Part shown: piece by piece, positions 1 through 49,266 of the stretch
Position numbering within the stretch: position 1 is the stretch's first letter
Layout of the letters: the number at the start of each line of letters is the position of its first letter
Source of the DNA: an uncultured Bacteroidia bacterium
GTDB lineage: Bacteria > Bacteroidota > Bacteroidia > Bacteroidales > UBA932
Assembly: GCA_902778105.1 (NCBI GenBank)
Contig: CACYWN010000018.1
Location: forward strand, 1 to 49,266
Direction of reading: 5' to 3'
Length of the DNA: 49,266 bases
Translations under genes and position numbers: made by a program
The notes under the pieces: model-generated
What the model was told of the DNA's origin: nothing
Database searches by the model: none
Seen by the model: the letters and a program-made list of their open reading frames with translations, nothing else

Positions 1-825
1 CGGATGGGAGATGCGGCCCCAGCTGAGGTCGGTGATGTGGATGAGACCGTCCACGCCGCCGAGGTCCACGAACACGCCGTAGTTGGTGATGTTCTTGACC
101 GTTCCCTCGAGCACCTGGCCCTTCTCCAGCTTGGAGATGAGTTCGGCGCGCTTGGCCTCCTGCTCAGCCTCGAGCAGGGCCTTGTGCGAAACGACGACAT
201 TGCGGAACTCCTGGTTGATCTTGACGATCTTGAAGTCCATGGTGGTGTCCACATAGGCATCGTAGTCGCGGATGGGCTTGATGTCGATCTGGGAACCCGG
301 GAGGAAGGCCTCGATGCCGAACACGTCGACGATCATGCCGCCCTTCGTGCGGGTCTTGACATAACCCTTGACCACCTCGTTGTTGTCGTAGGCGGCGTTG
401 ACCATATCCCAAGACTTGAGCTGGCGGGCCTTCTTGTGGGAGATCACCAGCTGGCCCTTGCGGTCCTCAGCGGATTCGACGAGCACGTCGACCTTGTCAC
501 CGACCTTGAGGTCCGGGTTGTAACGGAACTCGGGGGCGGAGATGACACCTTCGCTCTTGGCGCCGATATTCACGACGACCTCGCGCTTGTTGATCGCGGT
601 GACGACACCTTCGACCACCTCGTTCTCGACCACCTTCTGGAGGGTCTGGTCGTAGAGGGCGGCGACTTCCTCGCGGTTCTCACCGGGGACGGCGTCGTTC
701 TCGAACGCATCCCAGTCGAACTCCTCGGGGGCGACGGAGGCGTTGAGGGGGGCCTTCTTGGTTTCTTTCTGGACAGGAGCCTCTACCTGAGCCTCTTCTG
801 CCACGTTCTTGATTTCTTCAGACAT
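1..825 (-). CDS. rpsA: 30S ribosomal protein S1 (N-terminal 275 residues, cut by window edge)
   Basis: S1 binds mRNA on the 30S subunit and helps initiate translation, which matters in a phylum that makes little use of Shine-Dalgarno pairing. The start codon is at 823-825 (MSEEIKNVAEEAQ). After an acidic leader of about 65 residues come S1 RNA-binding repeats at about residues 70-135 and 150-220, and a third begins at about 235 and runs off the left edge (GVFVDLGGVDGLIHITDLSWG). The 3' part lies outside the window. A sigma-ABfr promoter at 910-917 gives a leader of about 80 nt. The identification is secure from repeat order and sequence; the full length cannot be judged. Confidence 0.95.
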   Translation of the reverse strand, partial: MSEEIKNVAEEAQVEAPVQKETKKAPLNASVAPEEFDWDAFENDAVPGENREEVAALYDQTLQKVVENEVVEGVVTAINKREVVVNIGAKSEGVISAPEFRYNPDLKVGDKVDVLVESAEDRKGQLVISHKKARQLKSWDMVNAAYDNNEVVKGYVKTRTKGGMIVDVFGIEAFLPGSQIDIKPIRDYDAYVDTTMDFKIVKINQEFRNVVVSHKALLEAEQEAKRAELISKLEKGQVLEGTVKNITNYGVFVDLGGVDGLIHITDLSWGRISHP

Positions 826-880
826 AGTTTTTTTGTTGGAAACTAGTTGTTTAACATTATTTCTTGTGCCTTCGGGGGCG

Positions 881-910
881 AAAAAAAGGCACGCCTCCGG
901 AAAAGCGTGC
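881..910 (-). terminator. intrinsic terminator of corA
   Basis: Six-bp arms GCACGC (889-894) and GCGTGC (905-910) are followed, reading the minus strand, by a run of seven T (881-887). It sits 37 nt beyond the corA stop codon. The rpsA promoter (910-917) touches this hairpin. Confidence 0.7.
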
Positions 911-938
911 AAAGATACGAAAAAAAAACGAATTCCAA
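910..938 (-). promoter_or_regulatory. sigma-ABfr promoter for rpsA
   Basis: On the minus strand TATCTTTG occupies 910-917 and TTG occupies 936-938, 18 nt apart, matching the Bacteroidota -7 and -33 elements. Transcription would start near 903-906, inside the corA terminator stem. Confidence 0.75.
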
Positions 939-946
939 CAGGTCCC

Positions 947-1912
947 CTACAGTAATTTCTTCTTTTTGAAGACAATCCAGATGACCAGGCACGAAAGGGC
1001 CATGATCGCGAGGATGATGATCCAGTTCCAGAAGGACGCGTTGGGTTCGTCGGCCGCGATCATCGGCAGGCGGACGTTCATCCCGTAGAAGCCGGCGATC
1101 AGGGTGGGCGGCATCAGGAAAACGGACACGACCGTGAACACCTTCATGATCTTGTTCTGCTCGAGGTTGATCAGACCCAGGACCGTATCCTGCAGGTATT
1201 CAAGTCTTTCAAAGCAGAAATTCGTATGGTTGATCAGGGATGAGATATCCTGCAGGAGCACGTTCAGGCGCGAATCCAGCGCCTGGGGGACCTTGGTGCT
1301 CCGCATCAGGTTGGAAATCAGGCGCTGCTTGTCCACGACGTTCTCGCGGACCATCATCGTATTCTCCTGGAGCTGGGAGATGTCGATCAGGAGTTCCTGG
1401 TCGATGTCCTCCTCCTCGTTGATGCGCCTGGCATACTGGGAGATCTCCTTCGAGAGGAGCTCGATCATATCCGCATCCAGGTCGACGCGCTGGTCCAGGA
1501 TCGTGGCAAACACCGTAAAGCCGGAAGGGTACTGCTTCGGATTCACCTGCAGACGCCGCTGGAGTTCGGTGAAACTGCGGAGCGGAACCTCACGGAGCGT
1601 CGTGAGGGTCTGGTCCACGAGCGTGAAGGAAACGGCCTGCATCATGTATTCCTCGGCCCCCGGGGTCAGGAAGTTCGTATTCGCGAAGATGGCATCGTCC
1701 GTCTCGAAATAACGGGAGGAACTCTCGATTTCCTCCGCTTGCGCACGGCTCTGGATTTCCGTCCCGAGGAAGGCCTCCACGGCACGCTTTTCGACACCGG
1801 AAGGATCCACCAGGTCGATCCACACGGTGTCCTCGAGGGAGATCCTGGCAAAATCTTTCTCCGACTGGGAGACTCCGATCTTTCCGTTTTCTCTGAAGAA
1901 GATATTCAGCAT
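947..1912 (-). CDS. corA: CorA-like magnesium/divalent cation transporter
   Basis: A 321-residue protein of the CorA/MIT family, which forms pentameric inner-membrane channels for Mg2+ and sometimes Co2+ or Ni2+. The N-terminal cytoplasmic part is mixed alpha/beta. The C-terminus has two membrane helices, at about residues 250-275 and 292-316. The first ends in YGMN, which carries the family-defining GMN signature of the selectivity filter. The tail KKKKLL is basic and cytoplasmic, as usual. The length fits the family. It is transcribed alone from a strong promoter at 2000-2007 with an 88-nt leader and ends in the hairpin at 881-910. The exact metal preference cannot be read from the sequence. 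Confidence 0.93.
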   Translation of the reverse strand: MLNIFFRENGKIGVSQSEKDFARISLEDTVWIDLVDPSGVEKRAVEAFLGTEIQSRAQAEEIESSSRYFETDDAIFANTNFLTPGAEEYMMQAVSFTLVDQTLTTLREVPLRSFTELQRRLQVNPKQYPSGFTVFATILDQRVDLDADMIELLSKEISQYARRINEEEDIDQELLIDISQLQENTMMVRENVVDKQRLISNLMRSTKVPQALDSRLNVLLQDISSLINHTNFCFERLEYLQDTVLGLINLEQNKIMKVFTVVSVFLMPPTLIAGFYGMNVRLPMIAADEPNASFWNWIIILAIMALSCLVIWIVFKKKKLL

Positions 1913-1999
1913 ATCGTTCAGCGTGTTTTAGCTCCGGGCCAGTCGCACCGGATGGATTTTACATCGTTAACCAGCCACCATTACGGAAAAGGTAGCCTA

Positions 2000-2029
2000 C
2001 AAAGGTACGGATAATTCCGTTAATTACAA
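2000..2029 (-). promoter_or_regulatory. sigma-ABfr promoter for corA
   Basis: TACCTTTG at 2000-2007 with TTG at 2027-2029 on the minus strand, spacer 19 nt. This is a near-perfect Bacteroidota promoter. The leader of almost 90 nt holds no riboswitch that I recognise. Confidence 0.75.
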
Positions 2030-2082
2030 CACGCCGGGCCTAAAAAAACGAAACAGACCAGGAAAGATTTCCCAGTCTGTTG

Positions 2083-2156
2083 TCGGGATGATCCGACTCG
2101 AACGGACGACCCCTACGTCCCGAACGTAGTGCGCTAGCCAACTGCGCTACATCCCG
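2083..2156 (-). tRNA. tRNA-Pro (anticodon CGG)
   Basis: The minus strand folds as a complete cloverleaf: acceptor CGGGATG with CATCCCG, an anticodon arm CTACG/CGTAG enclosing a seven-base loop with CGG at positions 34-36, a T arm with GTTCGAGTC, and discriminator A. The length is 74 nt and CCA is not encoded. It lies 40 nt after rpsT on the same strand, so it may share the tRNA-Glu/rpsT transcript. Confidence 0.95.
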
Positions 2157-2195
2157 ATTGCCCATTGATGCCGGGCCGGCTAAGGATCCTGAAGC

Positions 2196-2450
2196 TTACG
2201 AAAGCTTGTTGATGTAGACCTGAAGACCGCTCTTGAGGTTGGAGGCCTTGTTCTTGTGGATGACGCCGATCTTCGCGAGCTTGTCGATCATCGCATAGAC
2301 CTTCGGAGCGCTCTCCTCGGCAGCTTTCTTGTCGGTGGTGTTGCGGAGGTCGCGGATCGCGTTCCTCGCCGTCTTTGCATAATACTTGTTATGCAATCTG
2401 TGCCTCTCGTTCTGGCGGGAAGCACGCTGAGCAGATTTCGTGTTTGCCAT
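2196..2450 (-). CDS. rpsT: 30S ribosomal protein S20
   Basis: An 84-residue basic, helical protein that binds 16S rRNA early in 30S assembly. The N-terminal MANTKSAQRASRQNERHRLHNKYYAKTAR segment style (lysine/arginine-rich helix, KSA motif) is typical of S20, and the length matches the family. It lies between tRNA-Glu (upstream, 23 nt) and tRNA-Pro (downstream, 40 nt) on the same strand. No separate promoter is visible, so co-transcription from the tRNA-Glu promoter is likely. Confidence 0.96.
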   Translation of the reverse strand: MANTKSAQRASRQNERHRLHNKYYAKTARNAIRDLRNTTDKKAAEESAPKVYAMIDKLAKIGVIHKNKASNLKSGLQVYINKLS

Positions 2451-2473
2451 TATGTTCTTTTTTTATCTTTTGG

Positions 2474-2545
2474 TAGTGGGTAGGAGAATCGAACTCCTAT
2501 TGCGGGAATGAAAATCCCGAGTACTAACCGTTATACGAACCCACC
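2474..2545 (-). tRNA. tRNA-Glu (anticodon TTC)
   Basis: The minus strand gives a 72-nt cloverleaf: acceptor GGTGGGT with ACCCACT (a G-U at the first pair), an anticodon stem CGGGA/TCCCG around a loop with TTC at 34-36, a T loop with TTCGATTC, and discriminator A. CCA is not encoded. It has its own promoter at 2588-2595. Confidence 0.95.
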
Positions 2546-2587
2546 GGCTCACCTTTCCGAAGCGGAGGCCCGCTCCAAAAGGGAATG

Positions 2588-2618
2588 CAAAGGTAAGAAG
2601 AATTTCCTAATCGGCCAA
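2588..2618 (-). promoter_or_regulatory. sigma-ABfr promoter for tRNA-Glu/rpsT/tRNA-Pro
   Basis: TACCTTTG at 2588-2595 and TTG at 2616-2618 on the minus strand, spacer 20 nt, about 45 nt ahead of tRNA-Glu. The -33 element almost touches the stop codon of the DUF4837 gene. Confidence 0.75.
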
Positions 2619-2619
2619 A

Positions 2620-3621
2620 TTATTTTTCATTATTTTTCCATTCGAACGAATAGAGGATGGACTCGACCTGCCGGAGATACTGCCGCTTGTCATATTTCGG
2701 CGCATAGACGAAGGCTTCCAGGACGATGATATCCTTCCCGTCCTGGCTGTAGAACGAGTGGGAGACGAAGGGGCCGCCCATGAAATCGCCCTGCACTTCC
2801 CAGAAACCGCGGGTCTCCATGAAATCGATCCCCCGGTATTTCAGGGAGCGTGCGGAAGGTTCAATGGCCGTGGAAGTGGTCATGTAGGTGCCGTCGAACA
2901 TTCCGGGAACATTCGCCTGCATCACCTCATTGCGGCGGGAGATGATGTTCTCCAGCGAGAAAGGATCCTTCTCCGGCAACGGATACCGGTAAATGAGGAC
3001 CGTCTGGTTGGTGTACTGCTTCTCGTCGGCGATCCACACGAAGTCATCCGTCTGCTTCCGGAGCTTGTAGCCCGACGGGAAATGAAGGATGCCGCCCGTG
3101 AGTTTCTCCACCGGATCGCGCAGGGTAAGCTCCTCGTACAGGATGGAGTTCGCGATGATGCGGTCGCGCTCGGCCGCCTCGAAGAACTCGGGCAGCTGCT
3201 CCCGGGCCTCAGCGATGATGGCCAGGGCGCCTTCCTGGTCATGGGCATTGACCTGGGCAACGCTCTGCGGCCTGGCCCACTGGTCCCGCTTGTACATCAT
3301 CCCGGTCGTCTGGTTCTGGGGATTGATGTTCAGGATCAGGATGTTGCGGTGCATCTTGAACATATTGTTGAAGCTGCCCGGAGGGACGTTCGCCAGGGTA
3401 AAAAGCGGCTCCCGCTGCGCGAGGTAAGGGCAGTCATCCGCCAGGATGCCGCGCAAAGCGTTTCCGATCTCGCCTTCCCAGTTGTCCTTGTCGATCACGA
3501 CGACGATTTCACCGGCCTTGCCGCTCACGTTCGGAAGGAGCGGTCCGCGGTTTTTCGATTTGCAGCCTGCGAGGGCCAGGAGAGCCGTCGCGAGGGCGAG
3601 GAACATAACGGTCTTTTTCAT
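2620..3621 (-). CDS. DUF4837 family lipoprotein
   Basis: A 333-residue envelope lipoprotein of a Bacteroidota-restricted family of unknown function. The signal sequence ends in LALAGC, with lipidated Cys20. The mature part begins GKAGEIVVVIDKDNWEG, the conserved opening of DUF4837, followed by alternating strands and helices and the segment HRNILILNI. It is the last gene of the set M23-like/dxr/rseP/DUF4837, with only 8 nt between it and rseP. That placement suggests an envelope role, but no activity is known. I assign the family from remembered sequence character, not a search. Confidence 0.8.
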   Translation of the reverse strand: MKKTVMFLALATALLALAGCKSKNRGPLLPNVSGKAGEIVVVIDKDNWEGEIGNALRGILADDCPYLAQREPLFTLANVPPGSFNNMFKMHRNILILNINPQNQTTGMMYKRDQWARPQSVAQVNAHDQEGALAIIAEAREQLPEFFEAAERDRIIANSILYEELTLRDPVEKLTGGILHFPSGYKLRKQTDDFVWIADEKQYTNQTVLIYRYPLPEKDPFSLENIISRRNEVMQANVPGMFDGTYMTTSTAIEPSARSLKYRGIDFMETRGFWEVQGDFMGGPFVSHSFYSQDGKDIIVLEAFVYAPKYDKRQYLRQVESILYSFEWKNNEK

Positions 3622-3629
3622 ATCAGGTT

Positions 3630-4961
3630 CTATCTTATCAATCTTCCGATGTCATTCCCGAATGCGAGCATCATCAGCAGGATGAGCAGCACCATTCCCA
3701 CCATCTGCGCCGCCAGGACGAATTTGTCCCCGGGTTTCCGGCCCGTCACCATCTCGTAGAGGCACATGACGATATGGCCGCCGTCCAGGGCCGGGATCGG
3801 AAGGAGGTTCATCACGCCCAGCATGATGGACAGCAGGGCCAGCAGCGTCAGGAACTGGTACCAGTCCCACTCGGCCGGGAACACCTGGCCGATGGCGATG
3901 AAACTGCCCACCGACTTGTAGGCCTCGGTCCGGGGCGTCGCAACGAGCCGGAGATCCTGCAGGTATCCGCCGATGGTGGAGAAGGTCAGCCGGAATCCGG
4001 CCGGGACGGCCTGCAGGAAACTGTATTCCCGCCTTTCATAACCCGGAAATACGGTATACACCCCCACCCGGCCGGTGGAATCGACCTGAAGGGCGACCTC
4101 GAGACTGTCCGGTCCCCGGAGGACCGAAACCGGAACTTCCCGGTCGGCATGGGCGGCAAAGACTTTCCGGGCATCCTGCAGATACGGGGTGGACTCCCCC
4201 GCCACCGCCACGATCCGGTCACCGCGCAGGAGGCGTTCCCCGTTGGGGACGGAGACGACCGTATCCACGACGAAAGGCACCGCCAGGTCGAACATTCCCG
4301 GAGAATTCAGCACCTCGCCGATCCGGGACTGGTCGATGTACAGTTCCAGGGTGTCAGCCCCGCGGAGGACCGTCGCCTTGCGGACGTCCCGCCGGGCCAG
4401 GTCGATCTGCAGGGTGGAGAAATCGTCCGGGACATAGTCGTCCAGGGCGAGGATCCGGTCGCCGGACCGGAAGCCCATGTCATAGGCCAGCTCATTGACA
4501 TAGATGGCATTGCCCTCATTCCGCAGATACGCCTCCCCCCAGATGTCCAGGATCAGGATATAGGCGAGGATGGCGAAGATGAAGTTGTTCAGCACCCCGC
4601 CGGACATCACGAGGAGACGCTGCCAGGCGGGATGGGTGCGGAACTCCCACGGCTGGGGATCCTGCTTGAGGGAATCCGTGTCCAGGGATTCGTCGATCAT
4701 CCCGGCAATCTTGCAGTAGCCGCCAAGGGGCAGCCAGCCGATGCCGTATTCGGTCTCCCACGCCGCCGCTTTCGGGAACAGTTCCGTAAACCAGGCCGAC
4801 TTCGTGGAAAAAAGCTTCACCCCGCCCAGGTCGAAGAACAGGAAGAACTTGTCCACCCGGATGTGGAACAGCTTGGCCCACAGGAAATGCCCGAGCTCAT
4901 GCAGGAGGATGAGCACGGACAGGGCCAGGATGACCTGGAGGGTCTTGACGAGAACTACCAT
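3630..4961 (-). CDS. rseP: RseP-type site-2 zinc protease (RIP)
   Basis: A 443-residue inner-membrane metalloprotease that cuts transmembrane anchors after a first periplasmic cleavage, as in RseA processing. The catalytic zinc motif HELGH is at residues 21-25 in the first membrane helix. The second motif, NLLPIPALDGG, is near residue 385, and the protein ends in membrane helices. Between them lies a periplasmic PDZ-type region (about residues 130-300), including the GDRILAL stretch. Family length is normal. Its start overlaps the dxr stop by 7 nt, indicating translational coupling. The pairing dxr-rseP is common in bacteria. No anti-sigma substrate is encoded nearby. Confidence 0.93.
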   Translation of the reverse strand: MVVLVKTLQVILALSVLILLHELGHFLWAKLFHIRVDKFFLFFDLGGVKLFSTKSAWFTELFPKAAAWETEYGIGWLPLGGYCKIAGMIDESLDTDSLKQDPQPWEFRTHPAWQRLLVMSGGVLNNFIFAILAYILILDIWGEAYLRNEGNAIYVNELAYDMGFRSGDRILALDDYVPDDFSTLQIDLARRDVRKATVLRGADTLELYIDQSRIGEVLNSPGMFDLAVPFVVDTVVSVPNGERLLRGDRIVAVAGESTPYLQDARKVFAAHADREVPVSVLRGPDSLEVALQVDSTGRVGVYTVFPGYERREYSFLQAVPAGFRLTFSTIGGYLQDLRLVATPRTEAYKSVGSFIAIGQVFPAEWDWYQFLTLLALLSIMLGVMNLLPIPALDGGHIVMCLYEMVTGRKPGDKFVLAAQMVGMVLLILLMMLAFGNDIGRLIR

Positions 4962-6109
4962 ATCAGATTGCGGGCACGGGCGAAAGCTTCGTCGTTCGTG
5001 GCGAAGATCTCTTCCAGGGAGGGTTCCGCTACAAAATCCGTGCGCGCAATCGTTTCGGAGACGACGGAGGCGATGTCATAGAAGCCGATCCGGTCCCCAA
5101 GGTAGGCGGCGACAGCCGCCTCGTTGGCCGCATTCAGGGCGCAGGGAACATTTCCGCCCCGGCCGATGGCGTCGAAGGAGAGCCGGAGGCAGGGGAACTT
5201 GTCCAGGTCCGGTTCGGAGAAGGTAAGGGCGCCCAGGGCGCTGAAATCCAGTTTCCGGTTGTTCAGCGGCAGGCGCTCCGGGTAAGCGAGCGCCAACTGG
5301 ATGGGCTCCCGCATGTCCGGACAGCCCAGTTGGGCGATGACGGCCCCGTCCACGAACTCCACCATCGAATGGATGACCGACTCGGGATGGACCACCACGT
5401 GGATCCGCTCCGGCTCCACGTCGAAGAGCCACTTGGCCTCGATCACCTCGAATCCCTTGTTCATCATCGTGGCGGAATCGATGGTGATCTTGGCGCCCAT
5501 GTTCCAGTTGGGATGGCGGAGTGCAAGGTCCTTGCCCGCCACTTCGATCTGCTCCCGCGGCCAGGTGCGGAACGGGCCGCCGGAAGCCGTGAGATGAATC
5601 CGTTCGACCGGATTGCCCCCGGCCGCCTGCAGACACTGGAAAATGGCCGAATGCTCGGAATCCACCGGGAGGATCTTCACCCGGTGACGACGGGCTTCCG
5701 CCATCACGATGGAGCCGGCGGCAACGAGGGTTTCCTTGTTCGCCAGGGCGATGTCCTTTCCGGCCCGGATGGCCGACAGCGTGGGCCGTAGCCCGCTGAA
5801 GCCCACCATGGAAGCGACGACGATGTCCACCTTCTCCCCCGTCACGAGGTCGCAGGCTGCGTCGATGCCGGCATGGGCTTCCGTAGCGGTTCCGGCGAGG
5901 GCGGCTTTCACCTCGTCGTACCGGGAGGTATCGCAAATGACCGCGTGCGGAACGGAGAATGCGCGCGCCTGCTCCACCAGGAGGGGCGCATTGCCGCCCG
6001 CGGAGATCATCTCCACTTCAAAACGGTCCGGATGCTGCCGGACCACATCCAGCGTCTGGCGACCGATCGACCCCGTCGATCCCAGGATGGCTATCCTTTT
6101 CTTTTCCAT
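4955..6109 (-). CDS. dxr: 1-deoxy-D-xylulose 5-phosphate reductoisomerase
   Basis: A 384-residue cytoplasmic enzyme making 2-C-methyl-D-erythritol 4-phosphate, the committed step of the MEP isoprenoid pathway; it uses NADPH and a divalent metal. The start at 6107-6109 is chosen because MEKKRIAILGSTGSIG directly opens the NADPH-binding fold. An upstream in-frame ATG would overlap the M23 gene. Recognisable motifs are GSTGSIG near the start, NKETLVAAG, PVDSEHSAIFQCL (metal and substrate site) and the Ser/Asn-rich stretch around MNKGFEVIEA. It lies 2 nt after the M23-like gene and overlaps rseP by 7 nt. UppS at 21833 acts later in the same isoprenoid flow. Confidence 0.96.
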   Translation of the reverse strand: MEKKRIAILGSTGSIGRQTLDVVRQHPDRFEVEMISAGGNAPLLVEQARAFSVPHAVICDTSRYDEVKAALAGTATEAHAGIDAACDLVTGEKVDIVVASMVGFSGLRPTLSAIRAGKDIALANKETLVAAGSIVMAEARRHRVKILPVDSEHSAIFQCLQAAGGNPVERIHLTASGGPFRTWPREQIEVAGKDLALRHPNWNMGAKITIDSATMMNKGFEVIEAKWLFDVEPERIHVVVHPESVIHSMVEFVDGAVIAQLGCPDMREPIQLALAYPERLPLNNRKLDFSALGALTFSEPDLDKFPCLRLSFDAIGRGGNVPCALNAANEAAVAAYLGDRIGFYDIASVVSETIARTDFVAEPSLEEIFATNDEAFARARNLIW

Positions 6110-6111
6110 CG

Positions 6112-6957
6112 TCAAAAACTGATATAGGCCGCAGGATCCACGGCTTCGCCTTCGTACCACAATTCCAGGCGGAGATGGTCTCCCTTCGTGAGTGAAGCGG
6201 AACTGCCGATCAGGGCGACGGGCGTTCCGGCCTTCACGACATCGCCAATCTTGCGGAGCAGCCGTTCGTTATGCTTGTACACCGACAGGATGTCCCCCTT
6301 GTGCTGGATGGCGATGGTATACCCCTCCGTATCGTCCCAACCGGAGAAAACGACCGTTCCGTCCAGGACGGACATCACGGTGGAACCGGAGGGCGCCGTC
6401 ACGTCCAGATACGGATGCAGGGCCCGGTCGAACCCCTGGGACACGACCCCCTTGACCGGGGTGTAGAAAGCGATTGCCTCGATCGGAAGGTTCCGGCGAG
6501 GGCCGGCGACTTCGAACTGCTCCGACTCCACCACCCGGGCACGGAGCGTGGAGTCCCGGCGGGCGAGGAAAGCGGTGTCCACCTCCTCCCGGGCGGCCTG
6601 CCGCATCAGGATCAGGCTGTCCAGCAGGAGCGGTTCCTCGCCGGCCACCACCTTCTTCAGGTTTTCGGTATAGAGTTCCCACTGGAGGATCTGGGTTTCC
6701 AGGGAATCGATGCGCATGGCATTCTGGACCGCCTGCCGGCGCGCCCGGGCATCCGGATAGCCCGGGATGAAGGTCCTCAGCGGCGTATAGGCGATGAGCA
6801 GGAACAGCAGCAGAAGCAGCAGGACGGAAACGGACACGATGGCGGCGATGGTGACGGAGCGGGAAAACACCCTCGACCACAGCCGCTCGTGCGACAGAGC
6901 GTCGGTCACCGCTACGCGATATTTCCTGGTCTGGCGCTTATTGTTGTCATTAGCCAT
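6112..6957 (-). CDS. membrane-anchored M23 (LytM-like) protein with an incomplete zinc site
   Basis: A 281-residue protein with a cytoplasmic basic N-terminus, one membrane helix (about residues 35-56), a coiled-coil-prone stalk (about 65-125) and a C-terminal LytM/M23 domain (about 165-281). Active M23 endopeptidases have HxxxD, a middle His and HxH. Here H181, D185, H229 and H261 are kept, but the last zinc ligand of HxH is R263 (HLRLEL). It probably binds or regulates rather than cuts peptidoglycan, like EnvC or NlpD. It is the first gene of the dxr/rseP/DUF4837 set and is divergent from ruvX. The inactivity is inferred from the substitution. Confidence 0.82.
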   Translation of the reverse strand: MANDNNKRQTRKYRVAVTDALSHERLWSRVFSRSVTIAAIVSVSVLLLLLLFLLIAYTPLRTFIPGYPDARARRQAVQNAMRIDSLETQILQWELYTENLKKVVAGEEPLLLDSLILMRQAAREEVDTAFLARRDSTLRARVVESEQFEVAGPRRNLPIEAIAFYTPVKGVVSQGFDRALHPYLDVTAPSGSTVMSVLDGTVVFSGWDDTEGYTIAIQHKGDILSVYKHNERLLRKIGDVVKAGTPVALIGSSASLTKGDHLRLELWYEGEAVDPAAYISF

Positions 6958-6974
6958 AAAAAATGTTATCTTTG
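6944..6974 (+). promoter_or_regulatory. sigma-ABfr promoter for ruvX
   Basis: TTG at 6944-6946, a 20-nt spacer and TATCTTTG at 6967-6974. The ruvX ATG at 6981 begins only 6 nt after the -7 element, so the mRNA is leaderless or nearly so. Confidence 0.75.
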
Positions 6975-6980
6975 CAATCT

Positions 6981-7466
6981 ATGGACAGACTTATCGGTAT
7001 CGATTACGGACGCAGACGCACCGGCCTTGCCGTGAGCGATCCGCTCCGCATCTTTGCCTCTGCCCTGGATACGGTCGATTCTGCAAAGTTAATAGATTAT
7101 CTCAAAAAATATGCGGAAAAAGAGACAATCGAACGCTTTGTCGTCGGCTATCCCACGAACCTGGACGGGCGTCCTGCCGAAGCCCGGGCCGACGTGGACG
7201 TGTTCCTGAAAGCCCTTGCGAAGGCCTTTCCCGATACGCCGGTGTCCCTGGAGGACGAACGGTTCACCTCCGTCCTCGCCCACCAGGCGATGATCGACGG
7301 CGGGATGAAGGCGAGCGACCGGCGCGACAAGCGGTCCGTGGACCGGATCAGCGCCGCCATCATCCTGCAAGGGTACATGGACCGCAGCTCGGGCGCGACT
7401 TTTGCAGTGAATCCGGATTCCGTCCCGGCGAGCCTGTCCCGCCAAAAGACAAGGAAAAGACGATGA
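6981..7466 (+). CDS. ruvX: RuvX/YqgF family putative Holliday junction resolvase
   Basis: A 161-residue RNase H-fold nuclease family member, linked to Holliday junction resolution and to pre-16S rRNA 5' end processing. MDRLIGIDYGRRRTGLAVSDP opens the fold, with acidic residue D8. VVGYPTNLDGRP and LEDERFTS carry the other conserved blocks, and DRISAAIILQGYMD the C-terminal one. I take the start at 6981, not the in-frame ATG at 6963, because the latter lies upstream of the promoter -7 element. Its stop overlaps the start of def as ATGA. Confidence 0.92.
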   Translation: MDRLIGIDYGRRRTGLAVSDPLRIFASALDTVDSAKLIDYLKKYAEKETIERFVVGYPTNLDGRPAEARADVDVFLKALAKAFPDTPVSLEDERFTSVLAHQAMIDGGMKASDRRDKRSVDRISAAIILQGYMDRSSGATFAVNPDSVPASLSRQKTRKRR

Positions 7467-8017
7467 TACAACCCATTTACCTCTATGGCTCGGAGGTCCT
7501 GCGCCGGAAGGCACAGCCTGCCGACCTCGAAAAAAAAGAAGAACTGAAAGCCCTCGTCCAGGACCTTCGCGATACCCTCGCCCGCGCCGACGGCTGCGGC
7601 CTCGCCGCCCCCCAGATCGGCGTGAGCCTCCGTGTCGTGATCGTGGACGGAGACGTGGTTTCCGACGTGTACGACTATCTTAAAGGCTTCCACCGCGTAA
7701 TCATCAACCCGGAAATTCTGGAAGAGAGCGAGGAGAAGAACACCTACTCCGAAGGCTGCCTGAGCATCCCGAACCTGTACTGCGACGTCGTCCGGCCCGC
7801 GCGGATCACCCTCCGCTACTTCAACGAGGATTTCGAGGAGGTCACCGAGACCCTGGACAAGTTCGCCGCCCGGATGGTCCAGCACGAGCTCTCGCACCTG
7901 GACGGCAACCTGTTCACGGACAACGTCCCGCCCATCCGCAAGAAGATGATCGCGGGCAAGCTCCAGAACATCGCCAAGGGAAAGGTCCACCCCCACTACA
8001 ACAGCAAACTCAAATAA
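7463..8017 (+). CDS. def: peptide deformylase
   Basis: A 184-residue iron/zinc hydrolase that removes the N-formyl group from new proteins. All three motifs are present: GCGLAAPQIG (residues 44-53), EGCLS with metal ligand C99, and QHELSH with ligands H141 and H145 and catalytic E142. HELSH is a minor variant of the usual HEIDH. The ATG overlaps the ruvX stop codon, so the two are translationally coupled. The C-terminal tail is basic. Confidence 0.95.
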   Translation: MIQPIYLYGSEVLRRKAQPADLEKKEELKALVQDLRDTLARADGCGLAAPQIGVSLRVVIVDGDVVSDVYDYLKGFHRVIINPEILEESEEKNTYSEGCLSIPNLYCDVVRPARITLRYFNEDFEEVTETLDKFAARMVQHELSHLDGNLFTDNVPPIRKKMIAGKLQNIAKGKVHPHYNSKLK

Positions 8018-8026
8018 CCAATTATC

Positions 8027-9391
8027 ATGGGAGCATTTCACGCATATGACATCCGCGGCATCTACGGCAAGGACTGGGACCGCGAAACCGCTTACAAGGT
8101 CGGCTATTTCATCCCCCGGCTGCTGAAGGCCGACAAGGTCCTCGTGGGCCGCGACTGCCGTGTTTCCTCTCCGGAGATCCACGATGCCGTGGTCAAGGGC
8201 ATCAACGACGCCGGCGCCGACGTGTACGACATCGGCCTGAGCTCCACCCCCATGGTCTATTTCGGAACGGCCAATTACGGCTTCCACGCCTCCATCCAGA
8301 TCACCGCCTCCCACAATGCCGCCCCCTACAACGGCATGAAGGTTTCCACGACCGACGCCCAGGCCGTCGGCTATGACGCCGGCCTCAAGGAGATCAAGGC
8401 CTGGATCGAGGAAGGCGTCCCCACCCCCGTGGCGGAAAAGCGCGGCAAGGTGTACACGAAGGAAATCCTCGCCGACTACCTGGCATTCATGCGCAAGTTC
8501 AAGAAGGACCTTTCCGGGATCACCATCGCCATGGACCTGTCCAACGGCATGTCCAACCTCTTCGCGAAGGAGATCTTCGGGACGGGAGAGAATGTCCACT
8601 ACCTGTTCGACACCCTGGACGGCAGCTTCCCGAACCATGAGCCCAACCCGCTCATCGAGGCTAACGTCCTTCCCCTGGAGAACCTCGTCCGCGAGGTGAA
8701 GGCCGACGCCGGCGTCATCTACGACGGCGACGCGGACCGGGTGGTCTTCGTGGATGAGAAGGGCGGCTTCATCTCCCCCGACCTGCTGATCGCCCTGATG
8801 GGCCGCTACTTTGTGAACGAGCGGGGCCTCAAGGGCATTGTCCTGCAGGACATCCGTTCCTCCAAGGCGGTGGGCGAATACCTTGCCCCGATGGGCTGCG
8901 AGATGTACACCTGGAAGGTTGGACGCGCTTTCGCCGCAGCCAAGTTGCGTGAGATCGACGGCATCTGGGGCGGCGAACTGGCCGGCCACTTCTACTTCCG
9001 TGACTTCTTCTACAGCGACAGCGGCCTCCTCGCCTCGATGATCGTCCTGGGCATTGTCGCCGACCTCAAGAAAGAAGGCAAGACCCTCAGCCAGGCCATC
9101 GCCGAAATCGTCCGCTACAAGAACTCCGGCGAGATCAACTACCGGGTGGAGGACAAGAAGGGTGCGATGGACGCCGTGAAGGAGCATTTCATGGCCCAGG
9201 AGAAGGCGACCGCCTTCATGGACTTCGACGGATACCGGATCGAATTCCCCGACTGGTGGCTGAACATCCGTCCGTCCAACACCGAGCCCTACCTCCGTTT
9301 CCTGTGCGAAGCCACTTCTGACGAACTGCTGCAGCGGAAGATCGCCGAAACCGACGAACTCCTCAAGACCCGCTTCGGCGCAATCCGTTAA
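8027..9391 (+). CDS. phosphomannomutase/phosphoglucomutase (alpha-D-phosphohexomutase)
   Basis: A 454-residue enzyme interconverting hexose 1- and 6-phosphates, supplying GDP-mannose or UDP-glucose precursors for surface glycans. The phosphoserine loop is TASHN with S95. The Mg2+ loop is DGDADR (233-238), the sugar-specificity loop is GGELAGHFYF, and the phosphate-binding loop is RPSNTEPYLR near the C-terminus. These four loops in this order define the ManB/AlgC group. It lies 9 nt after def and 4 nt before the M23-LysM gene, so the plus-strand genes from ruvX on probably form one transcript. Glucose versus mannose preference cannot be settled here. Confidence 0.92.
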   Translation: MGAFHAYDIRGIYGKDWDRETAYKVGYFIPRLLKADKVLVGRDCRVSSPEIHDAVVKGINDAGADVYDIGLSSTPMVYFGTANYGFHASIQITASHNAAPYNGMKVSTTDAQAVGYDAGLKEIKAWIEEGVPTPVAEKRGKVYTKEILADYLAFMRKFKKDLSGITIAMDLSNGMSNLFAKEIFGTGENVHYLFDTLDGSFPNHEPNPLIEANVLPLENLVREVKADAGVIYDGDADRVVFVDEKGGFISPDLLIALMGRYFVNERGLKGIVLQDIRSSKAVGEYLAPMGCEMYTWKVGRAFAAAKLREIDGIWGGELAGHFYFRDFFYSDSGLLASMIVLGIVADLKKEGKTLSQAIAEIVRYKNSGEINYRVEDKKGAMDAVKEHFMAQEKATAFMDFDGYRIEFPDWWLNIRPSNTEPYLRFLCEATSDELLQRKIAETDELLKTRFGAIR

Positions 9392-9395
9392 ATCA

Positions 9396-10433
9396 ATGAA
9401 TTTTAAGACGTTACTGACAACCACTCTGCTTTTTTCCCTCTGCTGCGCCGTTTCCGCCCAGAACAATGCCGCCGATTCCCTTCGACGCGATTTCGGACGG
9501 ATGAGCGTTTCCTCCTCCCGCAGCACAAGCACGCCGTTCGCCGACACCCTGGACACGGAGAATCCCAACATCAAGGTCATCCTGTTCAGCAACGGGACCT
9601 ACCGCTACGTCAAGGACCCCGAAGCCGCCGCGGAAAGCAAGGTGTTCACCGAGCACTGGGACACCCGCGCCGTCAACCCCTACCATGAAGAGAAATCCCT
9701 CCCGGACCGCTTCTCCCTCTGGATCGTGGACACCCTGGATTCCTACTGCTGCCCCAACAAGACCAGGCCTTCCTCCCAGTTCGGCTACCGGCACGGCCGT
9801 CCGCACCAGGGCATCGACCTTCCCTATCCCACGGGAACGCCGGTCTATGCCGCCTTTGACGGCAAAGTCCGCGTGTCCGACTACGTGGGCGGTTACGGAA
9901 ACCTGGTCGTCATCCGCCACGCCAACGGACTCGAGACCTTCTATGGCCACATGTCCCGCCGCGACGTGGAATCCGGCGACTGGGTGAATGCCGGCGACGT
10001 GATCGGCCTGGGCGGCTCCACCGGCCGCTCCACCGGGCCGCACCTGCACTTCGAGACCCGCTACAGGGGACACGCCTTCGACCCGGCCTGGCTCATCGAC
10101 TTCGAGACCGGTACCCTTCGGCACCGCCTGATGCGGTTCCGCAGCCGCTACTTCAACCCCAACAGCCGCTACGTCCAGACCGAAGAGGACGAGGACGAAA
10201 TCAACCGCGGTGACGAGCAGCAGAAGAAACTGGCCGAAGAAAAGGCCAAGAAGGAGGCGCAGGCCCGCGCCGCCGCCCAGCGCGCCACCCAGAAGTACTA
10301 CACGGTCCGTGCCGGCGACACCCTGGGCAAGATCGCCAAGAAGAACGGCACGTCCGTCAAGGCCCTCTGCCGCCTCAACGGCATCAAGGAAACCACCACC
10401 CTCCAGATCGGCCGCCGGCTGCGGGTACGGTAG
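9396..10433 (+). CDS. secreted M23 peptidoglycan endopeptidase with C-terminal LysM
   Basis: A 345-residue exported hydrolase. A signal peptide (about 1-21, ending AVSAQ) precedes a spacer, then an intact LytM/M23 domain (about 125-240): zinc ligands H137 and D141 in HQGID, and H216/H218 in HLHFE. A charged alanine/lysine-rich linker (about 265-300) leads to one LysM repeat (YYTVRAGDTLGKIAKK...LQIGRRLRV), which binds glycan strands. It should cleave peptide cross-links in the periplasm. Unlike the M23-like protein at 6112, the catalytic set is complete. It is the last gene of the ruvX-def-phosphomutase group. Confidence 0.92.
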   Translation: MNFKTLLTTTLLFSLCCAVSAQNNAADSLRRDFGRMSVSSSRSTSTPFADTLDTENPNIKVILFSNGTYRYVKDPEAAAESKVFTEHWDTRAVNPYHEEKSLPDRFSLWIVDTLDSYCCPNKTRPSSQFGYRHGRPHQGIDLPYPTGTPVYAAFDGKVRVSDYVGGYGNLVVIRHANGLETFYGHMSRRDVESGDWVNAGDVIGLGGSTGRSTGPHLHFETRYRGHAFDPAWLIDFETGTLRHRLMRFRSRYFNPNSRYVQTEEDEDEINRGDEQQKKLAEEKAKKEAQARAAAQRATQKYYTVRAGDTLGKIAKKNGTSVKALCRLNGIKETTTLQIGRRLRVR

Positions 10434-10453
10434 CAGTTGCCGTAAACGAACGT

Positions 10454-10590
10454 TCAGAACTTCCAGCCGATGCCGGCGCGGCCTCCCTGGTACTGGAATC
10501 CATACCCCGCTTCGGCAAAGCCGTAGAATCGTTTCCCGAAAGTGACGCCGATCGGGACGAGCTGGTAGGCCGGAAAACAGGTCCACGAGC
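10454..10590 (-). pseudogene. C-terminal remnant of an outer-membrane beta-barrel protein
   Basis: On the minus strand, ending in the TGA at 10454-10456, one frame reads as the last 40 or so residues of a porin-like barrel: alternating strands such as GVTFGKRFYGFAEAGYGF and a terminal aromatic residue (GWKF), the usual signal for the BAM machinery. No start codon or upstream barrel is present in this frame, and similarity fades above about 10590. I read it as the tail of a deleted gene; the boundary is approximate. Confidence 0.45.
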
Positions 10591-10849
10591 GAGATGGTCT
10601 TTGTTCAAATCAAAAGCGGATAAACTGGCCCTGGGAGAGCTTGTAGGCCACATCAATCCGCTTTTCCCCCTTTCTAAACTACCCCAAAAGCGGGGAGGAA
10701 TGGCCTGGAGAGCATATAGGAAGGGCTAAACCGCTTTTCCTTTTCAAAAGTTGTCCGGGAATACTACCCGATGAACAGAAACGAAACGCCACAGGGTTCG
10801 AGCTCCGAAAAAAGTCGCCCGAACCCTGTGTTGTTCTATTCGCGTTATC
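10591..10849. other. non-coding spacer with four AAAAGCGG boxes
   Basis: No convincing gene. AAAAGCGG occurs in alternating orientation near 10612 (plus), 10658 (minus), 10686 (plus) and 10731 (minus). The first two form the inverted pair AAAAGCGGAT/ATCCGCTTTT (10612-10621 and 10656-10665). The right end holds the hairpin 10790-10830. Function unknown. Confidence 0.4.
10790..10830 (-). terminator. hairpin downstream of the porin operon
   Basis: Perfect 11-bp arms CACAGGGTTCG (10790-10800) and CGAACCCTGTG (10820-10830) lie 20 nt beyond the stop codon of the last porin gene. There is no clear T run, so factor-independent termination is uncertain. Confidence 0.45.
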
Positions 10850-12160
10850 CTAGAAGCTGTACTTGACCATCTGCTGGATCCGGTGATGGAGGACCCAGTG
10901 GCCGGACTCGAAGAGGCCGCCCATATTGTAAGTGCCCTCACCGAAGAAGGCACTGGTGCAGTCATATTCCAGGGAGAAGGTCAGATTCCCCAGGTTGTAG
11001 GCAATGGTCGGAGTCACGCGGAAAGCCTTCTGGATCCGGTTGCTGACGGTACTGTTGAGCCACATCGTACGGACGTTCGCATCATCGATACCGAACAGTT
11101 TCTTCGTCATTCCCAGGCGCTGCATGTAACCGCCCATGCACGAGACCTGGAACTTCCGGCCGTACTGGAAGGAGAGGAAGGAAGTCCAGTCCTGCATCGG
11201 CGTGTACGTGAGTTCCAGCCGTTTCCAGTCGAAAGTAGGGCCATATCCCGATAGAAGGTTCATGTGCTCACCGGCCTGTGCCAGGACACTCTTGGCCTTG
11301 ATCTGGAACTTCCCGCTGGTAAACTGCAGATAGACATAGGGAGAAACAGCGAAGAGCCGGGTCTCCAGCTTCTTGGTAATCGACCGACTGTAATTCACCG
11401 TCCGGTCACTGACGGAAACCTCGGTGATGGTCGGCGCGACCCAGCCGGGTTTGCTGGAGAACAGGTCCACGCCGGCCTTTCCCAGGAAGCCCCCGGTCGC
11501 AAAAGAAACGCCCAGATACACCTCAGGGATCATTCCGAACCGATTGTAATCCAAGGTCCTGCCCGACGGGCCGGTGGGAAGGAACTGCATCGGGAAAAGG
11601 ATGCCGCCCGTCCAGGTAAACTTGCGTACGGTCCAATGGAACATGACCTGGGGACTCCAGTTGAACGGATTGAAAGGAGAACCCAGTTCCTCGTTGGTGA
11701 CGTGCGGAACATCCGCCGCCATCGGGTGCCAGGCCTGACCCACGTTCACAAGCAGGTCGCCCAGCACGAGATTGTCCCAAAGCATACTCACGTAAGCCTG
11801 GCGCAGCCGGAGGGTGGCGGCAGTCCCATTCAGGGCGTAGAAGTCGCCCTCGATGGTGCCGCTGACCTTTGTCTCCCCGACCTGATAGCCGGAGGCTTTC
11901 ACGCCCAGGCGGGAGGTCAGGGCGAGCATCCGGAAGGAAGGAACGGCATTCTGGTCCACTTCACCGGACATCTTCACATTCCGGGGCATGTAGAAGAGGT
12001 CCGGAGTACCGGTATCCACCTGACGCGAATCAAACGTCATGTAGTTACTGACGAAGCCGTACACCTTCACCTTGGCCGGCTTCTCCTCCTGGGCGGAACA
12101 AACGACGCCCGGGCCCAGTGCAGAAAGGGCTGCTAACAGCGGAAGAAGGATCTTTTTCAT
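10850..12160 (-). CDS. outer-membrane porin-like protein
   Basis: A 436-residue exported protein. The signal peptide is MKKILLPLLAALSALGPGVVCSAQ. The rest is rich in alternating hydrophobic and aromatic residues and ends in VKYSF, a C-terminal phenylalanine typical of BAM-inserted barrels. I cannot place it in a named family with confidence; it resembles the porin-like proteins found beside Bacteroidota transporters. It lies 35 nt after the OprP-like porin and is the last gene of the M49-like/DASS/porin cluster, so a role in passing small anions across the outer membrane is a reasonable inference. Confidence 0.7.
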   Translation of the reverse strand: MKKILLPLLAALSALGPGVVCSAQEEKPAKVKVYGFVSNYMTFDSRQVDTGTPDLFYMPRNVKMSGEVDQNAVPSFRMLALTSRLGVKASGYQVGETKVSGTIEGDFYALNGTAATLRLRQAYVSMLWDNLVLGDLLVNVGQAWHPMAADVPHVTNEELGSPFNPFNWSPQVMFHWTVRKFTWTGGILFPMQFLPTGPSGRTLDYNRFGMIPEVYLGVSFATGGFLGKAGVDLFSSKPGWVAPTITEVSVSDRTVNYSRSITKKLETRLFAVSPYVYLQFTSGKFQIKAKSVLAQAGEHMNLLSGYGPTFDWKRLELTYTPMQDWTSFLSFQYGRKFQVSCMGGYMQRLGMTKKLFGIDDANVRTMWLNSTVSNRIQKAFRVTPTIAYNLGNLTFSLEYDCTSAFFGEGTYNMGGLFESGHWVLHHRIQQMVKYSF

Positions 12161-12195
12161 ACAGATGGGTCCGGAAAAAGGGTTCGCTCAGTCCG

Positions 12196-13239
12196 TTAGA
12201 AACGGATATAGGACATGAACCACAGTTCGTTGTAACGGGAATTCAGGAATCTGTCGTTATGATAGCGGTACTCCAGCTGGAAGTTCAGGTTCTTGTGGAG
12301 CCGGAAGTTCAAACAGCCGGAATACATGTCATGGCTGCTGTCGGCATTGCCCTTGGCACGGAACTCATCCCACTTGAGATAGACCTTGAGCCAGTCCGTC
12401 GCGGGAATGCCGGCCGTGACATACAGGGCATCGGCGGCACCGCTCTGCGTTTTCTCGCCGGCAATGGCTGTCGCATACTCGGCGCGGAGCGTCCAGTTGT
12501 CGACATCGTATTTGAGGCCGGCGCTGATGCGCTCGCGCTTGAGGACGTCACCGTTCCCGTTCACCCAATCGCCCTTCCAGCCGAAAGCGCCGATATACAG
12601 GCCTTTGATGGGCTGGATCTGGAGGGTTCCGATGATATCCTTCGCCTTGTTGGCATCGGCCAGATTGATGCCCTGGCCGTTATACAGGCCCAGCTGATAG
12701 TGGAGGAGCCGGTACTGGTCGTCCGCCATCGGGATCAGGTCTCCCTGGACCTGGATACCCAGGTCACGGCCACCCATGTTGGCTTCGCCCAGACGGTCAC
12801 CCATACCGGCCATCTTCTGGACCAGGAGGGAGAAGTCTCCCACGCCCACATCCCAGGGATTCATCGGATTCTCAAAGGTGAAGGCACGCTTGAACTGGCC
12901 CAGTTTCACGGAGAACTCCTTGTATTTCGCCCACTCCACGAAGAAATCCTTCACGTGCGGGCTGGTACCGTTGGCCTGGAACTGGATGCGGTACTTGAAG
13001 TCGTTGAAAATGCTGCCGTCCACATACAGACGGATGAGCCTGCAGTTGAATCCCGGGCCACCGTGCGCCCCTTCCAGGTCGCTGTACTTGTAGCCGCCGA
13101 TGATGTAGCCGCCAACCTTGGGCGTACTCATGAAATCGGACACCTTGTACCCATATTCGGGTTTCGGGCTGTCCTGCGCGAAGGCGGAAATGACGGCCGC
13201 AGACAGAAGCGTCGCCAGGGAAACGAATATCTTTTTCAT
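12196..13239 (-). CDS. OprP/OprO-like outer-membrane porin
   Basis: A 347-residue protein with signal peptide MKKIFVSLATLLSAAVISAFAQ; the start at 13237-13239 is preferred because it places the signal peptide at the N-terminus. The mature part has the character of phosphate-selective porins O and P: GGYIIGGYKY, RLIRLYVDGSIFNDFKYRIQ, VKLGQFKRAFTFE. It ends SYIRF with terminal Phe. It follows the DASS carrier by 16 nt, so it probably admits the carrier's substrate, an organic or inorganic anion, into the periplasm. The substrate is inferred from the operon, not seen. Confidence 0.8.
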   Translation of the reverse strand: MKKIFVSLATLLSAAVISAFAQDSPKPEYGYKVSDFMSTPKVGGYIIGGYKYSDLEGAHGGPGFNCRLIRLYVDGSIFNDFKYRIQFQANGTSPHVKDFFVEWAKYKEFSVKLGQFKRAFTFENPMNPWDVGVGDFSLLVQKMAGMGDRLGEANMGGRDLGIQVQGDLIPMADDQYRLLHYQLGLYNGQGINLADANKAKDIIGTLQIQPIKGLYIGAFGWKGDWVNGNGDVLKRERISAGLKYDVDNWTLRAEYATAIAGEKTQSGAADALYVTAGIPATDWLKVYLKWDEFRAKGNADSSHDMYSGCLNFRLHKNLNFQLEYRYHNDRFLNSRYNELWFMSYIRF

Positions 13240-13255
13240 ATACATGGGGAATTGA

Positions 13256-14701
13256 TTAGGCAAACGGGAAAATCTTGGTCAACCAGAAATAACCGAAGAT
13301 GAAACCGATGAAGCCGATGATCAGGCCCACCTTGGTCATATCCTTGGTCTCCACCATGCCGGTCGCGGAAGCGATGGCATTCGGCGGCGTGGAAATCGGG
13401 AAAAGCATGGCGATGGAGGCGCACACGGCGATGAAGATGATCATCGCGGAAGTGCCGCCCATGGCCAGGAACTGCGCATTGTTGGCGGCTGCCGGATCGG
13501 CCATGCCGTTCGCCACCACGATCAGGATCGGGATGAGCAGGGCCGCCGTAGCGGAGTTGGAGATGAAGTTGGAGAGCAGGTAACACACCAGGCCGGCGAT
13601 GACGAGCACCACCCATACCTTCATGCTGCCGAAGGGAATCGCCTGGATCAGCACCTTCGCAAGACCGGTGTCCTGCAGGCAGTATCCGAGGCAGAATCCA
13701 CCGGCGACTAGCCAGAGGACGTTCCAGTTGATCTCCTTGATCTCCTCCTTGCCGAAAAGGCCCGTGGCGGTGAATACACCCAGCGGGATCAGCGCCACGA
13801 TGTTGGAGTTGATATGGGTAAGTTGCTCGGTGGCCCAGAGAAGGATGGTACCGATGAAGGTGACCCAGACCACATATAGTTTCCAATCCTTCTTCCTGTT
13901 GCTCTCAGGAATCTCCAGGACCAGTTTCTTGGTCTTGAACGGGAAGAAGACACGCAGGAGGATCCACGCGATGAGGATCATGATGAGCACGTAGGGAATC
14001 ATGTGCACGCACCACTCGCCGAAGGAGACGTCGATGCCGGCCTGCTCCAGGGCGCCCTTCGCCGTAGCATTCGGCGGGGTGCCGATCGGGGTACCGATAC
14101 CGCCGAGGTTCGCGGCGACCGGGATGGACAGGGCCAGGCCGATCTTGCCCCTGTCATCGGCCGGGAGCTTGGAAAGCACCGGGGTAAGGAGGGCGAGCAT
14201 CATCGCGGCGGTAGCCGTATTGGACATGAACATGGAGAAAACGGAAATCATGATCAGGAAGCCCAGGAGGACGATTTCCGGCTTGGTGCCGAAGAGTTTC
14301 AGCAGGGCACGGGCCAGGGTGACGTCCAGTCCGTACTTCTCCGCCATGATGGCGAGGACGAAACCGCCCAGAAACAGCATCACCACTGGGTCGGCCATCG
14401 AGGACATGATGCGGGCATACGGAACAAGGGTGCCGTACTGCGGGTCGCAGAACAGGCCGATACCCTTGTTGGACACCGTCAGGAGGGAGATGACGATCAC
14501 CAGGAGCGAGGTGCTCCAGTTCGGGATGATTTCGAAGATCCACATCAGGGCGGCGAACACGAACAGGGCGATCACCCGCTGCTGGACGACAGTCAGCGCT
14601 TCAATACCATAGAAGGACACGGGAACGGCCCAAAGGAAAATGGTGATAATCAGCACCAGCGGCAGAAACACCGCATACTTGAGATTGAATTTCCTTTCCA
14701 T
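13256..14701 (-). CDS. DASS/SLC13 family sodium-coupled anion (dicarboxylate) transporter
   Basis: A 481-residue inner-membrane carrier with about 11-12 hydrophobic segments. It has the two SNT-type substrate and sodium motifs of VcINDY relatives: SNTATAA at residues 160-166 and SNSATAALLIP near 385. GTPPNATA and STPPNAIASATG form the paired hairpin tips. Such proteins import succinate, malate, fumarate or sulfate with Na+. It lies between an M49-like lipoprotein (12 nt upstream) and two porins, giving a complete route across both membranes. The substrate is inferred as a C4-dicarboxylate. Confidence 0.9.
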   Translation of the reverse strand: MERKFNLKYAVFLPLVLIITIFLWAVPVSFYGIEALTVVQQRVIALFVFAALMWIFEIIPNWSTSLLVIVISLLTVSNKGIGLFCDPQYGTLVPYARIMSSMADPVVMLFLGGFVLAIMAEKYGLDVTLARALLKLFGTKPEIVLLGFLIMISVFSMFMSNTATAAMMLALLTPVLSKLPADDRGKIGLALSIPVAANLGGIGTPIGTPPNATAKGALEQAGIDVSFGEWCVHMIPYVLIMILIAWILLRVFFPFKTKKLVLEIPESNRKKDWKLYVVWVTFIGTILLWATEQLTHINSNIVALIPLGVFTATGLFGKEEIKEINWNVLWLVAGGFCLGYCLQDTGLAKVLIQAIPFGSMKVWVVLVIAGLVCYLLSNFISNSATAALLIPILIVVANGMADPAAANNAQFLAMGGTSAMIIFIAVCASIAMLFPISTPPNAIASATGMVETKDMTKVGLIIGFIGFIFGYFWLTKIFPFA

Positions 14702-14713
14702 TATCTTTTTGTT

Positions 14714-16312
14714 TTATTTCTCATAGGTAAAACGGATGTCCACCGGAATCTTCTCCAGTTCCAGGGACACGATGTCGGCCTCGATGGTCGGAGCCGCGAC
14801 GACGTACTTGTTCACGAAAGCCCGGGCGGCGTCGATGTCGCCGAGCGCCTGGATCCGGAGGATCTCGGCGCCGAGGGCTTCAAGGGCCTCCCACGTCTTG
14901 CCAAAATCGATGGAATAGCGACCGGAAGCCTTGCGGGAGAACGCGCCTTTCTCAAGCATATAGTTGTACACCGCGATGCTGGCCGCACCGGTCGGGTCGG
15001 CCGCGCCAAAGCGGCAGGAGCGGATGATGTTGGCGACGAAGGTGGCCAGCACGTCCTCTTTCTGGATCAGGGCGGAGATACGGTGGGCGTCCACTTCCTG
15101 CGCACACAGATAGGTGCCGATCACGTTGGACTTGGCCTTCTCGAACAGGAGCGCCTCGTTGCCGAGGGCGTCGCCGACCGTGCCCCTGCCATTGACCGTT
15201 TCCTTGACGCCCAGTCCCTTGGCAATCTCCCGGAAAACGATGTTCCAGTAGAAGGCGCTGGCGTCCAGATGGGCCTGATAGGTGTCCTCGAACAGGGTCA
15301 TCCCCACCGGGAAAACGGTCCGGTTGAATTTCTCCCGGATGATGTTGTCGAACAGGATGGTGCGGGTGCCCAGCTCTTCCTGAACCTTCGCATCGTAGGG
15401 GAAGTTGATCGCAATCACCTTGAATCCGGCATTCGTGTACCCCCCGTAATAGATTACGTTGCAGGAGAAAATATTGGATTCAGCCCCGGGAACAAAGGCA
15501 TGATACGCCGGGTCGCCGGGCAGCATTGCCTGGAGTTCGGGGAGACGCGCGGTCAGGGCGCCCAATTCCTCGGTACGCTTGAGATTCTTCAGGAGGACAT
15601 AGGCGCCGTAGGAGGCCTTTTCGCCGTAGAGGGCATCGTCCACGGCCTCGTTCGGGCCGAGGACCAGGTCCATCTTGCTGTCGGTCATCTCCAGCCAGGC
15701 CTTGTCGCTCTCGTAATAGTCATCGGTCTTCAGCCCCTCGATTTTCTTGAGGAGGTAGTCGCGGACGCTTTCCTTGATGGTGATGTCGGCGGCCGCCTGC
15801 AGGTAGTTGCAGATCTTGCCGATGGATTCGGCATAGGCGTCATGATACCACACGGTTTTCAGGGAATCTCCGTCCCGGACCACCAGGGTGTAGGGGCTGA
15901 GCTTGTCCGGATCGGCGAAAGCATCGAATTCCTCCGCAGTCATGTCGGCCGGATAGAAACAGGCACCGGCGGGCTTGACGCCATACCCCTCTACGAAAGG
16001 CTGTCCGTCGATGCGGTCCCAGGGGCCGTAGTTGATCTCGGCATACAGCTTCGCGGCAGGATCGGAAAGGGAGGAGAGCAAGGCCTCCTTGTCCCCGAAA
16101 TTCTGCTTCCAGTAGATATTGTCCACCTCGTCCGCGGCAAAGCGGTACAGGTTCAGAACCTCCTTTCCGTTGTCGGTGATGCCCGAAAGGTCCGGAGCGG
16201 GAATCGTCACCACGGCATAGTTCTCCACCAGGCGGGCGGCCTTGGTCCGGGGCTGGTCGCACGAAGCGGCCAGGACGGCGAGAAGAACCCATGCAGCTGT
16301 CAGTTTTTTCAT
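14714..16312 (-). CDS. M49 (dipeptidyl peptidase III)-like lipoprotein lacking the zinc motif
   Basis: A 532-residue protein with a lipoprotein signal (LLAVLAASC, Cys18). The segment VFREIAKGLGVKETVNGRG followed by FEKAKSNVIGTYLC resembles the catalytic region of bacterial M49 peptidases, where I recall HExxHGLG and EEGKAD. Here both zinc-ligand histidines are replaced (R361, K365; E362 remains), and the third-ligand region is also changed. It is probably a non-catalytic homologue, perhaps a binding protein. It is the first gene before a DASS carrier and two porins, with its own promoter at 16342. The family call is from memory of motif context, so moderate. Confidence 0.65.
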   Translation of the reverse strand: MKKLTAAWVLLAVLAASCDQPRTKAARLVENYAVVTIPAPDLSGITDNGKEVLNLYRFAADEVDNIYWKQNFGDKEALLSSLSDPAAKLYAEINYGPWDRIDGQPFVEGYGVKPAGACFYPADMTAEEFDAFADPDKLSPYTLVVRDGDSLKTVWYHDAYAESIGKICNYLQAAADITIKESVRDYLLKKIEGLKTDDYYESDKAWLEMTDSKMDLVLGPNEAVDDALYGEKASYGAYVLLKNLKRTEELGALTARLPELQAMLPGDPAYHAFVPGAESNIFSCNVIYYGGYTNAGFKVIAINFPYDAKVQEELGTRTILFDNIIREKFNRTVFPVGMTLFEDTYQAHLDASAFYWNIVFREIAKGLGVKETVNGRGTVGDALGNEALLFEKAKSNVIGTYLCAQEVDAHRISALIQKEDVLATFVANIIRSCRFGAADPTGAASIAVYNYMLEKGAFSRKASGRYSIDFGKTWEALEALGAEILRIQALGDIDAARAFVNKYVVAAPTIEADIVSLELEKIPVDIRFTYEK

Positions 16313-16341
16313 ATCAATCTATTTGGGTCAAAAACAATTTA

Positions 16342-16349
16342 CAAAGTTA
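16342..16349 (-). promoter_or_regulatory. sigma-ABfr -7 element for the M49-like/DASS/porin operon
   Basis: TAACTTTG on the minus strand, 30 nt ahead of the M49-like start. No good -33 TTG is visible. It is the only promoter candidate I see for the whole 5.5-kb cluster. Confidence 0.55.
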
Positions 16350-16389
16350 ACATTTCTCTCGGAATTAACCTCTAAATAAAGCAAAAAGA

Positions 16390-16414
16390 AGCCCGGCACA
16401 ATCTGTACCGGGCT
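16390..16414 (-). terminator. intrinsic terminator of gdhA
   Basis: Arms AGCCCGG and CCGGGCT (16390-16396 and 16408-16414) enclose 11 nt and are followed on the minus strand by TTCTTTTTGC. It lies 22 nt beyond the gdhA stop. Confidence 0.75.
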
Positions 16415-16435
16415 CCATAACATAACTTTTAACGA

Positions 16436-17779
16436 TTAGATCGTTCCCTGTTCCAACATGGCCTGGGCGACCTTCATGAAGCCGGCGATGTTCGCGCCCT
16501 TCACGTAGTCGACGGTGCCGTCCGGCTGGGTGCCGAACTTCACGCACTGCTCGTGGATGGACTTCATGATGAAGTGAAGCTTGTCGTCAACTTCCTTGGC
16601 ATCCCAGGAGATGTGCTCCGCGTTCTGGGTCATTTCGAGACCGGAGGTGGCGACGCCACCGGCGTTCACGGCCTTGCCCGGGGCAAAGAGGATGCCGTTG
16701 TGCTGGTAATAGTGGATGGCGCCCGGCTGGCAGCCCATGTTGGACACCTCGCAGCAGCACCAGCAGCCGTTGGCAACCAGTTCCTTCGCATCTTCCTCGG
16801 AGAGCTCGTTCTGGAAAGCGCAAGGGAGCGCGATGTCCACAGGGATGGACCAGGCCTTCTTGCCGGCGGTGAAGAACGCCTTGTCCGGGAACTTGGTGGC
16901 CATGTCTTCGACCAGGTTGCGGTTGGAGGCGCGCATGACGAGCATGTAGTCGATCATGTCCTTGGTGATGCCGTCAGGGATGTGGCAGACACCGTCCGGA
17001 CCGGAGATGGCGATGACCTTCGCACCGAGTTCCGTAGCCTTGGTGGCAGCGCCCCAGGCGACGTTTCCGAAGCCGGAGAGGGCGATCTTCTTGCCCTTGA
17101 TGTCCTTGCCGGCCTTCTCCAGGAGGTGCTGGGTGAAGTAGAGGGCACCGAAGCCGGTGGCCTCCGGACGGAGGATGGAGCCGCCCCAGGTGCCGCCCTT
17201 GCCGGTCAGCACGCCGGTATTGTACTGGCGGGCCAGCTTCTTGTACATACCGTACATGTAGCCGATCTCACGGCCGCCCACACCCACGTCGCCGGCAGGG
17301 ATGTCCTGGTCGGGACCGATGCAGTTCCAGAGTTCCAGCATGAAAGCCTGGCAGAAACGCATGATTTCGTCATTGGACTTGCCCACGGGATCGAAGTCGG
17401 AGCCGCCCTTGGCACCGCCCATCGGCAGGGTGGTAAGGGCATTCTTGAAGGTCTGCTCGAAGCCGAGGAACTTGAGCATGGAAGGGGTCACAGCCCGGTG
17501 GAAGCGGAGGCCGCCCTTATAGGGACCGATGGCGCTGTTGAACTGGATGCGGTAGCCGAGGTTCGTCTGCACCTCGCCCTTGTCGTCGACCCAGGTCACG
17601 CGGAAGGTGAAGATGCGGTCGGGTTCGACCATCCTTTCGACAATCTTCGCCTTCTCAAACTCCGGATGCTGGTTATAGACCTCTTCGATGGATTCGAGGA
17701 CCTCCTGCACGGCCTGAAGATACTCCTTCTCGAGCGGGTACTTGGCCTGGAGTTTTGCCATAATGTCTTGTGTTTTCAT
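16436..17779 (-). CDS. gdhA: NADP-type glutamate dehydrogenase
   Basis: A 447-residue hexameric-type GDH that interconverts 2-oxoglutarate plus ammonia and glutamate, a main ammonia-assimilation route in gut Bacteroidales. Seen are YKGGLRFHRAVTPS, the glycine-rich KNALTTLPMGGAKGGSDFDP with the catalytic lysine, the PAGDVGVGGREIGYM block and the nucleotide fold ALSGFGNVAWGAATKATELGAKV. The length matches the 450-residue small GDH class. NADP preference is assumed from this class. It is monocistronic, with promoter 17842-17871 and terminator 16390-16414. Confidence 0.96.
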   Translation of the reverse strand: MKTQDIMAKLQAKYPLEKEYLQAVQEVLESIEEVYNQHPEFEKAKIVERMVEPDRIFTFRVTWVDDKGEVQTNLGYRIQFNSAIGPYKGGLRFHRAVTPSMLKFLGFEQTFKNALTTLPMGGAKGGSDFDPVGKSNDEIMRFCQAFMLELWNCIGPDQDIPAGDVGVGGREIGYMYGMYKKLARQYNTGVLTGKGGTWGGSILRPEATGFGALYFTQHLLEKAGKDIKGKKIALSGFGNVAWGAATKATELGAKVIAISGPDGVCHIPDGITKDMIDYMLVMRASNRNLVEDMATKFPDKAFFTAGKKAWSIPVDIALPCAFQNELSEEDAKELVANGCWCCCEVSNMGCQPGAIHYYQHNGILFAPGKAVNAGGVATSGLEMTQNAEHISWDAKEVDDKLHFIMKSIHEQCVKFGTQPDGTVDYVKGANIAGFMKVAQAMLEQGTI

Positions 17780-17841
17780 AACGATTGATTGGTTTTTTGT
17801 GTTAATTATGAAGTAAAATCCTTTTACGCGTTTAAAGCATA

Positions 17842-17871
17842 CAAATGTAAGTAATAAAAAGGAATCCGCAA
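17842..17871 (-). promoter_or_regulatory. sigma-ABfr promoter for gdhA
   Basis: TACATTTG at 17842-17849 and TTG at 17869-17871 on the minus strand, spacer 19 nt. The leader is about 60 nt. Confidence 0.75.
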
Positions 17872-17929
17872 ATACTTTTTAACCAAAAATGACGGTCTTC
17901 CGGGCCTCTTCCATTTCCCGGAAATATCG

Positions 17930-17937
17930 TATCTTTG
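17930..17937 (+). promoter_or_regulatory. sigma-ABfr -7 element for the gene at 17958
   Basis: TATCTTTG, 20 nt before the ATG. No clear TTG at -33. Confidence 0.6.
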
Positions 17938-17957
17938 CAGCCTCAACCGACATTGCG

Positions 17958-18491
17958 ATGAAAAAAGATTTCAAGGACAGGCTCTCTGCCTGCATCAAGG
18001 ACCTTACCGGCGCCGAAATAAAGGGAATCGTTGTGGATGAGGAAGGAGGGCAGGTTTCCGTCGTCCTCGTTCCGGGACGGGGACACGGCCGTGTCTCCCT
18101 CTCCCAGCTGCCCGATGTCCTGAAGGTCGCCGACGTGGATATCGTGGGAGGAGACATCACCCTTCTGGGCAACTACGCGGGCGTCCGGGATTTCGTGGAT
18201 TCCTGGAACCTGGAGGCCGACGATCCCCGGATCGGGCGCTTCATCGAAATCCTCCGCCGGGAAACCCGCGGAGAAGTGGCGAACGTGGAGTTCCGCTCCG
18301 GCGAGCTTCTCTACGAGCTTACGGTCCGCACCCTCGATTTCACCGCCCCGGAATACGTCTACATCGAAGGGGTGGACTTCCGGAACCGTATCCTCTACTG
18401 CTACACTTTCGTAGAGGACATGAACGACATCCTGGAGACGGATTCGTTCTCCATCCTGGGATATCCGTTTACGGGGACCCTCAAGAGCTAG
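17958..18491 (+). CDS. hypothetical protein, 177 residues
   Basis: I do not recognise this protein. The start at 17958 (MKKDFKDRLSACIKDLTGAEIKG) lies after the -7 element; an earlier in-frame ATG at 17889 lies before it. The protein is acidic, has no signal peptide or membrane segment, and reads as mixed alpha/beta. Strand-like blocks are EIKGIVVDEEGGQVSVVLVPG and EVANVEFRSGELLYELTVRTL. It is a single-gene unit between gdhA (divergent) and ompH (convergent), with a shared hairpin terminator after it. Codon use is like the neighbours, so it is probably a native cytoplasmic protein. Confidence 0.7.
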   Translation: MKKDFKDRLSACIKDLTGAEIKGIVVDEEGGQVSVVLVPGRGHGRVSLSQLPDVLKVADVDIVGGDITLLGNYAGVRDFVDSWNLEADDPRIGRFIEILRRETRGEVANVEFRSGELLYELTVRTLDFTAPEYVYIEGVDFRNRILYCYTFVEDMNDILETDSFSILGYPFTGTLKS

Positions 18492-18519
18492 GTTCCCCGC
18501 TACGCCTGCAGCGACAAAA

Positions 18520-18544
18520 AATCCCGGCCGGAGTGGTCGGGATT
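18520..18544. terminator. bidirectional intrinsic terminator
   Basis: Arms AATCCCG and CGGGATT (18520-18526, 18538-18544). A-rich sequence on the left serves the minus-strand ompH and CTTTGT on the right serves the plus-strand gene, so one hairpin can end both convergent units. Confidence 0.7.
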
Positions 18545-18568
18545 CTTTGTCATGCCGGATGAGGAAGC

Positions 18569-19132
18569 CTACTGGGCAGGCTGTGCCTGAGCCTGGGCCT
18601 GGAGCTCCTGCTGGAGCTGCTCGAGGGTGCGGCCATCCTTGATGCCGAGCGCCTTGCGGGCGGCGGGGGTCAGGTCCACGACGGCGCTTTCATCGAAGTA
18701 GAGGGCGGTGGCAGTATCGAAAACGGCGACAATGCCCTGTGCCTTGGCGAGATCCTGGACAGCCTTCTGGGCCTTCTCCATGATGGGATTCATCAGTTCG
18801 GCCTGCTTCTGCTGCATTTCCTGGGAGAACGTCTGCTGGAACTCCTGGATACGGTTCTGGATGTCCATCAGCTCCTTCTCCTTGGCCTCCTTGATGGCGG
18901 CAGTCCAGGAAGCGGACTTCTGCTGGTACTGGTTGGCCTTGGACTGATACTCCTCGACCATCGTGGAGAAGGTTTCCTGTCCTTCAGTCTGCATCGCATT
19001 GATCTGCTCGCGGGCGGCGTCAGCCTCGGGAGCGAGCTGATAGAGTTCGGTGAAGTTGACGCGGCCGAGCTTCTGGGCGGAAGCGGTCAGGGTCAGGAGC
19101 GCCATGGCGGCGATAGCAAAGATCTTTTTCAT
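18569..19132 (-). CDS. ompH: OmpH/Skp family periplasmic chaperone
   Basis: A 187-residue exported protein: signal peptide MKKIFAIAAMALLTLTASAQ, the conserved opening KLGRVNFTELYQLAPE, then a long Q/E/K-rich coiled coil (about residues 45-125) and the closing GIVAVFDTATALYFDESAVVDLTP. Skp-type trimers hold unfolded outer-membrane proteins with their helical tentacles. It follows bamA on the same strand by 57 nt, the usual Bacteroidota order uppS-bamA-ompH. A glutamine/alanine-rich tail ends the protein. A lipidated paralogue is at 24201. Confidence 0.9.
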   Translation of the reverse strand: MKKIFAIAAMALLTLTASAQKLGRVNFTELYQLAPEADAAREQINAMQTEGQETFSTMVEEYQSKANQYQQKSASWTAAIKEAKEKELMDIQNRIQEFQQTFSQEMQQKQAELMNPIMEKAQKAVQDLAKAQGIVAVFDTATALYFDESAVVDLTPAARKALGIKDGRTLEQLQQELQAQAQAQPAQ

Positions 19133-19189
19133 ATGAGTTATAGTTTTTGATTTCGTGTCAGGGTCGGGTAAGACAAATATTATACCAAA

Positions 19190-21811
19190 TTAAAACTGCT
19201 GTCCGATGACGAAGTGGAACTGGCTTCCGCCATTCTTGGCATCGTCGAAGCCGTAGCCCCAGTCGACGCCCAGCAGGCCGATCATCGGGAGGAAGACACG
19301 GACGCCCACACCGGCGCTGCGCTTGATCTGGAAGGGATTGAAATCGCGGATGTCCGCCCAGCAGTTACCTCCCTCCAGGAAACCGAGGACATAGATGGTG
19401 GACTGCGGCTGGAGAATCACCGGATAACGGAGTTCCACCGTAAACTTGTCATAGAGGTTACCCGCATAGGTCTGGCCCGTGGAGTACGGGGTATACCGGA
19501 CCGGCGTGAGGGAATAGTCCTCGTAACCGCGCAGCGAGATGATTTCGGAGCCATAGGTCATATAGCCCGACATTCCGTCACCACCCACCTGGAAGCCTTC
19601 GAACGGGGAATAGCCCCAATTGCGGTTGTAGTAGCCGAGGAAGCCGAACTGGGCACGGCTCATCAGGACCAGGTCGCCGATGAGTTTCGTGTACACGGCG
19701 CCGCTGAACTTCCACTTGTGATACTCGATCCACTTGTAACGGTTGGCCGAACTCCACTCACGCTGGACCGTACCGGTATTGTCCAGATAGGTAGCGTCGT
19801 AATTCACGTCTTTCCAGCTGTCCACATTGACTTTCTCGCCATTCTTGTACGTGTACTTCCGGAAAAGGGAATAAGGAGGAGTCAGCTGCAGGGAAGCCGA
19901 GAAGTCGGAACCCTGACGGGGATAGATCTGCTGGTCCGTGGAGTTGCGGTTCAGGGAAAGGGTGTAGCTCAGGTTATGCGACACGCCGTCGTTGAAAGCG
20001 AAATAGCCGCTGTACCAGTTGGTGAGCTTATAGGTCTGCCAGCTGAGGCTGTTGTACAGGACGAAATAGTTGTCCGGCCACTTGAGCCGGTTGCCGAGGC
20101 CGGCGTTGAAGCCGAACACCTCGAACATGCGGTCCGTGGACAGGATGCCGATGTACAGGTAGGAGTCGGTCATCCTGGAATAATAGCCGGAAAGGCTCAG
20201 GGATGTAGGCTTCTTGCCGAAGAGCCAGGGCTCCATGAAGCTGGCGCTGAGGGTCGTGTAGTAGCGGCCGTTGGTCTGGAAGCGGAAGGAGAGCGTCTGC
20301 GCATCGCCCAGCGGAACGGGCCGCCAGGCCCCCTTCTCGAACATCCGGTGCGTGGAGAAGTTGTTGAAACTCACGCCCGCGGTGGCGACGAAGGTGTTGC
20401 CGCCCCAACCGCCGGAGAGTTCCAGCGTGGAAGAAGGCTTCTCGGTGACATTATAGACAATGTCGACGGTGTTATTCAGCGGATTGGGAAGGATGTTGTA
20501 TCCGCCTTGGCTCATGATGGCCTCCGCGTCGAACTGGCCGAGGGAAGCGATCTCACGGACGGAACGCTCAAAGTCCGTCTGGCTGAACAGGTAGCCGGGA
20601 CGCGTCATGATCTGGCGGCGGACCACTTTCTCGTTCGTGAGGTCGTTGCCGTTGATGACGATGTTGTTCAGGGTGGCCGGCTTGCCTTCGGAGATACGCA
20701 TCTCCACGTCCACGGAATCGTTCTGGATGTTCACCTCCACCGGGGTGACGTTGAAGAACAGGTAACCGTTGTCGCGGTAGAGCTTGGTGACGTCGTATTC
20801 AGTCTGCTTGCCGCCGCCGTGGAGGCGCTTGTCCATGGTGACCATGTCATAGATGTCGCCCTTCTTGATCTGGAGGATTTCGTCCAGGACCTCGGAGGGA
20901 TACACCGAATTGCCGGTCCAGGTCACGTTGCGGAAGAAGTATTTGGGGCCCTGGTCGAAGACCATGTCGATCGCCAGGTGCTTGTCGTCCACGTAATAGA
21001 CGGAGTCGCGGACCAGGCGGGCGTCGCGGTAGCCGGCCTCGTTGAAGGCCTCCAGGACGGTCTTCCGGTCAGTCTGGTACTCCTTCTCCTTGAACTTCTT
21101 GGATTTGAAGAAATTATACCACCGGGCCGAATGGGTTTCCTTCATCGACTTGGAGAGCTTGTATTCGCTCACGTCCTGGTTGCCGATGAAGTTGATGTCC
21201 TTGATGCGGACCTTGTTGCCTTTGTTGACGTCGAAATTCACCCGGATGGCGCTGCGGATCATCGTGTCCTTCTGGACCTGGACGTCCACGTCGCACAGGA
21301 GATAGCCCTTTTCCTTGTAGTAGCGCTTGATGATGTCGACGGAAGTCTTTTCCACATAGTCGGAGAATTCGCGGCCGGGACGGAGGTTCAGACGTTCCTG
21401 CAAGTCCTTGCGTTCGCCGGACTTGACGCCGGTATAGGTCCAGCGCGACACCCTCGGGCGCTCCTTGATCACGATCTTGAACCAGGCCGTGTCGCGGGAG
21501 GCGCTCAGGGAATCCACCACCATCGCGACATCCTCGAAATACCGCTGCGCGACCAGGCGGCGCACCACGCCGGTAGCGGCATCGCCCGGGACCGTCAGCT
21601 GCATCCCCTTCTGGAGACCGGTCAGTGAAATGATCTGGGCCTCGCCGAAGTACTGGTTTCCTTCCACGCCGATTCCCCCGATGACATAGGTCTTCGGATT
21701 GTTATAGTCGATCTCGATCGCACTGCGGTCGTTCTGGGCCTGGAGGTGGAATCCCCCGAGGCCGAGCAGAAGCAGGCAGACGGTCTTTCTTATCTTCATT
21801 CTCTCAAACAT
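19190..21811 (-). CDS. bamA: BamA outer-membrane protein assembly factor
   Basis: About 870 residues, the core of the BAM machine that folds beta-barrels into the outer membrane. A signal peptide is followed by tandem POTRA domains (about residues 40-450, for example IGGIGVEGNQYF, VRIKDINFIGNQDVSEYKL, NNIVINGNDLTNEKVVRR) and a 16-strand barrel ending FHFVIGQQF. Two starts are possible: MFERMKIRK at 21811 or MKIRKTVCLLLL at 21799. The promoter -7 element at 21819-21826 makes the first leaderless and the second a 12-nt leader. The second gives the cleaner signal peptide. The uppS stop is at 21833, so the promoter lies over the gap. Confidence 0.94.
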   Translation of the reverse strand: MFERMKIRKTVCLLLLGLGGFHLQAQNDRSAIEIDYNNPKTYVIGGIGVEGNQYFGEAQIISLTGLQKGMQLTVPGDAATGVVRRLVAQRYFEDVAMVVDSLSASRDTAWFKIVIKERPRVSRWTYTGVKSGERKDLQERLNLRPGREFSDYVEKTSVDIIKRYYKEKGYLLCDVDVQVQKDTMIRSAIRVNFDVNKGNKVRIKDINFIGNQDVSEYKLSKSMKETHSARWYNFFKSKKFKEKEYQTDRKTVLEAFNEAGYRDARLVRDSVYYVDDKHLAIDMVFDQGPKYFFRNVTWTGNSVYPSEVLDEILQIKKGDIYDMVTMDKRLHGGGKQTEYDVTKLYRDNGYLFFNVTPVEVNIQNDSVDVEMRISEGKPATLNNIVINGNDLTNEKVVRRQIMTRPGYLFSQTDFERSVREIASLGQFDAEAIMSQGGYNILPNPLNNTVDIVYNVTEKPSSTLELSGGWGGNTFVATAGVSFNNFSTHRMFEKGAWRPVPLGDAQTLSFRFQTNGRYYTTLSASFMEPWLFGKKPTSLSLSGYYSRMTDSYLYIGILSTDRMFEVFGFNAGLGNRLKWPDNYFVLYNSLSWQTYKLTNWYSGYFAFNDGVSHNLSYTLSLNRNSTDQQIYPRQGSDFSASLQLTPPYSLFRKYTYKNGEKVNVDSWKDVNYDATYLDNTGTVQREWSSANRYKWIEYHKWKFSGAVYTKLIGDLVLMSRAQFGFLGYYNRNWGYSPFEGFQVGGDGMSGYMTYGSEIISLRGYEDYSLTPVRYTPYSTGQTYAGNLYDKFTVELRYPVILQPQSTIYVLGFLEGGNCWADIRDFNPFQIKRSAGVGVRVFLPMIGLLGVDWGYGFDDAKNGGSQFHFVIGQQF

Positions 21812-21818
21812 TATCCGG

Positions 21819-21826
21819 CAAAGATA
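21819..21826 (-). promoter_or_regulatory. sigma-ABfr -7 element for bamA-ompH
   Basis: TATCTTTG on the minus strand in the 21-nt gap between uppS and bamA. It lets bamA-ompH be transcribed apart from nadK-uppS. Confidence 0.6.
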
Positions 21827-21832
21827 ACTCTT

Positions 21833-22531
21833 TTATTTCACTTTTCCATACCTGCGGTCCCGGGAGGCGTACGTTTCCAGGGCGGCGCGGAATTCGGGTT
21901 TGCGGAAATCCGGCCAGAGGACGTCCGTGAAGACGAACTCGGTGTAGGCACACTGCCACAGGAGATAATTGGAGATGCGCTGCTCCCCGGAGGTCCGGAT
22001 GAGCAGGTCCGGGTCCGGAATGCCGGAGGTGACCAGGTATTTCCCGAAATCCTCCGCCGTCATGTCCCGGACGCCTTCACTCCCCCTTTCCGCAGCCGCT
22101 TTCTTCATGGCCTGCAGGATGTCCCACTGCCCACTGTAGCTGAGGAAAACGATGAGCGTCATCCGGCCGCAGGCGGAAGTCTTCTCCATCAGGTCGTCAA
22201 TCGCCTTGTTCAGGGTGGCCGACAGCCGGGCGCGGTTGCCCAGCACGACAAAACGGACACCATTGTCCATCAAGGTTTTCACCTCGTTGCGGATGGCTTC
22301 CATCATCAGTTCCATCAGCCGGTCCACCTCGGCCTGGGGACGATTCCAGTTCTCCTCGGAAAAGGCGTAGAGGGAAAGGTATCTGACGCCGGCTTCGACC
22401 GCAGCCTCCGTGACGGCGCGGACGCTTTCCACCCCTTCCAGGTGGCCATAAACACGTTCACGGCCCCGGGCCTTCGCCCAGCGGCCGTTGCCGTCCATGA
22501 TGATCGAGACGTGCTGCGGTACGTTGTTCAT
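21833..22531 (-). CDS. uppS: undecaprenyl diphosphate synthase (cis-prenyltransferase)
   Basis: A 232-residue enzyme adding eight isopentenyl units to farnesyl diphosphate to make the C55 lipid carrier for peptidoglycan and O-antigen. Motifs are IMDGNGRWAK near residue 10 (catalytic Asp and diphosphate-binding loop), YAFSEENWNRP around residue 55-65, DLLIRTSGEQRISNYLLWQ and the EFVFTDVLWPDF block. The length is normal. It lies 3 nt after nadK and precedes bamA, a common Bacteroidota arrangement linking envelope precursors and assembly. Confidence 0.96.
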   Translation of the reverse strand: MNNVPQHVSIIMDGNGRWAKARGRERVYGHLEGVESVRAVTEAAVEAGVRYLSLYAFSEENWNRPQAEVDRLMELMMEAIRNEVKTLMDNGVRFVVLGNRARLSATLNKAIDDLMEKTSACGRMTLIVFLSYSGQWDILQAMKKAAAERGSEGVRDMTAEDFGKYLVTSGIPDPDLLIRTSGEQRISNYLLWQCAYTEFVFTDVLWPDFRKPEFRAALETYASRDRRYGKVK

Positions 22532-22534
22532 TCC

Positions 22535-23359
22535 TTATCCGTTGTTTCGAATATCCTCGCCCCAGAACAGCCTGGAAGTAAGCGCCCGGACGAAACCGGA
22601 CTCGGCGAGCCGGATACGCTTAAGCGAAAACTGTGCCATCTCGACATGGATGGTCCAGTCCTGGTCGATTTCGACCGTCCGGTTGTCGGTGCTCATGATG
22701 GCCTTGCCATCACGGCTTTCGAAGGAAATGTCCACCTTGGCCGTTTCGGGGAGGACGAGCGGACGGACGTTCAGGTTATGCGGTGCAACCGGAGTGATGA
22801 TCAGCACCTTCGTGTCCGGCAGGCAGATGGGGCCGCCCGCGCTGAGGGAATAGGCGGTGGAACCCGAGCAGGTGGAGACGATCAGGCCGTCGGCCCAGTA
22901 GGTGGGGAGGGTTTCGCCATTGACGGAGACCCTGATTCCGAGGACGGCGGGGCCTTTGCGGTGGATGGCCACCTCGTTGACCGAATAGGGCAGCATGCCG
23001 ATGGTCTTGCGGGCGGCCGGTCCCTTGAGCGTCGCATTGAGGACTGTCCGGTACTCGATGCTGAAGTCCCCTTCCATCAAGGCCTTGAGGACCGCCTCGG
23101 GACGGTTCTCGCACAGGAAGCCGATACGGCCGAAATTGACGCCCAGGATGGGAAGGCCGATGTCGGACACCACGTGTGCTGCGGACAGGAACGTGCCGTC
23201 ACCCCCCATGGACAGGACCAGGTCGGTATCCGGACGGACATCATTCTTGTTCCGGATCTCATATACTTCATAGGAAGCTGCCTGCAGCTCCGCCAGGAGC
23301 GAGCACATGTGCGGGTTGTCCCGCAGTTCATCTTTCAGGATGAAATAACCTATTTTCAT
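22535..23359 (-). CDS. nadK: NAD kinase
   Basis: A 274-residue kinase producing NADP from NAD. The hallmark GGDGT loop is in SMGGDGTFLSAAH (about residues 51-63). The second conserved region reads VNEVAIHRKGP, and the substrate loop is GLIVSTCSGSTAYSLSAGGPI. It heads the nadK-uppS pair, with promoter 23382-23389 in a gap shared with the divergent pdxJ. Confidence 0.95.
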   Translation of the reverse strand: MKIGYFILKDELRDNPHMCSLLAELQAASYEVYEIRNKNDVRPDTDLVLSMGGDGTFLSAAHVVSDIGLPILGVNFGRIGFLCENRPEAVLKALMEGDFSIEYRTVLNATLKGPAARKTIGMLPYSVNEVAIHRKGPAVLGIRVSVNGETLPTYWADGLIVSTCSGSTAYSLSAGGPICLPDTKVLIITPVAPHNLNVRPLVLPETAKVDISFESRDGKAIMSTDNRTVEIDQDWTIHVEMAQFSLKRIRLAESGFVRALTSRLFWGEDIRNNG

Positions 23360-23381
23360 TCGTCACTATCAAATCAGCCGC

Positions 23382-23389
23382 CAAAAATA
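23382..23389 (-). promoter_or_regulatory. sigma-ABfr -7 element for nadK-uppS
   Basis: TATTTTTG on the minus strand, 22 nt ahead of nadK. It sits back to back with the pdxJ promoter; the two -7 elements are 23 nt apart, so the two polymerases would overlap. Confidence 0.55.
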
Positions 23390-23412
23390 ACACTTTAAAT
23401 TATAAAAATCAC

Positions 23413-23420
23413 TATTTTTG
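23413..23420 (+). promoter_or_regulatory. sigma-ABfr -7 element for pdxJ
   Basis: TATTTTTG, 20 nt before the pdxJ ATG at 23441. Confidence 0.55.
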
Positions 23421-23440
23421 TCGCGAAAACATGCTGAAAT

Positions 23441-24160
23441 ATGACCCGACTGAGTGTTAACATCAATAAGATAGCCACCCTCCGCAACGCCCGCGGAGGA
23501 AATGTTCCCGACGTGACGAAGGCCGCCCTCGACTGCGAGCGGTTCGGCGCCGAGGGCATCACCGTCCATCCCAGGCCCGATGAGCGCCACATCCGCTACG
23601 CGGACGTCCGGGCCATCCGGCCCCTGGTGACGACCGAATTCAATATCGAAGGCAATCCCATCCCCCGGTTCATCGACCTGGTGGACGAAGTCGTGCCCGA
23701 CCAGGTGACCCTGGTCCCCGACGCGTACGACGCCATCACATCCAATGTCGGCTGGGACACCCTGAAAAACAAGGGCTTCCTGACCGAGGTGTGCCAGGAA
23801 TTCAAGGCGAGGGGCATCCGGACATCCATCTTCATCGACCCGGACCCGTTCATGGCCGAAGGAGCCGCGGCTTGCGGCGCCGACCGTGTGGAACTGTATA
23901 CGTTCGACTACGCTGCCGAATACCCGATGGACCCGGAAATCGCCATCGCCCGGTACCTGGAAACTGCGAAAGCCGTCCGCTCCTGCGGGCTCGGCCTCAA
24001 TGCGGGGCACGACCTCTCCCTTGTGAACCTCGCCTATTTCATCCGGACCATTCCCTGGACGGACGAGGTCTCCATCGGCCATGCCCTCATCTGCGACGCC
24101 CTGTACATGGGCCTGGAGTCCACGATTGCGGCCTATCTTGCGGAAATCCGCAAAAAATAG
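23441..24160 (+). CDS. pdxJ: pyridoxine 5'-phosphate synthase
   Basis: A 239-residue TIM-barrel enzyme that condenses 1-deoxy-D-xylulose 5-phosphate with amino-acetone phosphate to make vitamin B6 phosphate. Seen: [15 protein letters not shown] at the start (the phosphate and active-site Asn/His region), [32 protein letters not shown] and [14 protein letters not shown] near the C-terminus. It shares DXP as a precursor with dxr. It probably has its own promoter. A second TAnnTTTG promoter after its stop serves the next gene. Confidence 0.96.
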
Positions 24161-24161
24161 C

Positions 24162-24169
24162 TATCTTTG
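24162..24169 (+). promoter_or_regulatory. sigma-ABfr -7 element for the ompH-like to recN operon
   Basis: TATCTTTG just after the pdxJ stop and 31 nt before the ATG at 24201. Confidence 0.65.
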
Positions 24170-24200
24170 CATTTTGTACTGAAATAATAAACACATCATA

Positions 24201-24809
24201 ATGAAAAAGTCTGTAACCATCCTCGCCGCTCTCCTGGGCCTTGCCCTCACCGGCTGCAACAACACCACGACCACCGCTCCCGCCGAAACCAAGTCCGACA
24301 GCACCGCCGTCGCCGGCAGCATCGTGTTCTTCAACATCGACAAAGTCATGGAAAGCTATGACATGGCGAATGACCTCCGCAGCGTGGTCGAGACCAAGGT
24401 CAACGGCATCCAGGCCGAAATCGACCGCCGCGGCAACAAGCTCCAGAAGGACGCCAACGATTTCCAGAACAAGATGGACAAGGGCCTGCTGACCACTTCC
24501 GTCGCGAACGCCCAGTACCAGAAACTCCAGCAGCAGCAGAACGAATACCAGCAGTACGCGATGCGCAAGCAGCAGGAAATGGCCGAGGAGCAGCAGGTGA
24601 TGATCAACCAGATCATGGATGCCATCTCCGAATATGTGAAGGAGTACAATGTTGACAAGCAGTACGCCCTTATCCTCACCACCTCCGGCGACATCCTTTC
24701 CACGCCCGTGGTGGTCGGCAGCCAGGCCCTCGACATCACCGACGATATCCTCGCCGGCCTGAATGCCGCCTACGTCAAGACCAAGGCGGCCGAAGGCAGC
24801 GCCAAGTAG
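24201..24809 (+). CDS. OmpH/Skp-like lipoprotein
   Basis: A 202-residue lipoprotein: signal MKKSVTILAALLGLALTGC with lipidated Cys19, a T/A-rich tether, then the Skp-like pattern IVFFNIDKVMESYDMANDL, a coiled coil rich in Q, K and E (about residues 65-140) and a closing YALILTTSGDILSTPVVV. It probably works as a membrane-tethered chaperone for outer-membrane proteins, in parallel with the soluble OmpH at 18569. It heads a plus-strand run with small gaps reaching recN. The function is inferred from the fold. Confidence 0.82.
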   Translation: MKKSVTILAALLGLALTGCNNTTTTAPAETKSDSTAVAGSIVFFNIDKVMESYDMANDLRSVVETKVNGIQAEIDRRGNKLQKDANDFQNKMDKGLLTTSVANAQYQKLQQQQNEYQQYAMRKQQEMAEEQQVMINQIMDAISEYVKEYNVDKQYALILTTSGDILSTPVVVGSQALDITDDILAGLNAAYVKTKAAEGSAK

Positions 24810-24813
24810 TCCG

Positions 24814-25935
24814 ATGCGCATCGCCATACTGTCCAGTTTCTACCCCCTCAGGGGAGGCATTTCCCAGTTCAACGCGAGTATGCTCGCGGGACTGGGAAAG
24901 TTGCACGATACCAGGGCCTTCAGCTTCAAGCGGCAGTACCCTGGGATCCTGTTCCCGGGAAAAACGCAGTATGTGACACCCGATGACGAGGCCGTTCCGG
25001 TGGAGGCGGAAGCCCTGCTGGATACGGTCAACCCCTTTTCCTGGGGAAAGACGGCCCGGGCCATCCGGAAATGGCAGCCGGACCTGCTCGTGATGAAGTA
25101 CTGGATGTCGTGGTTCGCCCCTTCCCTGGGATGGGTGGAGCGTCACGTGGGACCCAACTGCAAGGTGGTCCCGGTCCTGGACAATGTCATTCCCCACGAA
25201 CCCCATTGGTTCGACAAACCCCTGACCCGCTGGTTCCTGAAAGGATGTGACGGCTTCGTGACCCTGTCGCAGAGCGTCACTGACGACCTCCTGACCCTCA
25301 AACCCGACGCCCGGTACACCCTCCTCCCCCATCCGCTGTATTCGCATTTCGGGGAGAGACTGCCCCGGGAGGAAGCCGCCGCCCGGCTGGGTATCGACCC
25401 TTCCCTGAAGACCCTGCTGTTCTTCGGACTCATCCGGGACTACAAGGGGCTGGACATCCTGCTGGAGGCTTTCCGCGACCTGCCGGAAGATTACCAGCTG
25501 GTCGTCGCCGGCGAGCCCTATGGCTCTTTCGACAAGTACCAGGCGCTGATTGACAGCATTCCCGGCAAACAGCGGATCCACGTCTTCCCCGACTACGTCC
25601 GCGATTCCGAGGTCAAGGTTTACTTCTCGACGGCCGACCTGACCGTGCTCCCTTACCGGAGTGCGACCCAGAGCGGCATCTCGTCTGTCTCCTACCACTT
25701 CGAAGTCCCGATGGTCGTGACCGACGTGGGCGGCCTCAAGGGTACGATCGGCGACCGTGGAACCGGTCTGGTCGCCCCGGTGCCGGAGCCGGATGCCGTC
25801 CGGAAAGAAATCCTCCGCTATTTTGCCGACACCTCCCTCCGGGCCCGCTGCATCGACGCCATCCGTCGCGAGAAGGAACGGCTCAGCTGGGACCGTTTCT
25901 GCACGGACCTCACCGCCTTTGCGGAACAACTTTAA
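24814..25935 (+). CDS. GT4-type glycosyltransferase
   Basis: A 373-residue two-lobed (GT-B) glycosyltransferase. MRIAILSSFYPLRGGISQFNASMLAGL is the N-lobe start with the acceptor-side glycine loop. The C-lobe has LFFGLIRDYKGLDILLEAF and the donor-binding stretch TVLPYRSATQSGISSVSYHFEVPMVV with ...VGGLKGTI. The start at 24814 is 4 nt after the previous stop and begins the fold directly. The sugar and acceptor are unknown; a role in cell-surface glycan or glycolipid synthesis is likely from the envelope-rich neighbourhood. Confidence 0.85.
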   Translation: MRIAILSSFYPLRGGISQFNASMLAGLGKLHDTRAFSFKRQYPGILFPGKTQYVTPDDEAVPVEAEALLDTVNPFSWGKTARAIRKWQPDLLVMKYWMSWFAPSLGWVERHVGPNCKVVPVLDNVIPHEPHWFDKPLTRWFLKGCDGFVTLSQSVTDDLLTLKPDARYTLLPHPLYSHFGERLPREEAAARLGIDPSLKTLLFFGLIRDYKGLDILLEAFRDLPEDYQLVVAGEPYGSFDKYQALIDSIPGKQRIHVFPDYVRDSEVKVYFSTADLTVLPYRSATQSGISSVSYHFEVPMVVTDVGGLKGTIGDRGTGLVAPVPEPDAVRKEILRYFADTSLRARCIDAIRREKERLSWDRFCTDLTAFAEQL

Positions 25936-25944
25936 AGCAAGCTG

Positions 25945-27837
25945 ATGATGAAAAAGCATCTCCTCATCCTCCTCTGGACAGCCCTTTGTCTCATCACGTC
26001 CCCGGGCGTCAACGCCCAGACCTATACGCCGGTACCGGTCCAGGTATCCCAGGAAAAGGTCCGGCTCAACGGGAAAATCTATTATTCCCACCCGGTCCAG
26101 GACCGGCAGACCCTGTTCGGCATCGCCAAGGCTTACGGGGTTTCCGTGGACGACCTGTATGCCGCCAATCCCGGCCTGAAGGAAAAGGGCCTGCAGAGTA
26201 ATACCGTCATCCTCATTCCCACGACCTCCGGCCAGCAGGGTACGACCGCCTCGGAAACCCCCTCCCGGGAAGCCCAGCCGCAGGCTCCTGTCTACCTGCA
26301 GCACACGGTCATGTGGTACGAAGACCTTGAGGACATCGCCGCCCAATATGGCGTGACTCCCCAGGAGATCATGGACCTGAACGGGATGCGCTCCAGGAAA
26401 GTGACCAAACGCCAGGTCCTCAAGATCCCTGTCAAGGGGACGGAAGCCCAGTTGGCGCAGGTTCAGGAAAAAACCGCCCCGGTGCAGGAGGAGACCCGGC
26501 CGGTCGACCCGCCCGTCATCCCGAAAATCGCCGACCCGGTCATCGACGATCCCGTCATCACGTCCCCTACCGACTTCACACCGGTGACCGTGGAAAAGAT
26601 CCGCGTGGAAAAAGCCAAGGAGAAGGAAGTCCTTCCCCCGGACCTGCCGGAACTTGCCGACCCGGTCATCGCCGACCCGGAAATCACCGATCCCGGACAG
26701 ATCGTCCCCATCGAGGTGGATCCCGTGACCGTGGATCCCGCCAAGGCACTGGAGACCGGTGAAACGGAGGAGCCTGCCGAAGGCATCTTCGACTGGTTCA
26801 AAGGAAGGGGGACCGTGGAAATGGCCCTGGTCCTTCCGTTCAATTCCATCGGTTCCACCAGCGAGACGAACATGGATTTCTATGCCGGTGTCCTGCTTGC
26901 CCTGCGCGACCTCGAGGCCGAGGGCGTCAAGGGAAGCCTCAACGTCTATGACCTCCAGGCCGGCGTTCCGTCCGGGCTGGAACTCGCAAAGAACGACTTC
27001 ATCCTGGGCCCCATCTCCACGAACGACCTGACCTCCGTCCTGGAGAAGACAGGGGGGAATGTTCCCGTCGTCTCTCCGCTCGACCAGCGCGCCGCCTCCC
27101 TTTCGAACTCCTACCGCGGATTCATCCAGGCCCCTTCCGCCCTGGACAACCAGTATACCGAGCTCGCCGCCTGGATCGCCGCCGATACCAAACGGGGAGA
27201 CAAGGTCATCCTCCTGAGCGAAAAAACCCCCGGCGGTGCCAATTCCGCGGCTTTGGGCATCCGCAACGCCCTCATCGACCAGGGCGTGTCCTTCGAGAAC
27301 CTGAGCCTTACCCAGGCGGAAGGACGTTCTTCCTCGCACCTGTCCGCCATGATGGGCAAGACCGGTACGAGCCGGGTGATCGTCGCCTCCGAGAGAGAGG
27401 CATTCGTGGTGGACGCCATCCGGAACATCAGCAACCTCCGCGGACAGGGATATAACGCCGTCATGTACGCACTCTCGAAAGTCCGAACCTTCGACACCGT
27501 CGACGGAATGCTCCTTCACCAGGACAACCTCCACATCGTCTCCGCGTATTACATTGACTACGACAATCCCAAGGTAAAAGCCTTTGCCAGCGCCTTCCGT
27601 GCCCTGTACAAGGCCGAACCGAGCCAGTTCGCCTTCCAGGGATACGACACCGCCCGCTATTTCGCCACCCTGGTCGCCAAGTACGGCAACCAGTGGACCA
27701 AGGCCCTTCTCCGCGAGGAAGGCCAGGGCCTGCATACTGATTTCCACTTCGAGCAGACCGCCTTCGGGGCATACCGGAACACGGCCATCCGCCGGATTGT
27801 CTACAACAAAGATTTCACCACTGAACTTGCCCGATAA
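25945..27837 (+). CDS. LysM-repeat protein with C-terminal periplasmic-binding-like domain
   Basis: About 630 residues. A signal peptide (MKKHLLILLWTALCLITSPGVNAQ; M1 or M2 may be used) is followed by LysM 1 (about 45-92), LysM 2 (about 112-155), a proline/aspartate-rich linker with near-repeats DPVIDDPVI, DPVIADPEI and DPVTVDP (about 175-270), and a type I periplasmic-binding-like domain (about 285-630) beginning EMALVLPFNSI. This combination is common in Bacteroidota and resembles a wall-bound sensor or scaffold; no ligand is known. It is 9 nt after the glycosyltransferase and next to trxB. Confidence 0.82.
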   Translation: MMKKHLLILLWTALCLITSPGVNAQTYTPVPVQVSQEKVRLNGKIYYSHPVQDRQTLFGIAKAYGVSVDDLYAANPGLKEKGLQSNTVILIPTTSGQQGTTASETPSREAQPQAPVYLQHTVMWYEDLEDIAAQYGVTPQEIMDLNGMRSRKVTKRQVLKIPVKGTEAQLAQVQEKTAPVQEETRPVDPPVIPKIADPVIDDPVITSPTDFTPVTVEKIRVEKAKEKEVLPPDLPELADPVIADPEITDPGQIVPIEVDPVTVDPAKALETGETEEPAEGIFDWFKGRGTVEMALVLPFNSIGSTSETNMDFYAGVLLALRDLEAEGVKGSLNVYDLQAGVPSGLELAKNDFILGPISTNDLTSVLEKTGGNVPVVSPLDQRAASLSNSYRGFIQAPSALDNQYTELAAWIAADTKRGDKVILLSEKTPGGANSAALGIRNALIDQGVSFENLSLTQAEGRSSSHLSAMMGKTGTSRVIVASEREAFVVDAIRNISNLRGQGYNAVMYALSKVRTFDTVDGMLLHQDNLHIVSAYYIDYDNPKVKAFASAFRALYKAEPSQFAFQGYDTARYFATLVAKYGNQWTKALLREEGQGLHTDFHFEQTAFGAYRNTAIRRIVYNKDFTTELAR

Positions 27838-27838
27838 G

Positions 27839-28762
27839 ATGGAACCGATCCGCTGCCTTATCCTCGGCGGAGGCCCCGCCGGCTTCACCGCCGCCATCTA
27901 CGCCTCCCGCGCGAACCTTTCCCCGGTCCTTTATGAAGGCCTCCAGCCGGGCGGCCAGCTTACCACGACGACCATCGTCGAGAACTTCCCCGGTTTTCCG
28001 GGCGGAGTGGATGCCAACACCCTGATGGACCAGATGCGCGAACAGGCCCGGAGTTTCGGAGCCGACATCCGGAGCGGAGTCGCGACGGCCGTCGACCTGT
28101 CCTCCCGCCCTTTCAAGGTGACCATCGACGGAGAGAAAGAGCTTTCCGCAGAATCCCTGATCATCGCCACCGGCGCCACTGCCAAGTACCTGGGCCTTCC
28201 CTCCGAGGAGAAATACAAAGGCTCCGGCGTCTCGGCCTGCGCGACCTGTGACGGCTTCTTCTACCGGAAACGGACCGTCGCCGTCGTGGGCGGCGGGGAC
28301 ACGGCCTGCGAAGAAGCGCTGTATCTGGCTTCCCTCGCCAGGAAAGTGTACATGATCGTCCGCAGGGATGTCTTCCGGGCCTCCAACGCCATGCAGAAGA
28401 AGGTTTTCGCGACGGAGAACATCGAGGTCCTCTGGAACTGCCAGACGCAGGAAGTGCTTGGAGACGGCTTCGGCGTCACCGGCGCCCGCCTCGTGCGGAA
28501 GGATGGCACTATATTTGACATCGATATCGACGGCTTCTTCCTCGCCATCGGCCACCATCCCAATTCGGAGCTGTTTTCCCCCTGGGTGGAGACCGACCCG
28601 GCCGGCTACATCGTCACCGAAGGAAAGTCCTCCCGTACCCGCGTGGAGGGCGTCTTTGCGGCCGGCGATGTCCAGGATCCCACCTACCGGCAGGCCGTCA
28701 CGGCCGCCGCTTCGGGATGCGCCGCGGCCCGGGACGCGGAGAAGTTCCTGCTAGAGATTTGA
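27839..28762 (+). CDS. trxB: thioredoxin reductase
   Basis: A 307-residue FAD/NADPH flavoenzyme that reduces thioredoxin. The N-terminal FAD loop is LGGGPAGFTAAIYASR, the redox disulfide is CATC in SACATCDGFF, the NADPH loop is VVGGGDTACEEALYL, and the C-terminal FAD contact is GVFAAGDVQDPTYRQ. The start at 27839 (ATG overlapping the preceding stop region by context) begins the FAD fold. Length and motif order are standard. No thioredoxin gene is in the window. Confidence 0.95.
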   Translation: MEPIRCLILGGGPAGFTAAIYASRANLSPVLYEGLQPGGQLTTTTIVENFPGFPGGVDANTLMDQMREQARSFGADIRSGVATAVDLSSRPFKVTIDGEKELSAESLIIATGATAKYLGLPSEEKYKGSGVSACATCDGFFYRKRTVAVVGGGDTACEEALYLASLARKVYMIVRRDVFRASNAMQKKVFATENIEVLWNCQTQEVLGDGFGVTGARLVRKDGTIFDIDIDGFFLAIGHHPNSELFSPWVETDPAGYIVTEGKSSRTRVEGVFAAGDVQDPTYRQAVTAAASGCAAARDAEKFLLEI

Positions 28763-28773
28763 AACAACGGAAC

Positions 28774-29661
28774 ATGAAGATGAAACTAAGAACCATCGCC
28801 ATCACCCTCGCCGCCCTGGCATCACTCGTTTCCTGCAAGTCGGAGTTCGAGACCCTGCTCGCCTCCAACGACGTGGACGCCAAGTACAAGGCGGCGATGG
28901 AACTGTTCAACAACAAGAAATACCTCAAGGCTGCCCAGCTTTTCGAATCGATGGCCGTCCTCACGAACGGAACCGAGCGCGACGACACCGTCCAGTACTA
29001 CTGGGGCCTGTCCAACTACCGCAACAAGGATTACTATACGGCGGAATCCAACTTCGCGAAATTCATCACGACTTTCCCGCGGAGCCCTTTCACGGCCGAC
29101 GCCCGTTTCCTGCGGCTTGACTGCATGTACCGGGCGACCTACCGCTGGGAGCTGGACCAGGTTCCCACCCAGAACTGCCTGGCCGCCATCCTCCAGTTCG
29201 AGCGCGAGTACCCGGAGGAGACCGAGCACGTCGCCGCCTGCGAACGGATGCGGGCCGACCTGTCCGACCGGCTGGACCGGAAAGCGTACGAGAACGCCCG
29301 GCTCTACTACAAGATGGAAGACTATCTCGCCTCCCGGGTCGCCCTCCGGAACGTCCTGAAGGACAATGCCGACAACGGTTACCGTGAGGATATCCTGTAC
29401 TATACCGCGATGTCATCCTACCACTATGCCCGGCTGAGCGTTCCCGCCAAGCAGAAGGAGCGTTACCTGACTTTCGTGGACGACTATCTCAACTTCATCG
29501 GCGAATATCCCGAGTCCAAGTACCGCCGCGAACTGGACGTAATGTACCGCCGTTCCCAGCGGGCCCTCGGCCGATATGAGGGATCCGACGAGGAACTCGA
29601 GCTCAAGGCGAAGGATTTCGAGAAAGAGCGCAAACTCCTGGAAAAGGAGTCTGGAAAATAA
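28774..29661 (+). CDS. bamD: BamD outer-membrane assembly lipoprotein
   Basis: A 295-residue lipoprotein of the BAM complex. The signal is MKMKLRTIAITLAALASLVSC. The mature part is a tandem of TPR-like helices: YKAAMELFNNKKYLKAAQLFESM, VQYYWGLSNYRNKDYYTAESNFAKFITTFPRSPF. The YY/W and SPF pattern is typical of YfiO/BamD. It works with BamA (19190). The order bamD-rpoZ is conserved across Bacteroidota. The gap to rpoZ is 52 nt. Confidence 0.92.
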   Translation: MKMKLRTIAITLAALASLVSCKSEFETLLASNDVDAKYKAAMELFNNKKYLKAAQLFESMAVLTNGTERDDTVQYYWGLSNYRNKDYYTAESNFAKFITTFPRSPFTADARFLRLDCMYRATYRWELDQVPTQNCLAAILQFEREYPEETEHVAACERMRADLSDRLDRKAYENARLYYKMEDYLASRVALRNVLKDNADNGYREDILYYTAMSSYHYARLSVPAKQKERYLTFVDDYLNFIGEYPESKYRRELDVMYRRSQRALGRYEGSDEELELKAKDFEKERKLLEKESGK

Positions 29662-29713
29662 TTGAAACCTCTGCCGGAAATGCCCGGTACTATTATATGG
29701 AACTATAAATTTT

Positions 29714-30070
29714 ATGAACGATATGGACGCCAACAGCAAGAAGAAGATTTCCAACAACACCATCACCCGCGACATCAAGAACCTCGCCGCTCCCACCGGC
29801 AATATCTACGAATCCGTCGTGATCCTGTACAAGCGGGCCAACCAGATCGCAGCCGCCGAGAAGAAGGAGCTCACCAAGAAGCTGGAGGATTTCCGCAACG
29901 ACCGCGACACGATGGATGAAGTGTTCGAGAACAAGGAGCAGATCGAGATATCCAAGTACTATGAGCGTCAGCCGAAACCGGACCTGGTGGCCATCGCCGA
30001 ATTCGAGAACGGCGAACTGTACTACCGCAAGGCCCAGAGCGGCAACCCGATCGATATCAACGGCGAGTAA
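29714..30070 (+). CDS. rpoZ: RNA polymerase omega subunit-like protein (RpoZ)
   Basis: A 118-residue protein with the Bacteroidota omega signature NTITRDIKNLAAPTGNIYESVVILYKRANQI at about residues 14-45, followed by a helical, lysine-rich region. Omega assists assembly and stability of the beta' subunit. The start could be M1 or M4 (MDANSKKK). Its stop shares one base with the start of recN (TAATG). Confidence 0.9.
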   Translation: MNDMDANSKKKISNNTITRDIKNLAAPTGNIYESVVILYKRANQIAAAEKKELTKKLEDFRNDRDTMDEVFENKEQIEISKYYERQPKPDLVAIAEFENGELYYRKAQSGNPIDINGE

Positions 30071-31728
30071 TGCTCCGCGCCCTCCACGTCGAAAACTACG
30101 TACTGATCGACTCTCTGGAAATTGATTTTCCGGAGGGTCTCGTCATTATAACCGGACAGACCGGAGCGGGAAAGTCCATCCTGCTCGGGGCCCTTGGCCT
30201 CGCGCTCGGCGGGAAGGCGGATGCCTCCCTGGTCGGCGGGCACGGGGAAACCTGCGTCGTGGAGGCGGAGTTCACCCTCGGGCACGATGACACCCTGCGC
30301 CGGCTCCTTGCCGACAACGACCTGGAGGAAACGGACACCCTGACCATCCGCCGCGTGGTGAACCGGTCGGGGCGATCACGCAGTTTCGTCAACGACGAAC
30401 CCGTCCCCCTGCCCTTCCTGCAGGAGCTTTCCGGACGGCTCATCGACATCCACTCCCAGCACCAGACGCTCCGGCTCGGGGATCCTGCCTTCCGCCTGGA
30501 ACTCCTGGACCACTACGCCGGCAACGGTGAACGGCTTTCCGCCTGCCAGGCAGCCTGGAAGGTTCTCCAGGAGAACCGGAAAGCGCTCGCCGAGGTATGC
30601 GGCCGGATTGACAGCCTGGCCGCCGAGAAGGACTACAACCAGGCCCGGTTCGCCAAACTGGACAGTGCCCGGCTCCGGGACGGCGAGATCGAAGAGCTGG
30701 AAGCCGAACAAAGGCAGCTCGCCCACGCCGAAGAGCTGAAGGAGATCCTGACGGCCGCCGAAGAAAACCTTACCCCGGGAGACGACCGGGAAGCGCCGAT
30801 GACCGCCCGTCTCAAGGAGGTGGAAAAACAGGTCGAAAAGGCTGCCCGGCACATCCCCTCGCTGGAATCCCTGTGCCAACGGCTGGAATCGGTCCGGGTG
30901 GAACTGGAAGACATCACCGACGAAATCCAGGGAGTCAACGCCGGCGTGGAGATATCCCCCGAACGCCTGGAAAAGGTGGAGGACCGGATGTCCCTCCTGT
31001 ATGACCTGATGGGCCAATACGGGGTGCGGACGGTGGCCGGACTCATCGAAATCCGGGACCGCCTGGCCGAAGCCCTTTTCGATTCCACGGCCCTTCTGGA
31101 CCGGAAAGCCGAATTGGAGAAAGCCGTATCCGCAGCGGAGACCGCCTATGGAAAAGCCGCCGGCGCCCTGCATGCGGCGCGCCTCAAGGCGACCAAAGGC
31201 TTTGCCGCCGCCATCTCGGAATCGCTGGTTTTCCTGGAACTTGAACAAGCCGTCTTCCAGGTGGACCTGGCCGACGCCCCGGAAGGGCCCGCCGGCCACG
31301 ATGCCGTCCGCTTCCTGTTCTCCTCCACGGGCAAGGCGCCGCAGGACCTCTCCAAGGTCGCTTCCGGCGGTGAATTGTCCCGTATCATGCTCAGCCTCAA
31401 GGCGATGATGGCCCGCTATACGGCCATGCCCACCCTGTTCTTCGACGAAATCGACACCGGCGTCTCCGGCAGTGCCGCCGACCGGATGGGTTCGATGATC
31501 TGCCGGATGGGAGCGGACATGCAGGTGTTCGCCATCACCCATCTCCCGCAGGTCGCCGCCAAGGGCCAGGCCCACTACCTGGTGAGCAAGCAGGACGGAA
31601 AGACGTCCATCCGGCACCTGGACGCCCAGGAACGCGTGCAGGAGATCGCCCGGCTGCTCAGCGGATCGGTCGTAACCGATGCTGCCGTCGCCAACGCAGA
31701 GGCCCTGCTGGGCGTTTCGCTCTTCTGA
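30070..31728 (+). CDS. recN: DNA repair protein RecN
   Basis: A 552-residue SMC-like ATPase acting in double-strand-break repair. Walker A is GQTGAGKSILLGAL near residue 33-46. Long coiled coils occupy about residues 150-370. The signature ASGGELSRIMLSLKAMM and Walker B TLFFDEIDTGVSG follow near 430-470. Length is normal. The ATG overlaps the rpoZ stop, so translation is coupled. In many Bacteroidota coaBC and a DUF4835 gene lie between rpoZ and recN; they are absent here. Confidence 0.95.
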   Translation: MLRALHVENYVLIDSLEIDFPEGLVIITGQTGAGKSILLGALGLALGGKADASLVGGHGETCVVEAEFTLGHDDTLRRLLADNDLEETDTLTIRRVVNRSGRSRSFVNDEPVPLPFLQELSGRLIDIHSQHQTLRLGDPAFRLELLDHYAGNGERLSACQAAWKVLQENRKALAEVCGRIDSLAAEKDYNQARFAKLDSARLRDGEIEELEAEQRQLAHAEELKEILTAAEENLTPGDDREAPMTARLKEVEKQVEKAARHIPSLESLCQRLESVRVELEDITDEIQGVNAGVEISPERLEKVEDRMSLLYDLMGQYGVRTVAGLIEIRDRLAEALFDSTALLDRKAELEKAVSAAETAYGKAAGALHAARLKATKGFAAAISESLVFLELEQAVFQVDLADAPEGPAGHDAVRFLFSSTGKAPQDLSKVASGGELSRIMLSLKAMMARYTAMPTLFFDEIDTGVSGSAADRMGSMICRMGADMQVFAITHLPQVAAKGQAHYLVSKQDGKTSIRHLDAQERVQEIARLLSGSVVTDAAVANAEALLGVSLF

Positions 31729-31729
31729 T

Positions 31730-31744
31730 TTTGAATCATTCAAA
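31730..31744. promoter_or_regulatory. perfect 7-1-7 inverted repeat, putative Fur/PerR-type operator
   Basis: TTTGAATCATTCAAA is a perfect 7-1-7 palindrome, the geometry of PerR and Fur boxes. Its TTG (31731-31733) is at the right spacing (19 nt) to be the -33 element of the regulator's promoter, so binding would block transcription. Autoregulation is inferred. Confidence 0.6.
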
Positions 31745-31752
31745 TTTAATCC

Positions 31753-31760
31753 TATCTTTG
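31753..31760 (+). promoter_or_regulatory. sigma-ABfr -7 element for the PerR-like gene
   Basis: TATCTTTG, with the -33 TTG at 31731-31733. The ATG at 31766 follows after 5 nt, implying a leaderless message. Confidence 0.75.
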
Positions 31761-31765
31761 CATCC

Positions 31766-32224
31766 ATGGCAACGCAAAGCAATTCTCCCGTACCCACCGT
31801 GGACGAGTTCCGCACCCGCCTCAAGCGCCACGGCCTCAAGGCGACCCGCCAGCGGCTGGAGGTGCACGGGGCGATGATGACGCTGGGACACGCATCGGCC
31901 GACATGGTGACCGAAGAAATCCGGCGCCGGGCCACCGTGAAGGTGACCGTGGCGTCGGTCTACAACATCCTGTCGCATCTGGCGGACCTGAGGATCTACT
32001 CCCGCCGGCTCAGCAACAACAACAAGATGTATTTCGACATCAACAACTTCCGGCATATCCACCTGTACGACAAGGAGAACCACTACTATCGCGACGTATT
32101 CGACGACGAACTGATGGAACTGGTCCAGTCCCACCTGAAAAGACGCAAGTTCCGCGGATTCACGGTCGAAGACATCGACATCCAGCTCATCGCCCGTCCC
32201 ACCCGGAAATCCAAGGCCGTATGA
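31766..32224 (+). CDS. Fur/PerR family metal-dependent regulator without cysteines
   Basis: A 152-residue winged-helix regulator. The DNA-binding part includes LKRHGLKATRQRLEVH and VTVASVYNILSHLADL. Compared with Bacillus PerR, all five regulatory-site ligands have counterparts at matching spacing: His in LGHASAD, Asp in MYFD, both His of RHIH, and the Asp 11 residues later in YYRD. The structural zinc CxxC pairs are absent and the protein has no cysteine. It is likely an iron- or manganese-sensing repressor of the PerR or Fur type. It overlaps the next gene as ATGA and lies behind a 7-1-7 palindrome. Confidence 0.85.
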   Translation: MATQSNSPVPTVDEFRTRLKRHGLKATRQRLEVHGAMMTLGHASADMVTEEIRRRATVKVTVASVYNILSHLADLRIYSRRLSNNNKMYFDINNFRHIHLYDKENHYYRDVFDDELMELVQSHLKRRKFRGFTVEDIDIQLIARPTRKSKAV

Positions 32225-32904
32225 AAAAGATCCTCCTTCCCATCCTGGCCGGCCTCCTGGCGATCGCCGGCTGCAACAAGCAGGAACCGCCCGTCTTTTC
32301 CGGTTTCGAAGCCGGGACCATGGCCGGCGGTGTCTTCTCCTCCGATAGCGGAACGAAGATGTATGTAACTGTAAACGAGCGGAATCTGGACATAACCAGC
32401 GCCCGCCGGGTCATCATCCAGTACGAAACCCTTTCGGTCTCCAACTCTGACCATATCGAAATCAACCTCCAGGGACTGAAGGATGCCGTCATCCGCGAGC
32501 CTGCTCCGGTCGACGCCCTGTCCGACCAGCCGGAGGGAAGCCCGATCGAGGTAACCGACGCCTGGTTCAGCGGAGGATTCCTGAACCTCCTCGTCTCCTC
32601 CCAAGGCAAGGATTCCGACAAACACCGCTGCTCAGTATCCTACCTGGTGGACAAGGACAAGATCGTCATCCGGCTCCTGCATCATGATTCCGAAAACGTG
32701 ACGAATTCCATGATCAACGCCTTCCTTTCCATTCCGATGGATGAACCCGCCCTGTCCTATGACCAATACGCCCAGTCCATCGGCAAGAAGGGCGGCGTCT
32801 ATCCCGCCCCCGTCCTCTTCCAATGGACAGCCCGTACCCTGGAAGGGGGTCCCCTGACCCTCTACGAACGGGAAGGCGCCTACATGCCTCCGTCCGCCAA
32901 CTGA
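32221..32904 (+). CDS. NigD-like lipoprotein
   Basis: A 227-residue lipoprotein: signal MKKILLPILAGLLAIAGC with Cys18, then a beta-rich part with GTKMYVTVNERNLDITSARRVIIQYETLS, which resembles the NigD-like N-terminal barrel, and a C-terminal Ig-like strand region. NigD-type proteins occur in Bacteroidales surface operons; no activity is established. The start codon overlaps the PerR-like stop (ATGA), so the two are co-expressed. The family call rests on pattern only; otherwise it is an unknown lipoprotein. Confidence 0.6.
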   Translation: MKKILLPILAGLLAIAGCNKQEPPVFSGFEAGTMAGGVFSSDSGTKMYVTVNERNLDITSARRVIIQYETLSVSNSDHIEINLQGLKDAVIREPAPVDALSDQPEGSPIEVTDAWFSGGFLNLLVSSQGKDSDKHRCSVSYLVDKDKIVIRLLHHDSENVTNSMINAFLSIPMDEPALSYDQYAQSIGKKGGVYPAPVLFQWTARTLEGGPLTLYEREGAYMPPSAN

Positions 32905-32932
32905 TTTTTTGACGGATTTTTCCGGCGACCCC

Positions 32933-32962
32933 TTGCAGAGAACGATTTTTTTCGTACCTTTG
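32933..32962 (+). promoter_or_regulatory. sigma-ABfr promoter for tRNA-His
   Basis: TTG at 32933-32935, spacer 19 nt, TACCTTTG at 32955-32962. Confidence 0.75.
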
Positions 32963-32975
32963 CAGTCCTTACATG

Positions 32976-33048
32976 GTGGATGTAGTTCAGCTGGTAGAGC
33001 ATCGGATTGTGGTTCCGAGTGTCGTGGGTTCGAGCCCCATCATCCACC
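32976..33048 (+). tRNA. tRNA-His (anticodon GTG)
   Basis: Acceptor GTGGATG pairs with CATCCAC, preceded by the G at -1 (32975) that pairs with C73, the identity mark of tRNA-His. The anticodon arm TCGGA/TCCGA holds GTG in the loop, and the T arm has GGTTCGAGCCC. Bases CA follow C73. Directly downstream are a terminator and an integrase stub, so the 3' end may once have served as an attachment site. Confidence 0.95.
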
Positions 33049-33061
33049 CAGAGTAAACATT

Positions 33062-33100
33062 AACTGCCTCAAAATCAGCAACTTAGATTTTGAGGCAGTT
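33062..33100 (+). terminator. intrinsic terminator after tRNA-His
   Basis: Perfect 15-bp arms AACTGCCTCAAAATC and GATTTTGAGGCAGTT with a 9-nt loop, followed by TTGTTTTTGG and more T runs. Very strong. Confidence 0.85.
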
Positions 33101-33213
33101 TTGTTTTTGGGCCTTTTTTCGGGGTTTTTGTGACGTTATATGTGACTGACGTTCCCCTGGTAGCCGAACCGTCACAAAGTTACGCTAATAAATTAACTAA
33201 CAAACAATTAGGT

Positions 33214-33387
33214 ATGCGTAACACGTTTGACATCACCTTCTACTGTCGAAAGAGCCGAATGAACAAAAAAGGCATGGCTCCCATCTCCATGTACTCCAGT
33301 TTGAGCGCCATCTCAAAACCCATTTTGCCGATTCCACTGCGGCCAATATGCTTTCCAAATTCCGAAGCATTGTCCTTTTCGGCATGA
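33214..33387 (+). pseudogene. N-terminal stub of a Bacteroidetes tyrosine-recombinase integrase
   Basis: From ATG 33214 the frame reads MRNTFDITFYCRKSRMNKKG followed by MAPIS, which closely resembles the opening of integrases of Bacteroides conjugative and mobilizable elements. After about residue 27 the sequence no longer fits an integrase and stops at 33385-33387. No catalytic R-H-R-Y region exists. It lies 113 nt after the tRNA-His terminator, the classic place for an integrated element. I read it as the left-end residue of a decayed element. Confidence 0.6.
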
Positions 33388-33916
33388 ATATCGAGCGAAT
33401 TGCCGTTGATCCGTTCAAGGGCACCTTCCTCCTTGCAAGCGACAGTTTTTTGTACAAGTCCGGCTTGTACGGGAAAACGTCCACGAATCGACAATTCCAT
33501 GTACAAGTCTCGAAGAATTCGGCCGATTTCCGCCCGATTCCGGAAGACTTGAGCAGAAACCCCCGGCCAGATACGCATTTTGGTGTACAAGCGAGACTTG
33601 TACATCACGGCATCATTTGGAAGCGAGCAAAAGAACCTCAACTAATAAATTACAGTTTATCGGTCTCTCTCCACCCCCGGCAATAGTAGCCGTTCCACCC
33701 CAATCCATTCACGGGCGGAAACTATATCGGGAAGGGAAAGTGATTGAGCAGTGGCTCATTCGCCATTTGGAAGGAATCTCAATATCTCTGAGGACAAGCC
33801 TTGTCGGAATGATTTTTCATCATTCGCAGGGGCATTATTATCACTTCACATAAGAATTAGACCTATCTTGATGCAAGGTTACATACCTTGAAGGATTATA
33901 CTTATAAATCGCTATC
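33388..33916. other. decayed AT-richer island DNA, no supported gene
   Basis: No frame on either strand gives a recognisable protein. A minus-strand frame of 133 codons (33240-33641) overlaps the integrase stub and looks like a chance opening or a fragment of an unknown gene. GTACAAG/CTTGTAC palindromes with 5-nt centres occur at 33452-33470 and 33585-33603, and a single GTACAAG at 33501-33507. Confidence 0.4.
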
Positions 33917-34480
33917 ATGAAACATATTCATCCTATTTCGCTGATTCTAACGATATTTGCCATCGGAATTATCTCTGAAACAAGGTGTTCTGCACAATCT
34001 GATATGCTTTGGAGAGTCGGAGGGCAATATGGAGTTTTGGGCAATACCTTCTGTAAGAAAGGGTCAGCCGAAAACTTTACGATGAGCCTCACACTCGGTT
34101 TTGACATCGCCATAAAGAATACTCCATGGCGATGGGGGGCCGAAGTCGGAGCCATGAATCAAGCGATAGCCGATTATTTCTTTGAGGAGGACGAGCCCGA
34201 TAGTTTTGTGCGACCCAACTTCGCGTATGTCGGAGCATTTGGCGATTATGGATTTACCATGGGGAAACTCCCGCTGTTTTGCAGAGCGGGTTTAGCATAT
34301 GCCCAACAAAGTGATATGTGGATTCATCATGTGGAGCGAAAACCCATTCCACTTGTAATTACGGGTTTCGGCTTTGATTGGAACTATTTTAAGGTAATGT
34401 TGAATGGATATATCGCTCCTGAAGGTAACTATGTACTCACCTTGTCAGGGGGGCTTTATTTTGGAAAGAAGAAGCAGTAA
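33917..34480 (+). CDS. hypothetical exported beta-barrel-like protein
   Basis: A 187-residue protein with signal peptide MKHIHPISLILTIFAIGIISETRCSAQ, followed by alternating hydrophobic/aromatic strands (WRVGGQYGVLGNTF, WRWGAEVGAMNQ, FAYVGAFGDYGFTMG) and the end LSGGLYFGKKKQ. It resembles small eight-stranded outer-membrane barrels, but I recognise no family. Its AT-rich codons contrast with the GC-rich neighbours and it lies beside the integrase stub, so horizontal acquisition is likely. No clear promoter is seen. Confidence 0.6.
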   Translation: MKHIHPISLILTIFAIGIISETRCSAQSDMLWRVGGQYGVLGNTFCKKGSAENFTMSLTLGFDIAIKNTPWRWGAEVGAMNQAIADYFFEEDEPDSFVRPNFAYVGAFGDYGFTMGKLPLFCRAGLAYAQQSDMWIHHVERKPIPLVITGFGFDWNYFKVMLNGYIAPEGNYVLTLSGGLYFGKKKQ

Positions 34481-34587
34481 CAATAAGTGAAAGCGCACAC
34501 ACGCCGACACAATGGCAAAATCAAGAGGTTTTCCAAGTCCAAAACAAGGGGTTTGAGTCTCTGCGCGGAAGCAAAAAAGGCCATTAA

Positions 34588-34658
34588 TGCTCCCAGCCAG
34601 AAACTCGGGTGCGCCGATAGTAACGTTTTCGAGAGATTTTGCTCCCAACGAGAAACTC
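34588..34658. repeat. imperfect 19-bp direct repeat, 52 bp apart
   Basis: TGCTCCCAGCCAGAAACTC (34588-34606) and TGCTCCCAACGAGAAACTC (34640-34658) differ at two positions. They lie at the right border of the AT-rich island, just before the azoreductase promoter, and may be recombination-site remains. Confidence 0.35.
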
Positions 34659-34696
34659 AACGGACTTATGTCATGGAGCATGTGGACAAAAATCCT

Positions 34697-34704
34697 TATC
34701 TTTG
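34697..34704 (+). promoter_or_regulatory. sigma-ABfr -7 element for the azoreductase gene
   Basis: TATCTTTG, 25 nt before the ATG at 34730. It marks the return from island to native DNA. Confidence 0.6.
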
Positions 34705-34729
34705 TAAGAATCAACAAGGATTTGAAGCC

Positions 34730-35308
34730 ATGAAGAAACTGGTCGTTATCGATGCATGCATCCGGGGAGAGGAATCCCGGACAAGAAGGCTTGCGGAGCC
34801 CATCATCGCCTCGCTGTCAAAGAGATACGAAATCAAGCGGTATGATTTGACGGAGATGGACATCGAGCCGCTGACGCCCCGGACGTACGCCGACCGCGCC
34901 GCCGGCATCATTCCGGAATGGGCCGCCGAGGCCGCGCGGACCATCGCCGGGGCGGACCGGATCCTCATCGCCGCCCCCTTCTGGGACATGAGTTTTCCCT
35001 CCGTGGTGAAGGTGTTCTTCGAGCACGTCTCCCTGTTTGACATCACCTTCACGGACAACGGACGCTCCTGCGTGGGCCTGTGCAAATGCGAGAAAGTGAT
35101 GCTCGTAACCACCCGAGGGATGAACATCCCGACGGGAGACGCCCGCGAGCAGGCGACGTCCTACCTGCAGGCCCTGTCCCGCCTCTGGGACCTGGGGACG
35201 GTTCTCACCGTAGCTGCGTGGAACTTGGATTACAGCACTCCGGAGGAACTTGAAGAGAAGATCGAGAACGCGACCCGCTTCGGCCTGAGACTGGCTGAAA
35301 GCTTCTGA
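34730..35308 (+). CDS. flavodoxin-fold NAD(P)H oxidoreductase (FMN azoreductase-like)
   Basis: A 192-residue protein with an N-terminal MKKLVVIDACIRGEESRTRRLAEPII (the FMN phosphate loop position), GADRILIAAPFWDMSFPSVVKVFFEHV (typical of AzoR/MdaB quinone reductases) and CEKVMLVTTRGMN. Such enzymes reduce quinones, azo dyes or nitro compounds with NAD(P)H. The start at 34730 is chosen because it follows the promoter and begins the fold; a longer in-frame reading from 34487 runs through non-coding border sequence. It is 2 nt before the esterase gene. Confidence 0.82.
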   Translation: MKKLVVIDACIRGEESRTRRLAEPIIASLSKRYEIKRYDLTEMDIEPLTPRTYADRAAGIIPEWAAEAARTIAGADRILIAAPFWDMSFPSVVKVFFEHVSLFDITFTDNGRSCVGLCKCEKVMLVTTRGMNIPTGDAREQATSYLQALSRLWDLGTVLTVAAWNLDYSTPEELEEKIENATRFGLRLAESF

Positions 35309-35310
35309 CC

Positions 35311-36237
35311 ATGCACATCCTGGCATTATTCCTGGCCATGGCTCTTCCGTATCTGACGCCATCTTACAAAGTCACCGTAGAGAAGGACGTTCCCTACGCT
35401 ACGGCGATGGGCTATTACACCCATGCCCCGGTGGGCGACAAGGGATCGACATTCAAGCTGTTGTTCCACTGCGGCATACCGAAACCCGTCACCCTGGAAA
35501 TGGACATCTACCGGCCTTCCGAAGACACGGGAGCGCCACGGCCGCTCCTGCTGATGATGCACGGCGGGTCTTTCTTCATCGGCCATAAGAACGAACCGGG
35601 ACAAGCCGGATGGTGCGATTATTTCGCTTCCCTCGGATATGTGGCGGTTTCCATCAACTACCGCCTCGGATTCCATGCCACGAAGAAGGAGGTCCGGCTG
35701 GCGGAATACCGGGCCCTGGAGGATGCCGACGCCGCCCTGGAATACCTTTTCGGCCGGGAGGACCTTCCGATCGACAAGGACCGCGTCTTCGTCGCAGGGA
35801 CGAGCGCCGGCGCGATGACCGCCCTGAATCTGGCCTTCCGGCTCTATGGTTCCCGGCCGATGAAAGAAGTGGAGCCCCGGCTCGCCCGGGAGGACTTCCG
35901 CATCCGCGCCGTCGCGAATCTCTGGGGGTCCGTCCACGACCTTTCCGTCCTGGAGAATGCTTCCGTGCCCATCCTTTCCTTCCAGTCCGTCGCCGATCCC
36001 GTGATGCCCTACGATTTCGGGTATCCGCTCGGATTTGCCGGCAAGCTGCTTTCGGACCCGATGTACGGGACACACGCCGTCCACGGGAAGGCGCTGGAAC
36101 TTGGTCTGCGGGCAGAACACCATCCCTGCCCCGAGGCCCGGCACCGCCTCCACCTGGACGATGCCATGGCCTACACGGAGCGTTTTTATGAAATTCGCGA
36201 CGCGATGGTGAGATTCTTCGCTGCGGAAATGGAATAA
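35311..36237 (+). CDS. alpha/beta-hydrolase, carboxylesterase-like
   Basis: A 308-residue probable exported esterase. The N-terminal 15 residues are hydrophobic and may be a signal peptide. The oxyanion motif is MMHGGSFFIG (about 83-91), the nucleophile elbow is GTSAGA with S165, and candidate Asp (SVADPVMPY) and His (near RHRLHLDD) follow in order. It belongs to the HGG esterase/lipase group. The substrate is unknown. It is probably co-transcribed with the azoreductase. Confidence 0.82.
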   Translation: MHILALFLAMALPYLTPSYKVTVEKDVPYATAMGYYTHAPVGDKGSTFKLLFHCGIPKPVTLEMDIYRPSEDTGAPRPLLLMMHGGSFFIGHKNEPGQAGWCDYFASLGYVAVSINYRLGFHATKKEVRLAEYRALEDADAALEYLFGREDLPIDKDRVFVAGTSAGAMTALNLAFRLYGSRPMKEVEPRLAREDFRIRAVANLWGSVHDLSVLENASVPILSFQSVADPVMPYDFGYPLGFAGKLLSDPMYGTHAVHGKALELGLRAEHHPCPEARHRLHLDDAMAYTERFYEIRDAMVRFFAAEME

Positions 36238-36242
36238 TTTCT

Positions 36243-36250
36243 TATATTTG
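36243..36250 (+). promoter_or_regulatory. sigma-ABfr -7 element for the carboxyltransferase gene
   Basis: TATATTTG, 24 nt before the ATG at 36275. Confidence 0.65.
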
Positions 36251-36274
36251 TGAACTATTGACAAACACACTGAT

Positions 36275-38059
36275 ATGGCAAAACGTGAAATCAAGTTCTC
36301 CCTGGTGTACAGGGACATGTGGCAGAGTTCCGGCAGGTATCAACCGCGCGTGGACCAGTTGGTTCGGGTCGCGCCGGCCATCGTGGATATGGGCTGCTTC
36401 GACCGCGTGGAAACCAACGGCGGCGCCTTCGAGCAGGTGAATCTGCTCTATGGCGAAAATCCGAATGTCTCCGTCCGTAAATGGACGGCCCCGCTCCGCA
36501 AGGCGGGAATCCAGACCCATATGCTGGAGCGCGGTCTCAACGCCATCCGCATGTATCCCGTTCCCGCGGACGTCCGCGAACTGATGTTCAAGGTCAAGAA
36601 AAAGCAGGGAACCGATATCGCCCGTTCCTTCTGCGGCCTCAACGACCACCGCAACCTCAAGCTTTCCATCGAATATGCGAAGAAGGCCGGGATGATTTCA
36701 CAGGCTGCCCTGTCCATCACCCACTCCCCCGTGCACACGGTCGAGTACTATCTCGGCATCGTGGAGAAACTGGTCGAATACGGCACCGACGAAATCTGCC
36801 TCAAGGATATGGCCGGTGTCGGCCGTCCGACGGAGCTCGGTCAGATCGTGGCCGGCATCAAGAAGGCACACCCGCACATCAAGGTCCAGTACCACGGCCA
36901 TACCGGCCCCGGCTTCTCCCCGGCTTCCATGCTGGAAGTGGCCCGCGCCGGCGCGGACTACCTGGATGTGGCGGTGGAACCCCTCTCCTGGGGTAAGGTC
37001 CATCCGGACGTAATCTCGATGCAGCAGATGATGAAGGCGGACGGCTTCCTGGTGAAGGACATCAACATGGACGCCTACATGGAGGTCCGCCGCCTCACGC
37101 AGGAGTTTATCGACGACTTCCTCGGCTACTGGATCAACCCGACCAACTCCCAGATGACCTCCCTCCTGGTGGGATGCGGCCTGCCCGGCGGCATGATGGG
37201 TTCCATGATGGCCGACCTCCGCGGCTTCGAGGGCGCGATCAACGCCGCCCAGCGTGCGCACGGCCGTCCCGAGATGAGCATGGACACCCTGATGGTGAAA
37301 CTCTTCGAAGAAGTCGAATACGTGTGGCCGCGCCTCGGCTATCCGCCGCTCGTGACCCCGTTCAGCCAATACGTGAAGAACACGGCGCTGATGAACCTGT
37401 TCAACATGGTCAACGACAAACCGCGCTTCTCCACCATCGACAAGGACACCTGGGGCATGATCCTCGGCAAGATGGGCAAACTCCCGGGCGAACTCGCTCC
37501 GGAGATCGTGGCCCTCGCGAAGGAAAAGGGCGAGGAGTTCTACACCGGAAATCCGCAGGACATGTATCCCAACGAGTTGCCCAAGTTCCGTCAGATGATG
37601 AAGGAAGAAGGCTGGGACTGCGGCGAGGACGACGAGGAACTCCTGAACATGGCCATGTTCGAGCGCCAGTACCGCGACTACCGCAGCGGCATCGCCAAGG
37701 AGCGTTTCAACAAGGACCTGGCCGAAATGAAGGCCAAGGCGAACGCCCCCATCGTGGTCACCCGTCCTGTCGTGGAGATGCCCAAGTTCTCCATCGACGA
37801 ATATGTGGCCAAGTACCCGAAGGCTACCCCGGTGCAGGCTCCCGTCAAGGGACAGCTGCTGTGGCAGGTGGACGTGGACGATGCCTCTTCCGCCCCGGTC
37901 GTCGGAACGGCCGTGAAAGCGGGCCAGGTGATCGGTCATGTGCAGGCCTGGTACGGAATGGAGGAAGTTGTCGCCGCCGTGGACGGCCGCATCGTGGCCG
38001 TGACCGGCAAGCAGGGCGACAATGTAGCCAAGGGCGAAATCGTCGCCTTCATCCAGTAA
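36275..38059 (+). CDS. PycB/OadA-like carboxyltransferase with a biotinyl-like domain lacking the lysine
   Basis: A 594-residue protein. Residues about 1-300 form an HMGL-like TIM barrel of the pyruvate carboxylase/oxaloacetate decarboxylase alpha type: YRDMWQSS (metal Asp), LKDMAGVG (the lysine that is carbamylated), YHGHTGPG (HxH metal ligands) and GLPGGMMG. About 300-480 is the helical PYC/OADA region. About 520-594 is a barrel-sandwich biotinyl-like domain, but where biotin carriers have AMKM this one reads AWYGMEE: the biotinyl lysine aligns with Tyr. It must use a separate biotin carrier, or the domain is structural. No carrier or biotin carboxylase is nearby. Confidence 0.85.
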   Translation: MAKREIKFSLVYRDMWQSSGRYQPRVDQLVRVAPAIVDMGCFDRVETNGGAFEQVNLLYGENPNVSVRKWTAPLRKAGIQTHMLERGLNAIRMYPVPADVRELMFKVKKKQGTDIARSFCGLNDHRNLKLSIEYAKKAGMISQAALSITHSPVHTVEYYLGIVEKLVEYGTDEICLKDMAGVGRPTELGQIVAGIKKAHPHIKVQYHGHTGPGFSPASMLEVARAGADYLDVAVEPLSWGKVHPDVISMQQMMKADGFLVKDINMDAYMEVRRLTQEFIDDFLGYWINPTNSQMTSLLVGCGLPGGMMGSMMADLRGFEGAINAAQRAHGRPEMSMDTLMVKLFEEVEYVWPRLGYPPLVTPFSQYVKNTALMNLFNMVNDKPRFSTIDKDTWGMILGKMGKLPGELAPEIVALAKEKGEEFYTGNPQDMYPNELPKFRQMMKEEGWDCGEDDEELLNMAMFERQYRDYRSGIAKERFNKDLAEMKAKANAPIVVTRPVVEMPKFSIDEYVAKYPKATPVQAPVKGQLLWQVDVDDASSAPVVGTAVKAGQVIGHVQAWYGMEEVVAAVDGRIVAVTGKQGDNVAKGEIVAFIQ

Positions 38060-38080
38060 AAAACGTTAATTTACCCCCTG

Positions 38081-38114
38081 AAACAACACAAGTTATCAAC
38101 AACTCGTGTTGTTT
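38081..38114 (+). terminator. intrinsic terminator of the carboxyltransferase gene
   Basis: Fourteen-bp arms AAACAACACAAGTT and AACTCGTGTTGTTT with one mismatch and a 6-nt loop, followed by TTTTGTTTC. The radC promoter begins right after it. Confidence 0.85.
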
Positions 38115-38129
38115 TTTTGTTTCGTACCC

Positions 38130-38137
38130 TATCTTCG
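38130..38137 (+). promoter_or_regulatory. sigma-ABfr-like -7 element for radC
   Basis: TATCTTCG (one mismatch to TAnnTTTG), only 4 nt before the radC ATG; a TTG at 38109-38111 lies 18 nt upstream, inside the terminator arm. Confidence 0.5.
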
Positions 38138-38141
38138 GGGC

Positions 38142-38831
38142 ATGAAACTGAAAGACTGGATGGCGGAGGAAAGGCCCCGCGAGAAACTCCTCCGCCTGGG
38201 AGCAGGGGCGCTGGGCAACACGGAACTGCTGGCCATTTTCATCGGCTCGGGCGTTCCCGGGACCAATGCCGTGGACGTGGCGCAGGGACTGTTGTCCTCG
38301 GCCGGAGGACGGCTGTCGGAGCTGTGCACACGGCCGCCGAAGGAGTTGATGGAACACAAAGGAATCGGCGAGGCCAGGGCCGTCACGATTGCTGCCGCCC
38401 TGGAACTGGGACGGCGGTTCCTGACCGAGGCATCGGCGGAACAGATCACCGTCACCGGACCGGTGGACGTGTTCCGGCTGATGCTTCCCCTGCTGAAGGG
38501 ACTGGACCACGAAGAATGCTGGGTGCTGTACCTGAACCGTGCGAATTATGTCGTGGGAAAAGAGCGGCTGACCTCCGGGACGGCTGATACGACGCTGATC
38601 GACGTGAAGCGTGTCCTCCGGGGTGTCATCCAGCGCCAGGCCAAGGCCGTCATCCTCGTGCACAACCATCCTTCCGGCAGTCCCCTCCCCGGCGAAGCGG
38701 ACATCCGGGAGACCCGCCGGCTGCAACTCGCGCTGAGGACTTTCGACTGCGCCCTCTTCGACCATGTCGTCATCGCGGACGGGTCCTATTACTCGTTCCA
38801 GGACGAAAGGGTCGTGAAGATGCGTTTGTAA
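38142..38831 (+). CDS. radC: RadC/JAB (MPN) domain protein
   Basis: A 229-residue protein of the UPF0758 group. The N-terminal helix-hairpin-helix-like part (PPKELMEHKGIGEARAVTIAAALELGRR) precedes a JAMM metalloprotease-type domain with HNHPSGSPLPGEAD, carrying both histidines and the aspartate of the zinc site. The biological role of RadC proteins is unsettled; a specific DNA repair function is not established. The start at 38142 follows the -7 element by 4 nt. Confidence 0.93.
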   Translation: MKLKDWMAEERPREKLLRLGAGALGNTELLAIFIGSGVPGTNAVDVAQGLLSSAGGRLSELCTRPPKELMEHKGIGEARAVTIAAALELGRRFLTEASAEQITVTGPVDVFRLMLPLLKGLDHEECWVLYLNRANYVVGKERLTSGTADTTLIDVKRVLRGVIQRQAKAVILVHNHPSGSPLPGEADIRETRRLQLALRTFDCALFDHVVIADGSYYSFQDERVVKMRL

Positions 38832-38847
38832 ACCGGATTTTTTTGTG

Positions 38848-38855
38848 TATGTTTG
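38848..38855 (+). promoter_or_regulatory. sigma-ABfr -7 element for upp
   Basis: TATGTTTG, 25 nt before the upp ATG. Confidence 0.6.
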
Positions 38856-38880
38856 TATTCGCAACCAATCCCTCGGCACT

Positions 38881-39534
38881 ATGAAAGTGAACAATCTCGG
38901 CGAGAACAACACCGTTCTCAACACCTTCCTCGCAGAACTGCGGGATGCCTCCATCCAGAAGGATCCCATGCGTTTCCGGTTCAACCTCGAGCGGGTGGGA
39001 GAAGTGTTCGCCTATGAGCTCTCCAAGGTCCTCACCTACTCCCCCAAGGAAGTCACGACCCCCCTCGGCATCGCCACGGTGAACACCTGTGACACACCCG
39101 TGGTCATCGCGACCATCCTCCGGGCGGGCCTTCCGCTGCAGAAGGGATTCCTCAACTACTTCGACCATGCCGAATCGGCCTTCCTGGCCACCTTCCGGAA
39201 ATACGGCAAGGGCGACTACTTCGAACTCCGCGTAGATTACTGCTCGGTTCCTTCGCTGGAAGGCAAAGTCCTCGTCATCGCCGACACGATGATCGCCACG
39301 GGGGCCTCCATGGAAGTGTGCATCGACAAACTCGTCGAGGAAGGCGGCCATCCCTCCGCCATCCACCTCATCACCCCCATCGCCAGCAGCTATGCCGTGG
39401 ACCAGCTCTCCGTCCGCTACGGCAACGAAGTAACCCTCTGGGTTGCCGCCGTCGACGAAGAACTCACCGGCCGCAGCTACATCATCCCCGGCATCGGTGA
39501 CGCCGGCGACCTCGCCTTCGGCGAAAAGCTGTAG
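38881..39534 (+). CDS. upp: uracil phosphoribosyltransferase
   Basis: A 217-residue pyrimidine-salvage enzyme making UMP from uracil and PRPP. The PRPP loop reads VLVIADTMIATGASM (commonly DPMLATG), preceded by ATILRAGLPLQKGFL. The C-terminal uracil-binding end is IPGIGDAGDLAFGEKL. The start is set by MKVNNLGENN after the promoter. The first palindromic repeat array begins 55 nt after its stop. Confidence 0.94.
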   Translation: MKVNNLGENNTVLNTFLAELRDASIQKDPMRFRFNLERVGEVFAYELSKVLTYSPKEVTTPLGIATVNTCDTPVVIATILRAGLPLQKGFLNYFDHAESAFLATFRKYGKGDYFELRVDYCSVPSLEGKVLVIADTMIATGASMEVCIDKLVEEGGHPSAIHLITPIASSYAVDQLSVRYGNEVTLWVAAVDEELTGRSYIIPGIGDAGDLAFGEKL

Positions 39535-39588
39535 AAGTTTCAGTTCTGCCACTCCGTTCGGCCCCATCTCTGTCCCGGGAACCGCATT

Positions 39589-40024
39589 AATTGTGTAAAA
39601 CGGTCTGTTTTGCACAATTACTCGCCGTTTTGGGCCGAGAACTGTGTGATAAGGTCCGATATACACAATTATTCGCCGTTTGGGTCGAAAACTGTGTGAT
39701 AAGGTCCGATATACACAGTTAGTCGCCGTTTGGGCCGAAAACTGTGAGATAAGGCTCGATATGCACAATTATTCGCCGTTTTGGGCCGAGAACTGTGTAA
39801 TAAGGCTCGATATACACAATTATTCGCCATTTGGGTCGAAAATTGTGTGATAAGGCTCGATATGCACAATTATTCGCCGTTTGGGCCGAAAACTGTGTGT
39901 GATAAGGCCAGATATGCACAATTATTCGCCGCTTGGGCCGAAAACTGTGTGATAAGGCCAGATATACACAATTACTCGCCATTTGGGCCGAAAACTGTGT
40001 GATAAGGCCCGATTCGCACTTTTG
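39589..40024. repeat. palindromic repeat array A (about 8.6 units of 50 bp)
   Basis: Units begin near 39589, 39640, 39690, 39740, 39791, 39841, 39891, 39943 and 39993 (last one partial). Each has AAYTGTGT, a 15-nt loop (type GATAAGGCCCGATAT) and ACACAATT, giving an 8-bp stem, then a 19-nt spacer containing TTCGCC...GGCCGAA, which can form a second, imperfect stem. Spacers are conserved between units, unlike CRISPR. The array lies between upp and the RAYT gene on the RAYT's upstream side. Confidence 0.92.
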
Positions 40025-40144
40025 TTTTCATAAAAAACGTAAAAACGCGTAAGAATCGTAAAAATCGACCTGAAACAACACCGAAACCCATTGTTTTCAG
40101 GCAGGGATTTCATAGGTTTGCCACAGAACGAATGATTCGTAGCG
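40025..40144. promoter_or_regulatory. RAYT promoter region with hairpin
   Basis: TTG at 40091-40093, spacer 19 nt, TAGGTTTG at 40113-40120: a canonical sigma-ABfr promoter, start near 40125, leader about 20 nt. A hairpin with arms CCTGAAACAA (40069-40078) and TTGTTTTCAGG (40091-40101) covers the -33 element and may be an operator. Confidence 0.65.
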
Positions 40145-41113
40145 ATGGAACAGTATGTCAAACAACCGCCGATGAATGAATGGCAAATCGAATGGATGCA
40201 GGAGCGTTTATTCCAGGAATCCGGTCCTTTTTATCACCTCAGCACGGAGCCACTTAAAGACGGAGTCATTTTTGAAAATGACGAAGAGCGGAAAGTGGCG
40301 ATGAACCTGATAGCCATCACGGCCCTGGAATTCCACGTCGACATTCTTGCTTACGCCTTGATGAGCAACCACTTTCATTTCATCGTCAAAGGAAAGTTGA
40401 TTGACGGCCTTTCCTTTTTCAAACAACTGAAGAAAAGGCTCTCAAACTATCTTTCGCGGCGTGGACGCGCAGGTGTCTTGGATTCTGTCCAGGTTGATCC
40501 CGATACACCGCCCATCGGGAGTTTGTCCCAACTCAGGAACGAGATTGCATACGTTATCCGCAATCCTTATGTGGTCCGGTTCGATGTAAACCCCCTAGCC
40601 TTCCCCTGGTGCAGTGGCTTTCTATATTTCAATCCGCTCTTACCCAGTCTCAGGACAAAAGAGCCGAAAGAACTGACATACAAGGAAAAACGGGAAATCA
40701 CCCGATCTCCCAATCCGGAACTGGATTCTCGATTCAGGATTCGTGACGGGATGATTGCACCGGAAAGTTTCGTGAATTACAAACTGGTGGAAAAGTTATT
40801 TCCCAACGCCGGCAAATTTGTCTGGTGGGTACTGAGGAATGTCGAAGCGCATCACGAGACCGCCACCAAAATGGGCGAACGCCCCAACTTGAACGATGAT
40901 GAGTTATTCGCAACAGCCCAGAAGATATGTCGGTCAGAATTCAGATTTGATGGAACGAAAGAACTTCCAGAGCGATACCGGAAAGATCTGGCCATCATTT
41001 TGAAAAACAAATACAGTGCTTCCAACGGTCAAGTCGCACGGATTGCCAAACTTGATCCGCGAATTGTAGACGATATGTTTCCCCTGACTTCAAAACGCAT
41101 CCGAAAACCGTGA
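40145..41113 (+). CDS. REP-associated tyrosine transposase (RAYT, Y1/HUH family)
   Basis: A 322-residue single-strand DNA transposase of the IS200/IS605-related Y1 family. The HUH motif is SNHFHFIV (H76, H78), and the nucleophile is probably Y136 in YVIRNP, matching the YxxxNP context of RAYTs. The last 150 residues are extra, helical and basic, ending in a possible helix-turn-helix (NGQVARIAKLDPRIVDDMF). It is flanked on both sides by palindromic repeat arrays; the downstream one starts on the base after its stop codon. RAYTs of this kind mobilise or maintain REP hairpins without being full insertion sequences. Intact, with its own promoter. Confidence 0.88.
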   Translation: MEQYVKQPPMNEWQIEWMQERLFQESGPFYHLSTEPLKDGVIFENDEERKVAMNLIAITALEFHVDILAYALMSNHFHFIVKGKLIDGLSFFKQLKKRLSNYLSRRGRAGVLDSVQVDPDTPPIGSLSQLRNEIAYVIRNPYVVRFDVNPLAFPWCSGFLYFNPLLPSLRTKEPKELTYKEKREITRSPNPELDSRFRIRDGMIAPESFVNYKLVEKLFPNAGKFVWWVLRNVEAHHETATKMGERPNLNDDELFATAQKICRSEFRFDGTKELPERYRKDLAIILKNKYSASNGQVARIAKLDPRIVDDMFPLTSKRIRKP

Positions 41114-41836
41114 AACTGTGTAGAACAGCTTGAATCAAACAATAATCAACCATGATGGACAAGAATTGTGTAGAGCGGCTCGAATTACACAATAATCAAT
41201 CATGATGGACAGGAACTGTGTAAAACTGCTCAAACCACACAATAATCAACCATAATGGACAAGAACTGTGTAAAACAGCTCGAATCACACAATTATCCTC
41301 CATGATGGACAGGAATTATCCTCCATGATGGACAGGAACTGTGTAAAACTGCTCAAACCACACAATAATCAACCATAATGGACAAGAATTGTGTAAAACA
41401 GCTCGAATCACACAATTATCCTCCATGATGGACAGGAATTGTGTAGAACGATTCGAATTACACAATAATCAATCATGATGGACAGGAACTGTGTAAAACT
41501 GCTCAAACCACACAATAATCAACCATGATGGACAAAAACTGTGTAAAACGGCTCGATTCACACAATTATCCTCCATGATGGACAAGAATTGTGTAAAACG
41601 GTACGAATCACACAATTATCCTCCATCATGGACAAGAACTGTGTAGAACGGCTCGAATCAAACAATTATCCTCCATCATGGACAAGAATTGTGTAAAACA
41701 GCTCAAACCACACAATAATCAACCATGATGGACAGGAATTGTGTAAAACGGCTCGGATCATACAATAATCAACCATAATGGACAAGAATTGTGTAAAACA
41801 GCTCGAATCACACAATTATCAACCATTTCAAGTGAT
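41114..41836. repeat. palindromic repeat array B (14 full units of 50 bp plus one truncated)
   Basis: Units begin at 41114, 41164, 41214, 41264, 41337, 41387 and every 50 bp to 41787; the period is exactly 50. At 41314 a 23-nt piece has lost its first 27 nt (the stem half and loop). Each unit: AAYTGTGT, 15 nt (type AAAACAGCTCGAATC), ACACAATT, then a spacer with a second small palindrome TCCATGATGGA or relatives. A degenerate unit follows near 41838-41866 and runs into the miaB promoter. Confidence 0.93.
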
Positions 41837-41871
41837 TATTGTGTCAAAACAAGAGTTTCACACATTTTTAT

Positions 41872-41879
41872 TACCTTTG
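41872..41879 (+). promoter_or_regulatory. sigma-ABfr -7 element for miaB-glpK-glpF
   Basis: TACCTTTG, 8 nt before the miaB ATG. The -33 zone is occupied by the last degenerate array unit and shows no good TTG. Confidence 0.6.
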
Positions 41880-41887
41880 TACTGCTT

Positions 41888-43207
41888 ATGAAGAAAGCCT
41901 ATATTGAAACATACGGGTGTCAGATGAACGTGAATGACACCGAGGTCATTTTTTCCATTCTGGCCAAGGAGGGATATGAGCGGACGGAGAACATGGAGGA
42001 AGCGGACCTGATCATGGCCAATACCTGCTCGGTGCGTGACAACGCGGAGCAGCGGATCTGGGGCCGGATCGAGCAGTTCAACCTGCAGCGGCGCAAGCGT
42101 CCGGGCGTGGTCGTGGGCATTGTGGGCTGTATGGCGGAACGCCTGAAGGACAAGTTGTTGGAAACGCGGAAGGTGGACCTGGTCGTCGGACCGGACGCCT
42201 ACCGTTCGCTGCCCCGGCTGCTAGAAGCCCTGAAACCGGAAGCCCCACAGATCGACGTGCTCCTTTCCCGGGATGAAACCTATGCGGACATTACGCCGGT
42301 GCGCACCGACAGGAACGGCGTCTCGGCCTTCATTTCCATCATGCGCGGCTGCAATAACGTCTGCTCGTACTGCGTGGTGCCGTACACCCGCGGTGTCGAG
42401 CGGTCGCGCGACCCGCATTCCATCGTCCGGGAGGCCTGTGACGTGTTCCAGAAGGGCTACAAGGAGGTGACACTGCTTGGGCAGAATGTGGACAGCTACC
42501 TGTGGAAATCGGCGGAGGAAACCGTGAACTTCGCGGAGCTGCTGCGGCGTGTGGCGTCCGTAAGCCCCGAACTCAGAGTCCGTTTCGCCACTTCGCACCC
42601 CAAGGACATCAGTGACGAGGTTATCGAGACGATGGCCGCGTACGACAACATTTGCAAGCACATCCATCTTCCCGTCCAGTCCGGCAGTTCCCGGATGCTG
42701 GAGAAGATGCGCCGGAAATACGACCGTGAATGGTATCTGGAACGGGTCCGCAAGATCCGCAGCGTGATGCCGGATTGCGGCCTGACGACCGATGTCATCG
42801 CCGGTTTCTGCTCCGAGACGGAGGAGGACCACCGGGAGACGCTGAGCCTCATGGAGGAGGTCGGCTTCGACTGGGCCTTCATGTTCGCCTATTCCGAACG
42901 CCCGGGCACCCTGGCGGCCCGGAATTATCCGGACGACGTCCCGCCGGCCACCAAGACGCGGCGGCTGAACGAGATCATCGACCTGCAGAACCGGAAATCC
43001 CTGGAGAGCTATCGCCGGGACATCGGCAAGCGCCTGCAGGTCCTCATCGAAGGCCCCTCCAAACGGAATCCCGACGATCTGTGCGGCCGCGCCTCCAACA
43101 GCAAGATGTGCGTATTCCCCGGTGGCGGACACCACACGGGCGAGTATGTGGACGTGGAGGTCGTGGACTGCACCAGTGCGACACTGATCTGTAAACTAAT
43201 CATATAA
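41888..43207 (+). CDS. miaB: tRNA-2-methylthio-N6-dimethylallyladenosine synthase
   Basis: A 439-residue radical SAM methylthiotransferase modifying A37 of tRNAs that read UNN codons. The N-terminal domain has three cluster cysteines, in [20 protein letters not shown] and VGCMAERL. The radical SAM motif is CNNVCSYC (CxxxCxxC) with VVPYTRG. GQNVDSY and the C-terminal TRAM domain follow. The start at 41888 begins the methylthiotransferase domain; an upstream in-frame ATG would translate repeat sequence. It precedes glpK by 2 nt, so the three genes to glpF look like one operon. Confidence 0.96.
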
Positions 43208-43209
43208 TT

Positions 43210-44682
43210 ATGGAAAAATACATTCTGGCCCTGGACCAGGGAACCAGCTCTTCCCGGGCCATCGTCTTCGACCATGAAGGCAACATCCGCTCTACCGCGC
43301 AGATGGAATTCACCCAGTATTTCCCAAAACCGGGCTGGGTGGAGCACAATCCGATGGAGATCTGGTCGTCCGAGGCGGCCGTCATTGCGGAGGCCATCAC
43401 CAAGATGGGCATCAACGGCTTGAACATCGCCGGTATCGGCATCACCAACCAGCGTGAAACGACCATCGTGTGGGATGCGGAAACCGGCGAGCCGGTCTAC
43501 AATGCCATCGTGTGGCAGGACCGCCGCACCTCCGGATTCTGCGACACCCTCCGCGACAAGGCGGAATGGATCCGGGAAAAGACGGGACTCATCATCGACG
43601 CCTATTTCTCCGGTACCAAGATCCGCTGGATCCTGGACAACGTTCCCGGCGCGCGGGAGAAGGCCGAGGCCGGCAAGCTCCGCTTCGGCACCGTGGACAG
43701 CTGGCTTGTCTGGCAGCTTACCCGCGGTGAGGTCCATGTGACCGACGTGTCCAATGCCTCCCGTACGATGTTGTTCAATATCAATACGTTGGAGTGGGAT
43801 CCCGAGCTACTGGCCTTGCTGGACATTCCTGCGTCCATGATGCCGTCCGTGCGCTCCAGCTCCGAGGTGTACGGCGTCACGAAGACGACCATTTTCGCCC
43901 ACGAAGTGCCCATCGGCGGCATCGCCGGCGACCAGCAGGCCGCCCTCTTCGGCCAGATGTGCACCGAGCCCGGCTCCGTGAAAAACACCTACGGCACCGG
44001 CTGCTTCCTCTTGATGAACACGGGTGAGAAGCCCATCCTTTCGAAGAACAACCTTCTCACCACCGTGGCCTGGAAGATCGGTGACAAGGTCAATTACGCC
44101 CTGGAAGGCTCCATCTTCGTGGGCGGTTCCGTCGTCCAATGGCTGCGGGACGGCCTGGGCATCATCCGGAGTTCCTCCGAGATAGAGGCCCTCGCCGAAA
44201 CGGTCCCGGACAACGGCGGTGTGTACTTCGTCCCGGCCCTTACGGGCATGGGCGCGCCCTATTGGGACCAGTATGCCCATGGCACCATCTGCGGCATCAC
44301 CCGCGGCACCACGGCGGCCCATATCGCCCGCGCGGCCCTCGAAGGCATCGCTTTCCAGACCATGGACATCGTGGGCGCGATGGAGAAGGATGCCGGCGTC
44401 CGCCTTTCCGAACTGAAGGTCGACGGCGGTGCATCCCGCAACAATCTCATGATGCAGTTCCAGGCCGATGTACTGGGCACGTCCGTCATCCGTCCGCAGG
44501 TCACCGAGACCACCGCCATGGGCGCCTGCTACCTCGCCGGCCTCGCCGTCGGGTACTGGAGCTCCCTGGACGAGATCAAGGCCCAGTGGCAGGCGGAGCG
44601 CGTGTTCAAGCCGTCCGGCACCGACACGACGCAGTTAAAGGCCGGCTGGGCCGATGCGATCGGACGGACGCTGAGCAAATAA
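43210..44682 (+). CDS. glpK: glycerol kinase
   Basis: A 490-residue FGGY-family kinase converting glycerol to sn-glycerol 3-phosphate with ATP. Seen are [17 protein letters not shown] (ATP loop), [13 protein letters not shown] (glycerol-binding), the [13 protein letters not shown] region and [22 protein letters not shown], with a conserved C-terminal [18 protein letters not shown]. The length is standard. It is followed by glpF, giving uptake plus trapping of glycerol. Confidence 0.96.
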
Positions 44683-44703
44683 ACAGAATCAAACCACCAA
44701 ACT

Positions 44704-45444
44704 ATGGAGAAAGCATACATTTTCGAATTCATCGGCACCCTGGTGCTCGTCCTTTTCGGTGACGGTGTGTGCGCCGCCACGTCCCTGAACAAGTCCAAAG
44801 CCAAGGGCGGCGGATGGGTGGTGATCGCCCTCGCTTGGGGCCTCGCCGTGATGATGGGCGTCCTTATCGCCGGCCCGGTTTCCGGTGCGCACCTGAACCC
44901 GGCCGTCACCCTGGGCCTCGCCATCGCCGGCAAGTTTGCCTGGACCCAAGTTCTCGGTTACATCATCGCCCAGATGCTGGGCGGCTTCGTGGGCGGCCTG
45001 CTGGTCTATGTGTTCTATAAGGACCATTATGCGGCCACGGCCGACGAGCCGGACACCATGCTCGGCACCTTCTGCACGATGCCTGCCATCTGGAATCCCT
45101 GGCGGAACTTCCTTTCCGAGTTCATTGCCACCTGCCTCCTGGTGTTCATCATCCTCGCCATCGGCTTCGAGGGGAACGCCTTCCAGGTAAGCGGTGCCGC
45201 CGCTTCCACCGGTGCCCTCGGCGCCTGGCCTGTTACCTGCCTGATCATGGCCCTGGGCATGTCCCTCGGCGGGACCACCGGCTACGCCATGAATCCCGCC
45301 CGCGACCTCTCCCCGCGCTGCGCGCACGCCGTCCTGCCCATCAAAGGCAAGCGCGACAGCGGCTGGTCCTACAGCTGGGTCCCCGTCGCCGGCCCGATGC
45401 TCGGCGCCTGCCTGGCCGCCGGCCTCTTCCTGCTGGTGTTCTAA
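44704..45444 (+). CDS. glpF: glycerol facilitator (aquaglyceroporin, MIP family)
   Basis: A 246-residue inner-membrane channel with six helices and two half-helices. Both NPA boxes are present: SGAHLNPAVTLG and GYAMNPARDLSPR. The Asp after the second NPAR is the mark of glycerol-conducting members. It passively conducts glycerol, which GlpK then phosphorylates. It lies 21 nt after glpK. Repeat cluster C starts 16 nt beyond its stop. Confidence 0.94.
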   Translation: MEKAYIFEFIGTLVLVLFGDGVCAATSLNKSKAKGGGWVVIALAWGLAVMMGVLIAGPVSGAHLNPAVTLGLAIAGKFAWTQVLGYIIAQMLGGFVGGLLVYVFYKDHYAATADEPDTMLGTFCTMPAIWNPWRNFLSEFIATCLLVFIILAIGFEGNAFQVSGAAASTGALGAWPVTCLIMALGMSLGGTTGYAMNPARDLSPRCAHAVLPIKGKRDSGWSYSWVPVAGPMLGACLAAGLFLLVF

Positions 45445-45460
45445 ATACTTGCGTACGAAA

Positions 45461-45593
45461 TAAGTGTAGAAAGGCCCGAATTACACAATTATCCTTCATT
45501 ATCGACGATAATTGTGTAATTCGGGTCGTATTGCACAATAACTGACCATAAACACAGGAAATTGTGCAGAAAGGGGCATTTCGCACACATTTT
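45461..45593. repeat. palindromic repeat cluster C (about 2.7 units)
   Basis: Three related units begin at 45461, 45510 and 45560, 49-50 bp apart, with the same stem (GTGT...ACACAATT, AATTGTGT...GCACAATA, AATTGTGC...GCACACAT) and loop core GGCCCGAAT. The spacer of the first unit contains ATTATCGACGATAAT, a perfect 7-1-7 palindrome. It is more diverged than arrays A and B and lies between glpF and the convergent rpoN. Confidence 0.85.
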
Positions 45594-45651
45594 AGCAGAG
45601 ATATCTGACCGGAACCGGGAATGACGGTCCCGGACTCCCGACGGAGCCAGC

Positions 45652-47118
45652 TCAGAGTTCCCTCCGCAGCCGTGCCGGGGGGATGTCCATCTGGGCACGA
45701 TACTTGGCAATGGTGCGGCGGGCCACTTTGTAGCCCTTGGCAGTGAGGGCCTCCACCAGGTCATCGTCCGTGAAGGGGTTGTGCTTGTCTTCGCCGTCCA
45801 CGAGTTCGCGGAGGACCTTCTTGATTTCGCGGGTGGAAATCTCCTCCCCGTCACTGTTTTCCAGGCCTTCAGAGAAGAAGTACTTCAGGGGGAAGATGCC
45901 GAAGTGGGTCTCGATCCACTTGCTGTTCACCACGCGGGAGATGGTGGAGATGTCGAAGCCGGTCCTTTCGGCAATGTCTTTCAGGACCATCGGGCGGAGG
46001 GAGGATTCGTCCCCGTCCACAAAGTAGTCGTGCTGATACTCGATGATGGCCCGCATCGTGCTTTCCAGGGTGTTCTGACGCTGCTTCAATGCCTCCACGA
46101 ACCATTTGGCCGAATCAAGTTTCTGCTTCACGAAGACGGCGGCCTCCTTCTGGGTGCGGTCGGTGGCATATTTGCCGGTCTCCAGGATCTCGGCATACTT
46201 GCGGTTGATCCGGAGTTCGGGGATGGAGAAGCGGGGCATCGACAGGATAAGTTCCCCGTTCTCATAGTCCAGCCGGAAATCGGGAACGATCTGCTGGGCC
46301 TGGTCGCTGTAGCTGTCGTCAATCTGTCCGCCGGGGGAAGGATTGAGCTTCCGGATTTCCTTGACAATGTCCTTCATCTCCTCATCCGACAGATGGAACC
46401 GGTTCATCAGGCGCTGGAAATGGTGGCCTTTGAAATCGTCGAAGCCGTCCCGGATCACCCGGACCGCATTGCGGACGGACGGGGTCTGTTTCTTGTCCTC
46501 CAACTGGATGAGCAGGCATTCACGGAGATCACGGGCGCCGACACCGGAGGGTTCGAACTGCTGGATGACTTTCAGGAGGCGCTCCACCTCTTCGGCCGAT
46601 GTTTCCAGCCCGGCCCGGAAGGCGATGTCGTCCACCAGGGACTCCACGTCGCGGCGGAGATAGCCGTCGTCGTCCAGGCTGCCGATGATGAAAGTGGCGA
46701 CTGCGCGCTCGTGTTCGGTCAGGTTCCGGTAGCCGAGCTGCTCCATCAGGCTTTGCGTGAAACTCTGCTTGACGGAGAAGGTATTGTATTCGGGCCGTTC
46801 GTCCGGGCCCCAGTTCTTCACGGAACGGTTGTAATACGGTGTCGGATCGTCGTCACCATAGGACGAATAATTCTCCTCCAGGGAACCACCGCTGTTCTCC
46901 CGGTCTTCCATCTCGGAAATGGACATGTCGCGGGGCTCGTCGGACTCGCCGCCCTGCGAAGGCGAATCATCCAGGACCGGGTTGTCGTTCAACACCTCAC
47001 GGACATGCTGCTCCAGGGCCTGTACCGGCATCTCGATCAGCTTGATGGTCTGGATCTGAAGCGGCGAAAGTTTCTGCTGGAGTTTCTGTCCGAGCTCCTG
47101 TTTGATCGTAGTGGCCAT
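45652..47118 (-). CDS. rpoN: RNA polymerase sigma-54 factor
   Basis: A 488-residue sigma factor for enhancer-dependent promoters (-24/-12). Region I is the glutamine-rich activator-contact segment KQELGQKLQQKLSPLQIQTIKLIEMP. An acidic region II follows, then the core-binding and DNA-binding parts. The RpoN box is ARRTIAKYRAQM near the C-terminus. The length is usual for Bacteroidota. Its start is 4 nt after the SPOR gene stop. No sigma-54 activator is encoded in the window. Confidence 0.95.
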   Translation of the reverse strand: MATTIKQELGQKLQQKLSPLQIQTIKLIEMPVQALEQHVREVLNDNPVLDDSPSQGGESDEPRDMSISEMEDRENSGGSLEENYSSYGDDDPTPYYNRSVKNWGPDERPEYNTFSVKQSFTQSLMEQLGYRNLTEHERAVATFIIGSLDDDGYLRRDVESLVDDIAFRAGLETSAEEVERLLKVIQQFEPSGVGARDLRECLLIQLEDKKQTPSVRNAVRVIRDGFDDFKGHHFQRLMNRFHLSDEEMKDIVKEIRKLNPSPGGQIDDSYSDQAQQIVPDFRLDYENGELILSMPRFSIPELRINRKYAEILETGKYATDRTQKEAAVFVKQKLDSAKWFVEALKQRQNTLESTMRAIIEYQHDYFVDGDESSLRPMVLKDIAERTGFDISTISRVVNSKWIETHFGIFPLKYFFSEGLENSDGEEISTREIKKVLRELVDGEDKHNPFTDDDLVEALTAKGYKVARRTIAKYRAQMDIPPARLRREL

Positions 47119-47122
47119 AATC

Positions 47123-47593
47123 CTACCGCGGGAAATTGATCGTTTCCTTGAGAATCAAGGCCGTAGGATAGGTCGCCTTGAGGGACTGATACACCTTGAG
47201 CGCATCGCCCCGGGTCCGGAAATCCCCGACGCTCACCTTGAAATTCGGACTTTCAAAGGTACGGTACACCCCGATACCGGGATAGGCGTTGGAGATGGAA
47301 CGGGCGATGGCCTCGGACCGGTTCCTGGCGCTCTGACCGCTTTCGTAGAAGACCCGGATCCGGTAGCCGGTGAGTTTCTTGGAGCCGTTGTTGGCCACGT
47401 AGCGGTCCAGGGCCGCCGACATGGACTGCGACTGGTTTACGGTGAAGCCTTTGCCCAAAATATTCAGGATGCTCCGGCCCACAAGAGAGGAATCCACCTG
47501 CGACGTCTTGACCGTATCCCGACGGAACTCCTGCGCGCTGAGGAGCGCGCCGGAGAGAAGAACCAAAAAGAAAGTAACCAGTATTTTTTTCAT
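47123..47593 (-). CDS. SPOR-domain periplasmic protein
   Basis: A 156-residue exported protein: signal peptide MKKILVTFFLVLLSGALLSAQ, a short linker and a C-terminal SPOR domain (about residues 75-150: TGYRIRVFYESGQSARNRSEAIARS..., FKVSVGDFRTRGDALKVYQSL). SPOR domains bind glycan strands stripped of peptide stems, usually at division sites. It lies between the LEA-like lipoprotein (9 nt) and rpoN (4 nt), and all three are probably co-transcribed. Confidence 0.87.
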   Translation of the reverse strand: MKKILVTFFLVLLSGALLSAQEFRRDTVKTSQVDSSLVGRSILNILGKGFTVNQSQSMSAALDRYVANNGSKKLTGYRIRVFYESGQSARNRSEAIARSISNAYPGIGVYRTFESPNFKVSVGDFRTRGDALKVYQSLKATYPTALILKETINFPR

Positions 47594-47602
47594 ACGGATG
47601 GC

Positions 47603-48076
47603 TTATTGACTGAACTGGGACAGGTCGATATCGTTGAAGGACAACGTCGTCCCCGCCCCGCTCTTGAGTTTCACATGCAACTTGACATCGACGGTCATTC
47701 CTTCCATCGAACGCTTGGCAGCGATGGCCAGGAGGTCCAGCAGGGACACTTTCTCCGCCAGCAGCGCCGTGCAAGGGAGTTCATATACCTGCACGCTCCG
47801 TTCCTGGACCGGGAGTTCTCCGGCCGTGAAATGCACCATCTCCCGGTCGTAGTATTTCACCACGCCCCGGACGTCTTCGACCGTAAAGGAAATGGAAGGA
47901 TTGTCCAGCCCCAGGAGCAGCACGGCATCCATCGACCGGGACGACGTAGGAACGAGGTACTTCACCCCCACGGACGTCACCTTGAGGTCCTTGAGCTTGG
48001 CCACACCACACCCCGAGACGGCCATGGCCGCCACGGCGAGCAGGAGCCCGAGCGCTATTTTCCGGATTCCTTTCAT
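47603..48076 (-). CDS. lipoprotein with LEA type 2-like domain
   Basis: A 157-residue lipoprotein: MKGIRKIALGLLLAVAAMAVSGC with Cys23, then a single beta-rich domain with LLLGLDNPSISFTVEDVRGVVKYYDREM, where the NP followed by alternating strands recalls the LEA_2/WHy fold. The function is unknown. The start at 48074-48076 is favoured because the -7 element at 48101-48108 lies between it and an upstream in-frame ATG. First gene of the lipoprotein-SPOR-rpoN unit. The fold assignment is tentative. Confidence 0.72.
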   Translation of the reverse strand: MKGIRKIALGLLLAVAAMAVSGCGVAKLKDLKVTSVGVKYLVPTSSRSMDAVLLLGLDNPSISFTVEDVRGVVKYYDREMVHFTAGELPVQERSVQVYELPCTALLAEKVSLLDLLAIAAKRSMEGMTVDVKLHVKLKSGAGTTLSFNDIDLSQFSQ

Positions 48077-48100
48077 TCCTTGCAATGGTCTGTCATCCTG

Positions 48101-48108
48101 CAAATATA
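48101..48108 (-). promoter_or_regulatory. sigma-ABfr -7 element for the lipoprotein-SPOR-rpoN operon
   Basis: TATATTTG on the minus strand, 24 nt before the lipoprotein start. No clear TTG at -33. Confidence 0.6.
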
Positions 48109-48945
48109 GCAATTTTCTCAGAGAATATCATAAAACCGAGCGAGGGAGGCAAGGAGGCACGCGTAAGGTCTGAGTCTGGGCAAGGTCTGCCAGACTTCGG
48201 GCAAGGTCTGCATTTGCGTTGCCTTCCTGTTGCCTTCCCGAGCGGCCGTATTTGCATTGCCTCTCCGTCCGGCCGCATTTGCGGCAAATCGTGCTTCTAC
48301 GCCGTTCCGCCTGCCGACGCGTCCGCTAAAATGGCCTTTTAAGCGGAAAACGGTGCCGCGTCTGCACGCAGAAGCACCTCTGTGGCCTTTTTTCCGCATT
48401 TGCGGCGCAGAGATGGTGATGATGAGAAGGTACCAGTGAGATGGCCGAGGTGGTGAGATGGTCAATGAGGTGGTGAGATGGTCAATGAGATGGTGAGCTT
48501 GGCATGGCCTGAGTCTGGGCATGGTCTGAATGGTATTTGGGCGGAGTCTGTTTTTAAGTGACAGACCATGCCCATGGTTTATGCCATACAGTTGGCTGGA
48601 AGGCCGATCCGGCGGGCAAGGTCTGCGTCCTCAAATCAGACTATGCCCTAAAAGTGCGCAGATCTTGCTCGAATTCTTTCAGACCCTGCCCCCCAAAAGC
48701 GCGGCTCTTTTCATTGGAAAAATCGACTAGCGCCAGAATAATTCTTACGATCCACCGGAAACAGAAAAGAATCGGGCAAGAAAAGCATAATCCGGGCAAG
48801 AATCATAAAAAACTGCACCGGCCGCTTTGCACGATGTCTTTTGCTTCCGTAGCTTTGTTCCGGCCGGTCCTTGTGCAACAGGGCCCGAGGGGATGATTTT
48901 CGGACCGGCCTTCTTCTCCGGAAGGCCCGGAATACATCTTTAGCC
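48109..48945. other. long repeat-rich non-coding region
   Basis: No gene is supported on either strand. The box GGGCAWGGTCTG recurs near 48178, 48199, 48517 and 48614 and inverted at 48562-48573. A 23-bp segment containing CTGAGTCTGGGCA is repeated at 48167-48189 and 48506-48528. AGGTGGTGAGATGGTCAATG is tandem at 48448-48487, with a third partial copy. Nested inverted repeats lie at 48291-48377, and a 9-bp inverted repeat GGCCGGTCC/GGACCGGCC at 48862-48870 and 48902-48910. Confidence 0.5.
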
Positions 48946-49266
48946 ATGAATTCTTCCTCCGTCGGGCGCTATGCCCGTATCATCATGGACGACTGGTTCA
49001 AGCGCTCCTTTGGGACGGAAAGCCGGAAACGGCTGCTCGAGCTCTTCCTTCGGGAGCTCATCCCGGAGCATGACATCGTCCAACTCACGTATGTCTCGCA
49101 GGAACACATCAATCCATTTCCCGGGAAGAAGAGCGTCCGCATTGACGTGGAATGTACCGACAGGGACGGATCCCGGTTTGTGGTGGAGATGCAGGTCGCT
49201 CCTCAAAAGAGCTTTTACGACAGGGCCGTTTTCTACTCGACCTTTGCCGTCCAGCAGCAGCTCGCA
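48946..49266 (+). CDS. PD-(D/E)XK nuclease family transposase/Rpn-like protein (5' part, cut by window edge)
   Basis: The first 107 codons are in the window. MNSSSVGRYARIIMDDWFKRSFGTES leads into LLELFLRELIP and then VRIDVECTDRDGSRFVVEMQ, the D...ExQ core of the PD-(D/E)XK nuclease group annotated as Rpn or PD-(D/E)XK transposase family, common in Bacteroidales. These are seldom proven to transpose. The -7-like CATCTTTA lies 5 nt before the ATG. The C-terminus is outside the window, so intactness cannot be judged. Confidence 0.8.
   Translation, partial: MNSSSVGRYARIIMDDWFKRSFGTESRKRLLELFLRELIPEHDIVQLTYVSQEHINPFPGKKSVRIDVECTDRDGSRFVVEMQVAPQKSFYDRAVFYSTFAVQQQLA

Follow-up and report, generated by a model that had tools for sequence, protein, structure and literature searches.

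RAYT genes bracketed by REPs, BIMEs that lie next to RAYTs and REP families that belong to one enzyme each are already known (parts of PMC2817692 and PMC6006769). The TnpAREP proteins studied in PMC8266576 rely, in the portions of that paper drawn on here, on a GTAG foot for binding or for site choice. Two of the described TnpAREP subclasses are relevant to the Bacteroidales locus presented below. Subclass 2.1 comprises long proteins with HTH-like C-terminal tails and, within the sections of PMC6006769 that bear on it, has no REP-like sequences near its genes. Subclass 2.6, of the Bacteroidetes, is given in the same sections with a median length of 179, the motif YIH[QN]NP, atypical secondary structures and copies elsewhere in the genome (PMC6006769). 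A sequence-only reading of the locus had described the REPs of gammaproteobacteria as scattered singles or pairs; this background is partly wrong, as BIME clusters beside RAYTs are known there (PMC2817692, in part).

The RAYT gene, its arrays and its protein

The window, i.e. the whole stretch of 49,266 nt analysed here, comes from an uncultured Bacteroidia bacterium and carries, as the sequence-only reading had it, an intact RAYT-type HUH/Y1 ORF with H76, H78 and Y136 (40145..41113, + strand, 322 aa). Upstream of it lies an array of nine palindromic units (39589..40021, + strand), each of 31 nt with a spacer of about 19 nt. The units start at 39589, 39640, 39690, 39740, 39791, 39841, 39891, 39943 and, for the last and degenerate one, 39993, in steps of 50-52. 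The downstream array (41114..41867, + strand) has 15 units, the first directly 3' of the stop codon and the last degenerate; starts run from 41114 to 41837 in steps of 50, with a single exception of 73. The hairpin scan of the window tolerated up to 3 stem mismatches; its counts of 9 and 15 agree with the approximate numbers claimed before, and both arrays are also detected by TRF. Inside the downstream array TRF further reports a tandem duplication of 123 bp (41201..41440, + strand, 99% matching), which is a local amplification. A third hairpin cluster (45462..45592, no strand assigned) lies between glpF and rpoN and holds three hairpins at a step of about 50 bp, two from the mismatch scan and one more from the covariance model. 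Its middle hairpin scores on either strand (29.6 bits on +, 27.1 bits on -).

The period of 50 bp claimed for the units stands, with steps of 50-52 apart from the one of 73, and the claimed 15 nt do separate the arms in 22 of the 24 units (17 in one, 13 in one); their description as a loop fares less well. The consensus of 29 hand-chosen, aligned hairpins (23 from elsewhere in the source genome, from UBA3289 and from G017; 6 from the window) is AATTGTGTAAAACGGCCnGnTnTACACAATT, a near-complete 31-nt palindrome, which makes the supposed loop resemble an inner stem that has weakened. Across the 29 hairpins the outer pairs are formed in 91.3% of cells and the inner pairs in 57.5%. The covariation score of the window family (0.183) is above the mean of the shuffles (0.149), and 23 of 500 shuffles reach 0.183. 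In the same family the count of pairs changed on both sides (reached by 172 of 500 shuffles) and the number of pair types (reached by 252 of 500) are unremarkable. The window family has modest covariation, which bears out the pairing only in part. At the feet of 66 hairpins GTAG occurs three times, GTGG never and CGTC five times, and GGGG, counted as a plain word rather than as GGGGWSAS, is near the feet of two. A universal GTAG foot is absent from the hairpins of the genus, and an assignment to GTAG- or CGTC-tagged REPs was rejected on these tag counts.

Upstream of the RAYT ORF stands TAGGTTTG (40113..40120, + strand), which we take to be a candidate Bacteroidota-type -7 promoter element. 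The 220 nt that precede the gene contain TAnnTTTG in 46 of 143 RAYTs, the downstream side in 22 of 143. The leader at window positions 40030-40120 has, by eye, CGTAAAAATC-like words that recur 5' of some RAYT genes; CTGAAACAAC in the leader is found upstream of 8 of the 143 RAYTs and downstream of none, and RAYT leaders often also have TATGTTTG-like elements close to the gene start. Elsewhere in the window TRF reports a 20-bp short tandem repeat (48436-48497) that is unlike the hairpins. A CRISPR array was rejected because the whole 50-bp unit repeats, spacer included, which leaves no unique spacers; a defence system was rejected as well, with no match from PADLOC.

The protein was modelled with AlphaFold2 from the window sequence and 14 relatives (mean pLDDT 86.5, pTM 0.69). 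The identification as a RAYT, proposed from the sequence, holds in the fold: among PDB structures the model comes closest to 4er8, in which the E. coli RAYT is in complex with a REP hairpin (probability 1.00, E 2.1e-3; TM 0.64 when scaled by target length, 0.35 by query length). IS608 TnpA ranks next and ISDra2 TnpA lower down. E never falls below 0.001 in this search of PDB folds. As 147 columns are aligned to the PDB match, the common core takes in less than half of the model. In its C-terminal half the model consists of helices and ends in an HTH-like part, with helices at 276-290, 294-300 and 305-311; matches to HTH HMMs are weak only. The window RAYT stays under the cut-offs of Y1_Tnp (PF01797; 19.9 versus 23 bits) and of NF047646 (REP_Tyr_transpos; 23.5 versus 80 bits), and Y1_Tnp is touched at E<=0.1 by 18 of 30 family members. 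H76, H78 and Y136 are conserved in 141 of 143 RAYTs. The set is incomplete in just two, L012 (G000:C14), where part of the HUH motif is lost, and L130 (G008:C23), which is short at 223 aa. For the Y---NP signature the window protein has YVIRNP, with N140 kept in 139 of 143 and P141 in 53 of 143.

A RAYT family widespread in the genus, often with private palindromes and a common step

RAYT matches in the source genome number 15 by single-sequence search and 16 by profile, 15 of these being listed. Within the genus, 33 of 37 genomes have RAYT matches, from 0 to 16 per genome and 193 in the summed table. The scan of genome contigs used a closer alignment, A3, the profile from A2 being too divergent. 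An order-wide survey covered 198 genomes from 150 genera, with the best 11 candidates or fewer scored per genome; among the candidates scored, near-full-length profile matches occur in 2 of the 198 genomes, both of the source genus, and the other 31 genomes with matches at E<=1e-10 have partial profile coverage only. All 14 of the best named records are MAGs, from Bacteroidales or Bacteroidia, and several of their titles say ruminant gut. A virus-borne origin was rejected: 26 viral-contig stretches fit a pattern and none of them encodes a relative. The source genome has no near-identical copies of the window RAYT, the nearest being 52% identical, and its closest RAYT pair, among the pairs listed, is 66.6% identical. 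An orthologue of the window RAYT, 69% identical, is present in UBA3289. In the same genome a RAYT gene nearest to L015 is split in two frames (L293), through decay of the copy or an error in sequencing.

For the comparison of flanks 149 ORFs were taken, reduced to 145 by dropping repeats of one sequence or ORFs under 200 aa and to 143 with long enough flanks; some of these loci are orthologues, and the 143 do not count as independent. In the flanks read, many paralogues are bracketed on both sides by palindromes that differ between paralogues. An exact palindromic arm of at least 7 nt is common to a gene's own two flanks in 32 of 102 loci and to 0.46% of 10,302 mismatched pairs. For exact arms of at least 8 nt the figures are 36 of 143 loci versus 26 of 20,306 mismatched pairs, leaving 107 of 143 loci with no such arm in common between their own flanks. 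Local alignment of own flanks beats the 99th percentile of mismatched flanks in 84 of 143 loci and the 99.9th in 69, against a background of 5,720 mismatched pairs, 40 per locus. The 59 loci that fail the 99th percentile do so through decay, distance or absence of matching flanks. By these comparisons, between about half and three fifths of the 143 loci have matching flanks.

The sharing of palindromes varies with protein identity. Arms of at least 8 nt are common to different RAYTs in 17 of 10,103 pairs below 60% identity, in 5 of 39 pairs at 60-75% and in 6 of 11 pairs above 75%; that few are shared below 60% is partly because the exact-arm test is insensitive. AATTGTGT is common to the flanks of the window RAYT and of its UBA3289 orthologue, at 69% identity. 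L191, a 60% relative of the window RAYT, has a different stem by eye, and the palindromes of L011 and L287, 52.6% identical, differ as well. The proposal that the window enzyme recognises the window hairpin and has built or maintains its arrays is supported in part, namely for the tie of gene and hairpin: own flanks match and copies lie elsewhere. It is too narrow in scope, the association being widespread in the genus and made with different palindromes.

Unrelated palindromes mostly have a common step. In a self-lag test (flanks of 200-400 nt, lags of 20-149 nt, strong when a score of 14 is reached), strong self-lag is found in 118 of 285 RAYT flanks versus 17 of 266 control stretches. Of the strong RAYT lags 38 are at 51, 35 at 52, four at 50 and four at 53, together 81, and the remaining 37 fall elsewhere, some near double the 51-52 step. 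Two of the 17 control lags are within 50-53 (one at 51, one at 52). Over 65 flanks, with lags restricted to 40-61 and with automatic, rough hairpin lengths, the hairpin length averages 32.5 (SD 6.0) and the step 51.3 (SD 1.0), with r -0.09. As unrelated palindromes have one step, slippage alone is insufficient, and either a ruler set by the enzyme or a constrained ancestral spacing is needed. The rule does not extend to every member: the flanks of the L019 RAYT (G000:C26) have tandem repeats of 22 bp and 37 bp in place of a period of 51-52. Downstream of the + strand RAYT L017 (G000:C3) are 51-bp repeats that resemble a coding repeat in units of 17 residues. This 51-bp signal is likely a false positive of the period test, and since a coding repeat can mimic the hairpin period, period alone is an unsafe guide.

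A ruler set by the protein, with the 50-53 step of about five helical turns as its measure, is a tentative proposal, to which we give about one chance in three. RAYTs with an HTH-like end would bind neighbouring hairpins in phase, excise and insert one exact unit at a time and in this way write the arrays, and the specificity of enzyme for hairpin would switch at about 60-75% identity. If this is true, the enzyme-hairpin pairs would form a natural series for decoding recognition by HUH enzymes.

Copies without the gene and history of the locus

A whole-genome search with a covariance model, which the sequence-only reading had proposed, does find the hairpin outside the window. The model of the window hairpin (R1) was applied with at most the best 150 candidates scored per genome. 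In the source genome, where 582 candidates were available, these best 150 give at least 42 sites at E<=1 with strands merged, at least 25 in the window and at least 17 at no fewer than nine other places; at E<=0.01 at least 11 sites, in at least six places, are outside the window. When the nine outside loci are re-searched internally, seven hold two or more hairpins in steps of about 50, and an eighth has further hairpins by eye. Some gene-free clusters come after gene ends, again by eye. At L071 (G000:C43), positions 265-640 contain a tandem duplication of about 234 bp that takes in a hairpin cluster.

Gene-free copies were sought for two palindromes, those of the window family and of the L011 family. 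The L011 palindrome has 12 sites at up to 3 mismatches, four adjoining the gene and eight elsewhere, versus 0 for the reversed-pattern control. Six of the eight distant sites form 52-bp doublets (C23:13663/13715, C3:5023/5075 and C7:80506/80558), and two sites of this palindrome have the paired change GATGG/CCATC to GACGG/CCGTC.

Co-occurrence of gene and hairpin in relatives, the point on which the sequence-only reading had offered to be refuted, is mixed. R1 matches at E<=0.01 in at least 6 of the 37 genus genomes, namely the source genome, G017 and, with a lone weak site apiece, G013, G016, G018 and G036 (E 2e-4 to 2.4e-3), the weak lone matches being excluded as cognate copies. UBA3289 has at least four R1 sites at E<=1 after strand merging, and more by scan. 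On the favourable side is G003, a near relative whose best match to the window RAYT is 29% identical while its MiaB is 94% identical; it has no RAYT orthologue and, among the R1 candidates scored, no window hairpin at E<=0.01. On the other side is G017 (95% complete), which has the window hairpin in at least three sites at two places. Flanks were read for four of its five RAYT matches, the nearest 47% identical, and none of the four is bracketed by the window hairpin, so the G017 copies look like orphans. This result speaks against a strict one-to-one link between RAYT and hairpin.

The same relatives allow the locus to be followed in part. G003 has the order rpoN-miaB-glpK-glpF, then upp-radC-oadA oppositely oriented; only 2 nt separate its rpoN stop from its miaB start, an empty site, and the covariance model finds zero hairpins at E<=5 in this stretch of G003. 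UBA3289 has the gene order of G003 plus the RAYT between rpoN and miaB, with one hairpin before the RAYT and three after by eye; the scan recovers two of the latter. Its glpF-upp gap holds three hairpins by eye, two of them also by model. Relative to UBA3289, the block RAYT-miaB-glpK-glpF in the window (40053..45444, + strand) is inverted: this segment aligns reversed and its outer sides both align forward. Hairpins lie at both junctions of the inversion in both genomes, the rpoN-RAYT hairpin of UBA3289 by eye only. Empty site and inversion are each seen in one genome, in MAGs where assembly errors are possible.

Array sizes also differ between close relatives. The window family has 9+15 units in the source genome versus 1+3 (by eye) in UBA3289. 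In the L009/L286 pair (92.5% identical) it is UBA3289 that has the longer downstream array, with 13 forward arms in exact 51-bp steps versus two near the gene in the source genome; upstream there are two forward and three reverse arms in the source genome versus one forward and one reverse in UBA3289. Arrays, as compared in these genomes, appear to lengthen in different lineages. With polarity drawn from one genome, the simplest order of events would have the RAYT unit insert first, then a gene-free cluster spread, then inversion occur between clusters and lastly the arrays grow.

Explanations and comparison with known systems

The reading that we hold to be probable is that of a REPtron, in which an IS200-like endonuclease, the RAYT, has been domesticated and has a non-autonomous family of hairpins to itself. 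It would belong to a long-RAYT radiation, found here in one Bacteroidales genus, in which each enzyme would act on, spread and amplify its own hairpins and seed rearrangements. Binding, cutting and rejoining by the RAYT are most likely, as we infer from family and fold; array expansion and segment inversion appear in the sequence as outcomes rather than as reactions. The RAYT would bind its own palindrome. Its target would probably be the hairpin that a single strand forms during replication, or alternatively a dyad, bound with help from the C-terminal HTH-like end. Tyr136 would cut and rejoin beside the palindrome and so mobilise units of one or two hairpins, and this movement would place copies elsewhere and extend arrays by whole units. 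Slippage or ordinary recombination would then lengthen the arrays, and pairs of clusters could seed inversions of segments.

The palindromes may instead be passive and delimit a mobile gene unit as TIRs do, with arrays made by slippage or unequal recombination and the enzyme irrelevant to the step. This account, which is compatible with the main reading, seems unlikely to us, though it is the strongest of the alternatives. The block of 123 bp duplicated at 99% is in keeping with it, slippage preserves exact steps in an existing array, the common step may descend from an ancestral array, and TIR-flanked relatives (TIRYT) are described in part of PMC3733652. It accounts poorly for unrelated palindromes that repeat at a 50-53 step, for a hairpin length that does not track that step and for clusters that lack the gene and have the same step.

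We consider it rather improbable that the palindromes are operators and the RAYT now a repressor or nucleoid protein, bound to double-stranded dyads every five or so helical turns, with mobility in its past. HUH and Tyr are retained in all but two of the 143 RAYTs, close relatives differ in array length and G003 has an empty site, although the palindromes are near-full dyads, 51-52 bp is by arithmetic about five B-DNA turns, the C-terminal end has weak HTH matches and the arrays adjoin the gene closely. Transcription terminators or mRNA-stabilising hairpins clustered by chance are already disfavoured and very improbable. The start of the downstream array straight after the stop codon would suit them, as would the gene-free clusters that trail gene ends (by eye). 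The upstream array, however, precedes the candidate promoter, the spacers after units are without T runs and own flanks match far better than the flanks of other RAYTs.

The genus sample gives 193 RAYT matches, about half of the 143 tested loci have a readable, palindrome-bearing pair of flanks, and close relatives differ in array length, presence and orientation. This puts recognition, growth of arrays and inversion linked to REPs within reach of direct tests, and REP-type arrays are extended far beyond gammaproteobacteria. In the open-licence papers searched, no description of such a RAYT-array variant was found.

Compared with IS200/IS605 TnpA, the HUH/Y1 core is alike; the proteins here have a long C-terminal region and no near-identical copies. 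Like the RAYT/TnpAREP systems of E. coli, Pseudomonas and Stenotrophomonas, as far as the parts of the literature used here describe them, the system combines an HUH/Y1 enzyme, a gene flanked by palindromes, gene-free copies and a REP family of its own. Unlike known RAYT/TnpAREP, the RAYTs of the genus are about 300 aa long with an extra C-terminal region and reach up to 16 matches per genome, and their hairpins have no universal GTAG foot, a step mostly of 50-53 bp and up to 15 units on one side. With subclass 2.1 and TIRYT they have in common a long protein, and their C-terminal end, with its weak HTH matches, may correspond to the HTH-like tail there; palindromes are common here, unlike in 2.1 as portrayed in the sections cited. 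Subclass 2.6 is of the same phylum and resembles the system in having atypical structures with further genomic copies, with a median of 179 aa and YIH[QN]NP in those sections versus 322 aa and YVIRNP for the window protein. Since subclass 2.1 is there without REPs and 2.6 has short proteins, we class the system, by description, as a RAYT/REP variant outside the named subclasses. The RAYT/REP kind is already known; the variant, its scale and its step appear to be new.
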